Shown piece after piece: positions 1-64,000 of a stretch of DNA of 64,000 nt. Position numbers and translations under genes: made by a program. This DNA comes from Atribacter laminatus (GTDB taxonomy: Bacteria; Atribacterota; Atribacteria; Atribacterales; Atribacteraceae), in the NCBI RefSeq assembly GCF_015775515.1, contig NZ_CP065383.1, forward strand, positions 1,798,001-1,862,000. The letters are read 5' to 3'. Positions within the stretch are counted from its first letter, which is position 1. Every line of letters begins with the position of its first letter. Under the pieces are notes generated by a model. The model made no database searches, was not told the DNA's origin, and was given only the letters and a program-made list of their open reading frames with translations.

Positions 1-4
1 TGGC

Positions 5-748
5 TCAATTTTTAATCCCATGTCGTTCCCTCATTGACACTTTGCCGTCAATAAGGATGGTATAGGAATCATGGACAATACGATCAAGAATGGCATCTGC
101 TAGTGTATCTTCGCCGATCTTTTCATGCCACCCACGTGGAGCAAATTGGGTGCAAAAAATAGTAGAAGCATTCTGATGTCTTGCTTCAACGATCTCAAGG
201 AGATCCATTGCCTGGGTGTCTTTAAGTGGAGTTAAGAGCCATTCATCCAAAATGAGTAAGCCAACCTTTTTGTACTTCTTCATCACCATCTGATAGACAC
301 CTTCACCTCGAGCCACTGCCAGTTCATCCAGAAGATCCGGTAGTCGGATATACTTAACGGTATAATAGTTGCGACAAGCCGCCATACCAAAAGCACAGGC
401 AACATAAGATTTCCCGTTTCCAGAGGCACCCATGATGATGAGGTTGCGTTTCTCCTGGATGTAAGCGCACCCAGATAGCCGTAGGATTTGTGCCTTATCT
501 AGTTTCCTGTCGGCATGGTATTCAATATCTTCAATGCTAGCCTGAGGATAGCGGAAATCTGCTTTTTTAATGAGATGGAGCAGTTTATTGCTTCTGCGTT
601 TAGCCCATTCCACATCAACAAGAATACCAACCCGTTCTTCAAACGATAGCTCCTGATATTTCTCATCAGACAGTTGGCGTTTGAAAGCATCCGCCATAGC
701 GGAGAGTCGCATGTCATGCAGCTTGTTCATGGTCGTAGAATTAATCAT
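5..748 (-). CDS. istB: IS21 helper ATPase IstB
   Basis: AAA+ ATPase that assists the IS21 transposase IstA in choosing and remodelling target DNA. With the start at 748 the protein has 247 residues, the usual IstB size. It shows a Walker A motif GASGNGKS at residues 107-114 and a Walker B-like LLILDEW near residue 170. The open frame extends further upstream to 931, but that extension overlaps istA; ATG 748 sits 8 nt after GGAGG and overlaps the istA stop, the classic translational coupling of IS21 istA-istB pairs. The stop is at 5-7, so the gene is complete in the window. Confidence 0.95.
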   Translation of the reverse strand: MINSTTMNKLHDMRLSAMADAFKRQLSDEKYQELSFEERVGILVDVEWAKRRSNKLLHLIKKADFRYPQASIEDIEYHADRKLDKAQILRLSGCAYIQEKRNLIIMGASGNGKSYVACAFGMAACRNYYTVKYIRLPDLLDELAVARGEGVYQMVMKKYKKVGLLILDEWLLTPLKDTQAMDLLEIVEARHQNASTIFCTQFAPRGWHEKIGEDTLADAILDRIVHDSYTILIDGKVSMRERHGIKN

Positions 749-2294
749 TGTCTTTTCCTCCATAGTAGCCGGCACCCCGGACAAATCCGTAGATGTTGGG
801 ATTGTCTTTTGTCGCTTTTTGTCGATCTGATTGGACTGATATTCTATCCTGACCGGTTTTGAGGATGGTCTGGATGATTTTGAAACTCGGACTGGGCGTG
901 TAACAAAGTGCCCGCTGGCACGCTTCTTCAAAGCGGGATAAAGAATACTTGTCAGCGAGTTTCATAAGCGATGTACAAGAACGGTAACCTTGTTTCTCAA
1001 CTCTTGATGCTGACAAAAGAGCATTCACCACAATGACGGCATGAGGTCCAATGGAAGCAGCCCAATTCCTAAAATGATCAGCATTTACAGCCAGGTACTG
1101 TTTATGTTTCTCTGGCATGTGATCCGGTACCGTGACAATCTGGCCTTCCTGACCGCGAATCCGAATATGGGAAGCAATGCGATGATTGTGGTAAAAAACT
1201 TCAACAGTTTTGCTGGTTATACGTACCTCCACTTGATGCCGGATGTACTCATAGGGCACTGAGTAGTGATTTTTATCCACAATTATGTGATAATCGTACT
1301 GTACGGACGCCGTTGACCAGGTGGCAAGCTCGTATGGGGAAGTAGGCAAAGGCAAAAGCAGTGCTTTTTCCTCTTCTAGGAAGGCGCTTTTCCTGCTTCC
1401 CGGCTTCTTTTGAAAAGGTTTCTGGTTGAATTCTTCCAGCTTAAGACGGATGGCGCTATTCAGTTCGTGTAATGAAAAGAACTGTTGGTTTCGCAAAGAG
1501 GCAATGATCCAGGTGGAAATAATACCCACCGTACTTTCGGCATGGGGCTTGTCTTTGGGGCGCCTGACTCGGGCTGGAATGACTGCTGTCCCGTAATGCT
1601 CGGCCATTTCTTGATAGGTTCTATTAATCTTGGGATCTGGTCGAGAGGCTTTATCTACACTGGTTTTTAAATTGTCTGGCACGAGGATTCTGGCCACTCC
1701 ACCAAAGTATTTGAACGCATGAACATGAGCATTGACCCAGCTTTCCATATCCATTGACAGGAAGGCTTCTACATAGGCATACTGGCTGCAAGATAGGCTC
1801 GCTACGAAGATATAGGCTGGAATAAGTTCACCGGTTAGATTATCAACAATAAAACCAGTCTTTCCAGCCCAGTCCACTTCCAGCATTTCACCGGGTTTGC
1901 GCTTAATGCGCATAGTGGCTTTGGTGGTATTGGCATACTTATGATAATACCGACAGAATTGGCTGTACATGAGTGGGATTTCACCATTGAAGCGGCATTG
2001 TTCATGGTACTCATGCCACAACAAACTTAAGGTGACACCACTTTTGGCCATTTCTTTATGAACATATTCGCAATCCGGTATTTTTCGATTGGACTGACTC
2101 CTTTTTTCCGGAAAAAGGAGTTCCTGAAGATCTGCATCCGACATGTTTTTATCGAAAGGCCATGAAATCTCATGCCTTTCTGCCCGTTCAACCACATTAC
2201 GGATTGTGGTCCGTGAGCACTGGCAACTGGCAGCAATGCCACGTTGACTCACACCTTGGCTGTGAAGCCGAAGAATTTCTCGATACTTGATCAT
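741..2294 (-). CDS. istA: IS21 transposase IstA
   Basis: DDE-type transposase of 517 residues, a normal IstA length. The N-terminus holds a helix-turn-helix (about residues 5-35). An rve-type catalytic core follows, with candidate acidic triad residues D141 (EVDWAG), D207 (VPDNLK) and E253 (HAEST). The frame is uninterrupted, so the element may still be active or was inserted recently. A purine-rich AGGAGG lies about 12 nt before ATG 2294, a little far. It overlaps istB by 8 nt. The terminal repeats of the element lie immediately upstream, between 2356 and 2436. Confidence 0.95.
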   Translation of the reverse strand: MIKYREILRLHSQGVSQRGIAASCQCSRTTIRNVVERAERHEISWPFDKNMSDADLQELLFPEKRSQSNRKIPDCEYVHKEMAKSGVTLSLLWHEYHEQCRFNGEIPLMYSQFCRYYHKYANTTKATMRIKRKPGEMLEVDWAGKTGFIVDNLTGELIPAYIFVASLSCSQYAYVEAFLSMDMESWVNAHVHAFKYFGGVARILVPDNLKTSVDKASRPDPKINRTYQEMAEHYGTAVIPARVRRPKDKPHAESTVGIISTWIIASLRNQQFFSLHELNSAIRLKLEEFNQKPFQKKPGSRKSAFLEEEKALLLPLPTSPYELATWSTASVQYDYHIIVDKNHYSVPYEYIRHQVEVRITSKTVEVFYHNHRIASHIRIRGQEGQIVTVPDHMPEKHKQYLAVNADHFRNWAASIGPHAVIVVNALLSASRVEKQGYRSCTSLMKLADKYSLSRFEEACQRALCYTPSPSFKIIQTILKTGQDRISVQSDRQKATKDNPNIYGFVRGAGYYGGKDND

Positions 2295-2436
2295 TTATTT
2301 GATCAGCCTCCTAATGAAGATTTACACTTTACAGTGTATTTCCTCATTATATGTCAGGTGGATCTCTCCATGACCAAGGTGGGCCTATTTGATACTCATG
2401 GTGGACCTTTTTGAGTATACGAGTGGGTCTATCCCA

Positions 2437-2920
2437 AAATATTACTCACCTCAAACAAATTGGTTTGATTGATTCTTACCGAGGTTGGTTAACTCGTCCC
2501 TGGAGTGCTATGCATTGTGTTATTGTTGCCGATGTATGGAAGATTACTCCACTTGTTGCACTATTGCTTTTGGCAGGATTGCAAACCATACCTCGAGAAA
2601 TGTATGAAGCTGCAACCGTTGATGGAGCAAGTCGGTGGAGAAGTCTTTTTTCGATCACCTTGCCTCTATTGAAATCGACGATTATTGTCGTCTTAGTCAT
2701 GCGTAGCTTGGATGCCTTTCGGGTTTTCGATATCGTTTACATTATGACTTCAGGCGGACCAGCCAATGCCACCAAGGTTATTTCCTTTATGACATATCAA
2801 GAAGCCTTTAAATTTTTAAATTTTGGTCGTGGTTCTGCACTGGCTTATCTCATTACTTTAATAATCGCTCTTTTGGCTTATGTTTATACCATTAACATTG
2901 GAAAACAGATTGAATATTAG
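2437..2920 (+). pseudogene. 3' remnant of a CUT1-type sugar ABC transporter permease (MalF/UgpA-like), split by IS21
   Basis: The translation matches the C-terminal half of a MalF/UgpA-type membrane permease of carbohydrate ABC importers. It contains the EAA loop that docks on the ATPase (EAATVDGASRW, then TLPLL) and the last membrane helices. An open frame can be read from TTG 2411, but its first residues come from the IS21 end. The N-terminal helices are missing, presumably left on the far side of the element before base 1. The fragment keeps its spacing to the next permease gene (54 nt). It cannot form a normal permease alone, so the importer is probably inactive. Confidence 0.85.
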
Positions 2921-2974
2921 TGGTGAATATTCGTTGTATTCTTTCAGCTCGAATTCTATTTCAGGAGTAGACGG

Positions 2975-3826
2975 ATGGGTGTAAAAAAACAAAAAATTTT
3001 TCGGATAATCGGTGTCACCCTTGGATCAATCATACTCGTGATTGGTTTGTTAACCCCCTTAGTATGGCTGTTAATTTCGAGTGTTGCTGATTTAAAAGAT
3101 TTGCTAAAAATTCCATTGCAATGGATACCTGAAAATATTTCCTTTGAAAGATATGCAAAGATACTTTTTTCCCAAGGTTCGGAAAGTGAATTCCGGATAA
3201 CAATGATGAATAGCTTTGTGATAGCTTCTGCAGTTACCATTATTTGTGTTTCAATTGGCTCGCTCTCGGCTTATGCTTTTTCACGACTCAAATTTCCTGG
3301 GAAAGATAAAATTTTATTTGTACTTCTCTTTTCCTACATGCTTCCGCCAGTGGCTATTATTATCCCTATCTATCAAATATTTAGCCGATATAGTTTGCTC
3401 GATACGAAAACCGCTTTAATTCTCGTTTATTCTGCAATCATCACCCCTTTCGTGATTTGGATAATGCGGACTTATTTCGATAGCATCCCACGGGATTTGG
3501 AAGATGCAGCAAAAATTGATGGATGCACCTATTTAGGCATGTTATTCCGGATTATGATTCCTCTTTCGGCACCGGGGATTGTGGCTACTCTTCTTTTAGC
3601 GTTTTTAATGTCTTGGGAAGAGTTTTTTATGGCTTTAATCATGACCTCATCAGCTGCATCAAAAACCATTCCCATATCAATCGCCGAATTTTCCGGCCGT
3701 CATTCAATTGACTTTGGGATGATGGCTACCGGTGGTATATTAGCAGCTATTCCACCGGTTATTATTGCTTTGATTTTCCAAAAATACATCGTCGGCGGTT
3801 TACTATCCGGAGCAGTTAAGGGGTAA
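2975..3826 (+). CDS. Carbohydrate ABC transporter permease, MalG/UgpE type
   Basis: Second inner-membrane permease of a CUT1 sugar importer, 283 residues. About six membrane segments are visible; the N-terminal one is at residues 12-35. The EAA cytoplasmic loop (EDAAKIDGCTYL, followed by IPLSAPG) lies near residues 175-200. AGGAG sits 7 nt before ATG 2975. It originally followed the MalF-type partner in one operon, but that gene is now cut by IS21, so this one may be an orphan. No substrate-binding protein or ATPase of the same system is visible in the window; they may lie upstream of base 1. The substrate cannot be deduced. Confidence 0.9.
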   Translation: MGVKKQKIFRIIGVTLGSIILVIGLLTPLVWLLISSVADLKDLLKIPLQWIPENISFERYAKILFSQGSESEFRITMMNSFVIASAVTIICVSIGSLSAYAFSRLKFPGKDKILFVLLFSYMLPPVAIIIPIYQIFSRYSLLDTKTALILVYSAIITPFVIWIMRTYFDSIPRDLEDAAKIDGCTYLGMLFRIMIPLSAPGIVATLLLAFLMSWEEFFMALIMTSSAASKTIPISIAEFSGRHSIDFGMMATGGILAAIPPVIIALIFQKYIVGGLLSGAVKG

Positions 3827-3848
3827 AGAAATATTTATTGAAATAACC

Positions 3849-3884
3849 ATAAAAAAAGCCTGGCTGCAATAGCAACCAGGCTTA
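3849..3884 (-). terminator. Rho-independent terminator between convergent genes
   Basis: Inverted repeat AAGCCTGG / CCAGGCTT (3856-3863 and 3876-3883) with a 12-nt loop. Read on the minus strand it is followed directly by a run of seven T, so it terminates the 3901-4380 gene. It may also stop the permease transcript from the other side, where only a weak T tract is present. Confidence 0.8.
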
Positions 3885-3900
3885 GAATAATATGAACTTT

Positions 3901-4380
3901 TTATTCTTCAGCAGCTTCTTTTTTGATTTCGATAGATTCTAAAATTGCTTGAATCTTTTCATCGGTTTCGTGTTCTGGGCCCATTATACCGATTGAGATT
4001 TTCTCGCCACCCAATAAAGCCGTATAGAGAGATTGATGAGTTCCCGAATAATCAAAGGTGCTTTTGAGGAATTGGAATCCTAACATTTCAACCACAACTG
4101 GCTCTGACCCTTTGAATTGTTCAACAAAAATTTTCATGGAGCTTTTCCAGTCAGCATCGGTCAAATTATATCCTTCTTTTTTTAGCTCCACCATGTAGGT
4201 TGCCATGCGGTTGAAGATTTGGACTGCACCATTTTCATAAACGATAAATTGCCAAGTATCCGGTACTAAAAATTTGAAATTATCAGTTTCTTGAATCTGG
4301 TCTTCGGCATAAACAAATCCCACTAAAAGCACGCCAATCACTACGGTTAATAATGCAATGTTGATTCCTTTTCTCCTCAT
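3901..4380 (-). CDS. Secreted protein of unknown function (PsbP/DUF1795-like fold suspected)
   Basis: 159 residues. Residues 1-25 form a signal peptide (basic MRRKG, a hydrophobic stretch, cleavage after VYA). The mature part is a single small domain with a pattern seen in other secreted proteins of this window: an early 'NFKFLVPDTWQF' strand, a central amphipathic helix, then strands and a final short helix. This resembles PsbP/DUF1795-type domains in outline, but the match is weak and I do not recognise a family. It sits upstream of terminator 3849-3884 and downstream of another secreted protein on the same strand, 97 nt apart. The C-terminus is acidic. Confidence 0.7.
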   Translation of the reverse strand: MRRKGINIALLTVVIGVLLVGFVYAEDQIQETDNFKFLVPDTWQFIVYENGAVQIFNRMATYMVELKKEGYNLTDADWKSSMKIFVEQFKGSEPVVVEMLGFQFLKSTFDYSGTHQSLYTALLGGEKISIGIMGPEHETDEKIQAILESIEIKKEAAEE

Positions 4381-4477
4381 GGTTTATCCTCCTTTTTTTA
4401 AAAGCCGTTTAATAAAATAATATCTGATAAATGCGATTATTTATACACTAAATGAGAAATTTAATAGAATTGAGAAA

Positions 4478-5014
4478 TTATTTTTCAGGGATTTCTTTAA
4501 GAGTACTGGATACCATGGAAATTATTTTTTCCACTTCTTCTCTTTGAACCGAGAGATTCCACCGGAAAGCTATAGCTAAAGAATCACCATTGGAAAGAGG
4601 AACTAAATAGAACTCCATCATTCCATCATGGGGAATTACCATGTCCAAAACTTGACCAGTAATAGTGTTTTCCAGAAATGAACGATCCATAGTTTCGAGA
4701 GGTGGTTCGGTAGTTCCCAAAAAGACAACTTTTACATACTCAATAACATCTTCATTGGTATTCCCCAGATCTTCTTTCATGTTTTTTGGCACAGCTACCA
4801 AAGTTATTTCAATCTGTACAGTTTTGAAGTCGGCGTTAGGAGGATTCAACAATGAAACCGCATCCAAGCCAACTTCAACCGGCTGGGAGAACTCGACCGG
4901 ACTTTTGAAAGCCACTTTCCACCAGTTGTATGAGAAATTCTCTAAACCATAAGCCGATGTTCCTAAAATGAGTACTGTTATGATACCGATCAAAAATATC
5001 AGTTTTGTATTCAT
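4478..5014 (-). CDS. Secreted protein of unknown function
   Basis: 178 residues with an N-terminal signal peptide (residues 1-23, ending at SAYG). The mature part starts with an aromatic stretch (NFSYNWWKVAF) and contains a mixed alpha/beta domain ending in a long amphipathic helix (REEVEKIISMVSSTLKEI). An AGGAGG-like site (AAGGAGGCTTAA on the minus strand) precedes ATG 5014. It probably shares a transcript with 3901-4380. The C-terminal 'local fitness' pattern (strand, strand, helix) recalls the DUF1795/PsbP-like proteins elsewhere in the window, but no catalytic motif is visible and no function can be given. Confidence 0.7.
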   Translation of the reverse strand: MNTKLIFLIGIITVLILGTSAYGLENFSYNWWKVAFKSPVEFSQPVEVGLDAVSLLNPPNADFKTVQIEITLVAVPKNMKEDLGNTNEDVIEYVKVVFLGTTEPPLETMDRSFLENTITGQVLDMVIPHDGMMEFYLVPLSNGDSLAIAFRWNLSVQREEVEKIISMVSSTLKEIPEK

Positions 5015-5740
5015 GCTATTAAGCCTCCTTGAGTGGTACTGTTTTTGAATATTGTTTTCACTGAATCTGGATATTGTTTTGCCTATTCCATTGGTTTGAT
5101 GAAGGATCGAGTTCTATTCTAAAAATCCCGGAAAGATTTTATAGGTAACTTATATAAAGCAACTCACCAGGATCTCATTCTAGGCTTCCACCCTCATCCT
5201 CACCTTCTCCCATCAAGGGAGAAGGAACTTTAAGTCGTCATTGCGAAACCTGGTTTTTTGAGGTCGTGGCAATCTCTTCAGTCATCTTTTATTATGTGTG
5301 GAATTGTGGAATTGGTATAAATGAGATGCTTATCATGTCCGGTAAAACGCTACCTTCCTCAGAATGAAAGAATGGCTCAATGAGATTGCCACGACGCATA
5401 GGACGCTCCTTGCAATGACGGATTTAGATAGGTTTTTTCATCCTCATCTGATGCCACGAAAGTGGCATGACGGTCTATCCTGAAAACCCACGGGCATGTC
5501 GAATCAGGCCCCTACAAAAGAATATGATATGTGGGTGCGACAATTTATTGCGCCCGATTGATGTAGCGACATGCCATAGCATTTCGAATCTTGGGCTTTT
5601 ACCCTCATCTGGTGCCACAACACAACTGACATGGGGGGTTCATAGAGCCAGAGAAAACCCTTCAATTATTATATGGTTTTTTTATCTTTTTGCTATTTTT
5701 TCAGAGATTATTTGAGGATTTTTTAGGATAAAAACGTTAT
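5015..5740. repeat. Intergenic repeat cluster with composite element copy (reverse)
   Basis: No convincing gene in this 726-bp gap. It holds one copy of the CCTCATCCTCACCTTCTCCC / GGGAGAAGG repeat (about 5189-5231), two degenerate copies of the 'GAGATTGCCACG ... GCAATGACG' repeat (about 5241-5295 and 5379-5423), and a reverse-oriented copy of the composite three-hairpin element at about 5477-5600, whose palindrome (5568-5587) is degenerate. A short open frame at 5467-5715 runs through the composite element and is not credible. Confidence 0.75.
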
Positions 5741-6394
5741 TCAATGAAACCCAATATGCATAATTACTTTCCCAATAATCCGGATTTCTTGAATTCCCGG
5801 TTGAACAACGATAGGGGGGAAAGCTGGATTAGAGGCTTGCAGAATAACGGTACTATTTTGAAAAAAAATCCTCTTGATAGTAAAACCTTCATCTTCAATA
5901 TAAGCGATGACTATATCACCACTACGGGCTTCCAGATCGGGAGAAAAAAGGACCCGATCACCATTGCGGATACCATCGCCCTGCATACTATCTCCTTTAG
6001 CATGGATGAGGTAAGCACGGATACCATCCAGAGAGGACTCCGATACTGGAAAGGGGAGAAGGCTTTTTTTGAAAACCTCGTATCCTTCGACGCATTCTTC
6101 CAACTCACCACCGGGCTTCCCGCAGGGAATCGAGTTCCCCAGCACCGGTACCATAACTTCGCCTTCATCAAGAGTAAAGAAATCTTTCCCAACCAAACCT
6201 AACTGCAAGAAGAGCTCACGCTCTGGAACTCCCAAGACCTGGTTAATCTTCCGGAGGTTGGTTAGATCCGGCTCAAACTCTCCACTCAACCAGCGAGAAA
6301 CCGTTGCTGGGGAAACACCAGCTTGTTCGGCCAGTTTCCTCTGGGTCAATCCCAGTTTTTTTAGTTTTTCCGATAACCATAAATTGAATTTCAT
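5741..6394 (-). CDS. LexA/CI-type repressor: HTH domain plus S24 self-cleaving peptidase
   Basis: 217 residues. Residues 8-62 form an XRE/Cro-type helix-turn-helix (LTQRKLAEQAGVSPATVSRW). Residues about 80-217 form an S24 peptidase: catalytic Ser136 in GDSM and Lys174 in FTIKR, with a probable cleavage site Cys91-Gly92 (the same Cys-Gly pair used by E. coli UmuD). Family knowledge: RecA-stimulated self-cleavage inactivates such repressors after DNA damage. The gene is divergent from the UmuD-like/UmuC pair. A perfect palindrome TTGCGT-AA-ACGCAA (6419-6432) overlaps the -35 of its own promoter, so autoregulation and control of the polymerase genes is a good inference. Confidence 0.92.
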   Translation of the reverse strand: MKFNLWLSEKLKKLGLTQRKLAEQAGVSPATVSRWLSGEFEPDLTNLRKINQVLGVPERELFLQLGLVGKDFFTLDEGEVMVPVLGNSIPCGKPGGELEECVEGYEVFKKSLLPFPVSESSLDGIRAYLIHAKGDSMQGDGIRNGDRVLFSPDLEARSGDIVIAYIEDEGFTIKRIFFQNSTVILQASNPAFPPIVVQPGIQEIRIIGKVIMHIGFH

Positions 6395-6400
6395 AGCACC

Positions 6401-6430
6401 ATTATTTTACAAAAATAATTGCGTAAACGC
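6401..6430 (-). promoter_or_regulatory. Promoter of the S24 repressor gene
   Basis: On the minus strand TTGCGT (-35) and TAAAAT (-10) are separated by 17 nt, and the -10 lies close to the repressor ATG at 6394. The -35 hexamer is one half of the palindrome at 6419-6432, so a protein bound there would block this promoter. Confidence 0.6.
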
Positions 6431-6432
6431 AA
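6419..6432. promoter_or_regulatory. Putative operator palindrome TTGCGTAAACGCAA
   Basis: Perfect inverted repeat with 6-bp arms and a 2-bp centre, located between the divergent repressor and UmuD-like genes. Half-site relatives (ACGCAA or ACGCCAA) occur at about 6450-6456 and 6511-6517, inside and downstream of the polymerase-side promoter. The arrangement fits cooperative repressor binding on both promoters; it is not the common LexA box of E. coli or Bacillus. Confidence 0.6.
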
Positions 6433-6442
6433 CTCATACCTC

Positions 6443-6471
6443 TTGACAAAACGCCAACGCACCAGTTAAAT
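6443..6471 (+). promoter_or_regulatory. Promoter of the UmuD-like/UmuC operon
   Basis: TTGACA (6443-6448) and TTAAAT (6466-6471) with exactly 17 nt between them. It lies 11 nt from the operator palindrome and overlaps an ACGCCAA half-site in the spacer. Confidence 0.7.
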
Positions 6472-6538
6472 TGTTGAGTACAGTAAATACAAAATTATAA
6501 AATTGATATAACGCAACAAAAAGGAGATGCGATCTGCC

Positions 6539-6865
6539 TTGAAATTTACCGGTTTTGCCAACCCATCAGAACAGTTTGCCGAGAAGCGATTGGATTTGAA
6601 CACTCTGCTTGTCCGGCACCCAGCCGCCACTTTTCTTTTGCGGGCGAAAGGAGAAGACAGCAAGAATCTCGGTATTTGCTCGGGTGACATCCTGGTGGTT
6701 GACCGGTCAATCCAACCCGGAGATAACGCCCTGGTGGTAGCAGCGGTAGAAGGAACGTTGCGATTGTCACGGATAAGAGCAAAGAATGGAAAATTGCTCC
6801 TTCCCATTGCTGGAGAAGCTCGGGTGGTCGGCGTGGTGACCGCTGTTATTCACTTTCCAGGGTAA
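6539..6865 (+). CDS. UmuD-like protein lacking catalytic residues (UmuD'-like polymerase partner)
   Basis: The sequence aligns along most of its length with UmuD ([41 protein letters not shown]), the subunit that pairs with UmuC. The frame is open from ATG 6527 (112 residues), but AAGGAG directly abuts that ATG; TTG 6539, 12 nt after the site, is the likelier start (108 residues). In the 112-residue numbering the catalytic Ser position is Asp44 and the Lys position is Ser81; the Cys-Gly cleavage pair is Thr8-Gly9. The protein therefore looks unable to self-cleave and starts where processed UmuD' would start. It is 4 nt upstream of umuC, so the two are co-expressed. Confidence 0.85.
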
Positions 6866-6869
6866 AATT

Positions 6870-8129
6870 ATGAAAAGCATTGTAGCCTTGGCCGATTGTA
6901 ATTCTTTTTATGCCTCCTGTGAGCGGGCCATGCGACCGGACCTCGACGGGTGTCCAATCGTGGTTCTTTCCAACAACGATACCATGGTGGTGGCAGCTTC
7001 GGCGGAGGCGAAAGCAATGGGAATCGATCTGGGAGTGCCGCTTTTTAAAATTCAACCTTTGATCAAAAAGCATGGCATTGCGGTTTTTTCTTCCAATTAT
7101 ACTCTTTACGCTGATCTTTCCGAACGGGTGATGGAAACCATGGCCCGCTTTGTCATGCGCTATGAGGTTTATTCTATTGACGAAGCCTTTCTAAGTTTAT
7201 CGGAATTTGCCGATCTTGACCTTACCCATTACGGGAAAACCATCCGGGAAGCAGTAAAAAGAGAAGTGGGCATTCCGGTGTCGGTGGGAATCGCCGGTAC
7301 TAAGACCCTTTCCAAAGTAGCAACCAAGGTGGCCAAGAAACTCCCCAATGGGGTATATGATATTCGGGGCAACGAAAAGGCTATTTTGGAAAAGTTTCCA
7401 GTTGAAGATGTCTGGGGTATCGGATGGCAGTACACCAAACTTCTTCATCGCTGGGGAGTTTCTACCGCTCTTGACTTCACTCGTCTTCCGGAAAGATGGG
7501 TACAGAAACACATGACGGTGGATGGCCTTCGAACCCAAATGGAACTTAAAGGTATTCCCTGCCTGCCGTTGCAGGAAATACGACCGACCCGGAAGCAGAT
7601 GGTCGTATCCCGAGGTTTTGGAAAAGTAGTCGGAGTCCGGGAGGAATTGGAAGAAGCTTTGTGTGACTATGCAACTTTGGCTGCCTGGAAGTTGCGCCGA
7701 GAAGGATTGGCTGCTAAGACCATAAGCATATTCATCATGACCAGCCCTTTTCGCTCCGGTCCTCAATATGCCAATATTACTACCGCCAGATTCCCAGAGG
7801 CTACCAACTCCACAGTGGCTTTTATTCGAATAATACGGGCAATCCTCCCTCGAATTTATCGTTCGGGATACGCCTACCGAAAGGCCGGGGTTATCCTTCC
7901 TGAACTTTGTAATGAAAAATTGATCCAAGGAAACCTTTTTGTTTCTTTCTTAGAACGAAAAGAGCAGCGGTTGCTACAGGCGATCGACAAAATCAACGAC
8001 CGATGGGGGCGGGAGGTGGTCCATTTTGGAGCAGTAGGACTAGTACAACCCTGGGCAATGCGCCGGGAAAGGCTTTCTCCCTGCTTTACCACCAACTGGG
8101 GAGAGCTTCCGGTGGCTTATGTGTCGTGA
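6870..8129 (+). CDS. umuC: Y-family translesion DNA polymerase V catalytic subunit UmuC
   Basis: 419 residues, the same size as E. coli UmuC. It begins with the Y-family palm motif [12 protein letters not shown] (metal ligand Asp9), followed by the second catalytic motif YSIDEAF (Asp104, Glu105). HhH and little-finger regions follow, and the C-terminus ends in a DUF4113-like segment (TTNWGELP). It catalyses error-prone synthesis past DNA lesions together with UmuD'. It lies directly behind the UmuD-like gene under the operator-controlled promoter. It converges on the ABC ATPase gene at 8141 with only 11 nt between stops. A long antisense frame (7197-7928) is a shadow. Confidence 0.97.
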
Positions 8130-8140
8130 GAAACTCCGAC

Positions 8141-9241
8141 TCACTGCCAGCTTTGACAGGCGTTTTTCATTTTTGTACAGGTGTGGGTGAAATCAAAGAA
8201 TCCGACGAAGTGATTTTGAGAGTCGACTACCGGAAGAAATTGTTTTCCCGATAGAAACATCTTTTTCAAAGCTTGTTCAAAACTCATCGAAATCAGAAGG
8301 ACTTCTCCAGCTGGTTGAAGTTGATGAAGATCAACCGAAGTTACCGAAGTATATCCTAAAATATTTTTTTCTCCCTCAAGCACCGGAATCAAGTTCCATC
8401 CTAGGTCTTGGGCGTTTTGGATAGCAGTTTTGATCTCTTGTGACGTCGATTCTTTGGTTAGAAAAGGAACCTCTTTGATCAAAGCTTCTTCTATTGAAAG
8501 CAACCGCAGACTGTTGAAAAATCCATTTGAACCCATAAATTCTTCTACAAAGGGATTAGCCGGAAAAAAGAGAAGTTGATTGGGGGTGCCCACCTGGACG
8601 ATATTTCCAGATTGCATGATGGCAATTTGATCGGAGAGCTTTACGGCTTCCCTTAGGTCATGAGTGACGAAAACAATGGTTTTTTTCACTCTTTTTTGCA
8701 ACTGTAAAAGTTCATTTTGCAATTGTTCACGAGTGATTTCATCTATGGCACCGAAGGGTTCATCCATCAGAATTAGAGGAGGGTTGGCTGCCAATGCTCG
8801 GGCAACTCCGATCCGTTGTTGCTGACCACCACTTAATTCCCGAGGATATCTTTTTAGATAACTTTCATCCAGACCAACCAAGAAGATGAGCTCTTCAGCT
8901 CGATGAGCCCAAGTTTCTTTGTGAGCCCCACAAATTTTTAAAACAAAACCAATATTTTCTTCAATGGTGAGGTGAGGAAAGAGCCCGATTTGCTGGATAA
9001 CATAACCAATGTTCCGCCGGAGCTCGATGGGGTTTAAAATAGCGATATTTTGACCTTGAAGAAAAATTTCCCCGGCAGTTGGCTCAATGAGACGATTGAT
9101 CATTTTAAGTATACTAGTTTTTCCGCAGCCGGAAGGTCCAATCAAGGAAAAGATTTTTCCTGCTGGAATTTCTAAATTGATCCCTGCGACTGCGGTTTTA
9201 TTATTTGGATATTGTTTGGTGATGTTTTTGAGTTGTATCAT
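8141..9241 (-). CDS. Osmoprotectant (glycine betaine/choline type) ABC transporter ATP-binding protein with CBS domains
   Basis: 366 residues. Walker A GPSGCGKT (35-42), signature LSGGQQQR (136-143), Walker B LILMDE (156-161) and the H-loop (FVTHD) define a QAT-family ATPase of the OpuCA/ProV group. The C-terminal 110 residues hold a pair of CBS-like segments, the region that senses ionic strength in OpuA-type transporters. It is the last gene of a minus-strand operon: permease (10832), binding protein (10174), ATPase (9241), with 24 nt between the binding-protein stop and this start. Substrate is inferred from the family only. Confidence 0.93.
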   Translation of the reverse strand: MIQLKNITKQYPNNKTAVAGINLEIPAGKIFSLIGPSGCGKTSILKMINRLIEPTAGEIFLQGQNIAILNPIELRRNIGYVIQQIGLFPHLTIEENIGFVLKICGAHKETWAHRAEELIFLVGLDESYLKRYPRELSGGQQQRIGVARALAANPPLILMDEPFGAIDEITREQLQNELLQLQKRVKKTIVFVTHDLREAVKLSDQIAIMQSGNIVQVGTPNQLLFFPANPFVEEFMGSNGFFNSLRLLSIEEALIKEVPFLTKESTSQEIKTAIQNAQDLGWNLIPVLEGEKNILGYTSVTSVDLHQLQPAGEVLLISMSFEQALKKMFLSGKQFLPVVDSQNHFVGFFDFTHTCTKMKNACQSWQ

Positions 9242-9265
9242 GATTTATTTTTTTGTCAACATATT

Positions 9266-10174
9266 TTATTCCAACAATCCCTGGTTGGCTAAAAACTCCC
9301 TGGCTACTAATTGGGGATCTTTCTTTTCTTCATCAACCTGGTAGTTCATATCAATCATCAGGTTTTCATCGATCAAACCTGCTAATTTCCTTAGAGATTC
9401 TCCGACTTCTGGATGAAGTTCAAGAACAGCTTTTCTCACTACCGGTGCTGCTAAGTAAGAGGGGAAAAAGTTTTTGTCGTCCTGAAGAATAACCATATCG
9501 TACCGTTTCAGTAACCCATCAGTAGAAAAAGCGTTGATAACATCAACTTCACCGGAAAGGATTGCCGGGTATTTGAGGGCAATAGCCATTTGTCTGGTGT
9601 TTTTAAAGTTGAACCCATAGGTTTCGACTAAATTATCAAATCCGTCTTTTCTTTCAAAAAAGTCTGGCTCAGCTCCAAAATTTAATTGGTTGGAAACTTT
9701 TGCCAGGTCGGAATAGGTTTTGATATTGAGCTTATCGGCTAAATCAGCTTTTATTGCCAAGGTGAAGGTATCGTTGAACCCAAAAGGTGGAAGCCAGATT
9801 AACGGAAACTGTTCTTCGTACTCAGCTTTTACCAGATTAAAAAGTTCCTGAGGATCGGGAACTATATTTTCCTTTTTAAGAACATCTTGCCAGGAAGTTC
9901 CGGTATATTCGGGATAAATATCAATATCTCCTTGAAGAATTGCCGGATGGAGGATTGAGGTTGTTCCTCCCTCGATATTTTTATATTCTATGTCTAAATC
10001 GGTGTCGTGCTGTAAAAGAAGAACCATGATTTCGGTAAGAATATATGATTCGGTAAAGGGTTTACTGGCTAAAACTACGATATCAGAGGCATTTCCCTCA
10101 GCATTTAAAACCAGACCTCCCAGTATTAACAAAAGCAGAGTGAAAGTGATCATTTTTAAAAATTTTATTTTCAT
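9266..10174 (-). CDS. Osmoprotectant ABC transporter substrate-binding protein (OpuAC/OsmF-type)
   Basis: 302 residues from ATG 10174, chosen because AAGGAGG lies 8 nt upstream and the signal peptide follows at once; the frame is open to 10222 but that part overlaps the permease gene. Residues 1-28 form a signal peptide. The mature protein shows the family pattern VLASKPFTESYILTEIM, GTTSILHPAILQGDIDIYPEYTGT and late VDVINAFSTDG and LAAPVVRKAVLE. Such proteins bind glycine betaine, choline or related quaternary amines outside the membrane and pass them to the OpuCB-type permease encoded just upstream. There is no lipobox cysteine, so the protein is soluble or held by its signal anchor. Confidence 0.92.
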   Translation of the reverse strand: MKIKFLKMITFTLLLLILGGLVLNAEGNASDIVVLASKPFTESYILTEIMVLLLQHDTDLDIEYKNIEGGTTSILHPAILQGDIDIYPEYTGTSWQDVLKKENIVPDPQELFNLVKAEYEEQFPLIWLPPFGFNDTFTLAIKADLADKLNIKTYSDLAKVSNQLNFGAEPDFFERKDGFDNLVETYGFNFKNTRQMAIALKYPAILSGEVDVINAFSTDGLLKRYDMVILQDDKNFFPSYLAAPVVRKAVLELHPEVGESLRKLAGLIDENLMIDMNYQVDEEKKDPQLVAREFLANQGLLE

Positions 10175-10187
10175 CGAACCAACCTCC

Positions 10188-10832
10188 TTATACTTTGATT
10201 TTTTGTAACAGTTTCTTTTCAATAAAACCTAAGATTCCATCGGCACCTACTGCCAAAACTGCGACCAAAATACTCCCAGCAACGGTTAATTGAGTATTAT
10301 AGGTTGTGATTCCTCGAAAAATGAGGACTCCCAATCCCCCGGCACCGATAAATGCGGCGATGGTGGCAACCGATATAGTCATTACCACGACGGTTCGAAG
10401 GCCGGCGATGATGACCGGAAGCGCCAATGGAAGCTCAATATTCAATAAAAGTTGTCTGGGCGTACTTCCCATGCCACGAGCTGCTTCGATAACTGACCGA
10501 TCAACACCGGTTATACCAACATAGGTATTCCTTACTAAAGGAAGTAAACCATAGATGAAAAGGGCAAAAAGAGTTGGTCGGCTTCCGATTCCCAATATGG
10601 GAATCATAAACCCAAATAAGGCCAAAACCGGAATAGTATAGAGAATACCGGTGATATATATAATTGGTGTTGCCATTTTGGGATGTCGGCTGATTAAAAT
10701 ACCAAGCGGTATGCCAACTAAGGCAATAAATAGCACCGCTGTCAAAGAAATACCGATGTGTTGGAGGAGCGTTTCATAGATAAGTGTTTTTCTTTCTGCC
10801 ATTAATCGAAAAACGCTTAAAATAAAGTCCAT
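10188..10832 (-). CDS. Osmoprotectant ABC transporter permease (OpuCB/OpuCD-type)
   Basis: 214 residues, the usual length of OpuCB-type permeases. Five to six membrane segments are visible, and the ATPase-contact EAA loop reads EAARGMGSTPRQLLLNIELPLALP. Other family hallmarks are GIPLGILISRHP near the first helix and TIAAFIGAGGLG near the C-terminus. It is the first gene of the operon; the binding-protein start lies 13 nt behind its stop. Many relatives have two permease genes; here only one is present, which suggests a homodimer. The upstream 300 bp is AT-rich and likely holds the promoter, but I cannot choose a site with confidence. Confidence 0.93.
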   Translation of the reverse strand: MDFILSVFRLMAERKTLIYETLLQHIGISLTAVLFIALVGIPLGILISRHPKMATPIIYITGILYTIPVLALFGFMIPILGIGSRPTLFALFIYGLLPLVRNTYVGITGVDRSVIEAARGMGSTPRQLLLNIELPLALPVIIAGLRTVVVMTISVATIAAFIGAGGLGVLIFRGITTYNTQLTVAGSILVAVLAVGADGILGFIEKKLLQKIKV

Positions 10833-11144
10833 GTCGGATTTCTCCCCAAAATAAATAAAAAAGATGGTTGTAAAAAAGTAAAATTATCTTTTTATAGAAT
10901 AAACAACTTCATTTTGAATTTATTTCTTTCTATCGGTAATAATATTCTTTTTTCTTGCAAACCCATTTGCGGGTTTGTTGAATTAAGCCTTTACAAAAAA
11001 TATTTAAAAGAATTGAGAAGCGCAATTTTTTTGTATCCAAAAGAGTATTTGGAGAAGGATACGTTATAATATGAACCAATCATTCAAACCGAAATTTGAG
11101 AATTAACGATAAAGATTACTTTAGCTAATAAAGGAGAGCTGTAT
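10833..11144. other. AT-rich divergent intergenic region
   Basis: A 312-bp gap between the minus-strand osmoprotectant operon and the plus-strand 11145 gene. It holds a weak hairpin AAACCC-N6-GGGTTT (10959-10976) and a TATAAT at 11065-11070 that could be the -10 of the 11145 gene; no good -35 is found at the proper distance. No gene is visible. Confidence 0.4.
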
Positions 11145-11837
11145 ATGGAGCAACGAATAATAGAGAATATCCCTTTTAAAGTGGATCGAGGTAACCTATT
11201 CGAAACCTATCATGTTGAAGAGGGAAGTGACGATTCAAAACGAATTGACCAGTTAATCACCGAAGCCGAAAAGATTGCTAAGCCGAAAGCAATATATAAA
11301 CTTTCAACCATTGATGAAAAAACTGAAAACACCGTAATTATAGACCAAACGAAGTTTACCAGCCGAGTGCTTCGGGTAAATTTGGATGAAGTTCATCGAA
11401 CGTTTCCTTTTATTGTAACCTGTGGCATTGAGCTTGAAGAATGGTCATTGAAAATAATCGACATGATGGAGCAGTTTTGGGTGGACTCCATTAAAGAGCA
11501 AGCTGCCTTGCAAGCGTATCAAACAGTTCAGATCGAACTCGAAGATCGCTATCGATTGGGGATGACCTCGACTATGAATCCAGGATCTTTAGAGGATTGG
11601 CCGATGAAGGAGCAAGTACCACTATTTTCGCTATTTGGAGATCCTAAAAAACTTATCGGAGTTACATTAACCGATAGTTTTTTAATGGTTCCAATAAAAT
11701 CGGTTTCCGGGATTATTTTCCCAACCAATAGCAAATTTGAAAGTTGTCAACTTTGTCCCAGAAAAAATTGTCCGGGAAGGAGAGCTCCTTATGATCCCGA
11801 GCTTGGTGAATCAAAATACCATTTTAACCACGGTTAA
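11145..11837 (+). CDS. Vitamin B12-dependent methionine synthase activation-domain-like protein
   Basis: 230 residues. It matches the stand-alone proteins related to the reactivation domain of MetH: the characteristic block MTSTMNPGSLEDWP, then QVPLFSLFGD, then a Cys cluster CQLCPRKNC (Cys201, Cys204, Cys209) followed by PGRRAPYD. Family knowledge: these proteins occur with corrinoid methyltransferase systems and may serve cobalamin-dependent methyl transfer. No methyltransferase is adjacent; the nearest possible partner is the URO-D family protein at 32098. AAGGAG lies 8 nt before the start. The gene overlaps the convergent M20 peptidase gene by 14 nt at a near-palindromic sequence around 11824-11838. 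Confidence 0.85.
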   Translation: MEQRIIENIPFKVDRGNLFETYHVEEGSDDSKRIDQLITEAEKIAKPKAIYKLSTIDEKTENTVIIDQTKFTSRVLRVNLDEVHRTFPFIVTCGIELEEWSLKIIDMMEQFWVDSIKEQAALQAYQTVQIELEDRYRLGMTSTMNPGSLEDWPMKEQVPLFSLFGDPKKLIGVTLTDSFLMVPIKSVSGIIFPTNSKFESCQLCPRKNCPGRRAPYDPELGESKYHFNHG

Positions 11838-13209
11838 ATGAAGCTTGAAATTCAAAAATAAAATCGACGGTGGAGTGAATTCCACGGAAAAAGTCATTTA
11901 TAGAAAAATGCTCATTGGGTGAATGAACTCCATCGTCAGGGCTTCCCCAACCATTCATACAGATCGAATCGGGAACGAGATATCTTTTAAATAGATTGGC
12001 TACTCCTACCGAACCACCGCCTCGGATGAGAACCGGAGAACGACCAAAATGGTTCTTGATAGCTTGGTTAAAAGCAGTAAAGATCGGCTTGTGAGGATCA
12101 GTTATAATCGGTTCGATTCCAGGAAGAACCTCAACATGATAATCGATATCGGGAGGAACTATAGATTTGAGATGTTCTAAAAGAAGAGTAGCTGTCTTCG
12201 AAGGGGTTTGATTAGGAACCAGACGGAAACTAAATTTTGCGCTACAACGAGCAGGAATAATGGTTTTTGAGCCAGATCCGGTATACCCTCCCCAAATTCC
12301 ACAGATGTCAAAAGTAGGTCGAACGGTCATACTTTCCAAAGGAGTATAGTTCATTTCCTGTTGAAAAGCACGAATACCCAGCTCTTTTTTTATGCTTTCT
12401 TCCTGAAAAGGAAGTTGGGCCATTTGGTCTCGTTCCCAAGGTTCTGGTTCTTGGACATCTTGGTAAAAGCCTGGAATGGTGATTTGCCCCTGATCATTTT
12501 TGAGCTGGCTGAGAATTTTAATCAGGGAGAAGGCAGGGTTAGGAACCCCACCGCCAAACTGCCCAGAATGCACGTCAAAGACAGGTCCAGTGCAAGTGAT
12601 TTCAAAGTAAGCTAAACCCCTTAAACCATAGACCAAAGCTGGAACTCCTCGAGCAAATTGACCGGCATCCATAATAAGAATCGAGTCAGCTTGAAAGAGT
12701 TCTCTCTGAGAAGATAGCAACTCCTCAAAATGAGCGCTCCCAATTTCTTCTTCTCCCTCAATAACAATTTTATAATTACCAGGAAGTGAGCCGGTTTTTG
12801 AGTAAATGATTTCCATGGCTTTTAAGAAGGAAAAAAACTGTCCCTTGTCATCATCAGCACCCCGAGCATAGATCATATCTCCTTTAGTAGTGGGATCGAA
12901 TGGAGGGGTATGCCATTGTTCTAAGGGATCGACTGGCTGAACATCATAATGGCCATAAATAAGCAGCACAGGTTGATTTGGATAGGGGCAATGTTCAGCA
13001 AAAACTACCGGTGCTCCCGAGGTGTGAAGGATTCGAGACTGTAACCCGATATTCTGACAATATTGAACCAACCATTGTGCGGCATGATGGAGATCATCTT
13101 TATGGTCGGGATTGGCGCTGATAGTTGGCATGCGGAGAAGCTCAAAAAAATGATCGAGAACAGACTGACGATTTTCTTCAATAGTTTGATGGATTGCTGA
13201 TAAGTTCAT
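11824..13209 (-). CDS. M20-family dipeptidase/carboxypeptidase
   Basis: 461 residues. Zinc-binding and catalytic residues of the M20 family are in place: His87 and Asp89 in GHYDVQP, Asp120 in RGADDDKG, and the EGEEEIGS block (151-158) with the catalytic and bridging Glu. Length and the long dimerisation insert match CNDP-like dipeptidases rather than short acetylornithine deacetylases. No signal peptide, so it acts in the cytoplasm on small peptides taken up from outside. It converges with the 11145 gene (14-nt overlap), leaving no room for a separate terminator. Substrate specificity cannot be read from the sequence. Confidence 0.93.
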   Translation of the reverse strand: MNLSAIHQTIEENRQSVLDHFFELLRMPTISANPDHKDDLHHAAQWLVQYCQNIGLQSRILHTSGAPVVFAEHCPYPNQPVLLIYGHYDVQPVDPLEQWHTPPFDPTTKGDMIYARGADDDKGQFFSFLKAMEIIYSKTGSLPGNYKIVIEGEEEIGSAHFEELLSSQRELFQADSILIMDAGQFARGVPALVYGLRGLAYFEITCTGPVFDVHSGQFGGGVPNPAFSLIKILSQLKNDQGQITIPGFYQDVQEPEPWERDQMAQLPFQEESIKKELGIRAFQQEMNYTPLESMTVRPTFDICGIWGGYTGSGSKTIIPARCSAKFSFRLVPNQTPSKTATLLLEHLKSIVPPDIDYHVEVLPGIEPIITDPHKPIFTAFNQAIKNHFGRSPVLIRGGGSVGVANLFKRYLVPDSICMNGWGSPDDGVHSPNEHFSINDFFRGIHSTVDFIFEFQASFNRG

Positions 13210-13759
13210 TTTTTATCCCCTTTCGGTTGGTGTATATGCTATTAATGCTTTTATTGTAGCAGATATTAAATGTGAAAAGACACGGACTTGTATCTTAAGA
13301 AGACTGAGGGGGCAAGGAGCATCCTATACGACGTGGCAATCTCATTGAGCCATTCTTTCATCCTGAGGAGGGTGGCGTTTTTTACCGAACATGGTGAGCA
13401 TCTCATTTATTCCATTTCCACAATTCCACACATAATAAAAGATGATTCAAGAGATTGCCACGACCTCAAAAAATGAGGCCTCGCAATGACGACTCAAAGT
13501 TCCTTCTCCCTTGATGGGAGAAGGTGAGGATGAGGGTAAAAACCAAGATTCGACATGCCATGGCATGTCGCTACGTTAATCGAACGCAATTTATTGCGCT
13601 CCTCCAATTTTTAATTCTTTGGTAGGAGCTTGATTGATCATACCCGTGTATTTTCAGGATAGAAACTTAAAGGTTGAAAGGGCAATAGCTATTGAATTAT
13701 AATAACCATCTATGTCTTTTTTAAAAGCTTTTCTTTTTTCTGAGGAGGACTACAAAACA
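13210..13759. repeat. Intergenic repeat cluster with composite element copy (forward)
   Basis: The gap holds 'GACGTGGCAATCTC'-type and 'TCCTGAGGA'-type repeat pieces (13325-13400), a 'GAGATTGCCACG ... CGCAATGACG' copy (about 13449-13489), the TTCTCCC/GGGAGAA repeat (about 13501-13538) and a forward composite element (about 13540-13661) with a perfect 20-bp palindrome at 13551-13570. A short ORF at 13288-13476 runs through these repeats and is not a gene. Confidence 0.75.
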
Positions 13760-15610
13760 ATGAATAAAAAAAATAAAAATAATGTCAAGATACCTCGTCT
13801 ACCAATGGAAAGTTTCTTTCGAAACCCGGAGAAAACGGCTTTTAAGCTCTCTCCAAATGGGAAATATCTATCTTACCTTCAACCTTGGGAAAATAGATTA
13901 AATATTTATGTAGAACGAATCGACGATGGCTCGGTTGTCCAAATAACTCAGGTTACCGAACGTGACATTGCCGGGTATTTTTGGGCGAATAATTCACGGA
14001 TTACTTATTTAAAAGATACCGGTGGCGATGAAGATTTTAAATTATTTGCAGTGAATATTGATGGAACCGATTTGAAAGAATTAACGCCATTTCCTGGGGT
14101 TCGTACTGAATTAATTGATGATTTAAAAGATAACGAGAAAGAAATTCTTGTTGGTCTTAACAAAAGGAATCCTCAATTTTTTGATGCCTATCGAGTCAAT
14201 GTTTATACTGGAGAAATGAATCTCATTGCCGAGAATCCAGGAAATATATCCGGTTGGATGACCGATCATGAAGGTCAACTTCGAGTCGCAGTGACAACCG
14301 ATGGGGTGAATACCAGCCTTCTCTATCGGGATCAGGAAAATCAACCATTTCGGGCCTTAATTACCACTAATTTCCGCGATACCATTGCCCCGCTTCAATT
14401 CACCTATGATAATCAACGATTGTATGTTTCATCTAATTTGAGTCGAGATAAGCAAGCCATTTATGAGTATGACCCTCAGCTGAGGAAAGAAGTAAGACTG
14501 ATATATGAAAATTCAGAAGTGGATGTTTCGGTTCTTTTAACATCGGATAAAAATAAAAGAATAACCGGTGTAGCTTATGTAACCAATAAACTGCATTATC
14601 ACTTTTTCGATCGAGAACGGGAAGAAATCCAGCAATTTCTTGAGAAAAAACTGCCTGGATATGAAGTCTCAATAGCCAGCATGAATCGGGAAGAAGATAA
14701 GATCCTGGTTAGAACTTATAGCGATAAATCACGAGGTGCTTACTATTACTATGATCTCCATAATGGAGAATTCAAAAAAATAGTTGAAGTGAGTCCCTGG
14801 CTAAAGGAAGAATATTTAGCTGATATGAAGCCAATAACCTTCACCGCCAGAGATGGTATGGTTATTCATGGATATCTGACTCTCCCTCGAACTGATGATT
14901 CCAAAGACTTACCAGTTGTCGTAAATCCCCATGGAGGTCCTTGGGCAAGAGATGTCTGGGGTTTTAATCCGGAAGTCCAGTTTTTAGCCAATCGCGGCTA
15001 TGCGGTTTTCCAAGTTAATTTTCGTGGATCAACTGGATATGGGAGGAAATTTTGGGAAGCCGGTTTTAAACAATGGGGTAGAAAAATGCAGGATGACATT
15101 ACTGATGGAGTGAATTGGTTGATTCAAAAAGGAATTGCTAATGCTAAGCGGGTTGCCATTTATGGAGGTTCTTATGGTGGATATGCCGTATTGGCTGGTT
15201 TAACCTTTACTCCCGATTTGTATGCAGCTGGAATTGATTATGTCGGAGTTTCTAATATTTTTACTCTTTTGGAGACCATTCCTCCCTATTGGGAACAGGG
15301 ACGTCAAATGCTTTACGAAATGATTGGCGATCCGAAAAAAGATCGTGATTTACTCCAATCAGTATCACCAGTGTTCCATGCTGATAAAATTCGGGTTCCT
15401 TTGCTAGTTGCTCAGGGAGCGAACGATCCTCGAGTTAAAAAAGCTGAATCGGATCAAATTGTTGAAGCCCTTCGGCAAAGAGAAGTTGACGTAAAATATA
15501 TTGTTAAAGAAAATGAAGGTCATGGTTTTCGCAATGAAGAAAACCGGTTTGATTTTTACCGAGAGATGGAACAATTTTTAGCCAAACACTTGGATGGAAT
15601 GATATGTTAG
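13760..15610 (+). CDS. S9-family prolyl oligopeptidase-like peptidase, cytoplasmic form
   Basis: 616 residues from ATG 13760, which has GAGGAGG 11 nt upstream; the open frame starts at 13712 but without a comparable site. The N-terminal half (to about residue 350) is a beta-propeller with repeated strand patterns such as LSPNGKYLSYLQPWENR. The C-terminal alpha/beta hydrolase has nucleophile Ser471 in GGSYGGYA, acid Asp in GANDPR and His in NEGHGF. It resembles acylaminoacyl-peptidase/dipeptidyl-peptidase types. No signal peptide is present, unlike its close paralogue at 60736-62652, so this copy acts inside the cell. It is followed by the thioredoxin-like gene after 45 nt. Confidence 0.93.
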   Translation: MNKKNKNNVKIPRLPMESFFRNPEKTAFKLSPNGKYLSYLQPWENRLNIYVERIDDGSVVQITQVTERDIAGYFWANNSRITYLKDTGGDEDFKLFAVNIDGTDLKELTPFPGVRTELIDDLKDNEKEILVGLNKRNPQFFDAYRVNVYTGEMNLIAENPGNISGWMTDHEGQLRVAVTTDGVNTSLLYRDQENQPFRALITTNFRDTIAPLQFTYDNQRLYVSSNLSRDKQAIYEYDPQLRKEVRLIYENSEVDVSVLLTSDKNKRITGVAYVTNKLHYHFFDREREEIQQFLEKKLPGYEVSIASMNREEDKILVRTYSDKSRGAYYYYDLHNGEFKKIVEVSPWLKEEYLADMKPITFTARDGMVIHGYLTLPRTDDSKDLPVVVNPHGGPWARDVWGFNPEVQFLANRGYAVFQVNFRGSTGYGRKFWEAGFKQWGRKMQDDITDGVNWLIQKGIANAKRVAIYGGSYGGYAVLAGLTFTPDLYAAGIDYVGVSNIFTLLETIPPYWEQGRQMLYEMIGDPKKDRDLLQSVSPVFHADKIRVPLLVAQGANDPRVKKAESDQIVEALRQREVDVKYIVKENEGHGFRNEENRFDFYREMEQFLAKHLDGMIC

Positions 15611-15655
15611 TAAAATGGTTATATTACTTAAAATGTAAAAAGGAGTGTGTTGAAG

Positions 15656-16168
15656 ATGAAAACAATAATCAAGCTCCTTTGGTTGGCTTTAGTTTTTATC
15701 GTTCCGTTAGGAAGTTTTTCATCAGCTTGGTCTCAAAATCAAACCCAATTAGAAGATTTTCAGCTCAATGACTTTACACTAAGGACATTGGATGGTCAAG
15801 AAATTACTTTAAGTAAATTAACTGGAAAACCAGTCATGGTTACCTTTTTCTTGACAACCTGTTCTCACTGCCAAGCTGAAAGTGCAGCTCTGAATGTGGT
15901 TTATAATAAATATCATGAATCAAAGGAATTCCAGCTCATTGCAATTGCACCGCGAATGGATAGCAGAGAGAATTTGGTGAAGTTCATTGATGAATACCAA
16001 ATCACTTACCCAATTCTTCATGATCAAGAGAATCAGGTGATAAAACTTTATGGGGTGATTGCAGTTCCCCATAATATTTTTATAGATCGAGAGGGAAGGG
16101 TGAAAAGAGTCATAACCGGAGGAGTTGATCTGGTGACTTTAGAAGAATCTCTTGAGGAATTATGGTAA
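15656..16168 (+). CDS. Secreted TlpA/AhpC-family thiol-disulfide protein
   Basis: 170 residues from ATG 15656 (AGGAG 10 nt upstream; GTG 15647 and TTG 15650 are possible alternatives). An N-terminal signal peptide (1-26) precedes a thioredoxin fold with CSHC (Cys69-Cys72) in a FFLTTCSHCQAES context and a cis-proline loop (GVIAVPHNIFID). Such proteins reduce or exchange disulfides outside the cytoplasmic membrane, or act as peroxiredoxins. The CxxC centre favours a TlpA/ResA-like reductant. Its stop codon abuts the T-run of the convergent candidate RNA gene at 16167-16306. Confidence 0.88.
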   Translation: MKTIIKLLWLALVFIVPLGSFSSAWSQNQTQLEDFQLNDFTLRTLDGQEITLSKLTGKPVMVTFFLTTCSHCQAESAALNVVYNKYHESKEFQLIAIAPRMDSRENLVKFIDEYQITYPILHDQENQVIKLYGVIAVPHNIFIDREGRVKRVITGGVDLVTLEESLEELW

Positions 16169-16306
16169 AAAAAATGCGGATACCAACAAACCTATTTGCA
16201 TATTAGCTATAAAACGGGAACTCCTCATCTCCACCCCTCCCATAACAACTTTAGAGATTATCCCGCAAGAAGCAAATGCAAAAAATCAGTTTCTCGGTAT
16301 CCGCAC
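16167..16306 (-). ncRNA. Candidate structured small RNA with own promoter and U-tract
   Basis: On the minus strand, a strong extended -10 (TGGTATAAT, 16322-16314) predicts a start at about 16306, exactly where a long rod-like fold begins. Pairings seen: TGCGGATACC / GGTATCCGCA (16305-16296 with 16184-16175, 10 bp); TTTGCAT / ATGCAAA (16282-16276 region with 16201-16195); CGGGA / TCCCG; ATCTC / GAGAT; and a purine-rich apical loop (GGGAGGGG). The closing stem is followed directly by eight T (16174-16167). Predicted length about 132-140 nt. The rod with internal loops recalls 6S RNA in outline, but I recognise no family; SRP RNA signature bases are absent. A 101-codon plus-strand frame over it (16152-16457) lacks a start site and is rejected. 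Confidence 0.7.
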
Positions 16307-16313
16307 AATTTAT

Positions 16314-16342
16314 ATTATACCATATTTTTATTTTTTCAATAA
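16314..16342 (-). promoter_or_regulatory. Extended -10 promoter of the candidate RNA
   Basis: TATAAT (16319-16314 on the minus strand) preceded by TGG, giving the TGnTATAAT extended -10 form. The -35 region is poor (TATTGA or TTATTG at 16-17 nt), as is common when an extended -10 is present. Confidence 0.65.
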
Positions 16343-16472
16343 TACAAAAAAATATTTTTTAAATGCTAATAATAGGTTTAAAAGTAGCTTGATTTATTTC
16401 GATCTACCAATAAAGCACCATGCCCTCTCATACCGAAACTCACGTTTTGATCCTTAAATACACTTTAATCTT

Positions 16473-17276
16473 TTATTTAAAAAATGCTGATGATGGGCAG
16501 CACATTTGATTGTCAATAAGCGGGGTGACCTTAAGCACTTCTTGCTTTAATATTTCTCCTTTAATGCTGATTTGATTGATTTTAACTGGAACTTTAGCAC
16601 CAGATTGCAGGAGAGCATTTTGAACCATTGGAATTAATCCGCGACAACAAGGAACTTCCATATAGACAATATTTAACTCTTTTATTCTGTTCTGTCGAAA
16701 GATCTGAGCTAATTTGTCTTCATAAAGATCTACATTATCAAGTTTTGGGCATCCGATTAATAATACTTTTCCGGTTAAAAATTTTTCATGAAAAGCCGGA
16801 TAAGTAAAAGGAACACAATCTGCGGCTATGACTAAACTGGCATTTTTTAAATAGGGTGCTTCGGTTGGAACCAACGTTAGTTGTACCGGCCAGTTTTCCA
16901 AAAGAGATTGGCGTTCTTTAACAGGTAAGGAGTTTACAGGGTTTTTTTGTTGAAATGAATTCCCCTTTAATGATTGAGCCATAGTTCCAGGACATCCACA
17001 AGCGGGGAGAGGTTCAGGCTGGGAAGGAGGTTGAGGTTGGAAACTTTCGTCAAAGGGTTCGGCAATTCTTTCTTCTATTTGTAAAGCGCCGGTTGGGCAT
17101 TCACCAATACAAGCCCCTAAGCCGTCGCAATAGCTGTCTTTAACTAAGCGAGCTTTTCCATCAGTAATTTGAATAGCCCCTTCAGCACAGGCTAAGACAC
17201 ATTGACCGCATCCGTTGCATTTTTCTTTATCTATTTTAATAATATTCCTTCGAATGGTATTTCTTCCATCTACCAT
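16473..17276 (-). CDS. Two-cluster ferredoxin-domain Fe-S protein (4Fe-4S binding, unknown partner)
   Basis: 267 residues from ATG 17276 (AGAGGTG upstream; GTG 17285 is inside that site). The N-terminal 70 residues are a 2x[4Fe-4S] ferredoxin: CNGCGQCVLAC, and CDGLGACIGECP, whose first spacing is atypical (CxxxxxC). After a Pro-rich linker with CGCPG come about 160 residues that match a common uncharacterised Fe-S protein of anaerobes (NWPVQLTLVP, LVIAADCVPF, LLIGCPKLD, VPCCRG), with several extra Cys. Such proteins are often near hydrogenases or electron-bifurcating enzymes and probably carry electrons in the cytoplasm. Here it stands alone. Function beyond electron transfer is not known to me. 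Confidence 0.88.
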   Translation of the reverse strand: MVDGRNTIRRNIIKIDKEKCNGCGQCVLACAEGAIQITDGKARLVKDSYCDGLGACIGECPTGALQIEERIAEPFDESFQPQPPSQPEPLPACGCPGTMAQSLKGNSFQQKNPVNSLPVKERQSLLENWPVQLTLVPTEAPYLKNASLVIAADCVPFTYPAFHEKFLTGKVLLIGCPKLDNVDLYEDKLAQIFRQNRIKELNIVYMEVPCCRGLIPMVQNALLQSGAKVPVKINQISIKGEILKQEVLKVTPLIDNQMCCPSSAFFK

Positions 17277-17429
17277 GGTTATCACCTCTTGCTACCATTT
17301 AAATTGGATATTTATTCAATTTTTCTATTTAGGTATAATAGTACCAGAATATATATATTTGTCAATATTAAATTTTTGACTCTCGTCCTCACCTTTCCCA
17401 TCGAGGGAGAAGGAGCTCTAACTCATTAC

Positions 17430-18035
17430 TTACTGGAGTTGGGACCAGCGGACTTTCCAGGGTATGAGCACGGAATCAATGGTATAGATGTTTCCATTAA
17501 TGGTTTCATAAGCATCACGAAGAAATTCTGCGTTTATTTCACTTAATCCTGGAGCATCATTTATTGCTAACAAAACCTTAGGGTCTTCTTTACTTTTCAT
17601 CAAAAACATAGTTGATCCACTTAAGAGCGTTTTTAAGGTGAGTTTACTTCCTGGGAGATCTCGCCAGGTGATTCGATAAGGAACCAGATGATAGGTGAGA
17701 ATAGCAGCAAGTATGGAGCGATTTTCCGGATTAAAAAGTGCTTCAAAGGTTTTTTTAGATAAATTTTTAAAAGCATCATTGTTTGGAGCAAAAATAGTTA
17801 TATCGTTCGCTTCTTTCAGAGAATTGAAAAGGCCAGCCTTATCGATGAGTTGCAGTAAAATGGTAAAATTTTCATCGGTAGCTAAAACATCAACCATATT
17901 GGTTTCAATCCTTTGAGTAGATGGGTTAAATCTACGGTTACGGCTAAAGGCTAAAGGAGAAGCGAACGAGAAATGAATCAAGAGGATTAACACGATAAAA
18001 ATTAACGAAATTGGAGAATATCTTTGTTTGGTCAT
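17430..18035 (-). CDS. Secreted fasciclin (FAS1) domain protein 1
   Basis: 201 residues: signal peptide (1-26), then one FAS1 domain of about 140 residues. FAS1 hallmarks are the H1 motif DITIFAPNNDAF, the central YHLVPYRI, and a final INGNIYTIDSVLIP. FAS1 domains mediate adhesion or ligand binding outside the cell. It is the most diverged of three FAS1 genes in the window; the others are at 40650 and 41364. It stands alone, divergent from tex. No anchor segment or lipobox is visible, so the protein is exported or periplasmic. Confidence 0.92.
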   Translation of the reverse strand: MTKQRYSPISLIFIVLILLIHFSFASPLAFSRNRRFNPSTQRIETNMVDVLATDENFTILLQLIDKAGLFNSLKEANDITIFAPNNDAFKNLSKKTFEALFNPENRSILAAILTYHLVPYRITWRDLPGSKLTLKTLLSGSTMFLMKSKEDPKVLLAINDAPGLSEINAEFLRDAYETINGNIYTIDSVLIPWKVRWSQLQ

Positions 18036-18170
18036 AAATTCTAATCCTCCACAGCATTTGATATTATATTATTCCTATTCAGCATATTCGAAAAGGTTCG
18101 TTTCGAAATGAATGAATAATTAGGTTAAAATGTAACTCGATAATCTACTGAAAACCGGGAGGAAAGACCG

Positions 18171-20300
18171 TTGAGCGATCATATCAAAAAAATAGCCGTA
18201 GAACTGAGTATAGATGAAAAACAAGTGAGCGCGGTTGTTGAACTTCTCAATCAAGATGCCACTATTCCCTTCATTGCCCGTTATCGAAAAGAAGTAACCG
18301 GCAGTTTAGATGAAGTAGTCATAACTGAAATACGAAACCGAATGGACCGTCTTCTGTTATTAGAAAAAAGAAGAGAGGCTATATTGAGTGCTATGGAAGA
18401 AAGAGGGCAGCTTACCGATGAGATTCGTGAAAATATGGAAGCTGCCGAAACCCTTACCGAATTAGAAGACCTCTATTTGCCCTTTCGACCGAAGCGACGA
18501 ACTCGAGCAACTATTGCCCGGGAAAAAGGCTTGGAGCCTTTAGCTGAAATTCTCCTTAAACAGGAAGAGGAAAACCCTGCTGGAATTGCAGAAAGATTTC
18601 TGGATAAGGAGAAAGGTGTCACCTCGGTCGAAGAAGCCTTGAACGGAGCTAAAGATATAGTTGCAGAGCGGATTAATGAAGAACAAGAAGCGCGAAAAGC
18701 GCTCCGAGAATTATTTCTTACTCAAGGGATTATTCGCTCCCATGTGATAAAAGGAAAAGAGAACGAAGGAATAAAATATAAAGATTATTTTAATTGGGAA
18801 GAATCCATAAAAAGCATACCCTCGCATCGACTTTTGGCAATCCGGCGCGGTGAGAAAGAGATGTTTTTATCTCTTCGGATCCTTCCTCCGGAAGACATTG
18901 CTCTATCGCTCTTGGAGTCCTTTTTTGTTAAAGGAATCAATCCTTCTTCATTAATTGTAAAAGAAGCCTGTCAAGATTGTTATAAAAGACTGATGGCTCC
19001 ATCATTAGAAAATGATGCCCGGTTAATCAGCAAAGAAAGAGCTGATCGAGTAGCCATTGAAGTCTTTTCTGAAAATCTTCGTCAATTGTTGTTATTTCCG
19101 CCACTTGGGCAAAAAAGGATTTTAGCTATTGATCCAGGGTTTCGAACCGGTTGTAAGATGGTGTGTCTCGATAACCAGGGGAATTTATTGCAACATGATA
19201 CCATCTATCCCCATCCTCCTCAGGAAGACATTGAATCCGCTGGAAAACTGGTTTTAAAGCGGTGCCTGGAATTTAATATCGAATGTATTGCGGTCGGGAA
19301 TGGAACAGCCGGGAGAGAGACCGAAGCTTTTCTGCACAGTATAGAAGGATTATCACAAATTCCAATTGTTATGGTCAACGAAAGCGGTGCCTCGGTTTAT
19401 TCTGCATCTGAGGTTGCTCGAAAGGAATTTCCTGACCAGGATGTGACGGTGAGAGGAGCAGTATCAATTGGCAGACGGTTAATGGATCCTTTAGCCGAAT
19501 TAGTTAAAATTGATCCAAAATCAATTGGTGTGGGACAATACCAACATGATGTTGATCAGGCTGAGCTTAAAAAATCTTTAGATGATGTTGTCATGAGTTG
19601 TGTAAATAGTGTTGGGGTGGAAGTGAATACCGCCAGCAAAGAGCTACTGAGTTATGTATCTGGACTTGGTCCCCAATTAGCCCAAGCAATAGTTGATTAT
19701 CGGAGCCAAAATGGTCCTTTTCGTTCCCGAGAACAGTTAAAAAAGGTTCCTCGCTTGGGTCCTAAGGCATTTGAGCAATCAGCAGGATTCTTGCGAATTC
19801 GAAATGGAGAGAATCCTCTTGATGCCAGTGCTGTTCACCCAGAGAGTTACTACATCGTTGAGCAAATGGCTACTGATTTGGGGGTTTCAATAACCGAGTT
19901 GATTGGGAAAAGCGATCTTGCTGAAAAAGTTAATCTCAATAATTATGTAAATGATATGGTTGGACTTCCAACCCTGCAGGACATCCTTGCTGAGCTTTCT
20001 AAACCAGGACGGGATCCAAGGCAGCATTTTGAGTTTTTTCAGTTTGCCCATGGTATAAATTCTATTGAAGATCTTGAAATAGAAATGAAGCTTCCTGGTG
20101 TGGTAACCAACATTACTGCCTTTGGAGTTTTTGTAGATATTGGAGTTCATCAGGATGGTTTGGTTCATATTAGTCAGTTATCCCAGAAATATGTTAAAAA
20201 TCCAGCCGAGGTGGTGAAAGTTCATCAAAAAGTGATGGTTAGAGTTATTGGGATAGACCAACAGAGGAAAAGAATCAGTTTATCAATGAAAGATTCTTGA
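18171..20300 (+). CDS. tex: Tex-family RNA-binding transcription accessory protein
   Basis: 709 residues with the full Tex order: N-terminal helical domain, YqgF/RuvC-like domain (ILAIDPGFRTGCKMV near residue 320; later VGNGTAGRETE), helix-hairpin-helix region (VNTASKELLSYVSGLG; LKKVPRLGPKAFEQSAGFLRI) and C-terminal S1 domain (LPGVVTNITAFGVFVDIGVHQDGLVHISQLS). Tex binds nucleic acids and affects transcription; the precise role is open. The start is TTG 18171, with GGGAGG 8 nt upstream; no ATG fits. The MFS gene follows 55 nt later and may share its transcript. Confidence 0.97.
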   Translation: MSDHIKKIAVELSIDEKQVSAVVELLNQDATIPFIARYRKEVTGSLDEVVITEIRNRMDRLLLLEKRREAILSAMEERGQLTDEIRENMEAAETLTELEDLYLPFRPKRRTRATIAREKGLEPLAEILLKQEEENPAGIAERFLDKEKGVTSVEEALNGAKDIVAERINEEQEARKALRELFLTQGIIRSHVIKGKENEGIKYKDYFNWEESIKSIPSHRLLAIRRGEKEMFLSLRILPPEDIALSLLESFFVKGINPSSLIVKEACQDCYKRLMAPSLENDARLISKERADRVAIEVFSENLRQLLLFPPLGQKRILAIDPGFRTGCKMVCLDNQGNLLQHDTIYPHPPQEDIESAGKLVLKRCLEFNIECIAVGNGTAGRETEAFLHSIEGLSQIPIVMVNESGASVYSASEVARKEFPDQDVTVRGAVSIGRRLMDPLAELVKIDPKSIGVGQYQHDVDQAELKKSLDDVVMSCVNSVGVEVNTASKELLSYVSGLGPQLAQAIVDYRSQNGPFRSREQLKKVPRLGPKAFEQSAGFLRIRNGENPLDASAVHPESYYIVEQMATDLGVSITELIGKSDLAEKVNLNNYVNDMVGLPTLQDILAELSKPGRDPRQHFEFFQFAHGINSIEDLEIEMKLPGVVTNITAFGVFVDIGVHQDGLVHISQLSQKYVKNPAEVVKVHQKVMVRVIGIDQQRKRISLSMKDS

Positions 20301-20355
20301 TGATCCTATTGGTCAATGATAAAATCAAAGAAAGTCATTTAAAGGATAATATGGA

Positions 20356-21570
20356 TTGTTGAAAAAAACTACCTCCAATTCTTTTTTAACTATCGCATCT
20401 TTCGTAGGAATGATGACAATAGGAATGACATACGGATCGTTAGGGGCTTTACTGGTTCCGATTGCTCAGTTTTTCCATACTAAGTTGATCTCAGTAGGAT
20501 ATCCTATGGTGTTTTTTTCTCTGGGATTTTTAGTGGGAACCCTGTTGGTCTCAGTAGCCTGGCAGATTCGACGGGCTCGTTTGTTTTTAACTTTTTTTTC
20601 TTCAATCAATATTTTTGCCTTATTGTTTATTTATGCGATCCATCCCAATCTTAATGTGGTATTAATTTTCTTGTTGATATCCGGAATGGCATCGGCTGTC
20701 ATACATTCGGGATTAGATTCCTTTTTTGCAGAAATATATCCAAAGAATCGAGCGAAAATGCTCAACATTTTACATGTATTTTTTGGGTTGGGTGGTTTCT
20801 TAGGTCCATTTGTTATCAGCTTGATTTTATCAGCGAACATTTCCTGGTACCTCATTTTTTTGCTCATGGCTTTGTTATCGATTCCTTTGCCGCTTCTTTA
20901 TTCCCGGAAATCACCATATCAAAATTTGGAATTTGTTCCAATGGAAAAAGAAGCTCCCCGTTCAGCAGCTAAAACAATTTTTTTTAAGCCTTTATTTTGG
21001 ATTACCATGGGATCAATGTTCTTTTATGTAGCAACCGAAACCGCTATGACCTCCTGGACTTCAGTTTTTCTAACCGAGGTACGGCAATTTTATCCAGCAG
21101 TAGGGAGCTTTGGCGTCTCCTTAGTTTGGTTGACAATAATTTTAGGTCGGGTTTTCTTTTCTCGATACCTTAAATTTCACAATCTTTCGTTTTTTTTAAT
21201 TATCTCATCACTTTTGAATATTTTTTTTATTTTTATGTTTTTTTTCCTGAAACAGATTGAAATGGAGTTTCTATTTCTAATCATCAGCGGACTATTGCTT
21301 TCCTTTATGTACCCTGGTTTGTTAGCTCAAGGGGGTGATCTGTTTCCGTATCAGATAGGATATGTAATAGGAGCGATGGGAGCCAGTGGCACGATTGGTT
21401 CAATCATTACTCCCTGGATTTTAGGACCTTTATCTGAAAAATTTTCTATGGCTCGAATTGTTTTCTTGCTTCCGGTTTTAAGTTTGATTACTGCCTTATT
21501 CTTGATAACAATACATCGTTTTCGCTACTCAACTTATAATTCTGCAATAAATCCTCAGATTGGCCAGTAG
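20356..21570 (+). CDS. Major facilitator superfamily transporter
   Basis: 404 residues with twelve likely membrane helices. Features include the helix-4-5 region with FFAEIYPKNRAKMLNILHVFFGLGGFLGPF, a pattern seen in sugar/fucose-permease-like MFS members. The start is TTG 20356 (TTG TTG AAA), 9 nt after AAAGGA; the ATG at 20351 is out of frame and stops at once. No ligand-specific motif is recognised, so the substrate is unknown. The gene lies 55 nt behind tex on the same strand. Confidence 0.88.
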   Translation: MLKKTTSNSFLTIASFVGMMTIGMTYGSLGALLVPIAQFFHTKLISVGYPMVFFSLGFLVGTLLVSVAWQIRRARLFLTFFSSINIFALLFIYAIHPNLNVVLIFLLISGMASAVIHSGLDSFFAEIYPKNRAKMLNILHVFFGLGGFLGPFVISLILSANISWYLIFLLMALLSIPLPLLYSRKSPYQNLEFVPMEKEAPRSAAKTIFFKPLFWITMGSMFFYVATETAMTSWTSVFLTEVRQFYPAVGSFGVSLVWLTIILGRVFFSRYLKFHNLSFFLIISSLLNIFFIFMFFFLKQIEMEFLFLIISGLLLSFMYPGLLAQGGDLFPYQIGYVIGAMGASGTIGSIITPWILGPLSEKFSMARIVFLLPVLSLITALFLITIHRFRYSTYNSAINPQIGQ

Positions 21571-21726
21571 CCAAGATACTTGTAAAAGAGAAAATTCTCT
21601 TTGAGAAAGGATCAATTGTGCCAAATAAGTAATACATTACATTTGATTTTTTAAGAAAAAGGAGAAAAGATTAGAATGCAATTCATGAATTTATTTAAAA
21701 TTATTTGAAGAAGCCTTCGTTTTCCA

Positions 21727-21755
21727 TTGACAAACGGGTTTTTAGGTGATACTAT
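21727..21755 (+). promoter_or_regulatory. Cold-shock gene promoter
   Basis: TTGACA (21727-21732) and TACTAT (21750-21755) with 17 nt between. It would give a 5' leader of about 50 nt before the csp start at 21813; leaders of this kind often carry temperature-responsive structure, but no clear hairpin is seen. Confidence 0.55.
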
Positions 21756-21812
21756 CCTTGCACAGCTTGCAAAAGCTAATACATGTTTCAATTTTTGGAG
21801 GTTTAAGTTTAA

Positions 21813-22013
21813 ATGGCAACTGGTAAAGTGAAATGGTTTAATGCATCAAAAGGTTATGGTTTTATTGAGTCTGATCAGGGTGGGGACGTTTTTGTTCATT
21901 ACTCAGCGATCGAAGGTAATGGTTTTCGTACTCTTGAACAGGGACAGACGGTAGAATTTGAGGTTCAACAAGGGGCAAAAGGACCGCAGGCAGCAAAAGT
22001 TAAAAGAATATAA
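21813..22013 (+). CDS. Cold-shock domain protein (CspA family)
   Basis: 66 residues, a single cold-shock domain with both RNA-binding motifs: KGYGFI (13-18) and VFVHY (26-30), and the usual start [10 protein letters not shown]. It binds single-stranded RNA/DNA and acts as an RNA chaperone. GGAGG lies 7-9 nt before the ATG. The gene is monocistronic, with its own promoter and a strong terminator. Confidence 0.97.
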
Positions 22014-22041
22014 CTGAGTGTATAATATTAATTTGCCCGAA

Positions 22042-22070
22042 AAGCCCTGGAGTTTCTCCAGGGCTTTTTT
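22042..22070 (+). terminator. Rho-independent terminator of the cold-shock gene
   Basis: AAGCCCTGGAG / CTCCAGGGCTT perfect 11-bp stem, three-base loop, followed by a T run. A very stable intrinsic terminator. Confidence 0.95.
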
Positions 22071-22249
22071 GTTTGGTGAAGCATAGAAAAAATACATTCA
22101 CAATAAACTGTATATTGGATCCGCATGTCACTTGTTGGCAGTAGATAAGTAGGAAAAAATAGAGCTGCCCCCGCATCTGAATCCTCTCCCACCAAGGGAT
22201 AGGGAAGAAGGAAAAATGAAAAAAGAAGGAGATGAGAGTGAAAATTTCA

Positions 22250-23038
22250 TCAATTCAACTGGAAACTAGCGACAACTGGCGTGTGGTCAGAAGGTTTTTC
22301 CCATCCCCGCGGTTCTTTATCAATATAGCAATCGATGGCAGATTTGGCTAATAAAGGGGTACAGAGGATATGGTCAAGCCGCCAACCGATATTGAGACGA
22401 AAAGAATTTCTTTCCCGATAATCCCAAAAGGAATATTCACCTGGTTGTGAGTTAAATTGACGAAAAAGATCGATCAAGCCCCAATTGACGGTATTGTAAT
22501 AAATTTTACGAACATCTTCATGGAAACAAACATGATTCTTTTTTTCCTCAGGGTTGGCTACATCAGCAGCAGTTGGGGCGACGTTCATGTCACCAACCCA
22601 AACCAAAGGATCTTCAAGAGAGAAGTCATTTTTTAACCAATTATGTATTCTTTGGAAAAATCTCATCTTATATTGATAGTCAAGATGATCAATTGATTTT
22701 CCTTGAGGGATATAAGAATTCAAAAGGAAAAATTGAGGGGTTTGAATCAGGAGTAAACGGGTATCGGCAAGGGGATCCTCATCATCTTTAAAACCAAAAT
22801 GAACTTTGATTGGTTCAAAACGAGTTGCTACTGCAACTCCATTGTATGCTTTTTGTCCTCGATAGATAATTTGATATCCAAGGTCATGAAAAAAGCTCAC
22901 CGGGAAGAGTTCATCGGTTACTTTCGTCTCCTGTAAAGCTAATAGATCTACAGGATTTTTATGAAGCCATTGTTCTAATATTGAAAGACGGGAACGAACT
23001 GAATTTACGTTAAAAGTAGCAATTTGGATTGATTTCAT
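22250..23038 (-). CDS. xth: Exodeoxyribonuclease III (AP endonuclease family)
   Basis: 262 residues, full length for ExoIII. The N-terminus MKSIQIATFNVNSVRSR (Asn10), the metal ligand Glu37 in LQETK, the catalytic WVGDMNVAP block and the terminal SDHTPVVASF with the catalytic Asp-His pair are all present. It acts in base-excision repair at abasic sites and 3' ends. The start lies 24 nt behind the stop of the ABC-F gene, so the two probably share a transcript. Confidence 0.96.
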   Translation of the reverse strand: MKSIQIATFNVNSVRSRLSILEQWLHKNPVDLLALQETKVTDELFPVSFFHDLGYQIIYRGQKAYNGVAVATRFEPIKVHFGFKDDEDPLADTRLLLIQTPQFFLLNSYIPQGKSIDHLDYQYKMRFFQRIHNWLKNDFSLEDPLVWVGDMNVAPTAADVANPEEKKNHVCFHEDVRKIYYNTVNWGLIDLFRQFNSQPGEYSFWDYRERNSFRLNIGWRLDHILCTPLLAKSAIDCYIDKEPRGWEKPSDHTPVVASFQLN

Positions 23039-23062
23039 AAGCCCTCCTTTTAAATTTTTTAT

Positions 23063-25015
23063 TTATTCTTCTTCTTTGGTATTGAGTCGATCCATTTCTT
23101 CAGCTATGGTTTCCCATTTTTGCATGAGGATGGTGAGTTCTTGGTTAATTTCTTTAAGTTCTTTCATTAATGTTTGAACTTTTCCTGAATCAGTTAATAT
23201 TGATGGATCACATAAGAAAGATTCATTCTCGGATTTTTTCTTTTCAAGTTGCGAGATGGCATTTTCAATCGGTAATAAACGACTTTGGATTTCTCTTTTT
23301 TTCCGGGAAAGGAAGTTTCTGGCTTCAGCTTCAATCCGTCGAATTTCCCGTTTTTTAGATTGAGCTGTCTTTTCTTTTCCCGACTGGTCTGAGTCATCAG
23401 AGGAGAGAGCTTGTCGTTGCTCTCTTTTTTCGTTGTAATAAGAATAATTCCCGGGATATTCGTAAATTTTACCGTCTCGAATTTCGATAACTCGCTCAAC
23501 TAAATTGTCAAGAAAATATCGATCATGGGAAACGATGAGGACAGTTCCGCTGTATTCCATTAAGGCTTTCTGAAAAAGCTCGTTGGTACTCATATCCAGA
23601 TGGTTGGTCGGTTCATCAAGAATTAAAAAATTGGTTTCGTTCATGAGAATTTTTACTAAAGTTAACCGTGCTTTTTCTCCCCCAGATAAAACCGGAATCG
23701 GTTTATAAATATCATCTCCGGAAAAAAGAAAAGCTCCCAAGAGGTTTCTTTTTTCGACATCAAGCATTTTAGAAGGGATTGAACTGATTTCTTCCCAAAT
23801 AGTATGAGAATAATTGAGATTTTGAGCACTTTCTTGAGAAAAGAAAGCAATTTTTACTCTGTCACCGTAAGTAATTTGACCGGAGGTAGGAGATTCGATA
23901 CCTGATATTATTCTGGTGAGGGTTGATTTTCCAGCTCCATTCACCCCAGCAAGGGCTACTTTTTCTTCCCGATAAAGAGAAAAATTGATATTGTTAAAAA
24001 CAAAACGACCATCAAATTGTTTGGATAAATTTTCGACTTTAAGAACTTCCAAACTGCTTCTTCCACCGGGAGGAAAGTGGATTGACACTGGTTTGGCTTC
24101 TTTCTCAATTTCGACCAGATCGAACCTTTCTAACATTTTAATTCGACTTTGAACTTGGGCTGCTTTAGTCGCTTTATAACGAAATCGTTCAATATAGGCT
24201 TCGGTCTTTTCGATTTTTTTTCGCTGAGTTTCAGCTTCTTTTTCAATGAGTAAACGTTTTTGATCTTTTTCTTTTAAATAGAAGGAATAATTCCCATGAT
24301 AGAGGTTCAATTTTCCATTAAAAATTTCAAAGGTTAATTGGGTAATTTTATCTAAAAAACGCCGATCATGGGAAATGGTAACCAGCGTGCCCGGATAATC
24401 CTCGAGATACTTTTCCAGCCACTCCATATTTTCAGTATCAAGATGATTGGTTGGTTCATCAAGTAACATGATATCAGGATTCGAAAGAAGAATTGAAGCT
24501 AAGAGTATTTTCATCTTCCAACCGCCGGAAAACTCGGTACACAACTTATCGTAGTCTTTTCCTTCAAAACCTAAACCATGCAGAACTTTTTTGGATTTTG
24601 CTTCAAACGAGTATCCATCGAGGATTGAGAAGAGGTGCGAAGCTTCCTCATATTTTTTTAAAAGATTTTTATATTGTTCAGATTGAGGATCGGTTAAAGA
24701 CATTTTATACTCACAAGACTTGAGGGTAGTTTCAATAACTTTTAAACCAGTAGCATTTTTTAAAAAGTCAATGATGTTGATTGGTTCTAATTCCACTAAA
24801 TCCTGAGGAAGATACCCAATTGTTTTATTTTTAGGAATTTCTACCAAGCCGCGATCGGGAGTTAGTTTCCCAAGAATAATATGGAAAAGAGTTGTTTTGC
24901 CGGTGCCATTATTGCCAACCAAGCCAATACGGTTTTTTTCATTGATCGAAAAAGAAAGACCATTAAATAGTGGCTTTCCGTTAAAGCCGAGATAAATATC
25001 TTGGAGTTGTATCAT
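23063..25015 (-). CDS. ABC-F family ATPase (ribosome-associated, Uup/YdiF/EttA type)
   Basis: 650 residues from ATG 25015; the frame is open to 25051 but the conserved start MIQLQDIYLGFNGKPLF begins here. Two ABC domains lie in tandem: Walker A GNNGTGKTT and GVNGAGKST, signatures FSGGW and LSGGE, Walker B LLDEPTNHLD and LILDEPTNHLD. Between them is the helical interdomain linker that reaches the ribosomal E site. No membrane segments. The C-terminal 130 residues are a charged coiled coil (KKREIRRIEAEARNFL onward), as in Uup/YdiF-like members. Role: translation factor or antibiotic protection; the subfamily is uncertain. Confidence 0.95.
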   Translation of the reverse strand: MIQLQDIYLGFNGKPLFNGLSFSINEKNRIGLVGNNGTGKTTLFHIILGKLTPDRGLVEIPKNKTIGYLPQDLVELEPINIIDFLKNATGLKVIETTLKSCEYKMSLTDPQSEQYKNLLKKYEEASHLFSILDGYSFEAKSKKVLHGLGFEGKDYDKLCTEFSGGWKMKILLASILLSNPDIMLLDEPTNHLDTENMEWLEKYLEDYPGTLVTISHDRRFLDKITQLTFEIFNGKLNLYHGNYSFYLKEKDQKRLLIEKEAETQRKKIEKTEAYIERFRYKATKAAQVQSRIKMLERFDLVEIEKEAKPVSIHFPPGGRSSLEVLKVENLSKQFDGRFVFNNINFSLYREEKVALAGVNGAGKSTLTRIISGIESPTSGQITYGDRVKIAFFSQESAQNLNYSHTIWEEISSIPSKMLDVEKRNLLGAFLFSGDDIYKPIPVLSGGEKARLTLVKILMNETNFLILDEPTNHLDMSTNELFQKALMEYSGTVLIVSHDRYFLDNLVERVIEIRDGKIYEYPGNYSYYNEKREQRQALSSDDSDQSGKEKTAQSKKREIRRIEAEARNFLSRKKREIQSRLLPIENAISQLEKKKSENESFLCDPSILTDSGKVQTLMKELKEINQELTILMQKWETIAEEMDRLNTKEEE

Positions 25016-25180
25016 CTCTCGCAATTCCCTATGACCATGATAAAATAACAAATACTCATTATATCAACTATTTGACTTAATGCCCAAAGTGAACTCAGTA
25101 TAATAAAATAAATTACATTCTCTCTATTTACCGTAGGAGCTTAATTTATCAAGCCCATTTGAATTAATCGAGGAAAATTT

Positions 25181-26983
25181 ATGAAAAATTTCTTACCAAC
25201 CACTAAAAGCGAAATGAAAACCCGAGGATGGGATGAACTGGATTTTATCCTGGTTTCAGGAGATGCCTATGTTGATCATCCCTCCTTTGGAGCGGCTATA
25301 ATATCCCGTTATTTGGAGAGCCGCGGCTATCGGGTGGGGCTATTGCCTCAACCTCGCTGGCAGGATACTCGTGATTTCATCAGCTTAGGTAAGCCGCATT
25401 TAGCTTTTTTGGTCACTGCCGGAAATCTCGATTCGATGGTGAATCATTATACCGTAGCAAAAAGAAAAAGATCTAAAGACGATTATTCACCGGCGGGAAA
25501 AACCGGCTTTCGACCGGATCGGGCAACTATCGTCTATTCTCAGAAAATCCGCGAAGCCTATGGAGATATTCCGATCATATTGGGAGGCATCGAAGCCAGC
25601 CTGCGACGTTTAGCCCATTATGATTACTGGGATAATCGGTTACGACCTTCACTACTTCTTGATTCTGGTGCTGATCTAATCGTTTACGGCATGGGAGAAA
25701 AGGCGATCGAGGAAATTGCCGAGGCTTTACAGGGTGGATTGGATATCAAGGATATAATCTACGTCAATGGAACAGTTTTTAAAACCAATAACCTTCAATA
25801 TGCTTATCAACCCATTATTCTCCCATCTTATCAGGAAATCAAAATATCAAAAGAAAAATTTGCTGAAAGTTATATCATTCAATATCATAATCATAATGCG
25901 TTTCAAGGGAAAGTTTTAGTTGAACCGACCGATAACCTCTATATCGTTCAAAATCCACCGTCCGTGCCTCTTACTCAGAAAGAAATTGATGAAATTTACT
26001 CGTTTCCATATATGCGAACGTATCATCCTCGTTATGAAAAATTGGGAGGAATACCGGCAATCAAGGAGGTACGATTTAGTGTAACTAGCCACCGAGGTTG
26101 TTTTGGAGGATGTAGTTTTTGTTCGTTGAGTTCTCACCAGGGGAGAATTATCCAATCTCGAAGCCAGGAATCTATTCTGAAAGAAGTCGAAGAACTCACC
26201 CACCTTCCCGATTTCAAAGGATATATCCATGACGTAGGAGGACCAACTGCTAATTTTTTTCATCCCGCCTGTCAAAAACAGCATGATCAAGGAGTCTGCG
26301 AAAAGCGTCAATGTTTATTTCCTCGTCCCTGCAGTCAATTAATTGCTGATCATCACGATTTTCTTGAACTGCTAAAAAAGATACGTCAGATTCCTGGGAT
26401 AAAAAAGGTTTTTATCAGATCTGGTATTCGGTTTGATTATCTTCTGGCTGATCAACATGATACTTTTTTTGAAGAATTGTGTATTCATCACGTAAGTGGA
26501 CAGCTCAAAGTTGCCCCAGAACATGTTTCAAACCAAGTCCTGGAAAAAATGGGGAAACCAGGTAAAGAAGTCTATGATCAATTTGTTAAAAAATATTTTG
26601 AGATCAATAAAAAGCATCATCTCAAACACTATTTGGTTCCGTATTTTATGTCCAGCCATCCTGGGTCTGACCTTAAAACCGCCATCGAATTAGCTGAATA
26701 TGTCCGAAATATGGGGTATAATCCCGAACAGGTTCAAGATTTCTATCCCACCCCCGGAACTCTTTCCACTGCCATGTATTACACTGAGCTCGATCCGCGT
26801 ACCATGAAAAAGCTTTATGTTCCTAAATCACCCCACGAAAAAGCTCTGCAACGTGCCCTCATTCAGTACCGCCGCCCTGAAAATCACCGCTTGGTCAAAG
26901 AGGCTCTTCTCAAAGCCGGCCGATCTGATCTGATCGGTTATGGGAAGAAATGTCTCATTCGACCAAAAGCAAAAATATATTGA
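25181..26983 (+). CDS. ygiQ: YgiQ-family radical SAM protein
   Basis: 600 residues, typical for YgiQ. The N-terminal cobalamin-binding-like region ([16 protein letters not shown], then [16 protein letters not shown]) precedes the radical SAM core, where the cluster-binding Cys are Cys307, Cys311 and Cys314 in [11 protein letters not shown] Cys-rich segment follows ([21 protein letters not shown]), and the C-terminus is close to relatives ([19 protein letters not shown]-like). The reaction is not established for the family. A fragment of the dispersed 'TAGGAGCTTRATTTATCAAGCCC' repeat lies in its leader (about 25135-25160). Confidence 0.95.
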
Positions 26984-27968
26984 AAGTAACTCAATTAAAG
27001 GATTATCCAAAGGTACTTCAAATTATCTTTATTTGTGCTCGCTAAAATAGCCTTGGTTAAAGAAAAAGAAAGTAGAAATCATCAAAATAGAGATTGCTCC
27101 GTCGTCCAACCAAAAATCGATTGGACTCCTCGTGGTGACGAATTTAGAAAGGGCATGATAAATCAAGCCCCTACAGAAAAATTTAAAATGTTGAGACAAA
27201 AGTTATTGCATCCGATTAACGTAGCGACCTGCCATGGCATGTCGAATCTTGGGTTTCATCCTCATCCTGACCTTCTCCCATCAAGGGAGAAGGAACTCTG
27301 ATTCGTCATTGCGAGGAACGGAGTGACGTGGCAATCTCTTGAGCTTAATCTTTTTTATTCTTCTCCCTTTGGATAATGGGAGAAGGTTTGGGATTCGATT
27401 GGTTTCCAAAAACTCAAATCCCCCTTACCCCCTTTTCTAAAGGTGAAGATTGAATCTTATCTTGAAAACCCATTTGCGGGCATGATAAATCAAGCCCCTA
27501 CAAAAGAATATTTTTATGTAGGGGCGACAATTCATTGCGCCCGTTCTTTATTTAATGTAGCGACATGCCATGGCATGTCGAATCTTGGGTTTTCTTCCTC
27601 ATATTGTTTAATTAATTGATATAAAGGTTTATCTTGTAAATGCAGGAATAAGTGAAAAGTGATTAAATAAGAATGAAAAAGGCACACCCCCCTTAAATCC
27701 CCCCTCAATGGGGGAATAAACTCAACAATTCCTCTCCTTGGAGGGGTGCCGCTTTAAGGCGGGGAGGGTGTTTTTTTCTTTTTACTTGTTATCCTGAGAT
27801 CAGATAAAGAAAAATGAATAAAAGATGAGATTCTCACGTCGTCCGGTATAAAAAACACCGGACTCCTCAGAATGACAAAAAGAAATCCTCCCTCATTCCC
27901 CCTTTCCCTTACTTGTGGCATAATATAATTTTGTGCAAGGTAGCAATTTATATAGTGTGAGGTGTTTC
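26984..27968. repeat. Large intergenic repeat cluster with two composite elements (both reverse)
   Basis: No credible gene in 985 bp. It holds reverse composite elements at about 27151-27257 (palindrome 27225-27244, one mismatch) and 27460-27594 (perfect palindrome 27561-27580). It also has a CCTCATCCT/TTCTCCC/GGGAGAAGG copy (27254-27297), a 'GTCATTGCGAGG ... GACGTGGCAATCTC' copy (27303-27339), a C-rich hairpin block ending in GGGAGGGTGT plus a T run (27680-27776), and a 'GAGATTCTCACGTCG ... CTCAGAATGAC' copy (27826-27876). Confidence 0.75.
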
Positions 27969-30041
27969 ATGAGGGCTCCAGAATATGCAGTTGGAAAAAT
28001 CACCGTTGGACAGTTGGTCGATTTGATGGCAAAAAATTTAGGAGAAAGAGATGCTTTAGTCTATCACTCTACCGGCATTCGATTAACTTATCAGCAGTTT
28101 AAAGAAAGATGCGATCAAGTTGCCAAAGGGTTCATGGCGTTAGGCCTTAAGAAAGGATCCAATATTGCCATCTGGGCAAATAATGCAGTTGAATGGGTAT
28201 TGACTCAGTTTGGGAGTGCCAAGATGGGAGGAATTTTAGTAACAGTCAATACGCAATATCGATCCTTTGAGCTGGAATATCTCTTGAAACAATCAGATTC
28301 ATCGACATTGGTTTTGGTTGATGGAGTCCACCAACCGAGAGATTATTTTGATATGGTTTATCAGCTTTGTCCAGAATTGAAAACTTGTCAACCAGGCCAG
28401 TTAAAATCGGAAAAATTTCCATTTTTAAAAAATGTTATTGTCATTGGAGAAGAACGAATGCCGGGAATGTTCCGGTTTGATGATTTATATGAGTTATCGC
28501 GACAAATATCGGATGAGGAATTTCAGAAGAGACAGGCAGAAATTACCCCAGATGATGTAGTGAATATGCAATATACTTCAGGGACGACTGGATTCCCCAA
28601 GGGAGTTATGCTGACCCATACCAACGTCATTGGTAATGCCAAAAGTCAAGCAGATTGTCTCAATTTTACTCCAGAAGACAAGCTTTGCATTACTGTACCC
28701 TTTTTTCATTGCTTTGGATGTGTCATGGGAACTATGTTGTGTGTCTCCTCGGGAGCAACTATGGTTCCAGTGGAAAGTTTTCGAGCTCGAAGGGTTTTGG
28801 AAGCCATTCAAGATGTTCAATGTACAGCAGTTCATGGCGTTCCTACTATGTTTATTGCTGAATTGGAAGAAATGAAAAAAACCAAATTCGATCTTACTTC
28901 ATTGAGAACTGGAATCATGGCCGGGTCACCCTGTCCAACCGAGGTTATGAAAGCAGTCGTTGAAGAAATGAATATGAGAGAAATCTGCATTACTTATGGT
29001 TTAACTGAATCTTCACCAGGAATTACTATGACTCGTACAACCGACCCCTTGGAATTAAGGGTGAGTACAGTAGGTCGACTGCTTCCCGGAGTCGAAGTGA
29101 AGCTCATTGATCCTATTACCGGTGAAAAGGTAGGGCTTAATCAACCTGGGGAACTCTGTACTCGAGGGTATCACGTCATGAAGGGTTATTACAATATGCC
29201 TGAGGAGACTCAAAAAGTTATCGAACCTGATGGATGGCTTCATTCCGGCGATATCGCTACAGTCGATGAAAATGGATATTATCGAATAACCGGTCGTTTA
29301 AAGGATATGATTATTCGAGGTGGTGAAAATATTTATCCCCGAGAAATTGAGGAGTATCTCTACCTCCACCCAAAAGTTAAAGATGTCCAAGTTGTTGGAG
29401 TCCCCAGCCGCTATTATGGCGAAGAAGTGGTGGCTTTTGTCCAATTAAAACCTGGCGAAGAATTGACTGAAATAGAAGCTAAGGATTTTTGTTGGGATCG
29501 CATATCAAGGTATAAGATCCCTTCCTATTTCTTTTTTGTTGAAAATTTTCCAACCACAGCCAGTGGAAAAATTCAAAAGTTTAAGCTTCGTCAACAAGCC
29601 GTAAAGTTGTTAGGTTTAGAAGAGGAACGAGAAATAAAATTTCTCACCAAAAAGAATATCGAACTCGATATTAACGGAAAAGACTGGCAACGCATTCGAA
29701 CCTTTATGGAAAAAGAAATATTGCCGGTTGGAGTAGATATTGAGGTATTGGATCGTGCAAACTTAGCGCTCCAAGAATTTTATCAAAAAGTTACTGAGTT
29801 ACATTTAGCAAAAGCCAATATTGAAGTTATGTTAATAATAGATAAAAATTCCTTGGACGTCGGCATTCGATACGAAGGAGAGCTTCTGGAATTTCCCTTG
29901 GAGAAGCCTTCAGAAAATCAACCTTCTTTATTATCGGGTTACTTTATTCGGCAGCTTACTGATAGATTACGAGAAGAAAGACGAGCTGGTTCAGCCCGTA
30001 TTCATTTTTATTTCATTCGCCGACAACATCAGGAGACATAA
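27969..30041 (+). CDS. Acyl-CoA synthetase (AMP-forming) with C-terminal GHKL-like extension
   Basis: 690 residues from ATG 27969 (GAGGTG 5 nt upstream; the frame is open to 27933). Residues 1 to about 550 are a complete fatty-acyl-CoA ligase: P-loop YTSGTTGFPKGVML, ITYGLTESSP, and GWLHSGDIATVDENGYYRITGR with the terminal Lys in TTASGKIQKFKLR. The remaining 140 residues are extra. They resemble a degraded SpoIIAB/GHKL ATPase domain (helix LALQEFYQKVTEL; strands IEVMLIID and LDVGIRYEG; helix SGYFIRQLTDRL), but lack the ATP-binding Asn and glycine loops. The first part activates fatty acids as acyl-CoA; the extension may be regulatory. The gene is flanked by repeats. Confidence 0.92.
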   Translation: MRAPEYAVGKITVGQLVDLMAKNLGERDALVYHSTGIRLTYQQFKERCDQVAKGFMALGLKKGSNIAIWANNAVEWVLTQFGSAKMGGILVTVNTQYRSFELEYLLKQSDSSTLVLVDGVHQPRDYFDMVYQLCPELKTCQPGQLKSEKFPFLKNVIVIGEERMPGMFRFDDLYELSRQISDEEFQKRQAEITPDDVVNMQYTSGTTGFPKGVMLTHTNVIGNAKSQADCLNFTPEDKLCITVPFFHCFGCVMGTMLCVSSGATMVPVESFRARRVLEAIQDVQCTAVHGVPTMFIAELEEMKKTKFDLTSLRTGIMAGSPCPTEVMKAVVEEMNMREICITYGLTESSPGITMTRTTDPLELRVSTVGRLLPGVEVKLIDPITGEKVGLNQPGELCTRGYHVMKGYYNMPEETQKVIEPDGWLHSGDIATVDENGYYRITGRLKDMIIRGGENIYPREIEEYLYLHPKVKDVQVVGVPSRYYGEEVVAFVQLKPGEELTEIEAKDFCWDRISRYKIPSYFFFVENFPTTASGKIQKFKLRQQAVKLLGLEEEREIKFLTKKNIELDINGKDWQRIRTFMEKEILPVGVDIEVLDRANLALQEFYQKVTELHLAKANIEVMLIIDKNSLDVGIRYEGELLEFPLEKPSENQPSLLSGYFIRQLTDRLREERRAGSARIHFYFIRRQHQET

Positions 30042-30051
30042 AATGTTCCTA

Positions 30052-31035
30052 TCATTCTGTTGGTTTTCTTTGTTCGGACATATTTTTCTCGATTCCCATT
30101 TCTTGAGTAGCTTTTTTAAGAACTGCTGCTGATGATCGAAAGGCAGCTTGTTCTTTCTCGTTCATATTTAATTCGATGATTTTTAAAATTCCTTCTCGGC
30201 CTAAAACGACCGGCATCGATAAACACACATCAGTTACTCCTAAATAGCCTTCTATCAAAGTGCTCACCGGGAGGATTCGACCCGAATCGTTAAATATGGC
30301 TTCGATCAACGTGCTGGTTGCCAGAGCGATAGCGTGGTTGGTATATCCTTTGTGTCGGTAAACCAACATTCCTCCGTCTTTGGCTTCTTCAAAAACTTCG
30401 GTAAGATTTTTCAGCGGGCAGGTTTTTCGACAGACGGGTAAAGAATGCTCCATTCCCATTCCACCAAAATCAGCAAGGCTCAGAACCGGGAATTCACTAT
30501 CACCGTGCTCACCTAAAATGTAAGCATGAATGTCCTCGGAGTGGATGCCACTATAAAGTCCAAGTAAAGAACGGAAACGGCCACTATCGATCAAAGTGCC
30601 GGTTCCCATGACTCGGGAAGGAGGAAAATTCGATAAACGTATGGTGTAATAGGTCATAATATCTACCGGATTAGTTATAATAATGAAAATTGCTTCAGGG
30701 CTGAGTTGGGAAAGTTGAGGAATGAGATTTCGGAAAAGAGCAGCGTTACCAACCCCCAAATCTAAACGGTTTTTCATGTTAGTCATAGGAACTGATGCTG
30801 AAACGACAATGATATCCGAATGACTGGTTGCTTCAATCGGTCCGGCATAGATTTCAATAGGATGGGCAAAGGAGCTGGCATGAATAAGGTCATAAGCTTC
30901 TCCTTGGGCTCGATGGTTGTTTTCACCGACTAAAACCAATTCTTGTGCTAAGCCCTTCATGAGAATGGTTAATGCCAGCGTTGATCCGACCCTTCCAACT
31001 CCAACCAGAGAAATTTTTTGTTTTTTTTGGTTCAT
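30052..31035 (-). CDS. Divergent lactate/malate dehydrogenase family protein
   Basis: 327 residues. NAD-binding GVGRVGSTLA (12-21), ITNPVDIMTY, catalytic His in GEHGDSEFP, and the Asp/Arg pair in TLIDSGRFR place it in the L-LDH/MDH family. Two key positions differ. The residue that chooses between lactate (Gln102) and malate (Arg102) is Met84 here, in a rebuilt loop ASVPMTNMKNR (Arg90, equal to Arg109, is kept). The Asp that contacts the NAD ribose is Gly37 (VLVGEN). It is likely an NAD(P)-dependent 2-hydroxyacid dehydrogenase of unclear substrate. It converges with the ligase gene, 10 nt apart. Confidence 0.9.
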   Translation of the reverse strand: MNQKKQKISLVGVGRVGSTLALTILMKGLAQELVLVGENNHRAQGEAYDLIHASSFAHPIEIYAGPIEATSHSDIIVVSASVPMTNMKNRLDLGVGNAALFRNLIPQLSQLSPEAIFIIITNPVDIMTYYTIRLSNFPPSRVMGTGTLIDSGRFRSLLGLYSGIHSEDIHAYILGEHGDSEFPVLSLADFGGMGMEHSLPVCRKTCPLKNLTEVFEEAKDGGMLVYRHKGYTNHAIALATSTLIEAIFNDSGRILPVSTLIEGYLGVTDVCLSMPVVLGREGILKIIELNMNEKEQAAFRSSAAVLKKATQEMGIEKNMSEQRKPTE

Positions 31036-31399
31036 GAGTCACTCTCCTATCTTTAGCAATAGTGATGAATAATCATTTTACCCTCATCCTGACTTTCTTC
31101 CATCAAGGGAAAAGGAATTATATTGATACATCATCCCGAGCTCTCAGTACGTTAGAGCGAGAGAGTCTATCTTTCAAACAAAGAGCTGATGACAAAAAGA
31201 AATTATTTTTGTATTCTATTCATGTAAAATACTAATATAGGAGTACTCTTTTTGGTAGCGGAAGAGAAAAATGATATTATTTAATAAAATGCATTTTCCA
31301 TATATTTAGATCTTGATTGTTTGAGATTGCTGATAAAGTATACCATTTCTTAGGTTTATCGTTCTGCCAGGTTAATTGGGAAGGTGAGGTGGCAATAAG
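31036..31399. other. Intergenic gap with one short repeat
   Basis: The 364-bp gap holds one diverged copy of the CCTCATCCTGAC/TTCTTCCATCAAGGGAAAAGG repeat (about 31081-31116), then a short imperfect hairpin around CTCTCAGTACGTTAGAGCGAGAG (31152-31174). The rest is AT-rich leader of the TspO gene. No gene is seen. Confidence 0.5.
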
Positions 31400-31939
31400 A
31401 TGAGGCTGTATCGGATTGAACAAATCCAAAGTATAAAGAATTTTGAAAATCAAAGAAAAACAACTGAATTCCAAGTTTGGAAACTCCTAATCAGTATTGC
31501 CATCTGTCTAGGAGTGGTTTATGTTGCAGGTAGGTATGCAGCTGAATCTATTTCAACCTGGTATGAAACTTTAAGAAAACCCTCCTTTATTACTATTCCT
31601 ATAGAGTTAGTTGGTCTAATCTTGATCGTTCTCTTTGCGATTATGGGAATTGCCCTTTACCTTATTTGGAGAAAAAGTAAAATTGATTCAAGTGTTACAT
31701 CTGCTCAAATTATTTTTTTTGTTCAACTTTCTTTGAGTTTTCTCTGGATTTATGTTTTCTTTGGCTTAAAGTACCCCTTGGGTGGAATTTTTATAATAAT
31801 TCTTCTCTGGATTTTTGTTCTCTTAACCTCCATTAAGTTTTTTCTAGTCGATCGACTTGCTGGATATCTCATGATACCTTATTTAATATGGGTAAGCTTT
31901 GCCAGTGTGTTAAATGCGTTTATTATTCGATTAAATTAG
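31400..31939 (+). CDS. TspO/MBR family membrane protein
   Basis: 179 residues with five membrane helices. Family markers: WYETLRKPSF after the first helix, the QLSLSFLWIYVFFGL stretch (Trp/Phe-rich helix 3), and a final PYLIWVSFASVLNAFIIRLN. An N-terminal extension of about 25 residues precedes the first helix. TspO proteins bind porphyrins and steroids and take part in tetrapyrrole handling or stress. The next gene on the same strand, 158 nt away, belongs to the URO-D family, so a tetrapyrrole/corrinoid link is possible, but the spacing leaves co-transcription open. Confidence 0.9.
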   Translation: MRLYRIEQIQSIKNFENQRKTTEFQVWKLLISIAICLGVVYVAGRYAAESISTWYETLRKPSFITIPIELVGLILIVLFAIMGIALYLIWRKSKIDSSVTSAQIIFFVQLSLSFLWIYVFFGLKYPLGGIFIIILLWIFVLLTSIKFFLVDRLAGYLMIPYLIWVSFASVLNAFIIRLN

Positions 31940-32097
31940 TAGGATCTTCAAAATGCTTCTTGATTCTTCAATTAAAAATGGTCAGATTTGGCATCTCACA
32001 GGTTACTTTTAATGGCGTTTTGATATACCTTATTGGTAAAAATAGCATGAATATTAAATTTGCATTAGCATGAAAAGGTTTTAGAAAGGGGGGAATT

Positions 32098-33231
32098 ATG
32101 AAACTTAGCCCAAGAGAAAGGATTATTAGAGTTTTAAAGCACCAGGGGAATTTAGATCGTATTCCTTGGAGTCTCCATTTCGGAGCCAGTTCGGCTTTTA
32201 CTCCTGGTTCCTATAAAAAGTTTAGTGAATATACCAAGATATCCGATGTCAACGACTACTATCAATTAGAGGTCAGAGTAGCTCACTCTGATGAAGAAGA
32301 ACCACATTTCCATACTTCATCTTCAAATTTAGGTTTGAGAATGCTCTCTAATGGAGTTAAAGAAGACTATTTTGATCCTTCTCTCCCTCAAGGAACATCA
32401 TTGACCCCATGGGGGGTTGGATTGATAGAATGGCCGGATAACCCCGGTTCAGAACAAATGGTTCACCCCTTAGCCAATAAGAATAATTTGAAATCAATCG
32501 AAGAATATCCGATACCGGGAATAGATCAGAATAGCTTTTCCATTGTTCAGAGAAGAGTCCAAGAGATAATGTCGAAGGGGTATATTTCATCAGCTTATTG
32601 TGGGAGTCTTTATGAATGGTCTCATTGGCTTCGGGGGATGGAGACTTTTATGATTGATCTGATGACTCGACCAGATTTTGCCCAGACGCTTTTGCGAAAA
32701 GTTGCTGAATTCACCGACAAATTCGCCCGTGCTCATGCAGAAGCTGGGGTTGAGATCCTTTGTTTTTATGATGATTATGGAATGCAAAGTTGCCTACAGA
32801 TTAATCCCTCATTGTGGAGAAAGTTTATAAAGCCGGAATGGGAAAGAATTATTAGAGGCTTGCATTCAGATTATCCTGATCGGTACTTTTTCCTTCATTC
32901 CTGTGGGAATATCGAACAAATCATTCCTGACCTAATTCAGGTTGGGTTTGATATTCTTCATCCAATTCAACCAGAGTGCCAGAATTCAGAAAGAATTATC
33001 CGTCAATACGGAGATCGTATTAGTTTTTGGGGAACGATTAGCGTTCAGAATACTCTTCCTTTTGGGACCATAGATGATGTTGAAAAAGAAGTAAAATCTC
33101 GTATGGACTTGGCTCGATTAATTCCTTCTTTAATTGTTGCACCCTCCAATACTTTAGGTCAAGAAATTCCCGTACAAAATATTATTGCTTATATTAAAGC
33201 CTGTCAGAAGTATTGCCATATTAAGTGTTAA
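32098..33231 (+). CDS. Uroporphyrinogen decarboxylase (URO-D) family protein, probable methyltransferase type
   Basis: 377 residues. The N-terminus LSPRERIIRVLKHQGNLDRIPW and the HxCG motif in FFLHSCGNIEQIIPDLIQVGFDILHPIQPEC match the URO-D superfamily branch that includes MtaA/MtbA-like zinc methyltransferases. It is less like true haem-pathway HemE, whose active-site Arg/Asp start pattern is not seen. Likely reaction: methyl transfer to or from a corrinoid or a thiol. GGGGGG sits just before the ATG, a strong site. The neighbouring TspO gene and the MetH-activation-like protein at 11145 are the only other corrinoid/tetrapyrrole hints in the window. Substrate unknown. Confidence 0.85.
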   Translation: MKLSPRERIIRVLKHQGNLDRIPWSLHFGASSAFTPGSYKKFSEYTKISDVNDYYQLEVRVAHSDEEEPHFHTSSSNLGLRMLSNGVKEDYFDPSLPQGTSLTPWGVGLIEWPDNPGSEQMVHPLANKNNLKSIEEYPIPGIDQNSFSIVQRRVQEIMSKGYISSAYCGSLYEWSHWLRGMETFMIDLMTRPDFAQTLLRKVAEFTDKFARAHAEAGVEILCFYDDYGMQSCLQINPSLWRKFIKPEWERIIRGLHSDYPDRYFFLHSCGNIEQIIPDLIQVGFDILHPIQPECQNSERIIRQYGDRISFWGTISVQNTLPFGTIDDVEKEVKSRMDLARLIPSLIVAPSNTLGQEIPVQNIIAYIKACQKYCHIKC

Positions 33232-33277
33232 AATTGAGGAAAATAGCCTTACCGGTTGGTGGAACCAATTAAGGATG

Positions 33278-33406
33278 AAAATCCAATATTCGACATGCCA
33301 TTGCATGTCGCTACATTAATTAAAGAATGGGTACAATACATTATGCCCCTCCAATTTTATATTCTTTTGTAGGGGCTTGATTTATCAAGCCCGTGAGTTT
33401 TCAGGA
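33278..33406 (+). repeat. Composite three-hairpin repeat (forward copy)
   Basis: The element shows the 20-bp palindrome with one mismatch (33291-33310), a diverged GGGTACAATACATTATGCCCC-like second arm, and the strong GGGGCTTGATTTATCAAGCCC hairpin (about 33372-33392), ending at GTTTTCAGG. It fills the gap before the SDR gene. Confidence 0.8.
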
Positions 33407-33496
33407 AAGATGTAAATAAATTATTTTCAATTAAAATCCTAAAAAAAGCATAATTTCTGTAAATGAATCATTAGAAATAAAAAAGGAGAGAAGAAC

Positions 33497-34291
33497 ATGG
33501 ATATGCAACTTAAAAACAAAATTGCTTGCATTACCGGAGGAAGTGTTGGTATTGGTCTGGCAATTGCAAAAGAACTGGCAAGAGAAGGAACCCACTTGGC
33601 AATTTGTGCTCGTGATGAGGAACGACTCCAAGAAGTAGCCCATGAAATACGAAATGAATTTAGGGTTAAGGTGTTGGGAGTAAAAGCCGATGTATCCAAG
33701 ATGAAAGATATTCAAAAATTTGCCACCGAGATCGAGAAATACTTTGGCGGTGTGGATATTTTAGTAAACAATGCTGGGACCGGCAGTGCGGAAAAAATTA
33801 TGACTGCAACCGACGAAAAATGGTATTCTTATTGGGATTTACATGTCATGGCAGCAATACGTACTGCCCGTTTGTTGGTTCCCTTTATGAAAAAACGTGG
33901 AGGAGGAGCCATTGTTAATATTGCATCAGTTTGTGCGAAACAACCATTGGATTATGAACCAATTTATAATACGACAAAAGCAGCCTTGGTAATGCTTACA
34001 AAATGCCTGGCGAATGAGTTGGTTCATGATAACATCCATGTCAATGCAATTTGTCCGGGTCTCATTATCACTCCAGATTGGAAAAAAACGGCTACCATTT
34101 TAGGAAAGGATTTAGGAATCACCCCTGATGAATATCTTGATCGAATTGCGAAGGACTTAGCACCGATTTCCAGATTTGCTACTCCTGAAGAGTTAGCAAA
34201 GTTTATCGTTTTTATTTGCTCACCTCTCGCTGCTTATTGTATTGGTTCGTCTTATTATTTTGATGGAGGTTTTATCAAATCAATCCTGTAA
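33497..34291 (+). CDS. Short-chain dehydrogenase/reductase (SDR)
   Basis: 264 residues, a classical SDR. Cofactor motif TGGSVGIG (13-20), NNAG (91-94), catalytic Ser144, Tyr157 and Lys161 (YxxxK), and the C-terminal FDGG. Arg39 after the second beta-strand (CARDEER) suggests NADP(H) preference. Overall resemblance is to 3-oxoacyl-ACP reductase/glucose-dehydrogenase-like members, but substrate cannot be read. AAAGGAG lies 9-10 nt before ATG 33497. The gene stands alone between two repeat clusters. Confidence 0.92.
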   Translation: MDMQLKNKIACITGGSVGIGLAIAKELAREGTHLAICARDEERLQEVAHEIRNEFRVKVLGVKADVSKMKDIQKFATEIEKYFGGVDILVNNAGTGSAEKIMTATDEKWYSYWDLHVMAAIRTARLLVPFMKKRGGGAIVNIASVCAKQPLDYEPIYNTTKAALVMLTKCLANELVHDNIHVNAICPGLIITPDWKKTATILGKDLGITPDEYLDRIAKDLAPISRFATPEELAKFIVFICSPLAAYCIGSSYYFDGGFIKSIL

Positions 34292-34721
34292 CCTCTATCA
34301 AATTAATTGTGCCTTTCATCAGTCATTCTAAACGGTACTTTCCTGCGTGAGGATCTCATCTGACACCGAAGATGTCATCCTGAGGCTTCGTATTGAGAAG
34401 CTGTGAGGATCTCATCTTTTATTTTTCTGTTAATAAAAATTTTAAATGATGAGATTGCCACGTCACTTCGTTCCTCGCAATGACGGGGAGGGCGGATGAG
34501 ATTGCCACGTCACTTCGTTCCTCGCAATGACGGGGAGGGCGGATGAGATTGCCACGTCACAGGCTTGGATGGTTTTTCCAAGCGCACATTATAAATGCAA
34601 ATTTTTATATCTCACGCCGTAGGCTGTTTTTCCTCGTAATGACGGTTTTAGATAGGTGTTTTCATTATCGTCTGATGCCGTTGTGTGGTATGAGGGTGTA
34701 TTATGATACTGGAGAAAAATA
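34292..34721. repeat. Intergenic repeat cluster including 47-bp tandem repeat
   Basis: The gap holds inverted 'GTGAGGATCTCATC' pieces (34350-34418) and then a 47-bp unit (starting GATGAGATTGCCACGTCACT) repeated 2.4 times without any change at 34448-34560. A hairpin CTTGGA-N7-TCCAAG follows (34564-34582). The remaining part before the photolyase is a degenerate CGTAATGACGG repeat end. No gene. Confidence 0.8.
34448..34560 (+). repeat. 47-bp tandem repeat, 2.4 copies
   Basis: The unit beginning GATGAGATTGCCACGTCACT occurs at 34448-34494 and 34495-34541 without change, and its first 19 bases again at 34542-34560. The unit equals one copy of a dispersed repeat found singly in other gaps. Confidence 0.9.
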
Positions 34722-36089
34722 ATGAATCCAAAGCGAGTTCGCGTACTTCAAAATGGTCCAGATCAAAAAGGTCCAATCATTTATTGGATGTCCCGTGATC
34801 AGAGAGCTGAAGACAATTGGGCTCTTATCTATGGTTTTAATCAATCAGTCCGGAAAAAGGTTCCATTTGGAGTAGTCTTCTGCTTGGTTAATGATTTTCT
34901 CGGTGCAACTCGACGTCAATATGATTTTATGTTGAAAGGTTTACGGCGGGTGAGTGAAAAGCTCTTGGAATATGAAATCCCTTTTTTTCTTCTCAGAGGG
35001 GATCCAAGTTTGGAACTGCCAGATTTTATCAAAAATAATCAAGCTTCTTTATTGATTACCGACTTTGACCCGCTTCGAGAAAAAAGAAAATGGAAAGCTC
35101 AATTTATGGAGAAATCTCCTATTGAAATTCACGAAGTTGATACTCATAATATAGTACCAGCGTGGATTGCTTCTTCCAAACAAGAATACGGAGCCTATAC
35201 GATTCGACCGAAAATAGCTCGATTATTACCTGAATTTCTTGATGAATATCCACTGATGCAAATGAATTCTTTACACCAATCGTGGCAAAAAAATTCAATC
35301 AATTGGGACGATTTGTATGGTAACTGTTCAGGAGACTCATCCATTCCTCCAGTAACCCAATTTATTTCCGGATCAAAAAGCGCTTTGCAACAGCTCCAGC
35401 AATTTATTGGAGAAAAACTGGAATCGTACGACACTCAGCGCAATGATCCTAACGCTGATGCTCAGTCGCATCTTTCATCCTTTCTCCATTTTGGTCAAAT
35501 TTCTGCACAAAGAATTGCTTTGGAAGTTCAAAAAGCATCGGTTGCAAAGAATAAAAAGGCTGCCTTCTTAGAAGAAGTTATTATTAGACGAGAACTTTCA
35601 GATAATTATTGCTGGTATAATCTCAACTATGATAAATTTAATGGTTTTCCATCCTGGGCGCAGAAAACTCTCAACCAACATCGTAAAGATCAGAGAGAGT
35701 ATCGATATTCATTAGAAGAATTTGAAAAGGGTCAAACTCACGATCAACTCTGGAATGCTGCTCAAAAAGAAATGGTTTATACAGGAAAGATGCATGGATA
35801 TATGAGGATGTACTGGGCGAAGAAAATCTTAGAATGGTCGGAAACTCCAGAAATAGCTCTGCAGAATGCTATTTATTTAAATGACCGATTTGAGTTGGAT
35901 GGTAGAGATCCAAATGGATACACTGGAATTGCTTGGAGCATTGGAGGCGTGCATGATCGTGCCTGGGGCGAAAGGCCGGTGTTTGGAAAAATCCGATACA
36001 TGAGCTATCGGGGGAGTCGCTCTAAGTTTGATGTTGATCAATACATCTCTCAATATAAAAATTGGGAAGAGTCAGAGAGGAAAGATTGA
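34722..36089 (+). CDS. phr: Class II CPD photolyase
   Basis: 455 residues. It closely follows class II photolyases such as the Methanosarcina enzyme: start NPKRVRVLQNGPDQKGPIIYW, SRDQRAEDNWAL, VTDF-like TDFDPLREKRKW, then FAD-binding and lesion-binding blocks AFLEEVIIRRELSDNYCWYN, the tail DGRDPNGYTGIAWSIGGVHDRAWGERPVFGKIRYMS. Conserved Trp chain residues appear to be kept. It repairs cyclobutane pyrimidine dimers using light. GGAGAAAAATA precedes the ATG. It is followed after 1 nt by a DUF523/DUF1722 gene, the pairing also seen in E. coli (ybgA-phrB). A light-dependent enzyme in a probable anaerobe is noteworthy. Confidence 0.97.
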   Translation: MNPKRVRVLQNGPDQKGPIIYWMSRDQRAEDNWALIYGFNQSVRKKVPFGVVFCLVNDFLGATRRQYDFMLKGLRRVSEKLLEYEIPFFLLRGDPSLELPDFIKNNQASLLITDFDPLREKRKWKAQFMEKSPIEIHEVDTHNIVPAWIASSKQEYGAYTIRPKIARLLPEFLDEYPLMQMNSLHQSWQKNSINWDDLYGNCSGDSSIPPVTQFISGSKSALQQLQQFIGEKLESYDTQRNDPNADAQSHLSSFLHFGQISAQRIALEVQKASVAKNKKAAFLEEVIIRRELSDNYCWYNLNYDKFNGFPSWAQKTLNQHRKDQREYRYSLEEFEKGQTHDQLWNAAQKEMVYTGKMHGYMRMYWAKKILEWSETPEIALQNAIYLNDRFELDGRDPNGYTGIAWSIGGVHDRAWGERPVFGKIRYMSYRGSRSKFDVDQYISQYKNWEESERKD

Positions 36090-36090
36090 G

Positions 36091-37056
36091 ATGAAACAAT
36101 TTACCAAGCCAATCGTGGTAGTGAGCAAATGTTTGGGCTTTGATTCTTGTCGATACAATGGGCAAATGATACCAGTTGATTTTATAGAGAAAATGAAACC
36201 CTATGTTCATTTTGTTCCGGTTTGCCCCGAGGTGGAAATTGGCTTAGGAATTCCACGCGATCCAATACGTATATTATCCGTAAATGGAGATTTAAGGCTG
36301 ATGCAACCGATAACCGGCCATGATTATTCCGATAAAATGAAACATTTTGCCTTGGAATTTTTGCAGAGTTTACCCGATGTAGACGGATTCATTCTCAAAG
36401 GTCGATCTCCCTCTTGTGGCGTTAAAGATGTCAAGATCTATCAAAGTATTGATAAAGGTCCATCCATAGGAACAACTCGAGGCTTCTTTGGCGAGGCAGT
36501 TTTTAACGCTTTTCCTTTCTTACCAATTGAGGATGAGGGACGGTTATCCAATTTAAAAATTCGCGATCATTTTTATACATCCCTATTTGTTTTAGCAGAT
36601 TTTCGCCAACTGCGTGGTCAACCGTCACGGCAACAACTGGTTCGGTTTCATACTGAGCTTAAGATGGTCCTTATGGCATATAATCAAAGTGAAATGAGAG
36701 TGATGGGGAGAATAGTTGCTCAAGTGAATAAAGAACCTATAAACGAAGTGTACAACGACTATCAATCCCACCTTTTAAAAGCACTTTTTCGTTCACCCAA
36801 GGCTCCCTCAATAATTAATGTTTTTATGCATGCTCTCGGATACTTTTCTACCCGGCTTCATTCGAATGAAAAGGCTTTTTTTCTCAACTCTTTGGAAAAA
36901 TATCGGTCAGGTCGGAGTACCTTTGCAACTAATCTTCAGCTTCTTCGTTCCTGGGTTATTCGTTTTGATGAACCTTATTTAAAAGGTCAGCGTTTTTTTA
37001 ATCCTTATCCCGAAGAGCTCATGGAATTAGTGGATTCTGGTAAGGGACGTGAATAG
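36091..37056 (+). CDS. DUF523-DUF1722 fusion protein (YbgA-type)
   Basis: 321 residues from ATG 36091, which sits 1 nt behind the photolyase stop; the frame is open to 36028 inside that gene. The N-terminal half is DUF523 (VVSKCLGFDSCRYNGQM, VCPEVEIGLGIPRDPIRI, KGRSPSCGVKDVKIY with conserved Cys), the C-terminal half DUF1722 (FHTELKMVLMAYNQ, then PYLKGQRFFNPYP). Two-domain relatives are common, and E. coli YbgA carries the DUF1722 part next to phrB. The Cys pattern suggests an Fe-S cluster or thiol chemistry. Function is unknown, but the conserved neighbourhood points to DNA photorepair or thymidine-related metabolism. Confidence 0.93.
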   Translation: MKQFTKPIVVVSKCLGFDSCRYNGQMIPVDFIEKMKPYVHFVPVCPEVEIGLGIPRDPIRILSVNGDLRLMQPITGHDYSDKMKHFALEFLQSLPDVDGFILKGRSPSCGVKDVKIYQSIDKGPSIGTTRGFFGEAVFNAFPFLPIEDEGRLSNLKIRDHFYTSLFVLADFRQLRGQPSRQQLVRFHTELKMVLMAYNQSEMRVMGRIVAQVNKEPINEVYNDYQSHLLKALFRSPKAPSIINVFMHALGYFSTRLHSNEKAFFLNSLEKYRSGRSTFATNLQLLRSWVIRFDEPYLKGQRFFNPYPEELMELVDSGKGRE

Positions 37057-37070
37057 AGAGGGGAGATATC

Positions 37071-37460
37071 GTGGAAAGAGATGAAATCATGGGTATGGTT
37101 CGGGATATTCTCGATCAACTTCCTGACCATATTCGAGAAAATATTAAGAATTTGGAGTTTGTTATTGAGGATCGACCGAATTTTGAAATTAAACGCCGAT
37201 TTCGTGGAGCAATGTTATTGGGACTTTATCAGGGGGTTCCTCTCCCCAAAAGAGGCCCAGGGTATACTTTTGTTCTTCCTGATCGGATATCGTTATTCTA
37301 TGAGAACTTATTGAAAGTGGTCCGAGATGATGGAGAGTGGCCAAGAGTTTTAAAAGATGTCATTTTGCACGAAATTGGTCATTATTTTGGGTTTAATGAA
37401 ATGGAAATACGGAAATTAATGGATGAGATGATACCAGAAACTGATAAGGGGATGGATTAA
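37071..37460 (+). CDS. Zincin-like metallopeptidase family protein (DUF1025 type)
   Basis: 129 residues from GTG 37071, with GGGGAG 6 nt upstream. It belongs to the small possible zinc metallopeptidases: zinc motif HEIGHYFG (His100, Glu101, His104) and the usual LGLYQGVPLP block. The fold is minimal, with no prodomain or signal peptide, so it is cytoplasmic. Third gene of the photolyase operon; stop and the next start are 3 nt apart. Substrate unknown. Confidence 0.9.
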   Translation: MERDEIMGMVRDILDQLPDHIRENIKNLEFVIEDRPNFEIKRRFRGAMLLGLYQGVPLPKRGPGYTFVLPDRISLFYENLLKVVRDDGEWPRVLKDVILHEIGHYFGFNEMEIRKLMDEMIPETDKGMD

Positions 37461-37463
37461 AAA

Positions 37464-37958
37464 ATGGCTCAAGATGTAAATTGGTATTGGCAGCAGGTCA
37501 AGAAAATATTTTATGATGATGCTCATATGATTGATCATACCCAAAAAGTCTTGGAATATGCGGAACAAATTCTCTCTAACCAGCCAGGTATGAGCGAAGA
37601 AGAAAAAAGACGAACAAAGATTGCAGTTCTCCTTCACGATATAGGTATATTAGAAGCAGAGAAAAAACACGGTTCTCGATCAGGAAAATTTCAGCACATT
37701 GAAGGGCCACCTCTTGTTCGGGAAATAACCAAACAGGCCGAGGAGGAGCCAGAATTTTTAGAACGAGTGTCATATATAGTTGGGAATCACCACAATTTTT
37801 CCAAGGCGGATGGGATTGATTTTCAAATTCTGATAGAAGCTGATATGTTGGTTAATTTACAAAACGAAAAGATAAAGAAAAATAAACTCGAGGAATTTAT
37901 AAATAAATTTTTTAAAACGAATAAGGGAAGAGAATTAGCTCAAAAAACTTATTTATAA
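37464..37958 (+). CDS. HD-domain phosphohydrolase
   Basis: 164 residues with an HD domain: His25 (DHTQKV), His58-Asp59 (LLHDIG), His78 and later GNHHN and IEADMLVN (Asp126). These are the metal ligands of HD phosphohydrolases, which act on nucleotides or phosphate esters. It is the last gene of the operon starting with the photolyase. Its close packing with a zincin and a DUF523/1722 protein is suggestive but no substrate can be given. Confidence 0.9.
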   Translation: MAQDVNWYWQQVKKIFYDDAHMIDHTQKVLEYAEQILSNQPGMSEEEKRRTKIAVLLHDIGILEAEKKHGSRSGKFQHIEGPPLVREITKQAEEEPEFLERVSYIVGNHHNFSKADGIDFQILIEADMLVNLQNEKIKKNKLEEFINKFFKTNKGRELAQKTYL

Positions 37959-38072
37959 AGATAACAAGTCTCAATTTTTTAAATTTTTTTCATATAATAT
38001 AACTCTGGTTTGAAAACAGATATGTTATAATGATGCGTGATTTTTCAACACCATAAACAGGAGGAATGGCTC

Positions 38073-38255
38073 ATGGCTTTAAAAATTGATGAAGAAGCTT
38101 GTATTGGTTGTGAATTATGTGTTCAAGTATGTCCCGATGTTTTTGAAATGAATGATGATGGAAAAAGCATCATTAAACCTGGAAGTGATGAAAATTTGGA
38201 ATGTGTTGATGAAGCGATTGATTCCTGTCCTACAAGTGCCATAATCAAGGAATAA
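38073..38255 (+). CDS. Single-cluster [4Fe-4S] ferredoxin
   Basis: 60 residues from ATG 38073, with AGGAGG 8 nt upstream; the frame is open to 38037 without a better site. The pattern CIGCELCVQVCP plus a distant SCPTSA Cys is that of single [4Fe-4S] (or [3Fe-4S]) ferredoxins of Thermotoga/clostridial type; the second CxxCxxC group is absent. A soluble electron carrier. Strong terminator follows. Confidence 0.95.
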   Translation: MALKIDEEACIGCELCVQVCPDVFEMNDDGKSIIKPGSDENLECVDEAIDSCPTSAIIKE

Positions 38256-38262
38256 AATATTT

Positions 38263-38290
38263 AGCCCGGTAAATCTCCGGGCTTTTCTAA
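38263..38290 (+). terminator. Rho-independent terminator of the ferredoxin gene
   Basis: AGCCCGG-N7-CCGGGCT (7-bp stem, 38263-38283) followed by a T-rich tract. Confidence 0.85.
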
Positions 38291-38318
38291 ATTTTTTTAG
38301 AATTTTTGCTGTAGGGTC

Positions 38319-38347
38319 TTGATATTGAAGGATAATTTCTATAGAAT
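38319..38347 (+). promoter_or_regulatory. Promoter of tRNA-Glu
   Basis: TTGATA (38319-38324) and TAGAAT (38342-38347) with 17 nt between, placing transcription start about 30 nt before the tRNA. Confidence 0.65.
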
Positions 38348-38385
38348 AAACACTGCTTGTTCGATAAAGTAAAATAATTATGTGC

Positions 38386-38462
38386 GCCCTCATCGTCTAG
38401 CCTGGTAAGGACACCGCCCTTTCAAGGCGGCGACAGCGGTTCAAATCCGCTTGAGGGCGCCA
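38386..38462 (+). tRNA. tRNA-Glu (anticodon TTC)
   Basis: Complete cloverleaf of 77 nt. Acceptor stem GCCCTCA / TGAGGGC, then G73 and an encoded CCA at 38460-38462. The anticodon stem CCGCC / GGCGG holds loop CTTTCAA, so the anticodon is TTC. T arm AGCGG-TTCAAAT-CCGCT. The D region GTCTAG and AGGAC matches bacterial tRNA-Glu. A T run follows the CCA and may terminate. Confidence 0.97.
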
Positions 38463-38908
38463 TTTTTTTATCGAAGAATGTTTTCATAACTTTTTTTTGC
38501 TTACCCTTCAGAGTGAAGCCCGCAATTCATACTTTTTTTGAACTCTCGATGCTATAATTCAGTAAGTCAGATCATGCTTTGTTTCAACACCAAATTTTAG
38601 ATAAGGCTTATCGTTTTTTTTGGAAAGAAATAGGCAGAAAAATTTCTTCATTCTGATAAATCTTCCATGGTGGGATGAAGGAGTAAAATTTTTAATTGAA
38701 ATGAATTAAAAAAAACCTTCTCCCTTGAAGAGGAAGGTGAGATGAGTGTGAAAACAAAGATTCGACATGCCATGGCATGTCGCTACATTATATGAAGATC
38801 GGGCGTAATTTATTGTGACCCTTCATTTTTTAATTCTTTTGTAGGGGCTTGATTTATCATGCCCATGGGTTTTCAGAATGGAAAAATTTATGATTTTGGA
38901 GGATTGAA
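38463..38908. repeat. Intergenic region with composite repeat (forward) and an orphan extended -10
   Basis: The first 250 bp hold no gene; a TGCTATAAT extended -10 occurs at 38550-38558 with no good -35. Then a diverged TTCTCCCTTGAAG repeat (38717-38745) and a forward composite element (about 38751-38880) with a perfect palindrome (38763-38782) directly upstream of the YchF-like gene. Confidence 0.7.
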
Positions 38909-39988
38909 ATGAAAATTGGAATGTTTGGTCTTCCTTTAACTGGGAAAACAACCATATTTTCCCTATTAGCTGGAATTCCCTATGATAGTTCTTTTAAAAC
39001 GGAAGCCGATGAAAAAATATCTCGGATTAAGGATGAGAGATTAGATATCTTGGCAAAAATGTATAATCCACAACGGATTGTTTATGCTTCTTTGGATTTT
39101 GTTGATATTCCAAGCTTTGATATGGCTGCTGATAAAAAGGAAAAAAACAAAATATTCCAGATGATTCAAAATGTTGATGCGCTCCTATTGGTAATCAGAG
39201 CTTTTCGGAACGACCAGGTTCCTTTCCCTTTGGGTGCCGAAACACCCCGACAACAATTAGAAGCCCTTCGAACCGAACTTATAATAAGGGATATGGAAGT
39301 TGTCGAAAATCGAATTCTTCGTTTGCAGGAGCAAAAAAGAAAGAAAAAGCCAACGCCTGAAGAAGAAAGGGAAGAAGTATTATTGGGTATGATTCAAAAA
39401 GAATTGGAAGATGGAAATTTTGCATCCCGTCTTCAATTGACCAATGAAGATAAAAAAGTATTAGGATCGCTGGCCTGTTTTACCTTAAAACCGATAATTA
39501 CTGTCGTGAATGTCGATGATGAACACTTATCGAAAGATGTATTTCCGGGTAAACAATTAATTTTGGATGAATGTATCAAACAAAACTTTGCTTTTCTGAT
39601 TATATCGGGAAAAATTGAATCGGAATTAATTGAGCTTGATGAAGAAGCAAGAAAAGAATTTATGACTGAACTCAATATTCAGAAAACTGGGATCGAACGT
39701 TTAGCAAAAGTCGTTTTTGATCATATAGGTTTTATTTCATTTTTTACTGTGGGGAAAGATGAAGTGCGCTCCTGGACCATTGAACGTGGAACGACTATGA
39801 AAATGGCGGCGGCAAAAATTCACACCGATTTAGCTCGAGGATTTATTAAAGCAGAAGTTATGAAATTTTCTGATCTGATTCGCTTGGAGACTGAAGAAAA
39901 GGTTAAACAAGCGGGATTGTGGAAGTTGGCCGGAAAAGAAGAAATTGTTGAAGATGCTGATATTATAACCATTCGATCTAGTCTCTAG
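38909..39988 (+). CDS. YchF/OLA1-family P-loop GTPase/ATPase
   Basis: 359 residues, slightly shorter and more diverged than E. coli YchF (363). G1 GLPLTGKT (7-14), a G3-like DFVDIPSFD, a helical insert around residues 120-185 and a C-terminal TGS/DUF933 region (FFTVGKDEVRSWTIERG; ARGFIKAEVMKFSDLI). The G4 motif is NVDD rather than NKxD; YchF proteins have NxxE and prefer ATP. The protein binds ribosomes in known cases. GGAGG lies 5-6 nt before the ATG. Gene directly downstream of a composite repeat, which may contain or lie over its promoter. Confidence 0.9.
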   Translation: MKIGMFGLPLTGKTTIFSLLAGIPYDSSFKTEADEKISRIKDERLDILAKMYNPQRIVYASLDFVDIPSFDMAADKKEKNKIFQMIQNVDALLLVIRAFRNDQVPFPLGAETPRQQLEALRTELIIRDMEVVENRILRLQEQKRKKKPTPEEEREEVLLGMIQKELEDGNFASRLQLTNEDKKVLGSLACFTLKPIITVVNVDDEHLSKDVFPGKQLILDECIKQNFAFLIISGKIESELIELDEEARKEFMTELNIQKTGIERLAKVVFDHIGFISFFTVGKDEVRSWTIERGTTMKMAAAKIHTDLARGFIKAEVMKFSDLIRLETEEKVKQAGLWKLAGKEEIVEDADIITIRSSL

Positions 39989-40051
39989 TCAATCGAAAAT
40001 GAATGGTTTTTTCTTTAAAATTTTTTTATTTTAAGGAGGCGGATTATTTCG

Positions 40052-40585
40052 ATGGCGAAAAAGGTTGTATTCTTTTTTCTTCTTTTTTTCTTGAATCAAG
40101 CAAATTTTCCAAACAATTTATATGCCATTGAAAATCAAAATAAGTTAGAAGGTTGGACCACTTTTCGTGATGATTTTTTTGAAATATCATTTGCCTATCC
40201 TGAAAATTGGACGAATTATACATCACAGGAAAGAGGAGTGGTTTTAGTCCTCCCTGATGGCGTTGGGATGTTTACCTATCGTTATTCACCACTCTTTAAC
40301 GAAAAAATGAGTTTAAATGAATTTATCTCACAAAACCGAGATAGTTTGGAAAAAGCCGGAGCTGAATTTGTAGAGGATGAATTAATAACTTTTTCCAACA
40401 CTCCAGCATATAAGCTGATATATATTATGTCGGTTGGAAAAGATACTTTCAAATATCTCACCGTATGGTGTTTGCGTGAAGATAATATTTACATAACTAC
40501 GTTCAGCCACCAATCTCAATTTTTTGACCAATACCGATTAGAAATTGATAAAGTTATTGACCATATGGTAATAATCAAAAATTAA
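40052..40585 (+). CDS. Secreted PsbP/DUF1795-like protein
   Basis: 177 residues. A signal peptide (1-25, ending at LYA) is followed by one domain that begins with FRDDFFEISFAYPENWTNY, a pattern shared with PsbP/DUF1795-type domains in which a soluble beta-rich fold binds or presents small ligands. The family match is by pattern only. The ATG 40052 follows AAGGAGG (8-9 nt). The gene sits 63 nt behind ychF and converges on the FAS1 gene at 40650 with a shared terminator. Function unknown. Confidence 0.75.
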   Translation: MAKKVVFFFLLFFLNQANFPNNLYAIENQNKLEGWTTFRDDFFEISFAYPENWTNYTSQERGVVLVLPDGVGMFTYRYSPLFNEKMSLNEFISQNRDSLEKAGAEFVEDELITFSNTPAYKLIYIMSVGKDTFKYLTVWCLREDNIYITTFSHQSQFFDQYRLEIDKVIDHMVIIKN

Positions 40586-40591
40586 ATAAAA

Positions 40592-40626
40592 AAAGCCCTC
40601 TACCAATTAATTAGTAAGGGGCTTTT
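40592..40626. terminator. Bidirectional terminator
   Basis: Imperfect stem AAAAGCCCTCTAC / GTAAGGGGCTTTT with a 10-nt loop. The minus-strand side ends in a run of seven T, serving the 40650 gene; the plus side has four T. Confidence 0.7.
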
Positions 40627-40649
40627 AGGAAAAATTATTTAAAATTCAA

Positions 40650-41165
40650 TTAATTGGCTGGTTTTCCCTCTGGGGGGAGAATGACCATATCGACAAAATA
40701 GATAATCGCATTGGAAGCAGCTAAAGAGGTAATAACGCTGATCTTTTTATTCACTAAAATTGGTGGATTGGTAAAAAGAACATTCAGCAGATGTCCATTC
40801 AATGTTTTATAAGATTTTCCTTCACGGAAATCGTCAACAGAAAGACGGATTGGAATGACATGATAGGTTAAAATTTCGATTAATTTCTGCTTGTTCTCAG
40901 GTAACAATAGTCGATCAAGCTTCCCTTCGGGAAGATTAGCAAAAGCTTCGTTAGTTGGAGCAAAAATTGTGTATTGGCCATTATTCAGCTTATCGCCAAG
41001 ACCAGCAGCCTCAACGGCGGCTACAAAGGTACTGAGTTCATCTGCCATTTTAGCTGTATCCATAGCATTTACATAGGTGGTAGTTTGGGCGAGAGCTATG
41101 CTTGAGAGGAGCATGAGAGATAAAGAAAATACTAGGCTGGCAAGGATAAATCTTTTTGTCGTCAT
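40650..41165 (-). CDS. Secreted fasciclin (FAS1) domain protein 2
   Basis: 171 residues: signal peptide 1-26 (cleavage after ALA), then one FAS1 domain with YTIFAPTNEAFANLP (H1) and LTYHVIPIRLS (H2-like), and a final IYFVDMVILP. It is closer to the 41364 gene than to the 17430 gene. These domains mediate binding to surfaces or polysaccharide in other organisms. The C-terminal tail is short and lacks an anchor. AGGGG lies before the ATG. Confidence 0.93.
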   Translation of the reverse strand: MTTKRFILASLVFSLSLMLLSSIALAQTTTYVNAMDTAKMADELSTFVAAVEAAGLGDKLNNGQYTIFAPTNEAFANLPEGKLDRLLLPENKQKLIEILTYHVIPIRLSVDDFREGKSYKTLNGHLLNVLFTNPPILVNKKISVITSLAASNAIIYFVDMVILPPEGKPAN

Positions 41166-41275
41166 TTTAATAACCCCTTTTATAGTATTAGCACTTTTTG
41201 ATGTGTGCTTTGACTGAGTAACTATATCATCTTTTCAATAAATTTGTTACAAGTATTTATAAAATTTTTGAATTT

Positions 41276-41311
41276 AAAAAGCCGAGCGAAAATTTAAACG
41301 CTCGGCTTTTT
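41276..41311 (-). terminator. Rho-independent terminator of FAS1 gene 3
   Basis: AAAAAGCCGAGCG / CGCTCGGCTTTTT with a 10-nt loop; T/A runs on both sides make it functional in both directions. It lies 50 nt behind the 41364 stop. Confidence 0.9.
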
Positions 41312-41363
41312 ATCTACCTTATAGGTTATTATTCTTTATTATTATTTACCCTTTTTACTTCTC

Positions 41364-41957
41364 TCAATTCAACAAATCAACCGAACACGCCTTCCAGGGA
41401 GTGAGAACAGTATCAATCACATAGATGTTTCCATTGGTGGCTTCAATCATGTTCTTGTCGGCGACGATTCCCTTGACTTCACACGACCCCGGAGCACCGT
41501 TCATGATGTTCACGGTTCCTTCTCCTCCCACTCGGAGATACAGAGGATAGTTATCAAACAGAGTCCGCAAGGTTAAGGTGTTCACTAAGTCTCGGGCATT
41601 GACTCGGAAAGGAACCACATGGTAGGAAAGAATCTGAACCAAGAGGTCTTGATTTTCCGGTTTCAGGAGTCCATCGACAAAACCAGCCGGTAAGGCAGCA
41701 AAGGCAGCATCATTGGGAGCAAACACCGTGATGTTTTGGGTATTGGCTAAGATATCAGCCAGACCTGCTGCTTGGGCAGCTGCTAAGAGAGTGGTAAAGA
41801 TACCCGCCCCTTGGGCAGTATCAACGATATTCTTATCACTGGTGACGGTGACGATATCAGCACTGGATGCCACTCCACTCATGAAAGCGATCAAAAGAAC
41901 TACACTTACGAGAAGAAAGGTTTTTCTACTCAGAATCATCGAGGTTAATCCGTTCAT
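41364..41957 (-). CDS. Secreted fasciclin (FAS1) domain protein 3
   Basis: 197 residues. A signal peptide (to about residue 33, ending SSA) precedes one FAS1 domain with ITVFAPNDAAFAALP, LSYHVVPFRVN and INGNIYVIDTVLTP-like end (NGNIYVIDTVL). AAAGGAG lies 9 nt before ATG 41957; M7 is a possible alternative. It has the best promoter in the window (TTGACA, 16 nt, TATAAT) and a strong terminator, so it is probably highly expressed as a single gene. Codon use in this gene leans to GC-rich third positions compared with its neighbours, also a hint of high expression. Confidence 0.94.
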   Translation of the reverse strand: MNGLTSMILSRKTFLLVSVVLLIAFMSGVASSADIVTVTSDKNIVDTAQGAGIFTTLLAAAQAAGLADILANTQNITVFAPNDAAFAALPAGFVDGLLKPENQDLLVQILSYHVVPFRVNARDLVNTLTLRTLFDNYPLYLRVGGEGTVNIMNGAPGSCEVKGIVADKNMIEATNGNIYVIDTVLTPWKACSVDLLN

Positions 41958-42016
41958 AGTCTTTCACTCCTTTAGTTTTCATTCAGTATCATTAGTAAAT
42001 TACTAAACTTACTCAT

Positions 42017-42044
42017 ATTATATTCTCTTCTTTTTCTTTGTCAA
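42017..42044 (-). promoter_or_regulatory. Consensus promoter of FAS1 gene 3
   Basis: On the minus strand TTGACA (42044-42039) and TATAAT (42022-42017) are both perfect, with 16 nt between; about 60 nt upstream of the start codon. Confidence 0.85.
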
Positions 42045-42115
42045 GAGGCGAAAGAGTAAATTTTAAAAAATATTTTTAAAATCAGGGTTTGGATTTAAAA
42101 AGTAAATGACTTCTA

Positions 42116-42144
42116 TCGTCACCTTTTTAAATTTGAGATATAAT
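42116..42144 (+). promoter_or_regulatory. Possible promoter of the ankyrin/TPR gene
   Basis: TCGTCA (42116-42121), 17 nt, TATAAT (42139-42144). The -10 is perfect, the -35 poor. It would give a leader of about 155 nt before ATG 42307. The remaining 349-bp gap is AT-rich without genes. Confidence 0.4.
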
Positions 42145-42306
42145 AGAAAAGAGGGGAAACCAGCAAAGACTTCTTTTGGTAATAAATTTAAAACATGACT
42201 TTTACTCCATAAAACCCTCAGCTTTCTACGAATTATTCTTTTATAAGTTAAACAGTTGCTATCAAGTATTTTGATTTAAACTAACCAACAAAAAAGAGGG
42301 ATATCT

Positions 42307-45300
42307 ATGAAAATGAAACTCATTGTTATCTGGATTTTCGTTATATTTTTTGTTATTAGTTCTCAATCGACCTTTAGTATGGATCAAAATCCTTCTTCTC
42401 CAATAAAAGAAACAGATCTAGCCGAAGAGAAGGCATCTTCAGCTCCCAGTAGTGATGAGAGTCGTCAAGCCGAGGTAAAAGATAGTTTATCGTGTTTTGA
42501 TTTTCAATTTACTTGTGAATATGGAACTCCTGAAGAAGTTAAAGAAGCAATCAAGAATGGTTCCGATATCAACTGCCAAGATGAAGAATTGGGGTGGACT
42601 CCTTTAATGAGTGGGATGCTGAATGAATCTGCTCAGGGAATCGCCACTCTTTTAGTCGAAGCTGGTGCAAATGTAAATGTGACAAGCTGGTCGGGCATTA
42701 ATGCTCTTATGTTGGCTGCTGAATCCAGTGAGAGCAGTTTGGTGAAATATTTACTGGATAACGGAGCTAAAGAGTATATTAATGATACCGAATCGGAATA
42801 TGGTTTCACTCCTCTCATTTGGGCGGCCAAGAATAATGATACCAATGGTGGGGTGGTTATCCAAGTTTTGATCGATCATGGAGCAGATGTTAATATAAAA
42901 GATAAGAATGGATTTACAGCTATTCTATATGCAGCAATGCTAAACAGAAATGAGGATGTGATTCGCACCCTAATTCAGAATGGAGTTGATATCAATCAAA
43001 TAGGACCCAAGAATGTGACGCCCTTGATGGGGGCTATAAGTATGAATTCCAATATAAATATTACTAAATTATTACTTGATTCGGGGGCCGATGTCTCCGT
43101 CATCAGCGAGGAGGGGAAAAAGGCAATTGATTATGCCCTGGAGTTAGAAAGATTTAAAGGAACTGAGATATTACGACAATTGGCTGAAATGAGTGGAGTA
43201 GAGATTGCACAGCCAATGGTTCCCCCCGATATAGAAACTGCACCTTCACCAAACGTAGATGTAACTGCCACTCCTTTACCTACAGGATTAATAACGCCGG
43301 AGATCACCCCTACTCCTGTTCCAACCCTAGTTCTTCCTTCTATGGTTTATGCCGATCCCTCGGGAAAATTCACCCTTAATTTCCCAACCGGCTTTACTTT
43401 TTCGACTTATGTCGCAGATAGAGATATGATTGGTGCAAACTACCGCACCCCCAATGAACAAGCTTATTTAGAGGTACGTAGTTTCCCATCTTCCCAAGAC
43501 ATGCAGTTTTACATCTCTCAACATATAACAGAAATGGCTTTACGGGGGGAAAGTTCGATTACCTCCAACGGTAAAACCGGAAATATCAAAATTTACTCGA
43601 GAAAAACTGAACAGGATGAGCTCCTCACCATTGTTACAACCTATCAGGGAATTGATATTGCATTAGTGGTTATTGATCTTCCAATTGCAGTTTATCAACC
43701 TTCCAGCCCCTGGTTATTAGAGCTTTTTAAAGGAATCAATTGGGAAGAGAAAACACCAATAATTGATGGTTCTTATTCTGATCCGGATCAAAAATTTTCT
43801 TTCAAACTTCCCGATGGAGTTCGGTTTCTCTATGCTTTTAAAGAAGATTTTTGCTTCAACCAGCCTTATCGATTCCTTCCAGAAGCTGATGGGATGGTAG
43901 GCAGCACACCTGATGGTGGTCAGGTTATGATTGCCAGTTTTTCAACTCCAGAAAAATACCAAGATTATCTCAAAGAATATGATCAGCGGGTTGAGACGGG
44001 GGAATACCAAGTTCACGGAACCAGCCAATTGGATGTCCAAGGGAGCCTGGCAAAGCTTACTCTTTATTCGTATTTAGCTCAGAATCAAAAACGTGCCGAA
44101 CTTTTGGCGGTTTATGAAGGCACCTTAGTAGTTATATCGGTATGGTTGCCTGCTGACAATTATCAATCTGCTCAAACTTGGCTTTTATCTCTCTTTAAAA
44201 ACCTAACCTGGAAAAAAGAAGAGACTTTGCCTTCATTTTCTCCATTAGCTCAACCAACACCAACCCCTCAAATTACGATAACTCCTCAACCAACTGAATC
44301 ATTACAACCCACCACTTCTCCCCAAATGAGCTCGGATGACCTTTCTATTGAAGCTGCGGTTCATATTGAAAAAGGTGAATTCCAAAAAGCCATAGATCTT
44401 TTAAAACAGTCAATTGTTCTTCAACCGGATTTTGGTTTTGCCTATGGTCAACTGGCGTATTGTTATGTTCAGTTAAAGCTTTATCAAGAGGCAGTTGATG
44501 AATTATCCGATAAGCTCCTTCCTAAAAAAGAATATTCGACAGCTTATAATCTGGTGGGCTTTGCCTACGAAAACCTCGCTCGTTCGGATGAAGCGCTGGT
44601 TTTTTACCAAAAAGCTGTTGAATTGGATCCAAATTATGTTGATGCCTATAGCAACATGGGGTTTGTGCACTTTGACCAAGAACAATACCAAAAAGCCGTG
44701 GATTCCTTTAAAAAAGCTGCTGAATTAAAACCTAATGATCCGGTCATATTCAATAATCTGGGTTTTTCCTATGAAAAACTGGGACAATATGATGGAGCAC
44801 TGCAAGCTTATCAGGAAGCCGTCCGCATCAAGCCAGATTACATAAAAGCTCATGCCAACATTGGATATCTATACTTTGACCAAGAACAATACCAAAAAGC
44901 CGTGGATGCTTTAAAAAAATCCCTTGAATTAGAACCCAGTGATCCTGCTATTCTCAATACCCTGGGTTTATCCTATGAAAATCTAAAACAATATGATAAT
45001 GCTATTCAAGCCTATCAGGAAGCCATATCTATCAAGCCCGATTTTGTCAATGCTTACAATAATCTTGGAAATCTTTTTTTTGACCTGAGCCAATATCAAA
45101 ATGCCCTTGATAGCTATAAAAAGTCTCTAATCATCGACTCAACCAATCCTTACAATTATTATAATCTCGGTCTCTGTTATGAAAATTTAAAACAATATGA
45201 TAATGCTATTCAAGCCTATCAGGAAGCCATATCTATCAAGCCCGATTATGTCAATGCCCACACCAATCTCGGAGTTCTTTACTATAACCAGGATCAATCG

Positions 45301-45894
45301 GAAAAAGCCATAGAAGAGTATAAAAAATCTCTGGAATTAAAACCTGATAATCCTAATATTCATTATAATCTAGGCCTTGCCTATGAAGATCTTGAACTAT
45401 ATGAAAACGCTATACAAGCATTTCAAGAGTCCAACCGCATTAAGCCTAATGATTATGACACTTACAATAGTCTTGGTCGTATCTACAATCTAATGGAAAA
45501 ATATCAGGAAGCTCTTGAATCCCTTCAGAAATCAATAGAGCTCAATCCTGAAAATCATTATGCCCATTATAATCTTGGCCTTGCCTATGAAGGCCTTGAA
45601 CAGTATGAAAACGCAATCAAAGCTTACCAAGAAACTATTCACATCAAACCCGATTATATCTATGCCTATAATGACCTTGGTTATGTTTATTATTATCTTG
45701 ATCGAAACCAAGAAGCAGTGGAGATATTGCAAAAAGCCATTAATATTAATCCAGAGGCTGCAACCCCTAATTATTATTTAGGCATTACTTATCTTCAGAT
45801 GGGTGATAAAGACTCAGCCACAAAACAGTACGAAATTTTAAAGAAAATCGATCAGTCACTGGCTGAAAAGCTACTTAATAAGATTAATCAATAA
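42307..45894 (+). CDS. Large secreted ankyrin - two-module - TPR protein
   Basis: 1195 residues. Signal peptide 1-25; ankyrin repeats about 75-300 (GWTPLM, GADVNIKDKNGFTAILYAA, NVTPLMGA); a Pro/Thr linker; two copies of the recurring 'YxDPxGxF' module at about 348-481 and 490-637; another Pro/Thr linker with PTPTPQIT; then about 15 TPR units from 680 to the end. The TPRs alternate in two types and form a 68-residue super-repeat. All parts are protein-binding; no catalytic motif is seen. First gene of a plus-strand set with 45925 and 46786; RBS AGAGGG. Role: likely extracytoplasmic scaffold (inferred). Confidence 0.9.
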   Translation: MKMKLIVIWIFVIFFVISSQSTFSMDQNPSSPIKETDLAEEKASSAPSSDESRQAEVKDSLSCFDFQFTCEYGTPEEVKEAIKNGSDINCQDEELGWTPLMSGMLNESAQGIATLLVEAGANVNVTSWSGINALMLAAESSESSLVKYLLDNGAKEYINDTESEYGFTPLIWAAKNNDTNGGVVIQVLIDHGADVNIKDKNGFTAILYAAMLNRNEDVIRTLIQNGVDINQIGPKNVTPLMGAISMNSNINITKLLLDSGADVSVISEEGKKAIDYALELERFKGTEILRQLAEMSGVEIAQPMVPPDIETAPSPNVDVTATPLPTGLITPEITPTPVPTLVLPSMVYADPSGKFTLNFPTGFTFSTYVADRDMIGANYRTPNEQAYLEVRSFPSSQDMQFYISQHITEMALRGESSITSNGKTGNIKIYSRKTEQDELLTIVTTYQGIDIALVVIDLPIAVYQPSSPWLLELFKGINWEEKTPIIDGSYSDPDQKFSFKLPDGVRFLYAFKEDFCFNQPYRFLPEADGMVGSTPDGGQVMIASFSTPEKYQDYLKEYDQRVETGEYQVHGTSQLDVQGSLAKLTLYSYLAQNQKRAELLAVYEGTLVVISVWLPADNYQSAQTWLLSLFKNLTWKKEETLPSFSPLAQPTPTPQITITPQPTESLQPTTSPQMSSDDLSIEAAVHIEKGEFQKAIDLLKQSIVLQPDFGFAYGQLAYCYVQLKLYQEAVDELSDKLLPKKEYSTAYNLVGFAYENLARSDEALVFYQKAVELDPNYVDAYSNMGFVHFDQEQYQKAVDSFKKAAELKPNDPVIFNNLGFSYEKLGQYDGALQAYQEAVRIKPDYIKAHANIGYLYFDQEQYQKAVDALKKSLELEPSDPAILNTLGLSYENLKQYDNAIQAYQEAISIKPDFVNAYNNLGNLFFDLSQYQNALDSYKKSLIIDSTNPYNYYNLGLCYENLKQYDNAIQAYQEAISIKPDYVNAHTNLGVLYYNQDQSEKAIEEYKKSLELKPDNPNIHYNLGLAYEDLELYENAIQAFQESNRIKPNDYDTYNSLGRIYNLMEKYQEALESLQKSIELNPENHYAHYNLGLAYEGLEQYENAIKAYQETIHIKPDYIYAYNDLGYVYYYLDRNQEAVEILQKAININPEAATPNYYLGITYLQMGDKDSATKQYEILKKIDQSLAEKLLNKINQ
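44671..45250 (+). repeat. 204-bp super-repeat inside the TPR region
   Basis: TPR units alternate in two types (…NLKQYDNAIQAYQEAI… and …DQEQYQKAVDALKKSL…), giving a 68-residue, 204-bp period. Nearly identical DNA segments occur at 44671-44705 and 44875-44909, and at about 44978-45045 and 45182-45249, each offset by 204 bp. This shows recent duplication in the TPR array. Confidence 0.8.
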
Positions 45895-45924
45895 ATTCCT
45901 ATTCTGATATGAGGAGGGGAGATT

Positions 45925-46761
45925 TTGATGAAAGTCAAAGAGTTTTTTCTTTTCATTCTTTGCTTATTTTTAATTGGGAATCCGTGGTTTGTTGCTTTTT
46001 CTTCAGCAGAAAATATTATTCAATTTCCATCGTTAGATTTACCAAGCCCAAGCCCGACTCCTATTTTACCTTTTCAAAACCAAACGCCCCAACCCACCAT
46101 AACCGGTATTTTTCCGACTATGTCTCCTCCAATACCGACCCAAACTGGACCTCTTATTCCCACACCTCAGGTGGTGCAAACCCCTCAACCAGTTGAAATA
46201 AAACCGCAAATCGCCTGGGGCAAATTTAATGCTTATAAAGAATTTGGGACCGGTGATAAACTGCTTTTGGGGTTAGATGTTGATTATCCATTGAATTGGA
46301 AAGCTCAAGCTGATGTGTATAACCGGATCATTACTTTCAATGAAGATCCATCTGGTTTGGTTTCTTTTCTGGTTTTACCCGCTTGGCAAGGGAGCTGGAT
46401 GGATGGATATGATTTCTTTAATTATATCTCTCAAGGACTTTACCAGAAGTTTACCAATCTTTCCTTATTGAACCAAGAATCAGGGTCGGTTCCCAACCAA
46501 GCCATTGGAGTCTATCCTACTTATTATAAGGCTGATTTACAAGGATTTATCCAAGAGAGAGAGATGTTTATTCATGTTGAAGTCGCAGTCCTTAGAATTG
46601 AAGTAACCGCCACCAGTAATTTGAGTTATGCTGGTTCAGTTATTTGTTATTCACCCCGTGAAGTTTACCAGGAAAAATTCCAAAACTATTTTGGCCGGAT
46701 GATTCGATCGGTGGCGAAATCAATGGAAACTATTCCGACCCAAAATAAGCAAGGTGGATAG
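45925..46761 (+). CDS. Secreted PsbP-like protein A (paralogue of 52602)
   Basis: 278 residues. Signal peptide (about 1-30), a linker rich in Pro/Thr/Gln (PSPSPTPILPFQNQTPQ), and a single C-terminal domain of about 200 residues with YPLNWKAQADVYNRII and NEDPSGLVSF. The same blocks recur in the minus-strand gene at 52602 (YPENWQVIPDSFNRMV, NEDASGLVSLRL), so the two are paralogues. The domain resembles PsbP/DUF1795 folds in outline. GAGGGGAG lies 7 nt before ATG 45928, so that ATG (second codon) is an equally good start. Second gene of the plus-strand module set. Function unknown. Confidence 0.85.
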   Translation: MMKVKEFFLFILCLFLIGNPWFVAFSSAENIIQFPSLDLPSPSPTPILPFQNQTPQPTITGIFPTMSPPIPTQTGPLIPTPQVVQTPQPVEIKPQIAWGKFNAYKEFGTGDKLLLGLDVDYPLNWKAQADVYNRIITFNEDPSGLVSFLVLPAWQGSWMDGYDFFNYISQGLYQKFTNLSLLNQESGSVPNQAIGVYPTYYKADLQGFIQEREMFIHVEVAVLRIEVTATSNLSYAGSVICYSPREVYQEKFQNYFGRMIRSVAKSMETIPTQNKQGG

Positions 46762-46785
46762 AATTTTTAAAAGAGGTGAAAACAC

Positions 46786-48513
46786 TTGAAGGTACTCTTT
46801 TGGATCCAAAAAATTTTATGGGTGCTTCTCTTGATATTGGTTTTGAATCCAACTGAGATTATATTGGGACAAAATCTTTCATCTGATGAAGAGTATCTAT
46901 CAATTATAGAAAAAATAAAAAAGGGAGAAGATACTGAGACAGATTATACCAAGCTTCGGATGCTTTACACTCAGACATCATTTTATCAACCGGAGTCAGC
47001 AGAACGAGATGAGAATATACTCAAAATGACTCAGGCTTGGATCGATAAACACGATAATGAGGCCATTGAGATAGGAAACCAACTTTTAGAAGGAGAATAT
47101 CTTAACCCTTTTGTTCATGATTTATTCGCGAAAATTTATAAAGAAAGCGGGGAAGGAGATCCCTTATTTCATTTGTTGATGTTTATTAACATCATTACCT
47201 CTATTCAAGGAGATGGAAAAAGTTATGAGACTGCCTATCAGGTCATTTCAACTTGGGAAGAAAAAGCAATGATGACCTTTGTGCGGGTATCTCCGGTAGA
47301 TCAAGTTTTTGAACCGACTCTTCATGATGGTCATTGCTATCATGTGATTCAGGTCAAAGCCGATGAAACCGGCGAAATAAGCGATCTTTATTTTAATATT
47401 GATATCCCATACCAAAAAGCCCAACAAACTGGTCCGGTTGTGACTGCGCCAGTTATCACCCCACCTACCCCCACCCCAGCTCTCCAACCCATCACCACCT
47501 ATACCGATCCCACCGGTCAGTTTTCCATTCATTTTCCTGCTGGTTTTTCCCTTCTGGCTTCACAAACCAACCTTATACAATGTTTAACCCCCAACAATGG
47601 CAATCTCTATCTGATCATCTCTGATTATGCGAATACGATGAAAGCTTTTTCCGATGAGGTCCTAAACAGACCGGCGTCTTTCTCCGGGGAAAGCCAGTTC
47701 CAGGCTGGAAACCTATCGGGAAAAATTCAGCTCTATACTATGTCTGGATCTTTTCAGGTTCTGGATGGAAAAAGTTACGCCGTTCTCCTCGTCACCTATG
47801 CTGGGATAGACTATGGCCTGGTGGTGGTACTTCCAGCCGAATCATATTCAGCTGCTCAAAACTGGCTCTCCGCCCTGGTAACTGGGGTTCAATACCAGCC
47901 CGCCACCTCACCACCACCAGTGGTTTTAACTCCAACTGTAACTCCCACTTTCCAGGTTACAAACTCTCTGGAATATACTGTGCTCGATGGATTATTCCAA
48001 GTTTTACTTCCCGCTGGATCGAGTCAAGGAGGGAAGTGGCCAAATATTGCTGAATACCAAACTCCCAGTCAGGGGACTCTCTATATTCTCAGTGGGGACA
48101 CTGCCGGAACTCTGAATCTTTTCCGTCAAGACTTGACCCAAAAACAGGGCAAGATGCTGAGTCAGCCGGTGCTTTTTCAAACCGATGAAGGTGTCCAAGG
48201 AAGGATGGAAATAAACACCATGGTAGGAAACTTTCAAGCAGCCGATGGGAAAGACTATATTAGTTTTCTGGTGAGCTATGAACGACCCGAAGGTGCCCTG
48301 GTGATTATTGTTCCCAACAACCTCTATACTGAAGCTCAGGGCTGGATTTCCCCCCTCATCACCGATGTGACGTTTCAGGCTATTCAACCAACCCCATCTC
48401 CCTTTCTAACACCGATGCCGACTGCAACCACAATGGTAACACCTCCTCCCTCTCCATCAGTTTCAACAACCACACTCCCATCCGAAACCTTACCACCTCT
48501 ATCCGGTTTATAG
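46786..48513 (+). CDS. Secreted DUF4919-like protein with two recurring modules
   Basis: 575 residues from a TTG start (AAGAGGTG about 9 nt upstream). Signal peptide 1-28; a DUF4919-like domain at about 33-215 (TDYTKLRMLYTQTSFYQPES, QGDGKSYETAYQVIS, YFNIDIPYQKA); then the recurring module twice, at about 239-370 (YTDPTGQFSIHFPAG, TPNNGNLY, LPAESYSAAQNWL) and 397-531 (LFQVLLPAG, TPSQGTLY). The tail is Pro/Thr/Ser-rich. The DUF4919 part is shared with the 57675 gene. Last gene of the plus-strand set. No catalytic residues are recognised. Confidence 0.88.
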   Translation: MKVLFWIQKILWVLLLILVLNPTEIILGQNLSSDEEYLSIIEKIKKGEDTETDYTKLRMLYTQTSFYQPESAERDENILKMTQAWIDKHDNEAIEIGNQLLEGEYLNPFVHDLFAKIYKESGEGDPLFHLLMFINIITSIQGDGKSYETAYQVISTWEEKAMMTFVRVSPVDQVFEPTLHDGHCYHVIQVKADETGEISDLYFNIDIPYQKAQQTGPVVTAPVITPPTPTPALQPITTYTDPTGQFSIHFPAGFSLLASQTNLIQCLTPNNGNLYLIISDYANTMKAFSDEVLNRPASFSGESQFQAGNLSGKIQLYTMSGSFQVLDGKSYAVLLVTYAGIDYGLVVVLPAESYSAAQNWLSALVTGVQYQPATSPPPVVLTPTVTPTFQVTNSLEYTVLDGLFQVLLPAGSSQGGKWPNIAEYQTPSQGTLYILSGDTAGTLNLFRQDLTQKQGKMLSQPVLFQTDEGVQGRMEINTMVGNFQAADGKDYISFLVSYERPEGALVIIVPNNLYTEAQGWISPLITDVTFQAIQPTPSPFLTPMPTATTMVTPPPSPSVSTTTLPSETLPPLSGL

Positions 48514-49052
48514 GTTCTTGTTCAACGATATTTTTCTTGAATAGCTTTTTCATTTTTAATTTGTATGGCATAATAATGAAACTGGACAACCATTTATTTT
48601 GTAGCGGCAAATATTGAACGGCCGGAAAAAATTCGTCCTCACAAAATTAATTCTTTTATAGAGAAGTTGATAGGGGCAGACACACCGGTCTGCCCCTACA
48701 GAAAATATTGTTTTTATCCGAAAATATAAAAATTGATAAACGGAAACCCGAGGGGCGGATACATTGGTCCGCCCTTCGGAGAATAAAAAATAGTGAAAAA
48801 TGATAATAATTTTATGAATAGACTGTCATGCCGATAAAAGGCATCCGATGAGGATGATAGTACCTATCTAAAACAGCTGTTGCGAGGAATGCAATCATTC
48901 TTTAATTAGACGACGTGACAATCTCATCAGCTCATTCCGTTATTTAGAGGAGTCCGGTGTTTTGAGAATCCCATTCACCCACTTCGTCATCGTATATTGA
49001 TTCCTATACCAAAAATACCAAATAATTACTAAAATGTTTTATAAAAGAAAAA
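48514..49052. repeat. Intergenic hairpin repeats
   Basis: Two hairpin repeats of the form GGGGCAGAC-N6-GTCTGCCCC (48673-48700) and GGGCGGA-N8-TCCGCCC (48754-48776), then degenerate copies of the 'GACGTGACAATCTCATC' and 'AGGAGTCCGGTGTTTTGAGAATCCC' repeats (48912-48982). No gene is visible. The left end of the IS110 element lies somewhere to the right of these. Confidence 0.65.
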
Positions 49053-50262
49053 AGAAGGTGGAAAAAGGACATTTTCGTCATTGGTTAAAAAACCGTTCAG
49101 AATGTTGTCCACCACCTTCTTCTCTTCCCCAAGACTTTACAGAACATGAGGCAACTAAAGCCTGAATAAAAAAACGATGAAAGTCCAAGGAAGAATAGAT
49201 CAAAATACCAACCAAAAGAAAAGGGAGATAAAAAACATGAAGTACCAACAAGTAGTGGGCATGGATATTGCGAAAGACTCAGTGCAAGCCAGTCGCTTTG
49301 ATGGAACAACTTTTTTTGATTTTTCCTTTCCCAACCAAGAAAAGTCGTTCCTGAAAGAGGTTCAGAAAAGCATCCCAAAAAGTGATCCCTCTCACACTCT
49401 TTTTGTCATGGAAGCAACTGGAGCGTATCATCTCAAACTCGCCACTACCCTCTATAAGAAAGGTTACTCCGTTGCCGTCGTCAATCCCTTCATCATCAAA
49501 AAATATGCCGAGATGCTCTTAAAAAGAGCCAAGACTGATAGGAAAGATGCTCGGTTGATTGCCCAATTTGGTTTTTATCAGGAGGTCACTCTCTTTGCTC
49601 CCAAAGAGAGCATGGCTGAAGAAATAACTCAAGTCTTAAAAGGTCTAGACCAACTCAAAAAAGAAAGAACCAACTTGAAGAATTACCGAGAAGCATTCAC
49701 CTGCCATAACGAGATCAACCCAGTGGTGAGGGATATCTATCAAAAACAGCTGGAAGAGATCGAAAAAGCGATCAAAACCCTCGAAGCCGAAGCAAAACGA
49801 CTGGTTTCCCAGTATGCTCCGAAAGAATACCAACTGCTCCTGAGTATCAAAGGAATCGGGAAATGCTCGGCGACTGCTCTTTTAGGACTCCTCCAAAAGA
49901 TGGATCGCTTCTCTCGAGGGAAAGAAGTGGCCAGTTTCTTAGGCCTTGCTCCCCAGATCTCTCAATCTGGAAAAGACAAAGGCAAAGCCTGGCTGAGTAA
50001 AAAGGGGAACGGCTATCTCCGTAGGCTTCTCTATCTTGCGGCTCTTTCGGCTTCACGGTCTAATGCTCAATGTCGGGAACTCTATCAGCGACTCCTTGCG
50101 AAAGGAAAACCGAAGAAAGTCGCTCTCATAGCAGTCGCCAATAAGCTCTTAAGACAGGCCTTTGCAGTATTAAAAAGTGGTTGTCCTTATGATCCTCATT
50201 ACCTAAAACTAAAAAGTAATCTTGAAGTAGTTTTGACTTGACAATTAACACAGAACATTCTG
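49052..50262 (+). mobile_element. IS110-family element (approximate limits)
   Basis: Limits are tentative because IS110 elements have no clear inverted ends. The transposase gene is at 49237-50241. To its left is a folded segment, AAGAAGGTGG / CCACCTTCTT (49052-49061, 49112-49121) with GGACA / TGTCC and GGTT / AACC inside, the position where IS110 elements encode their bridge RNA. ACAGAACAT occurs on both sides of the gene (49139-49147 and 50250-50258) and may mark the ends; in that case the fold would lie outside. CAGAATGTT in the fold (49098-49106) is complementary to AACATTCTG at the right flank (50254-50262). Confidence 0.55.
49237..50241 (+). CDS. IS110-family transposase (DEDD recombinase)
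   Basis: 334 residues from ATG 49237 (GGGAG about 9 nt upstream; the frame is open to 49177 but relatives start here). N-terminal RuvC-like DEDD domain: Asp in GMDIAKDSV, Glu in MEATGAYH, and the Asp pair in KTDRKDARLIAQF. The C-terminal Tnp_20 domain includes LLSIKGIGKCSATALLGLL, FLGLAP, and SKKGNGYLRRLLYLAA, with the conserved Ser region (ALSASR). Family knowledge: these recombinases are guided by a bridge RNA. The frame is intact, so it may be active. It sits between the two halves of the secreted-module region. Confidence 0.95.
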   Translation: MKYQQVVGMDIAKDSVQASRFDGTTFFDFSFPNQEKSFLKEVQKSIPKSDPSHTLFVMEATGAYHLKLATTLYKKGYSVAVVNPFIIKKYAEMLLKRAKTDRKDARLIAQFGFYQEVTLFAPKESMAEEITQVLKGLDQLKKERTNLKNYREAFTCHNEINPVVRDIYQKQLEEIEKAIKTLEAEAKRLVSQYAPKEYQLLLSIKGIGKCSATALLGLLQKMDRFSRGKEVASFLGLAPQISQSGKDKGKAWLSKKGNGYLRRLLYLAALSASRSNAQCRELYQRLLAKGKPKKVALIAVANKLLRQAFAVLKSGCPYDPHYLKLKSNLEVVLT

Positions 50263-50501
50263 AGGAGCGTCTTTTGCGACGTGAGAATCCCATCTTTTAA
50301 AATATTTATAAAGAATAAAGAATGAAAAGATGAGATCCTCACGCCCTCGAAAAGAGAGGGCTCAGGATGACGGATATGGTGTCAGATAAGATCCTCACGG
50401 CTTCTCAATACGAAGCTTCAGGATGACATGATTTTTTACTGGTTCCTGTATTTTCAGAATAAATCAAGAAATGAATAATTGGAAGGAAAGGAGAATTTTT
50501 T
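50242..50501. repeat. Intergenic repeats before transketolase
   Basis: Three overlapping copies of the 'GAGATCCTCACG ... CAGGATGACA' family: 50259-50294, 50331-50375 (with an inner CCCTCG-AAAAG-AGAGGG hairpin) and 50386-50428. The transketolase RBS and leader occupy the last 60 bp. Confidence 0.7.
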
Positions 50502-52535
50502 ATGAACATTGAAGAACTTTCGGTTAAAACCATACGTATGCTGGCTTTGGATACCATTCAAAAAGCCAATTCTGGTCACCCTGGACTACCTTTGGGAGCA
50601 GCTCCAATGACCTATGCTATATTTAAAAAATTTCTATCCATCAACCCCAAAAATCCTTGCTGGGTGAATCGGGATCGTTTCGTTCTTTCCGCTGGTCATG
50701 GTTCGGCACTTTTATATGCAATGCTTTATTTATCTGGATTTGAAAAAATGACCCTGGAGGAGTTGAAATCTTTCCGCCAATGGGAGAGCAAAACTCCTGG
50801 GCATCCAGAATATGATTTAGAGTGTGGAATAGAAATTACGACTGGACCATTAGGACAGGGTTTTGCCACTGGAGTAGGGATGGCTATTGCGGAAAGTCAT
50901 TTAGCTGCAACTTATAATCGCCCTGGATTTAACCTGGTTGACCACTATGTCTATGCTATCGTGAGTGATGGTGACCTCATGGAAGGAGTTGCTGCCGAAG
51001 CAGCCTCACTAGCTGGCCATCTCCAATTAGGGAAACTCATTTACCTTTATGATAATAACCATATTAGTTTAGCATCAGAAACTGGGCTTCATTATACCGA
51101 AGATGTAAGGAAAAAATTTGAAGCTTTTAATTGGCAAGTGTTAGAAGTTAAAGATGGCAATGATTTAGCTGCAATCGAAAAAGCCATTCAGGAAGCCAAA
51201 ACCGAGAGCACCCATCCGAGTTTAATTATGGTTTCCACTCATATCGGGTTCGGAAGCCCAAAACAAGATAGTTTTGGGGTTCATGGTTCTCCCCTAAAGC
51301 CCGAGGAAGTGGTTGCTACCAAAAAGTTTTATGACTGGCCGGAAGATAAACCTTTTTTTGTACCCGAGGATGTCTTAAGTCATATGAGAGAAACCGTCAA
51401 TAAAGGATCTCAGATAGAAAAGGAATGGGATGCTTTATTTGCTGAATATACCAAAAAGTATCCAGCTGAAGCTGAAGAATTTGAAAAAAGAGTGAAAGGA
51501 ATCCTTTCCGAGAATTGGGCACAAAACATTCCTTCTTATTCTTCGGAAACAAAAAGCATTGCCACTCGTAGCGTTGGAGGAGAAGTCATGAATGCTATTG
51601 CTAAAAATTGCCCGTCTTTGATGGGTGGTTCAGCTGATTTGGATCCTTCTACCAACACTGTTCTTAAGGGAAAAGGGACCTTCCATCCACCAGTTCCTGG
51701 AGCAGAAAAAATGCAGGGAGTAGTCGCCGGTCCTTTTGGTTACTCTGGAAGAAACATAATGTTTGGTATTCGAGAGCATGCCATGGGAAGCATTCTTAAC
51801 GGAATGGCACTTCATGGCGGTATTATTCCGTATGGTGCTACTTTCCTTACCTTTTCCGACTATATGCGACCGGCTATCCGTCTGGCAGCGCTTTCCAACC
51901 TCCATGTTATCTATGTATTTACCCACGACTCAATCGGTCTCGGCGAAGATGGACCAACCCATCAACCAGTAGAACAAATCAGCAGCTTAAGAACAGTTCC
52001 TAACTTAATGGTTATCCGTCCCGCTGATGCCAACGAAACCGCCCAAGCCTGGAAAATAGCGATTCGTGCCAAAAGTCCGGTAGCTTTAATTTTCTCCCGC
52101 CAGAAACTACCGGTGATCGATCAAACCAAGTACGCATCAGCTGAAGGAGTCACCCGGGGAGCTTATATTCTTTCTGATTGTGATTCTTCAGCTCCTGATC
52201 TTATTTTGATTGCATCCGGTTCTGAGGTTGGACTTGCTTTAAAAGCTTCCGAAAAAATGACAACTGAGGGAACCAAAGTTCGAGTGGTCAGTATGCCATC
52301 CTGGGAACTTTTTGAACAGCAATCGGAGGAATACCGTCATCAAGTGCTCCCACCATCGGTTAAGAAACGGATTTCAATTGAAGCTGGAGTTTCAATTGGA
52401 TGGGAAAGATATGTTGGAGAACAGGGAGTTATTATTGGAGTGAATCGATATGGTGCATCGGCTCCAGGTGAATTAGTTATGGAGAAATTTGGTTTCTCAG
52501 TAGATAATATTATTCAGAAAGCTAAAAGCCTATAA
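50502..52535 (+). CDS. tkt: Transketolase
   Basis: 677 residues, full-length single-chain transketolase. N-terminal LALDTIQKANSGHPGLPLGAAPM; the thiamine diphosphate motif VSDGDLMEG with NN about 30 residues on (YDNNHISL); the Pyr-domain EHAMGSILNGMALHGG and HDSIGLGEDGPTHQPVEQ; and a C-terminal domain with SMPSWELFEQQ. It moves two-carbon units in the non-oxidative pentose phosphate pathway. AAGGAG lies 8 nt before the ATG. It stands alone between the two secreted-protein sets and has its own terminator; no pentose pathway partner is near. Confidence 0.98.
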   Translation: MNIEELSVKTIRMLALDTIQKANSGHPGLPLGAAPMTYAIFKKFLSINPKNPCWVNRDRFVLSAGHGSALLYAMLYLSGFEKMTLEELKSFRQWESKTPGHPEYDLECGIEITTGPLGQGFATGVGMAIAESHLAATYNRPGFNLVDHYVYAIVSDGDLMEGVAAEAASLAGHLQLGKLIYLYDNNHISLASETGLHYTEDVRKKFEAFNWQVLEVKDGNDLAAIEKAIQEAKTESTHPSLIMVSTHIGFGSPKQDSFGVHGSPLKPEEVVATKKFYDWPEDKPFFVPEDVLSHMRETVNKGSQIEKEWDALFAEYTKKYPAEAEEFEKRVKGILSENWAQNIPSYSSETKSIATRSVGGEVMNAIAKNCPSLMGGSADLDPSTNTVLKGKGTFHPPVPGAEKMQGVVAGPFGYSGRNIMFGIREHAMGSILNGMALHGGIIPYGATFLTFSDYMRPAIRLAALSNLHVIYVFTHDSIGLGEDGPTHQPVEQISSLRTVPNLMVIRPADANETAQAWKIAIRAKSPVALIFSRQKLPVIDQTKYASAEGVTRGAYILSDCDSSAPDLILIASGSEVGLALKASEKMTTEGTKVRVVSMPSWELFEQQSEEYRHQVLPPSVKKRISIEAGVSIGWERYVGEQGVIIGVNRYGASAPGELVMEKFGFSVDNIIQKAKSL

Positions 52536-52558
52536 TCTTTTAAGCGGTATGAACTGTT

Positions 52559-52603
52559 GGCATGGGGAATAGATAAAAGAGCTTACCCCATGCCTCTTTT
52601 TTT
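52559..52603 (+). terminator. Rho-independent terminator of tkt
   Basis: GGCATGGGG / CCCCATGCC stem (52559-52567 and 52586-52594), 18-nt loop, then TC and seven T. It touches the stop of the convergent gene at 52602. Confidence 0.9.
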
Positions 52604-53399
52604 ATTTTAAGGAATTTTTATAAGAAGTCATCATCCGGCTAAAAAAGTCTTTATATTTTTGCTGATAAACTGAAGATGGAGCCCAATATATAACAGCATT
52701 ACCTAAATTACTCTCGTAAAGCGAATATACCCAGGTTTCGATACACATTGTCATCTCGGTTCCTTGGAAATTTCCCTGTAGTTCATAACGAGCAATGGTT
52801 TCGTTCGCCCCATAGGAAGCTACCGCTTGATTGGTGATATTTTGCTCGTCCTTATTGATAACTCGAATATTAGAAACAGTTGAGGAAAGCATTTGGACAA
52901 TGGCGGCAACATAATCGGTGGCATTGGAATACCTCACGTAGCTAATGATATAAAGCCTTAAAGATACTAAGCCACTGGCATCCTCATTCAAACTAACCAT
53001 CCGGTTGAAGCTGTCGGGAATAACCTGCCAGTTTTCCGGATATTCGATTTGGCCTCTTCCCACCTGATCCATGGTACCGACTACGTCTTTAAGATTAAAT
53101 TTTTTCCAGACTGCAGGGATTGGTTGTCCTTGGTTTTGAGTTTGGTTGGGGTCAAGGATCTGAATTTGGCCAGGTTGAGGTGTGCTTGGAATTGGAAGGG
53201 ACGGTTGCTGAGAGGGAGTTACCGGTTGACTTTGGGAGAAATCAAGAGTTGGGAGCTGGCCGGGAGTTTGACCGGAAGAAGGGGTAGGTTGGCCAACACC
53301 GGGAAGATTGAGAATATTTTCACTATTTTGGGCTAATCCCAGTCCAGAAACCCAAGTTATCATGAAAGCAACGAAGATGACAAATCTTAATCTTTTCAT
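52602..53399 (-). CDS. Secreted PsbP-like protein B (paralogue of 45925)
   Basis: 265 residues: signal peptide 1-23, then a long Pro/Gln/Ser-rich linker (to about residue 95) and one C-terminal domain homologous to that of the 45925 gene. Shared blocks are the 'YP.NW' start, 'FNRM.S.NED.SGLVS' and a late 'VYQQKYKDFFSRMM'. It closes the minus-strand set. About 90 nt separate it from the caspase gene stop, so co-transcription is likely. AGGAGG precedes ATG 53399. No enzymatic motif. The pairing of one such gene with each module-gene set suggests it belongs to the same functional unit. Confidence 0.85.
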   Translation of the reverse strand: MKRLRFVIFVAFMITWVSGLGLAQNSENILNLPGVGQPTPSSGQTPGQLPTLDFSQSQPVTPSQQPSLPIPSTPQPGQIQILDPNQTQNQGQPIPAVWKKFNLKDVVGTMDQVGRGQIEYPENWQVIPDSFNRMVSLNEDASGLVSLRLYIISYVRYSNATDYVAAIVQMLSSTVSNIRVINKDEQNITNQAVASYGANETIARYELQGNFQGTEMTMCIETWVYSLYESNLGNAVIYWAPSSVYQQKYKDFFSRMMTSYKNSLK

Positions 53400-53489
53400 A
53401 TAATGGACTCCTCCTTTAGAGATGTATTACTTTCTCCTGAAAATCCAGTAATGAACGTAGTATTTTCAGTGACATTAAAACGCTTTCCC

Positions 53490-56400
53490 TTATTTCTTAA
53501 TTTTCACTCCAGTGATAGCTGGCATGATCCAGGATTGGGCTGATTGATATTCTTCTGATGGGACGATTATAAGAAGGAGTACACCGGTTCCTGGATAGAT
53601 TGCGCTCAGAAGAGCATAGTTTTTCTGATTCCGAGAATAAGTATAAGCCTTGACTATAGCATCATCATCTTCGACCTTGACTGCTACTTCCCATTGAAAA
53701 GGTTGACCAGCAACAATCTGGTTGACTTGCCCTTGAATATCAACCTCAGGTGGGTAATCAAACAAATATAACTCACCATTGTTTGGGGTTGAATAGCGGG
53801 TTCCATATTGAATATCCTGTAAAAAGTTTATTCCGTTTGGTGGCGTAAAGATCAGCTGAGATGTTTCATCGAGGGGTGTTGTAATCTGATTGGTAGTATA
53901 CAAAGGAAAATCCAGACCCTGAGTGAAGGTTTGAGGGGTTTGGTCTCCGGAAGAAATTGATAATACTTTCTCCTGAAGAAATTGTGAAACTTCACTGACC
54001 AAGATATTCCCATCCCGATTATAGTCAGCATTCGATGTAAATCCATAGAGTTTCATGGCGGTTTTTTGGTCAGAAAGAATCGTGGTATCGCCGCTTAATG
54101 CATAGAGAAGAGAGAAGGTGAAATACCCAGATTTGGTAATTGCTGACTCATAAGCGCTTTCAGTTGCCGATGAAGCGGCAAAAACCACAACACCGATGTT
54201 TCTATATAAATTACGAACAGCCTGTTCTTGAGCAAGTACCCCTCGCTGGTAAATATCGACCGCTGCTCCGGAATGACAAGTGTCTAAAATGGTAATCTGT
54301 TTTCTGGCTTTGACCCGATAAAAGAATTCGGAAATGAGATTGGAGGTAACCATATCTTGATCGAGTTGATAAATAGATCGAGGTACAACAAAAACATCTT
54401 CCGGTAAAGCAAAAAAGAGGGGAGGTTCCCACCCCTCCTGACGGGAACCACCGTGCCCACCCCAGTAAAAAATGACTACATCCTGCTCTTGAGCTTGATT
54501 TATAATTTTATTCATCGACTCAACCACCTTAGCACGAGTGGCATCCTTATTAATAAGAAGAGTGGGAATGATTTCCTGATAAAGCAATCCTTTTTGAGCT
54601 AACAAAGTCTCAACAAACATTATGGCATCATACTGGGGAGCATACAGGTCATTGACTTGAGGATCTTTATAATCACTGACCCCAACTGCCAGGATATATA
54701 ATTTCGGAAGGAGTTTTTCTTTTTTACAATGAACTAGAATTTCAGTCGGATTTGATTCGGTATGTTCTTGGTTTAAGGCTTTAATTTTTATCTGGTTATC
54801 ACCTGCTATGAGTTTTAAATTGAGTGTTTGAGTTATTTTTTCCTGGTTCAGGTTTTCGGTTATCCGATTGAAAAGTTTTCCGTTCAGATAAATTAAAATT
54901 TCTTCGATTCCGCCACCCTGGTCGGTTATTTCAAAGGTAACAACAGCAGTATCTCCATCATAGGTTTGTTGGTTTTGAGGCGATAAAATTTTAACCAGAG
55001 GAGGTTTTTTGATGGATTCTATTTGTACCCGAGGATGGATTTGTTCTTCCGCAATGATTTCTTGATCGGTCATAGTTTTTTCTATAATTTGCTGGATAAG
55101 ATAAGGGTGATAGAATTCCTCAAAAAAACGGGAAGCCGGATAAAATTCAGCTGCACTATCCTTTCCCTGGTTGAGATGCCATCCAATAAGCTCATCCGCT
55201 CCTTCGCTGGCATCGAAATATCCTTGAGGAGTCCAAATCGTCCACAGATTTTGATCGGGGAGCAAAAAAGCACCAAATAGTTCACGCCCATCTTTTAAAC
55301 GGTACCAGTGGAGCGTGCCATCCCCATAAGCAGCGACTACCTTTAATCCGTCATGAGATATATTGACTCCCCAACAGGCTCCAGGAGTACGAAAATGCCA
55401 TATTTCTTGCCCATTTCGATCCAAACAGCGGAGATACCATTCAGTTCCTAAGACTACCCATTGACCATCAGGTGAAATAGTCAAGCTTCGACATCTTTCA
55501 TTAGGCTTGAGGACAACCGTTTTTCCATTTATACGAGGTGAATATTCGTTCCACCAGCCGGTAACCATAAGGCCAGGTGACTGGGTGAGTGGGGAGTAAG
55601 AATCGGTCATTGGCTGGCTGACATCGAGAAAGCGGCGTTCTAATATAGAGAAGCGAAAGGGTTTAGATGATTGATAAGGCAAAATTTCAATGGTTTTTCC
55701 ATTTGAGCTGAGGGTGAAGTTCTCGACCGCCGCTCGAAAGTCAAGAAGCGGAGATTGATGATGAAATTCTTGTTTCCCTGAAGCATCAAGTTTTCCCCAG
55801 GCAGGATCGTTGGAGGTATAAATCAACCCACTAAAGTCAACGGTGGTTAGTGCCATCAGGGTATTGCCAGCAACGGGAATGGCAACCGCTGAGCCTCGAC
55901 CGGCATCTGACCATCGGACCAAACTCACTCGATCTTGTAAGTGAAAACGTCCTCCTGCATAGAGGTAGAGTGACTCCCCATCACGTGACCAAGCAACTAA
56001 GGGAAGATTTCCGTTATTGATTTGGCTACAGTCAGGAGAGAAAAGGTGGGTGAGGTCAGGGATTGAATAAACATCTACTCGAGGGGAATCAAAAAAGCCG
56101 ACAGCAGCTTGATTTCCTTCGGGTGAGAATGCCACGGTATGTGGCCGGTTTGATCCAGAAAGAACCAGTTTTTTTTCTAAATTTATTATTCCCTCTTGAT
56201 CGATTTGATATAAGCGGATAGTTCCACCGAGACTCGTGGTCATGATTTGATTGCTTTTATTCCAATCGAGACCCAATGCGTCTTCTTCACCATAATCAAG
56301 GTCTTTTGAGGCGAGAGAATAATCTTCGGTATTATAAATCCGAAGTCCTGAACCTTCGGCACCAAGGGCGGCTAAAAATTTTCCGTCGGGAGAATATTGG

Positions 56401-57164
56401 ATTTGGGTTATAGAAGCCGGAAATCCCGTCATAGTACCCAGCAGTATTCCGCTTTCACGGTCGAAAAACATCATGACTTCGGTTTCTTCCCATACTCCGG
56501 CAACACTTCCACAAGCAATAGTTTCGCCGTCTGGAGAAAGGGCAACTGAAGATATCTGACCGTCAATTCCATCGCCGATCGGTGGTCGAATGATCTTTAG
56601 CAACCGGCCAGTTTCCTGTTCCCAAATCCGGATGGTTTTATCATCGGAACCAGTAACTATAAAACGAGACCATTCTCTATCGATTGCAACACTATTTATG
56701 GCAGCGATATGCATATCGGTATTGATTTGGAAAATTGGTTTTTCAGGGGGTTCGGAGAAAAGTTTTTTAGCTATTTCGCGAGCAATCTCAGGATCAAGGT
56801 TTTTTAAAATGGAATATTCTTTTTGGGCGGATTCTAAGTCATTGTTGATTAAATAAGCAATAGCGAGATTGGCATGAAAAATATCACTATTCGGTTCAAG
56901 TCGGATCGATTCTTGGAAAGATTGAATGGCCTGGTTGGTTTCACCTGCCAGCAAGTAGGTTTGACCGAGTTTAGAGTATACCAAAGCCCAATCGGATTTT
57001 AAGTCCAGAGCGTTTTCGAAAGCATCAATAGCCTCTTGATATTTTCCCTGTTCATAAAAAGACTGACCCAAATCAAAAAAATCCTGAGCTTCATTCGCAT
57101 AGATCGATAAAGAAATTGAGAGGAGAAGCAAGATAATCAGTGCTGAAATCAACCGATGAAACAC
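53490..57164 (-). CDS. Secreted TPR - WD40 - caspase-like peptidase with recurring C-terminal module
   Basis: 1224 residues. Signal peptide 1-23; three TPRs about 27-130; WD40 propeller repeats about 150-660 (VTGSDDKTIRIWEQETG, LSPDGETIACGS); a conserved linker of WD40-caspase proteins (GYFDASEGADELIGWHLNQG); an Ig-like segment about 745-815 (PPLVKILSPQNQ); a C14 caspase-like domain with His904 (GGHGGS) and Cys963 (DTCHSG), and the C-terminal recurring module from about 1105 (STPNNGELY; PSEEYQSAQSWI). Both catalytic residues are kept. WD40-caspase fusions are known in bacteria, but usually not with a signal peptide and this module. Second gene of the minus set. Confidence 0.92.
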   Translation of the reverse strand: MFHRLISALIILLLLSISLSIYANEAQDFFDLGQSFYEQGKYQEAIDAFENALDLKSDWALVYSKLGQTYLLAGETNQAIQSFQESIRLEPNSDIFHANLAIAYLINNDLESAQKEYSILKNLDPEIAREIAKKLFSEPPEKPIFQINTDMHIAAINSVAIDREWSRFIVTGSDDKTIRIWEQETGRLLKIIRPPIGDGIDGQISSVALSPDGETIACGSVAGVWEETEVMMFFDRESGILLGTMTGFPASITQIQYSPDGKFLAALGAEGSGLRIYNTEDYSLASKDLDYGEEDALGLDWNKSNQIMTTSLGGTIRLYQIDQEGIINLEKKLVLSGSNRPHTVAFSPEGNQAAVGFFDSPRVDVYSIPDLTHLFSPDCSQINNGNLPLVAWSRDGESLYLYAGGRFHLQDRVSLVRWSDAGRGSAVAIPVAGNTLMALTTVDFSGLIYTSNDPAWGKLDASGKQEFHHQSPLLDFRAAVENFTLSSNGKTIEILPYQSSKPFRFSILERRFLDVSQPMTDSYSPLTQSPGLMVTGWWNEYSPRINGKTVVLKPNERCRSLTISPDGQWVVLGTEWYLRCLDRNGQEIWHFRTPGACWGVNISHDGLKVVAAYGDGTLHWYRLKDGRELFGAFLLPDQNLWTIWTPQGYFDASEGADELIGWHLNQGKDSAAEFYPASRFFEEFYHPYLIQQIIEKTMTDQEIIAEEQIHPRVQIESIKKPPLVKILSPQNQQTYDGDTAVVTFEITDQGGGIEEILIYLNGKLFNRITENLNQEKITQTLNLKLIAGDNQIKIKALNQEHTESNPTEILVHCKKEKLLPKLYILAVGVSDYKDPQVNDLYAPQYDAIMFVETLLAQKGLLYQEIIPTLLINKDATRAKVVESMNKIINQAQEQDVVIFYWGGHGGSRQEGWEPPLFFALPEDVFVVPRSIYQLDQDMVTSNLISEFFYRVKARKQITILDTCHSGAAVDIYQRGVLAQEQAVRNLYRNIGVVVFAASSATESAYESAITKSGYFTFSLLYALSGDTTILSDQKTAMKLYGFTSNADYNRDGNILVSEVSQFLQEKVLSISSGDQTPQTFTQGLDFPLYTTNQITTPLDETSQLIFTPPNGINFLQDIQYGTRYSTPNNGELYLFDYPPEVDIQGQVNQIVAGQPFQWEVAVKVEDDDAIVKAYTYSRNQKNYALLSAIYPGTGVLLLIIVPSEEYQSAQSWIMPAITGVKIKK

Positions 57165-57674
57165 ATCAAACCACCCTCCTTAATAATAAAAAGACAATCA
57201 CCCTTCCATTTTGGAAGGTTCTAAAGTCTTATCTTTCCATTCTATCCTGAAAATCTATATGAAAGCATGATAAATTAGGCTCCAACAAAAGATTATTAAT
57301 TGTAGGAGCGCAATGTATTACGCCCGATGTTTATATAATGTAGCGACATGCCATGGCATGTCGAATCTTGGATTTTCATTCTCATCTGGTGCTACCAAAC
57401 TGGTATGAAAGTCTATCCTGAAAATACCGAAATATTTTTAAGATAATTCTTTTAGAACAACTTACCAGGAGCCTTATCCTGGGCTTTCACCATCATCCTA
57501 ACCTTCTCCTCATCAAGGGAGAAGGAAATATTAATTCTTTTGTTCTTTTTTTCCTTGCCCCTCCGTAGGAGAGAGGGGCAAGGGTGCAACTCATATTCAT
57601 CCTCATCTAGTGTTGTTATGGAGCATGAGGATCTATGCTATAAGTCCATGAGCTTGATTTATTTTGTCCGCTAT
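57165..57674. repeat. Intergenic repeat cluster with composite element (reverse)
   Basis: A reverse composite element at about 57242-57378 with a perfect palindrome (57344-57363), a CATCATCCTAACC/TTCTCC-TCATCAAGGGAGAAGG repeat (57489-57526) and 'TCATCTGGTG' pieces. No gene in 510 bp apart from the leader of the caspase gene at its left edge. Confidence 0.75.
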
Positions 57675-59855
57675 TTACCGAAATTGAATTCCAGTTATGG
57701 TAGGAATTATCCAAGCTTGTGAGGCATTATATTGATCAGCTGGAATAATGATGATCACCAGAACAGAAGTTCCAGGATAGGTTGAAATTATCATGGCATA
57801 ATTGGTATTGTTTTGAGCAAAACTGTAAATTTTTACCTGAGCTTGACGATTCCCAGCGTTTAAAGTTGTTTCCGCCCGGAAGCTTTTCCCTCCAGCCAAA
57901 CCCCCAACCGTGTTTTGGGCTTCCATTTCTGATGAGAAATTCATAACGTAAATTTCACCATTATTAGGACTGGTATAAACGACTCCATTCTGAATATCCT
58001 GTTTTTTTGAAGAGGCCGAAGGTAGAGGAACGCTAAAAGTATTGGATGGATGCTGATACCAATTTCCAGCTATCGGTTGTTGGGGAGTAGGAGAAGTATA
58101 GGTATCGATCGAAGGTAGAGAGGTATTTGGTGAAATTGGTTGAGATCCGGCAGAACCCTGGATAGAAACAGTGGAAAGAGCTTGAATAAAAATACTCTCA
58201 AGGTTGGGGAAATCACTCACTGTGCTATAAAAGAGGAATGAATAGGCATTATTCCCAAGGACAACGAGAATCGCCATAGCTTTAAGTTGTAGATTATCTA
58301 CAGTAAAGAGAAAATCATGACGTAAAGCTTGAAGACCCAAAAAGCTGGTTTCAATAGTTTGTTGAGGAACATACCCATTGAAGTCAGGAGGCTTTAAATA
58401 TGCTTCTTGAAGATAACTGAGATATCCTTTCGGGTCAAGGGGAGAAGGAAGTTTTTCAAGATTTATTAAATATTCAGCTATTACGATATTTTGTTGATTA
58501 ACAAGTTGGTAATACCCAATTTCAGAAGGATCTTCAGTGGGTTGGGTAACCCATCCTGGTGGTGGATTAACGATTAAACTTTGGGGAGCAGAAGCAATGG
58601 TAGGCTGGGGAAGAGTTGTAATGGAAGGCGAAGGTGTAACTGGAGGCATTAATGATGGTTCGGGAATAGGAATCATCGCTGTTGGGGCAACGGGTGCTGC
58701 TGGAGTTGCAGTTGGATAAGAAGAAATTCCACTTATAGTTGCCTGTCCCAGTTTGGTTAAAACCTCAGTTCCCTGAAGATTTGGGTTGAGTTGGGCATAC
58801 TGATATGCAACTGTTCCCTCCAGATTTTTAATAGTCGGATCCGCGCCGGCCATTAATAAAGCCTCAATAATTCTTGGTTCGGAGGTTAAACTGGCAGCAT
58901 AGATGAGAGCGGTATCGCCTTTGTTGTTTTTGGCATTAATATCAATCCCTAAGCTAAGCAAATAATTTATCACATCAAGATTACTGTTGCCCATGGCTGC
59001 AATCATGAGGGCAGTGTTCCCATCTTTATCTCGAAGCCTTAAATCAACTTTTTGATCTTTGATCATAGTCTCAATTTCCTGTTTGGTTCCTGTGACTAAG
59101 GTGGCGATAAATAAATTATCTAGAAATTTTCCCGATTCTATAACAGAAGTTGGTTCTACTTGAGAGGTAGTTTCTGGAGTAAGGCTGCTTTCTTCATCAA
59201 TTTCAACGGCTTTATCGTAAAATAGGTCAATATTAAAATAAAAATCACGGGTTTCTCCAGTTTCTGTATTTTTGGCAACCAGGAAATCGAACCTTTTCCC
59301 ATCTTTTTCAACTAATGTTTGGGATTCTTGCTCAAACCCTAAAACGTCAAGAACATCATATTCTTCCCTAACCTCGATGACCGTCATAGCTGTTTCAGGG
59401 CTTTTTCCATCTCCAGATTGAATAATAGAATCGACTAAACCAAAAAAGACATCTTCGTGGAATTTTTGTTTTTGGGTATCACCTAATTTTCCATAGGCTT
59501 CAGAAAAAATATAATGGGTCATAATTCTTAAATAGTTCGTTTCTAGAATCGAGGTTCCTATTTCTAAGGCTTTATCATAGTTGCCGCTTTTATACTCTTG
59601 CCACATTTGATCCTCTTTTTCCTTAAGATCCTGCATTATTTTATAAGGATTATAGTTGGGAAGCTGAGCATAAAGGACTCGTAATTCTGCAAAATTGATA
59701 CTGGTATCCCCATTTTTAAGACGATCGAGGAGAGTTTGATAGTAATTGGCTGGATTATCTTGAGTATTTCCCTGGTCAACAACAATAAGAAAAACTATAC
59801 AAAAGATCAATAAAAAAGAATAATAATAAAAAAATCTGGATCGATAGGACATCAT
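57675..59855 (-). CDS. Secreted DUF4919 - ankyrin - PsbP-like - recurring module protein
   Basis: 726 residues. Signal peptide 1-31; a DUF4919-like domain about 37-225 (INFAELRVLYAQLPNYNPYK, SGDGKSPETAMTVIEVREEYDVL, DFYFNIDLFYDKA); ankyrin repeats about 245-375 (DKDGNTALMIAAMGNSN, NAKNNKGDTALIYAA); a Pro/Thr/Ala linker; a PsbP-like domain about 430-580; and the recurring module from about 608 to the end (TSPNNGEIY, IPADQYNASQAWI). AAGGAGG lies 4 and 7 nt before two adjacent ATGs, so the second (59852) is equally likely. First gene of the minus set. It combines parts of both 42307 and 46786 proteins. No catalytic residues. Confidence 0.9.
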   Translation of the reverse strand: MMSYRSRFFYYYSFLLIFCIVFLIVVDQGNTQDNPANYYQTLLDRLKNGDTSINFAELRVLYAQLPNYNPYKIMQDLKEKEDQMWQEYKSGNYDKALEIGTSILETNYLRIMTHYIFSEAYGKLGDTQKQKFHEDVFFGLVDSIIQSGDGKSPETAMTVIEVREEYDVLDVLGFEQESQTLVEKDGKRFDFLVAKNTETGETRDFYFNIDLFYDKAVEIDEESSLTPETTSQVEPTSVIESGKFLDNLFIATLVTGTKQEIETMIKDQKVDLRLRDKDGNTALMIAAMGNSNLDVINYLLSLGIDINAKNNKGDTALIYAASLTSEPRIIEALLMAGADPTIKNLEGTVAYQYAQLNPNLQGTEVLTKLGQATISGISSYPTATPAAPVAPTAMIPIPEPSLMPPVTPSPSITTLPQPTIASAPQSLIVNPPPGWVTQPTEDPSEIGYYQLVNQQNIVIAEYLINLEKLPSPLDPKGYLSYLQEAYLKPPDFNGYVPQQTIETSFLGLQALRHDFLFTVDNLQLKAMAILVVLGNNAYSFLFYSTVSDFPNLESIFIQALSTVSIQGSAGSQPISPNTSLPSIDTYTSPTPQQPIAGNWYQHPSNTFSVPLPSASSKKQDIQNGVVYTSPNNGEIYVMNFSSEMEAQNTVGGLAGGKSFRAETTLNAGNRQAQVKIYSFAQNNTNYAMIISTYPGTSVLVIIIIPADQYNASQAWIIPTITGIQFR

Positions 59856-60500
59856 GATCCCTCCTTATAATCAATAATCACGGCTTTTTGAATTAAAAAC
59901 ATCTATAAATATTTTAATAATTGTATCATTCAATCTAATCAAAATCAGAACAAAAGAACTTTTTTTAGAAAAATTTTTGATAAATATTAATAGGAGAAAC
60001 CATTATGTTACCTAGCAGCATCAAATAATAGTGAAAATCCAAGATACGACATGCCATGGCATGTCGCTACATTAATCAGGCACGATAAAGGCTGAGGACC
60101 GATGGGAGAATGGGGGTGAGGGTAAATAAAAAAAAGAATGAAAGGATAAAAGAAAAAATTACAAGATGAGATCCTCACAAGGAAAAGCACCACTCAGGAC
60201 GACGCTTTTTAAAAATCTTTTGTAGGGGCTTGATTTATCATGCCCGTAAGTTATCAGAATAGACTTTCATGCAACTTTGGTGATACCAGATGAGGATGAA
60301 AATAGTTACCTCCTCACCCTGACCTTGTGTACGGAGAGGCGAGGAAAGAAAAGAGTGGCTCTCCTATCTGGGGAGAGGAAAAAAGAAATGGAGAAAGGTG
60401 ACAAGTGGGGGCAAATCCCCACTTTAAATTTATTGCCTAAATTCTTATTCATTTAGAAACGAGAGTATTCCATTGGTGAGAAACCATCACTCGGTTAAAC
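59856..60500. repeat. Intergenic repeat cluster; composite element split by another repeat
   Basis: A palindrome (60047-60066, perfect) starts a forward composite element whose third hairpin (GGGGCTTGATTTATCATGCCC) appears only at 60224-60245. Between them lie a CCGATGGGAGAATGGGGGTGAGG piece and a 'GAGATCCTCACAAGG ... CAGGACGACG' copy (60166-60205), as if a second repeat had entered the element. The rest is AT-rich or holds more CTCCTCACCCTGACC pieces (60311-60372). No gene. Confidence 0.7.
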
Positions 60501-60671
60501 TCAAGCTTTGTTTTTCCACCTTAGAATAGCCATGACGATAAAACCAACCCCTAACCCCATCATAATTCCTGCCCAGGTATGTTTAAAAAGAATTCCCAAC
60601 CCCATTCCAATAAAAAGGCATCCAGCAAAAGCAATACCGCTCAATGACCAATCATGGTTTTCATCAGTCAT
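60501..60671 (-). CDS. Small two-helix membrane protein, 56 residues
   Basis: An open frame of 56 codons starts at ATG 60671, with AAGGAGG 8 nt upstream. The translation begins MTDENHDWSLSGIAFAGCLF, has two hydrophobic helices (about 11-29 and 33-50) with several Gly (GMGLGILF, GIMMGLGVGF) and ends in the basic RWKNKA. The hydrophobic/hydrophilic pattern and strong ribosome site support a real gene. It is monocistronic or shares a transcript with the S9 peptidase gene upstream (64 nt from its stop). I do not recognise a family. Confidence 0.8.
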   Translation of the reverse strand: MTDENHDWSLSGIAFAGCLFIGMGLGILFKHTWAGIMMGLGVGFIVMAILRWKNKA

Positions 60672-60735
60672 GAAAATCCCTCCTTAAATTTTTAAACTAT
60701 ATTATTCATTGAAATCAAAAAACTTTTGGCCAACA

Positions 60736-62652
60736 TTAGGGTCCAACTTTTCCGCCTAAATGTTCTGACAAGAATCCTTCCATGGCTCGATAGAAATCAA
60801 ACCGGTTCTCTTCGTTGGCAAACCCATGGCCTTCATTTTCTTTTACCATATATTGAACGCTGATTCCTCTTTTTTCCAAAGCAGCCACAATCTGATCCGA
60901 CTCAGCTTTTTTTACTCGAGGATCGTTAGCACCCTGGGCAATAAAGAGTGGGGTTTTGATCCGATCGACTAAAAAGACTGGAGAAACCGATTCCAAGAGT
61001 TCTTTATCTTCCGCTGGGTGACCGATCATTTCGTAAAATTGCTGACGGAGTGGTTCCCAGTATGGTGGGATGGTTTCTAAAAGTGTAAAGATGTTAGAAA
61101 CGCCAACGTAATCTATGGCAGCGGCGTATAAGTCTGGGGTGATCGTGATTCCGGCAAGTGCAGCGTAACCCCCATAGGAGCCACCGTAGATACCAATTCT
61201 CTTTGGATCGGCAATGCCCTGGTCGATAAGCCATTGAACTCCATCAGTTATATCATCCTGCATTTTTCTGCCCCATTGTTTAAAACCGGCTGTCCAAAAT
61301 GTACGCCCATAGCCAGTGGAACCGCGGAAATTCATTTGTAGTAAAACATAACCTCGGTTGGCTAAAAATTGAACTTCGGCATTATATCCCCAACTGTCTC
61401 GATACCATGGACCACCGTGGGGATTGATCACTACCGGTAAATTTTTTGATTCAACACCCTTGGGGAGAGTGAGATATCCATGAATGGTTAAGCCATCTCG
61501 CGAAGGGTAAGAAATTGGTTCCATATCAGCCATATACTTTTCATCAATCCAGGGGCTGATATCGGCAATCTTTTGAAGTTTGCTGGTTTCGACATCATAG
61601 AGAAAGTAGGACCCCAATGATTTATCGCTATAGGTTCTTATTATAAAGCGATTTTCGTCTCGATTCACACTTGAGAGAGCCAATTCATATTCAGGGATTT
61701 TCTTGGTAAGGTCTTGAAAAATGGATTCAACTTCTTCATCAAAAAAATGATAATGGAGTTTATCAGTTAAATAGGTAACAGCAATCAGCTTTTTTTTCTT
61801 GTCTGATATTAACAATCCGCTTACATCAACATCGGTATTTTCATAAATGAGTTCGAGCTCTTTTTGAGTTTTAGGATCAAACACTATCAGAGCGGATTTA
61901 TCGCGGCCTAAATTGGAAAAAGCATACAAACGTTGATTATCATAGGTAAAGGATACTGGAGTGAGTGTTTCTTTAAAATCAGTAGTCAAAATTGTTTGGA
62001 AGGGTTGTGACTCGTTATCTCGGTAAAGAATACTGGTGTTAACTCCATCACTGGTTATGGCGAGTCGCAGTAGGCCTTCATGATCGGTTAACCAGCCGAT
62101 GATATTACCCGGGTTTTCGCCAATTAATTTCAATTCACCAGTTTCAATATTAATTCGATAGGCGTCGTAAAACCTTGGATCTCTCTTGTTGAGAGAAATA
62201 AGCATGTCTTGATCGTTGTCCCTTAAATCGTCAATTACACCGGCACGAACTCCCTCAAAGGGAGTTAAATCAACGGGATTTGAACCATCAATATTCACGG
62301 CATACAAATGAAAATTTTCTTCTCCAGCTTGATCACGAGCATAGACGATTCTTTCATTGCTTGCCCAAAAATATCCCACTAAATCTCGATCGGTAACTGA
62401 CGTGACCCGCTTGGCTTCAGTTTCACCAAACTTTTGGATAAAAATATTTAACCGATTTTCCCAGGGAGCGAGAAAAGCGAAATATTCACCTTCAGGAGAA
62501 AGAAAATAACCAGCTTTCTCGGGATTACGGAAGAAATCTCGCAAGGGAATGAGTGATATTTCTTCTGAAGAAGCGTTTGCTAAATTTCCGAAGCTTACTA
62601 GAGAAAAGAAAATAAAAGCCAGTAATAAACAATTATAAGTATTTCTTTTCAT
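60736..62652 (-). CDS. S9-family prolyl oligopeptidase-like peptidase, secreted form
   Basis: 638 residues. A signal peptide (1-27, ending NANASSEE) precedes the same beta-propeller plus alpha/beta hydrolase as in 13760-15610. Long stretches agree (NPEKAGYFLSPEGEYFAFL, ENRLNIFIQKF, VNPHGGPWYRDSWGYNAE). The nucleophile is Ser492 in GGSYGGYA, with GANDPRVKK and NEGHGF as the acid and His contexts. It probably trims peptides outside the membrane while its paralogue does so inside. GAGGTG lies 8 nt before ATG 62652. Divergent from the AddB-like gene. Confidence 0.94.
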   Translation of the reverse strand: MKRNTYNCLLLAFIFFSLVSFGNLANASSEEISLIPLRDFFRNPEKAGYFLSPEGEYFAFLAPWENRLNIFIQKFGETEAKRVTSVTDRDLVGYFWASNERIVYARDQAGEENFHLYAVNIDGSNPVDLTPFEGVRAGVIDDLRDNDQDMLISLNKRDPRFYDAYRINIETGELKLIGENPGNIIGWLTDHEGLLRLAITSDGVNTSILYRDNESQPFQTILTTDFKETLTPVSFTYDNQRLYAFSNLGRDKSALIVFDPKTQKELELIYENTDVDVSGLLISDKKKKLIAVTYLTDKLHYHFFDEEVESIFQDLTKKIPEYELALSSVNRDENRFIIRTYSDKSLGSYFLYDVETSKLQKIADISPWIDEKYMADMEPISYPSRDGLTIHGYLTLPKGVESKNLPVVINPHGGPWYRDSWGYNAEVQFLANRGYVLLQMNFRGSTGYGRTFWTAGFKQWGRKMQDDITDGVQWLIDQGIADPKRIGIYGGSYGGYAALAGITITPDLYAAAIDYVGVSNIFTLLETIPPYWEPLRQQFYEMIGHPAEDKELLESVSPVFLVDRIKTPLFIAQGANDPRVKKAESDQIVAALEKRGISVQYMVKENEGHGFANEENRFDFYRAMEGFLSEHLGGKVGP

Positions 62653-62911
62653 TGTGAAAACACCTCAAATATAATTTAATTGGTTTGCAATTAAACTTTA
62701 AGAAAAATGTAGGTTCCCTTTCTATTTAATTTTCTGGTTTGAATGGTTGATAAAAATGATAATCTAATAAAGTCGATAACAATAAAGAAATCTGATTTCC
62801 ATTATAATAGAATACATTATAGGTTGAAAGTGAATAAATCTTTGAGAAGGAAAAAGAATGATTGGAAAGAACTATAAAGTTTAAAAAATAGCATGAGGAA
62901 GGTTTTCTAAA

Positions 62912-64000
62912 TTGCCGTTTGAAGTATTTCATTATAAACGTTTAAATGATGTCAAAGAATATCTTGGTCAATTAACTACTCAAGTAATCAATCCGATTAT
63001 TATTGTTCCTTCTTTATCAGATAAAAGTGAATTTCGTGAAATGAGTCCTTTTGAAGAATCCAAAATTTTTCAATGGAACGACTTATATAATGAAATTCAT
63101 ACATTTTTAAAAAACCAGGTGAGTATGCCGCCGAAAAGGAAAGAAGTCGATCAGAGTATAAATTGGTTGTTGATTCATAAACTTTGGAAAGAATTGAATG
63201 AAAAAACTAAAACTATCGAGGTTCCGGAGGGATTACGAAGAATAGAAAGTGTCACTCATATTTTAGAAAGCATCCGTGAACTCCTCCGTGAAGAAGTGAG
63301 TTGGAGCGATTTCAATCGCTTTATGGGTTGTGATGATTGTTTTGATGATTCCCTTTGTAATCAAATCCAGGACCCGACCAGCTGGTTATGTTGGATTTAC
63401 CGGAGATACCTTAAGGAATTTGAACAGTATCAACTCAGTGATAACCTTCAAATACCAGGTTTAACTGCCGATCTGATAAGAAAATCCTGGCAAAATGAAG
63501 AGTTAAAAAAGTGGATTAATAAAAATACTTTTATTTTTATTGGTTTTTTTCAATTCACTCCAGGGCAAAGGCAATTATTGCATAGTTTGAATTCGAACTC
63601 TGGTCAGGTTTACATTATCAAACCTTGGTGTGGAATCCCTCTATTTGATAAAGATTTTTCTGTGCAACCAGACCATTCTAATTATCCCCTACCGATAAAT
63701 AATCCAGTTCCAATTGGTGAAATTGCTGCTGGAGATGCCCGCCATCAGTATGAAACCATTGCACGTGAGTTGGTTTTATGGTCGGCAGAGAAGGGTCAAC
63801 TTTCCCGGTGGGGTCAATTCCCCGGTTGGGATGATATTGTGACGATCATTCCTCCCCAAAGAAGAAAAACTTTTCAAGAAGTTTTGCAGAAATACCAGAT
63901 TCCCTTTCAATTCCTGCAAGGATTTTCAGCCAAGGAATCCCCTTTGTGGGGAATTCTCAAACGATTACGAAGTGCTGGTCAAAATAATTGGCCAGAAGAA
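62912..64000 (+). CDS. AddB/RexB-like helicase-nuclease subunit, N-terminal part (runs off window)
   Basis: 363 codons open to the window end. TTG 62912 is the likely start: AGGAAGG lies 9 nt upstream, and translation begins LPFEVFHYKRLNDVKEYL. Near the end, GEIAAGDARHQYETIARELV, then DDIVTIIPPQRRKTFQEVLQKYQIPFQFL, resembles the AddB/RexB (PD-(D/E)XK nuclease-associated) region where non-catalytic helicase strands meet 'RYDDIAIL'-like text. A Cys-rich GCDDCFDDSLC stretch occurs near residue 145. The catalytic nuclease would lie beyond 64000. Likely role: DNA end resection with an AddA partner. Confidence is moderate. Confidence 0.65.
   Translation, partial: MPFEVFHYKRLNDVKEYLGQLTTQVINPIIIVPSLSDKSEFREMSPFEESKIFQWNDLYNEIHTFLKNQVSMPPKRKEVDQSINWLLIHKLWKELNEKTKTIEVPEGLRRIESVTHILESIRELLREEVSWSDFNRFMGCDDCFDDSLCNQIQDPTSWLCWIYRRYLKEFEQYQLSDNLQIPGLTADLIRKSWQNEELKKWINKNTFIFIGFFQFTPGQRQLLHSLNSNSGQVYIIKPWCGIPLFDKDFSVQPDHSNYPLPINNPVPIGEIAAGDARHQYETIARELVLWSAEKGQLSRWGQFPGWDDIVTIIPPQRRKTFQEVLQKYQIPFQFLQGFSAKESPLWGILKRLRSAGQNNWPEE

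Follow-up and report, generated by a model that had tools for sequence, protein, structure and literature searches.

The minus strand of the window, by which the whole 64-kb stretch of Atribacter laminatus DNA analyzed here is meant, almost certainly carries at positions 16167 to 16306 a genuine RNA gene that belongs to a multi-copy family of small RNAs, the members of which share a helix (the handle) formed from the two ends of the RNA. In the explanation favored here, to which a probability of roughly 0.6 is given as a whole, the gene would encode a stand-alone handle RNA with a predicted partner shared by the family and an interior serving as the effector of its subfamily. A multi-copy RNA family that runs through a whole order and has no homologue above threshold in the catalogue suggests that this poorly studied phylum possesses an undescribed RNA–protein system; within the phylum, A. 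laminatus RT761 has been brought into pure culture and RNA-sequenced (PMC7736352).

Structure and conservation of the gene

The predicted transcript starts near 16306, 7 nt downstream of an extended −10 element, TGGTATAAT (16314..16322, minus strand), which is invariant in five genomes, as is a weak −35-like TTGAAA at 16334..16339 on the same strand; because the spacer between TTGAAA and the −10 measures only 14 nt, promoter function probably depends on the extended −10. The RNA would end at an intrinsic terminator of its own, a U8 tract at 16167..16174 (minus strand), giving a length of about 133 nt plus the Us (about 133–140 nt), in agreement with the first-pass annotation, which had proposed an independent small RNA of about 135 nt with an extended −10 promoter and an eight-U tail. 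Within the handle, the interior (16193..16287, minus strand) folds into a rod of further helices that is specific to this subclass and found in this genus only, and its apical loop holds the Shine–Dalgarno-like GGGAGGGG (16234..16241, minus strand), invariant in the genus alignment.

The 140-nt sequence folds at −53.2 kcal/mol, as against −31.3 ± 3.3 kcal/mol in dinucleotide shuffles (z = −6.6), with 0/200 shuffles folding as well, and this, together with the promoter, the U8 tract and the conservation described below, bears out the earlier call of a structured RNA gene on the minus strand. The same annotation had seen no protein frame here. No small ORF is credible: the one with a good Shine–Dalgarno sequence begins at the AUG of a GGAGAUG in the GGGAGGGG loop and runs past the handle before it reaches a stop codon in 5/5 genomes, and a minus-strand small protein was rejected on that ground.

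The gene is flanked on one side by an Fe–S protein gene and on the other by a convergent TlpA/thioredoxin-like gene (15647..16168, plus strand, from the ORF list), which lies outside the RNA except that the end of the U8 tract overlaps its stop codon by two bases. Elsewhere in the window a fasciclin (FAS1)-like secreted protein is encoded at 17430-18035 on the minus strand, fasciclin-domain proteins being reported among the most expressed genes of RT761 (PMC7736352), and the intergenic positions 13432-13663 hold a dispersed non-coding repeat with 76–90% matches to repeats near several other loci of the genome (L046, L106, L107 and L110).

By DNA similarity the RNA has one full-length copy in its own genome and is present in 5/6 genomes of the genus, the sixth being a 75%-complete assembly. 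Its identity to the four other genus genomes is 87–91%, compared with 91–100% for the promoter, 73–79% for intergenic DNA past the promoter and 83–87% for tlpA, and its DNA pattern also matches named records of Candidatus Atribacteria; blastn matches in two further genomes (G026 and G030) were discarded, as they cover promoter-like or A/T-rich DNA only. In one relative (G003, L054:4617-4916) the TlpA-like gene appears to be frameshifted next to an intact RNA, possibly through an assembly error. The five sequences of the window subclass are 95% alike and show no pair that has changed on both sides, so the interior of this subclass is without covariation support of its own. In the wider family covariation is strong, and there the conservation of paired bases on which the first-pass annotation had made its proposal depend was found.

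The handle and the family that carries it

A covariance model of the window RNA (R1) returned weak full-length matches elsewhere, in which both ends were common and the middle was not. Two further subclasses were modeled without including any window-subclass sequence: a second one of about 128 nt plus tail (model R2), first seen in nine genomes (all six of the genus plus three more) and having 12 pairs with compensatory changes among five sequences, and a third one of 150–190 nt (model R3). When the whole window was searched with filters off, 16167-16306 on the minus strand ranked first of the 64 kb, both strands included, with either model (43.9 bits with R2 and 32.1 bits with R3), and both aligned the window RNA along its entire handle; with R2 the antisense strand of the RNA scored 21.0 bits, as against 43.9 for the sense strand. 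When run as local scans, the two models picked up ordinary terminators of the window as well.

The R2 search gave about 75 loci, and R3 found matches in 25/25 genomes of the window's order and in 0/25 phylum genomes that belong to other orders. Its search of about 336 genomes from other phyla produced two weak hits only (G272 and G305, about 20 bits), both of which were rejected as having no handle, while several other partial hits of this model are members cut by contig ends. The covariance search in relatives, which the first-pass annotation had suggested, recovered a wider family across the 25 genomes of the order. The window genome has at least nine members, starting on contig C1 at 1012210, 1342549, 1781467, 1814167 (the window RNA), 1961896, 2086738, 2424959, 2428111 and 2446840; up to nine copies were counted per genome, these numbers being minima because most genomes are fragmentary and several members lie at contig ends.

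In 73 distinct members the handle consists of 13 bp, a 1x1 G.G mismatch and 5 bp, built from the two ends of the RNA. The start of the window RNA at the base of a closing stem had been correctly foreseen, but the stem is this interrupted helix rather than the 10 bp first proposed; its 5′ strand, GUGCGGAUACCGA-G-AAACU (16288..16306, minus strand), was assigned from the family handle and the R3 alignment and has the mismatched G at 16293, and its 3′ strand (16174..16192, minus strand) has the opposing G at 16187. The mismatch is G.G in 73/73 distinct members, a set that is itself selected for G.G, because handle-containing models found most of the members and 39 of the 73 were positioned by a script with a small G.G bonus; the ends chosen by this script coincide with the boundaries given by the models. 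Outside the 73, a member with G.A in place of G.G was also seen (L229). With the mismatch position scored as unpaired, 93% of the handle cells form standard pairs, compared with 30–57% when one strand is slid by 1–3 positions. Compensatory changes on both sides are numerous across the 73 members, as at position 5, where the pairs are G-C in 51, A-U in 11, C-G in 7 and G-U in 4, and the mismatch is flanked by a near-fixed pattern, GAGRAAY / GUUYGUU, with conserved wobble pairs.

Outside the handle, almost every unit has a promoter before it and a T-tract after it. Of 54 upstream regions, 85% have at least 9 of the 12 promoter consensus bases, as against 7% of shuffles, and the three poorest promoters belong to second units in tandem transcripts; past the handle, five to seven of the next seven bases are T in most members. 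The window RNA, too, has a promoter directly before its handle and a T-tract directly after it. Between the two strands of the handle, the interiors vary, some being rods and others three- or four-way junctions. The neighboring genes are unrelated and differ from locus to locus, and no common partner gene was seen beside the family members.

Some members occur in particular arrangements. Tandem pairs of different handle RNAs, apparently arranged head to tail, uninterrupted by a terminator and seemingly cotranscribed, occur in five genomes from a single family (L122:4324-4650, L152/L184 in G020, L047:6585-6814, L048 and L118), although the units of G020 are on separate contigs and for G010 the first unit was read at its end only; tandem units carry a complete handle each. 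In the closed genome G012, a near-identical 2.7-kb duplication (L113, G012:C1:1667000-1682000) with one handle RNA per copy lies beside CRISPR-DR2 arrays. A link with CRISPR was considered and dropped, as the other members scanned had no clear array next to them.

Proposed mode of action and alternative explanations

The model of a shared partner is drawn from the common handle, the variable interior, the promoter that each unit has of its own, the unrelated neighbors and the complete handles of the tandem units. According to it, the window gene, which has at least eight paralogues in the genome, would encode a structured small RNA that stands alone and acts in trans; its handle is the predicted binding site of one partner common to all handle RNAs, most likely a protein, which would protect these RNAs and keep them in an RNP, with the variable interior as the working part (effector) of each subfamily. 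Taken alone, the binding of the handle by a shared partner and the effector role of the interior are proposed tentatively. In the window subclass the rod would present GGGAGGGG in its apical loop, which may be suited to pyrimidine-rich targets or to the anti-Shine–Dalgarno sequence of the ribosome; any such target is speculation. Wider still, and to be taken as possible rather than probable, is the proposal of a modular RNP system in the Atribacteria, with Dictyoglomi-1 (discussed below) as an outlying member, in which an invariant G.G handle, bound by a single dedicated RNA-binding protein, would be combined with interchangeable interiors of different functions in numerous small RNAs, almost every one of them having a promoter of its own.

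Several other explanations have to be weighed against this one. The resemblance to 6S RNA noted in the first-pass annotation could mean that the gene encodes a second 6S-type RNA, which would imitate an open promoter and so bind RNA polymerase. Some bacteria have two 6S RNAs, and the 6S RNA (RF00013) and the window RNA have in common that both are rod-shaped, here a long rod with internal loops, and predicted to be independent transcripts with a promoter and a terminator of their own. They differ in that RF00013, which occurs in most of the phylum, is found in this genome at a separate site (C1:2858079-2858235). At the window RNA no Rfam family matched at threshold, in keeping with the earlier impression of a sequence that matches nothing known, and when the stretch was scanned permissively, a single weak match, put down to chance, was returned, but no 6S up to E = 10. 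Moreover, the feature common to the family is the terminal handle, whereas its interiors include three- and four-way junctions besides rods, so kinship with 6S RNA has to be given up as very unlikely.

Of much the same low standing is the idea of a regulatory antisense or 3′-end element of the convergent TlpA-like gene, which is suggested by the 3′ end of the RNA abutting the tlpA stop codon. Eight more members in the same genome have unrelated neighbors, however, the promoter, the U tail and the scores of both models favor the minus strand, and in one relative the tlpA frame is apparently broken and the RNA 91% conserved, which makes this reading highly improbable.

The same degree of improbability attaches to a MITE-like, non-autonomous mobile element, the terminal inverted repeats of which would mimic a handle. 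In its favor are the common ends around different interiors and the near-identical dispersed copies in the A. laminatus genome; but the ends covary as base pairs rather than being constant, the unit copied in these near-identical members includes 80–130 bp of promoter-side DNA outside the repeats, promoter and T-tract stand at fixed places, and one locus has been retained in 5/6 genus genomes.

Several GGA motifs in the apical part would fit a sponge RNA titrating CsrA, yet CsrA (PF02599) was found in 0/6 genus genomes as against 14 other relatives, and one GGA is not conserved, so that the window RNA is taken not to be a CsrA sponge, a reading of negligible probability that is contradicted unless a divergent CsrA exists. 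That the six genomes of the genus (G000–G005) yielded no CsrA, although it is common elsewhere in the order, is also an observation in its own right. A Y RNA whose terminal stem is bound by a Ro60-type protein, which has the same plan of a base stem as binding site and a variable apical module, is just as remote, since TROVE proteins, and with them Ro60 as handle partner, were found in 0/50 genomes of the phylum and no Y-RNA family appeared among the permissive Rfam matches of the members; this contradicts membership, although the same role could fall to some other protein.

Relation to known systems

The RNPs of Y RNA and Ro60 thus offer for the favored model, that of a handle RNA with a shared partner, a comparison of working only: in both a handle made of the paired ends would be combined with a variable module at the tip, and the sequence of the Y RNA handle differs from that of the Atribacteria. 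A closer relation is suggested for the Dictyoglomi-1 motif, described in 2010 as a probable RNA with an uncertain regulatory role (Weinberg et al. 2010, PMC2864571); in the literature nothing was found on its function or on small RNAs of the Atribacteria.

The corresponding Rfam family, RF01703, is the best Rfam match for the first unit of a tandem in G017 (20.8 bits, E = 0.013, 361 nt), the second unit matching more weakly. It has to be noted that 20.8 bits is the best score of any member from the Atribacteria, as against a gathering score of 150 bits. A search of 386 genomes with RF01703 gave strong matches in G127 and G269, from one other genus, presumably Dictyoglomus. An RF01703 genome search under strict filters neither recovered the handle RNAs nor gave any match over cut-off in the phylum; nor were they picked up when 20 trimmed members were scanned permissively, and the R2 search did not find Dictyoglomi-1. 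As the strict and the permissive RF01703 scans were negative, the link is drawn from the G017 match, the G127 sequences and the ranking by R3, which places two G127 Dictyoglomi-1 loci first, at 25.2 and 24.8 bits and in the correct register.

The G127 loci have a TTGATT/TATAAT promoter, followed by CCACAGGCAUCAA-G-GGG ... CC-G-UUGAGCCUGUGG and then a T-tract, so that Dictyoglomi-1 and the handle family have the same layout of promoter, handle and T-tract, with a G.G at nt 14 in both. The 3′ strand of the handle reads GUCCGUUGA in Dictyoglomi-1 and GUUCGUUGG here, the Dictyoglomi-1 handle has one bulged nucleotide, unlike that of the Atribacteria, and its interior is unrelated in sequence to the Atribacteria members. 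Judged from these sequences, the two very probably have a handle in common and would then share a probable common origin, without the Atribacteria RNAs being members of RF01703, and the orphan Dictyoglomi-1 RNA gains its first proposed relatives outside Dictyoglomus.
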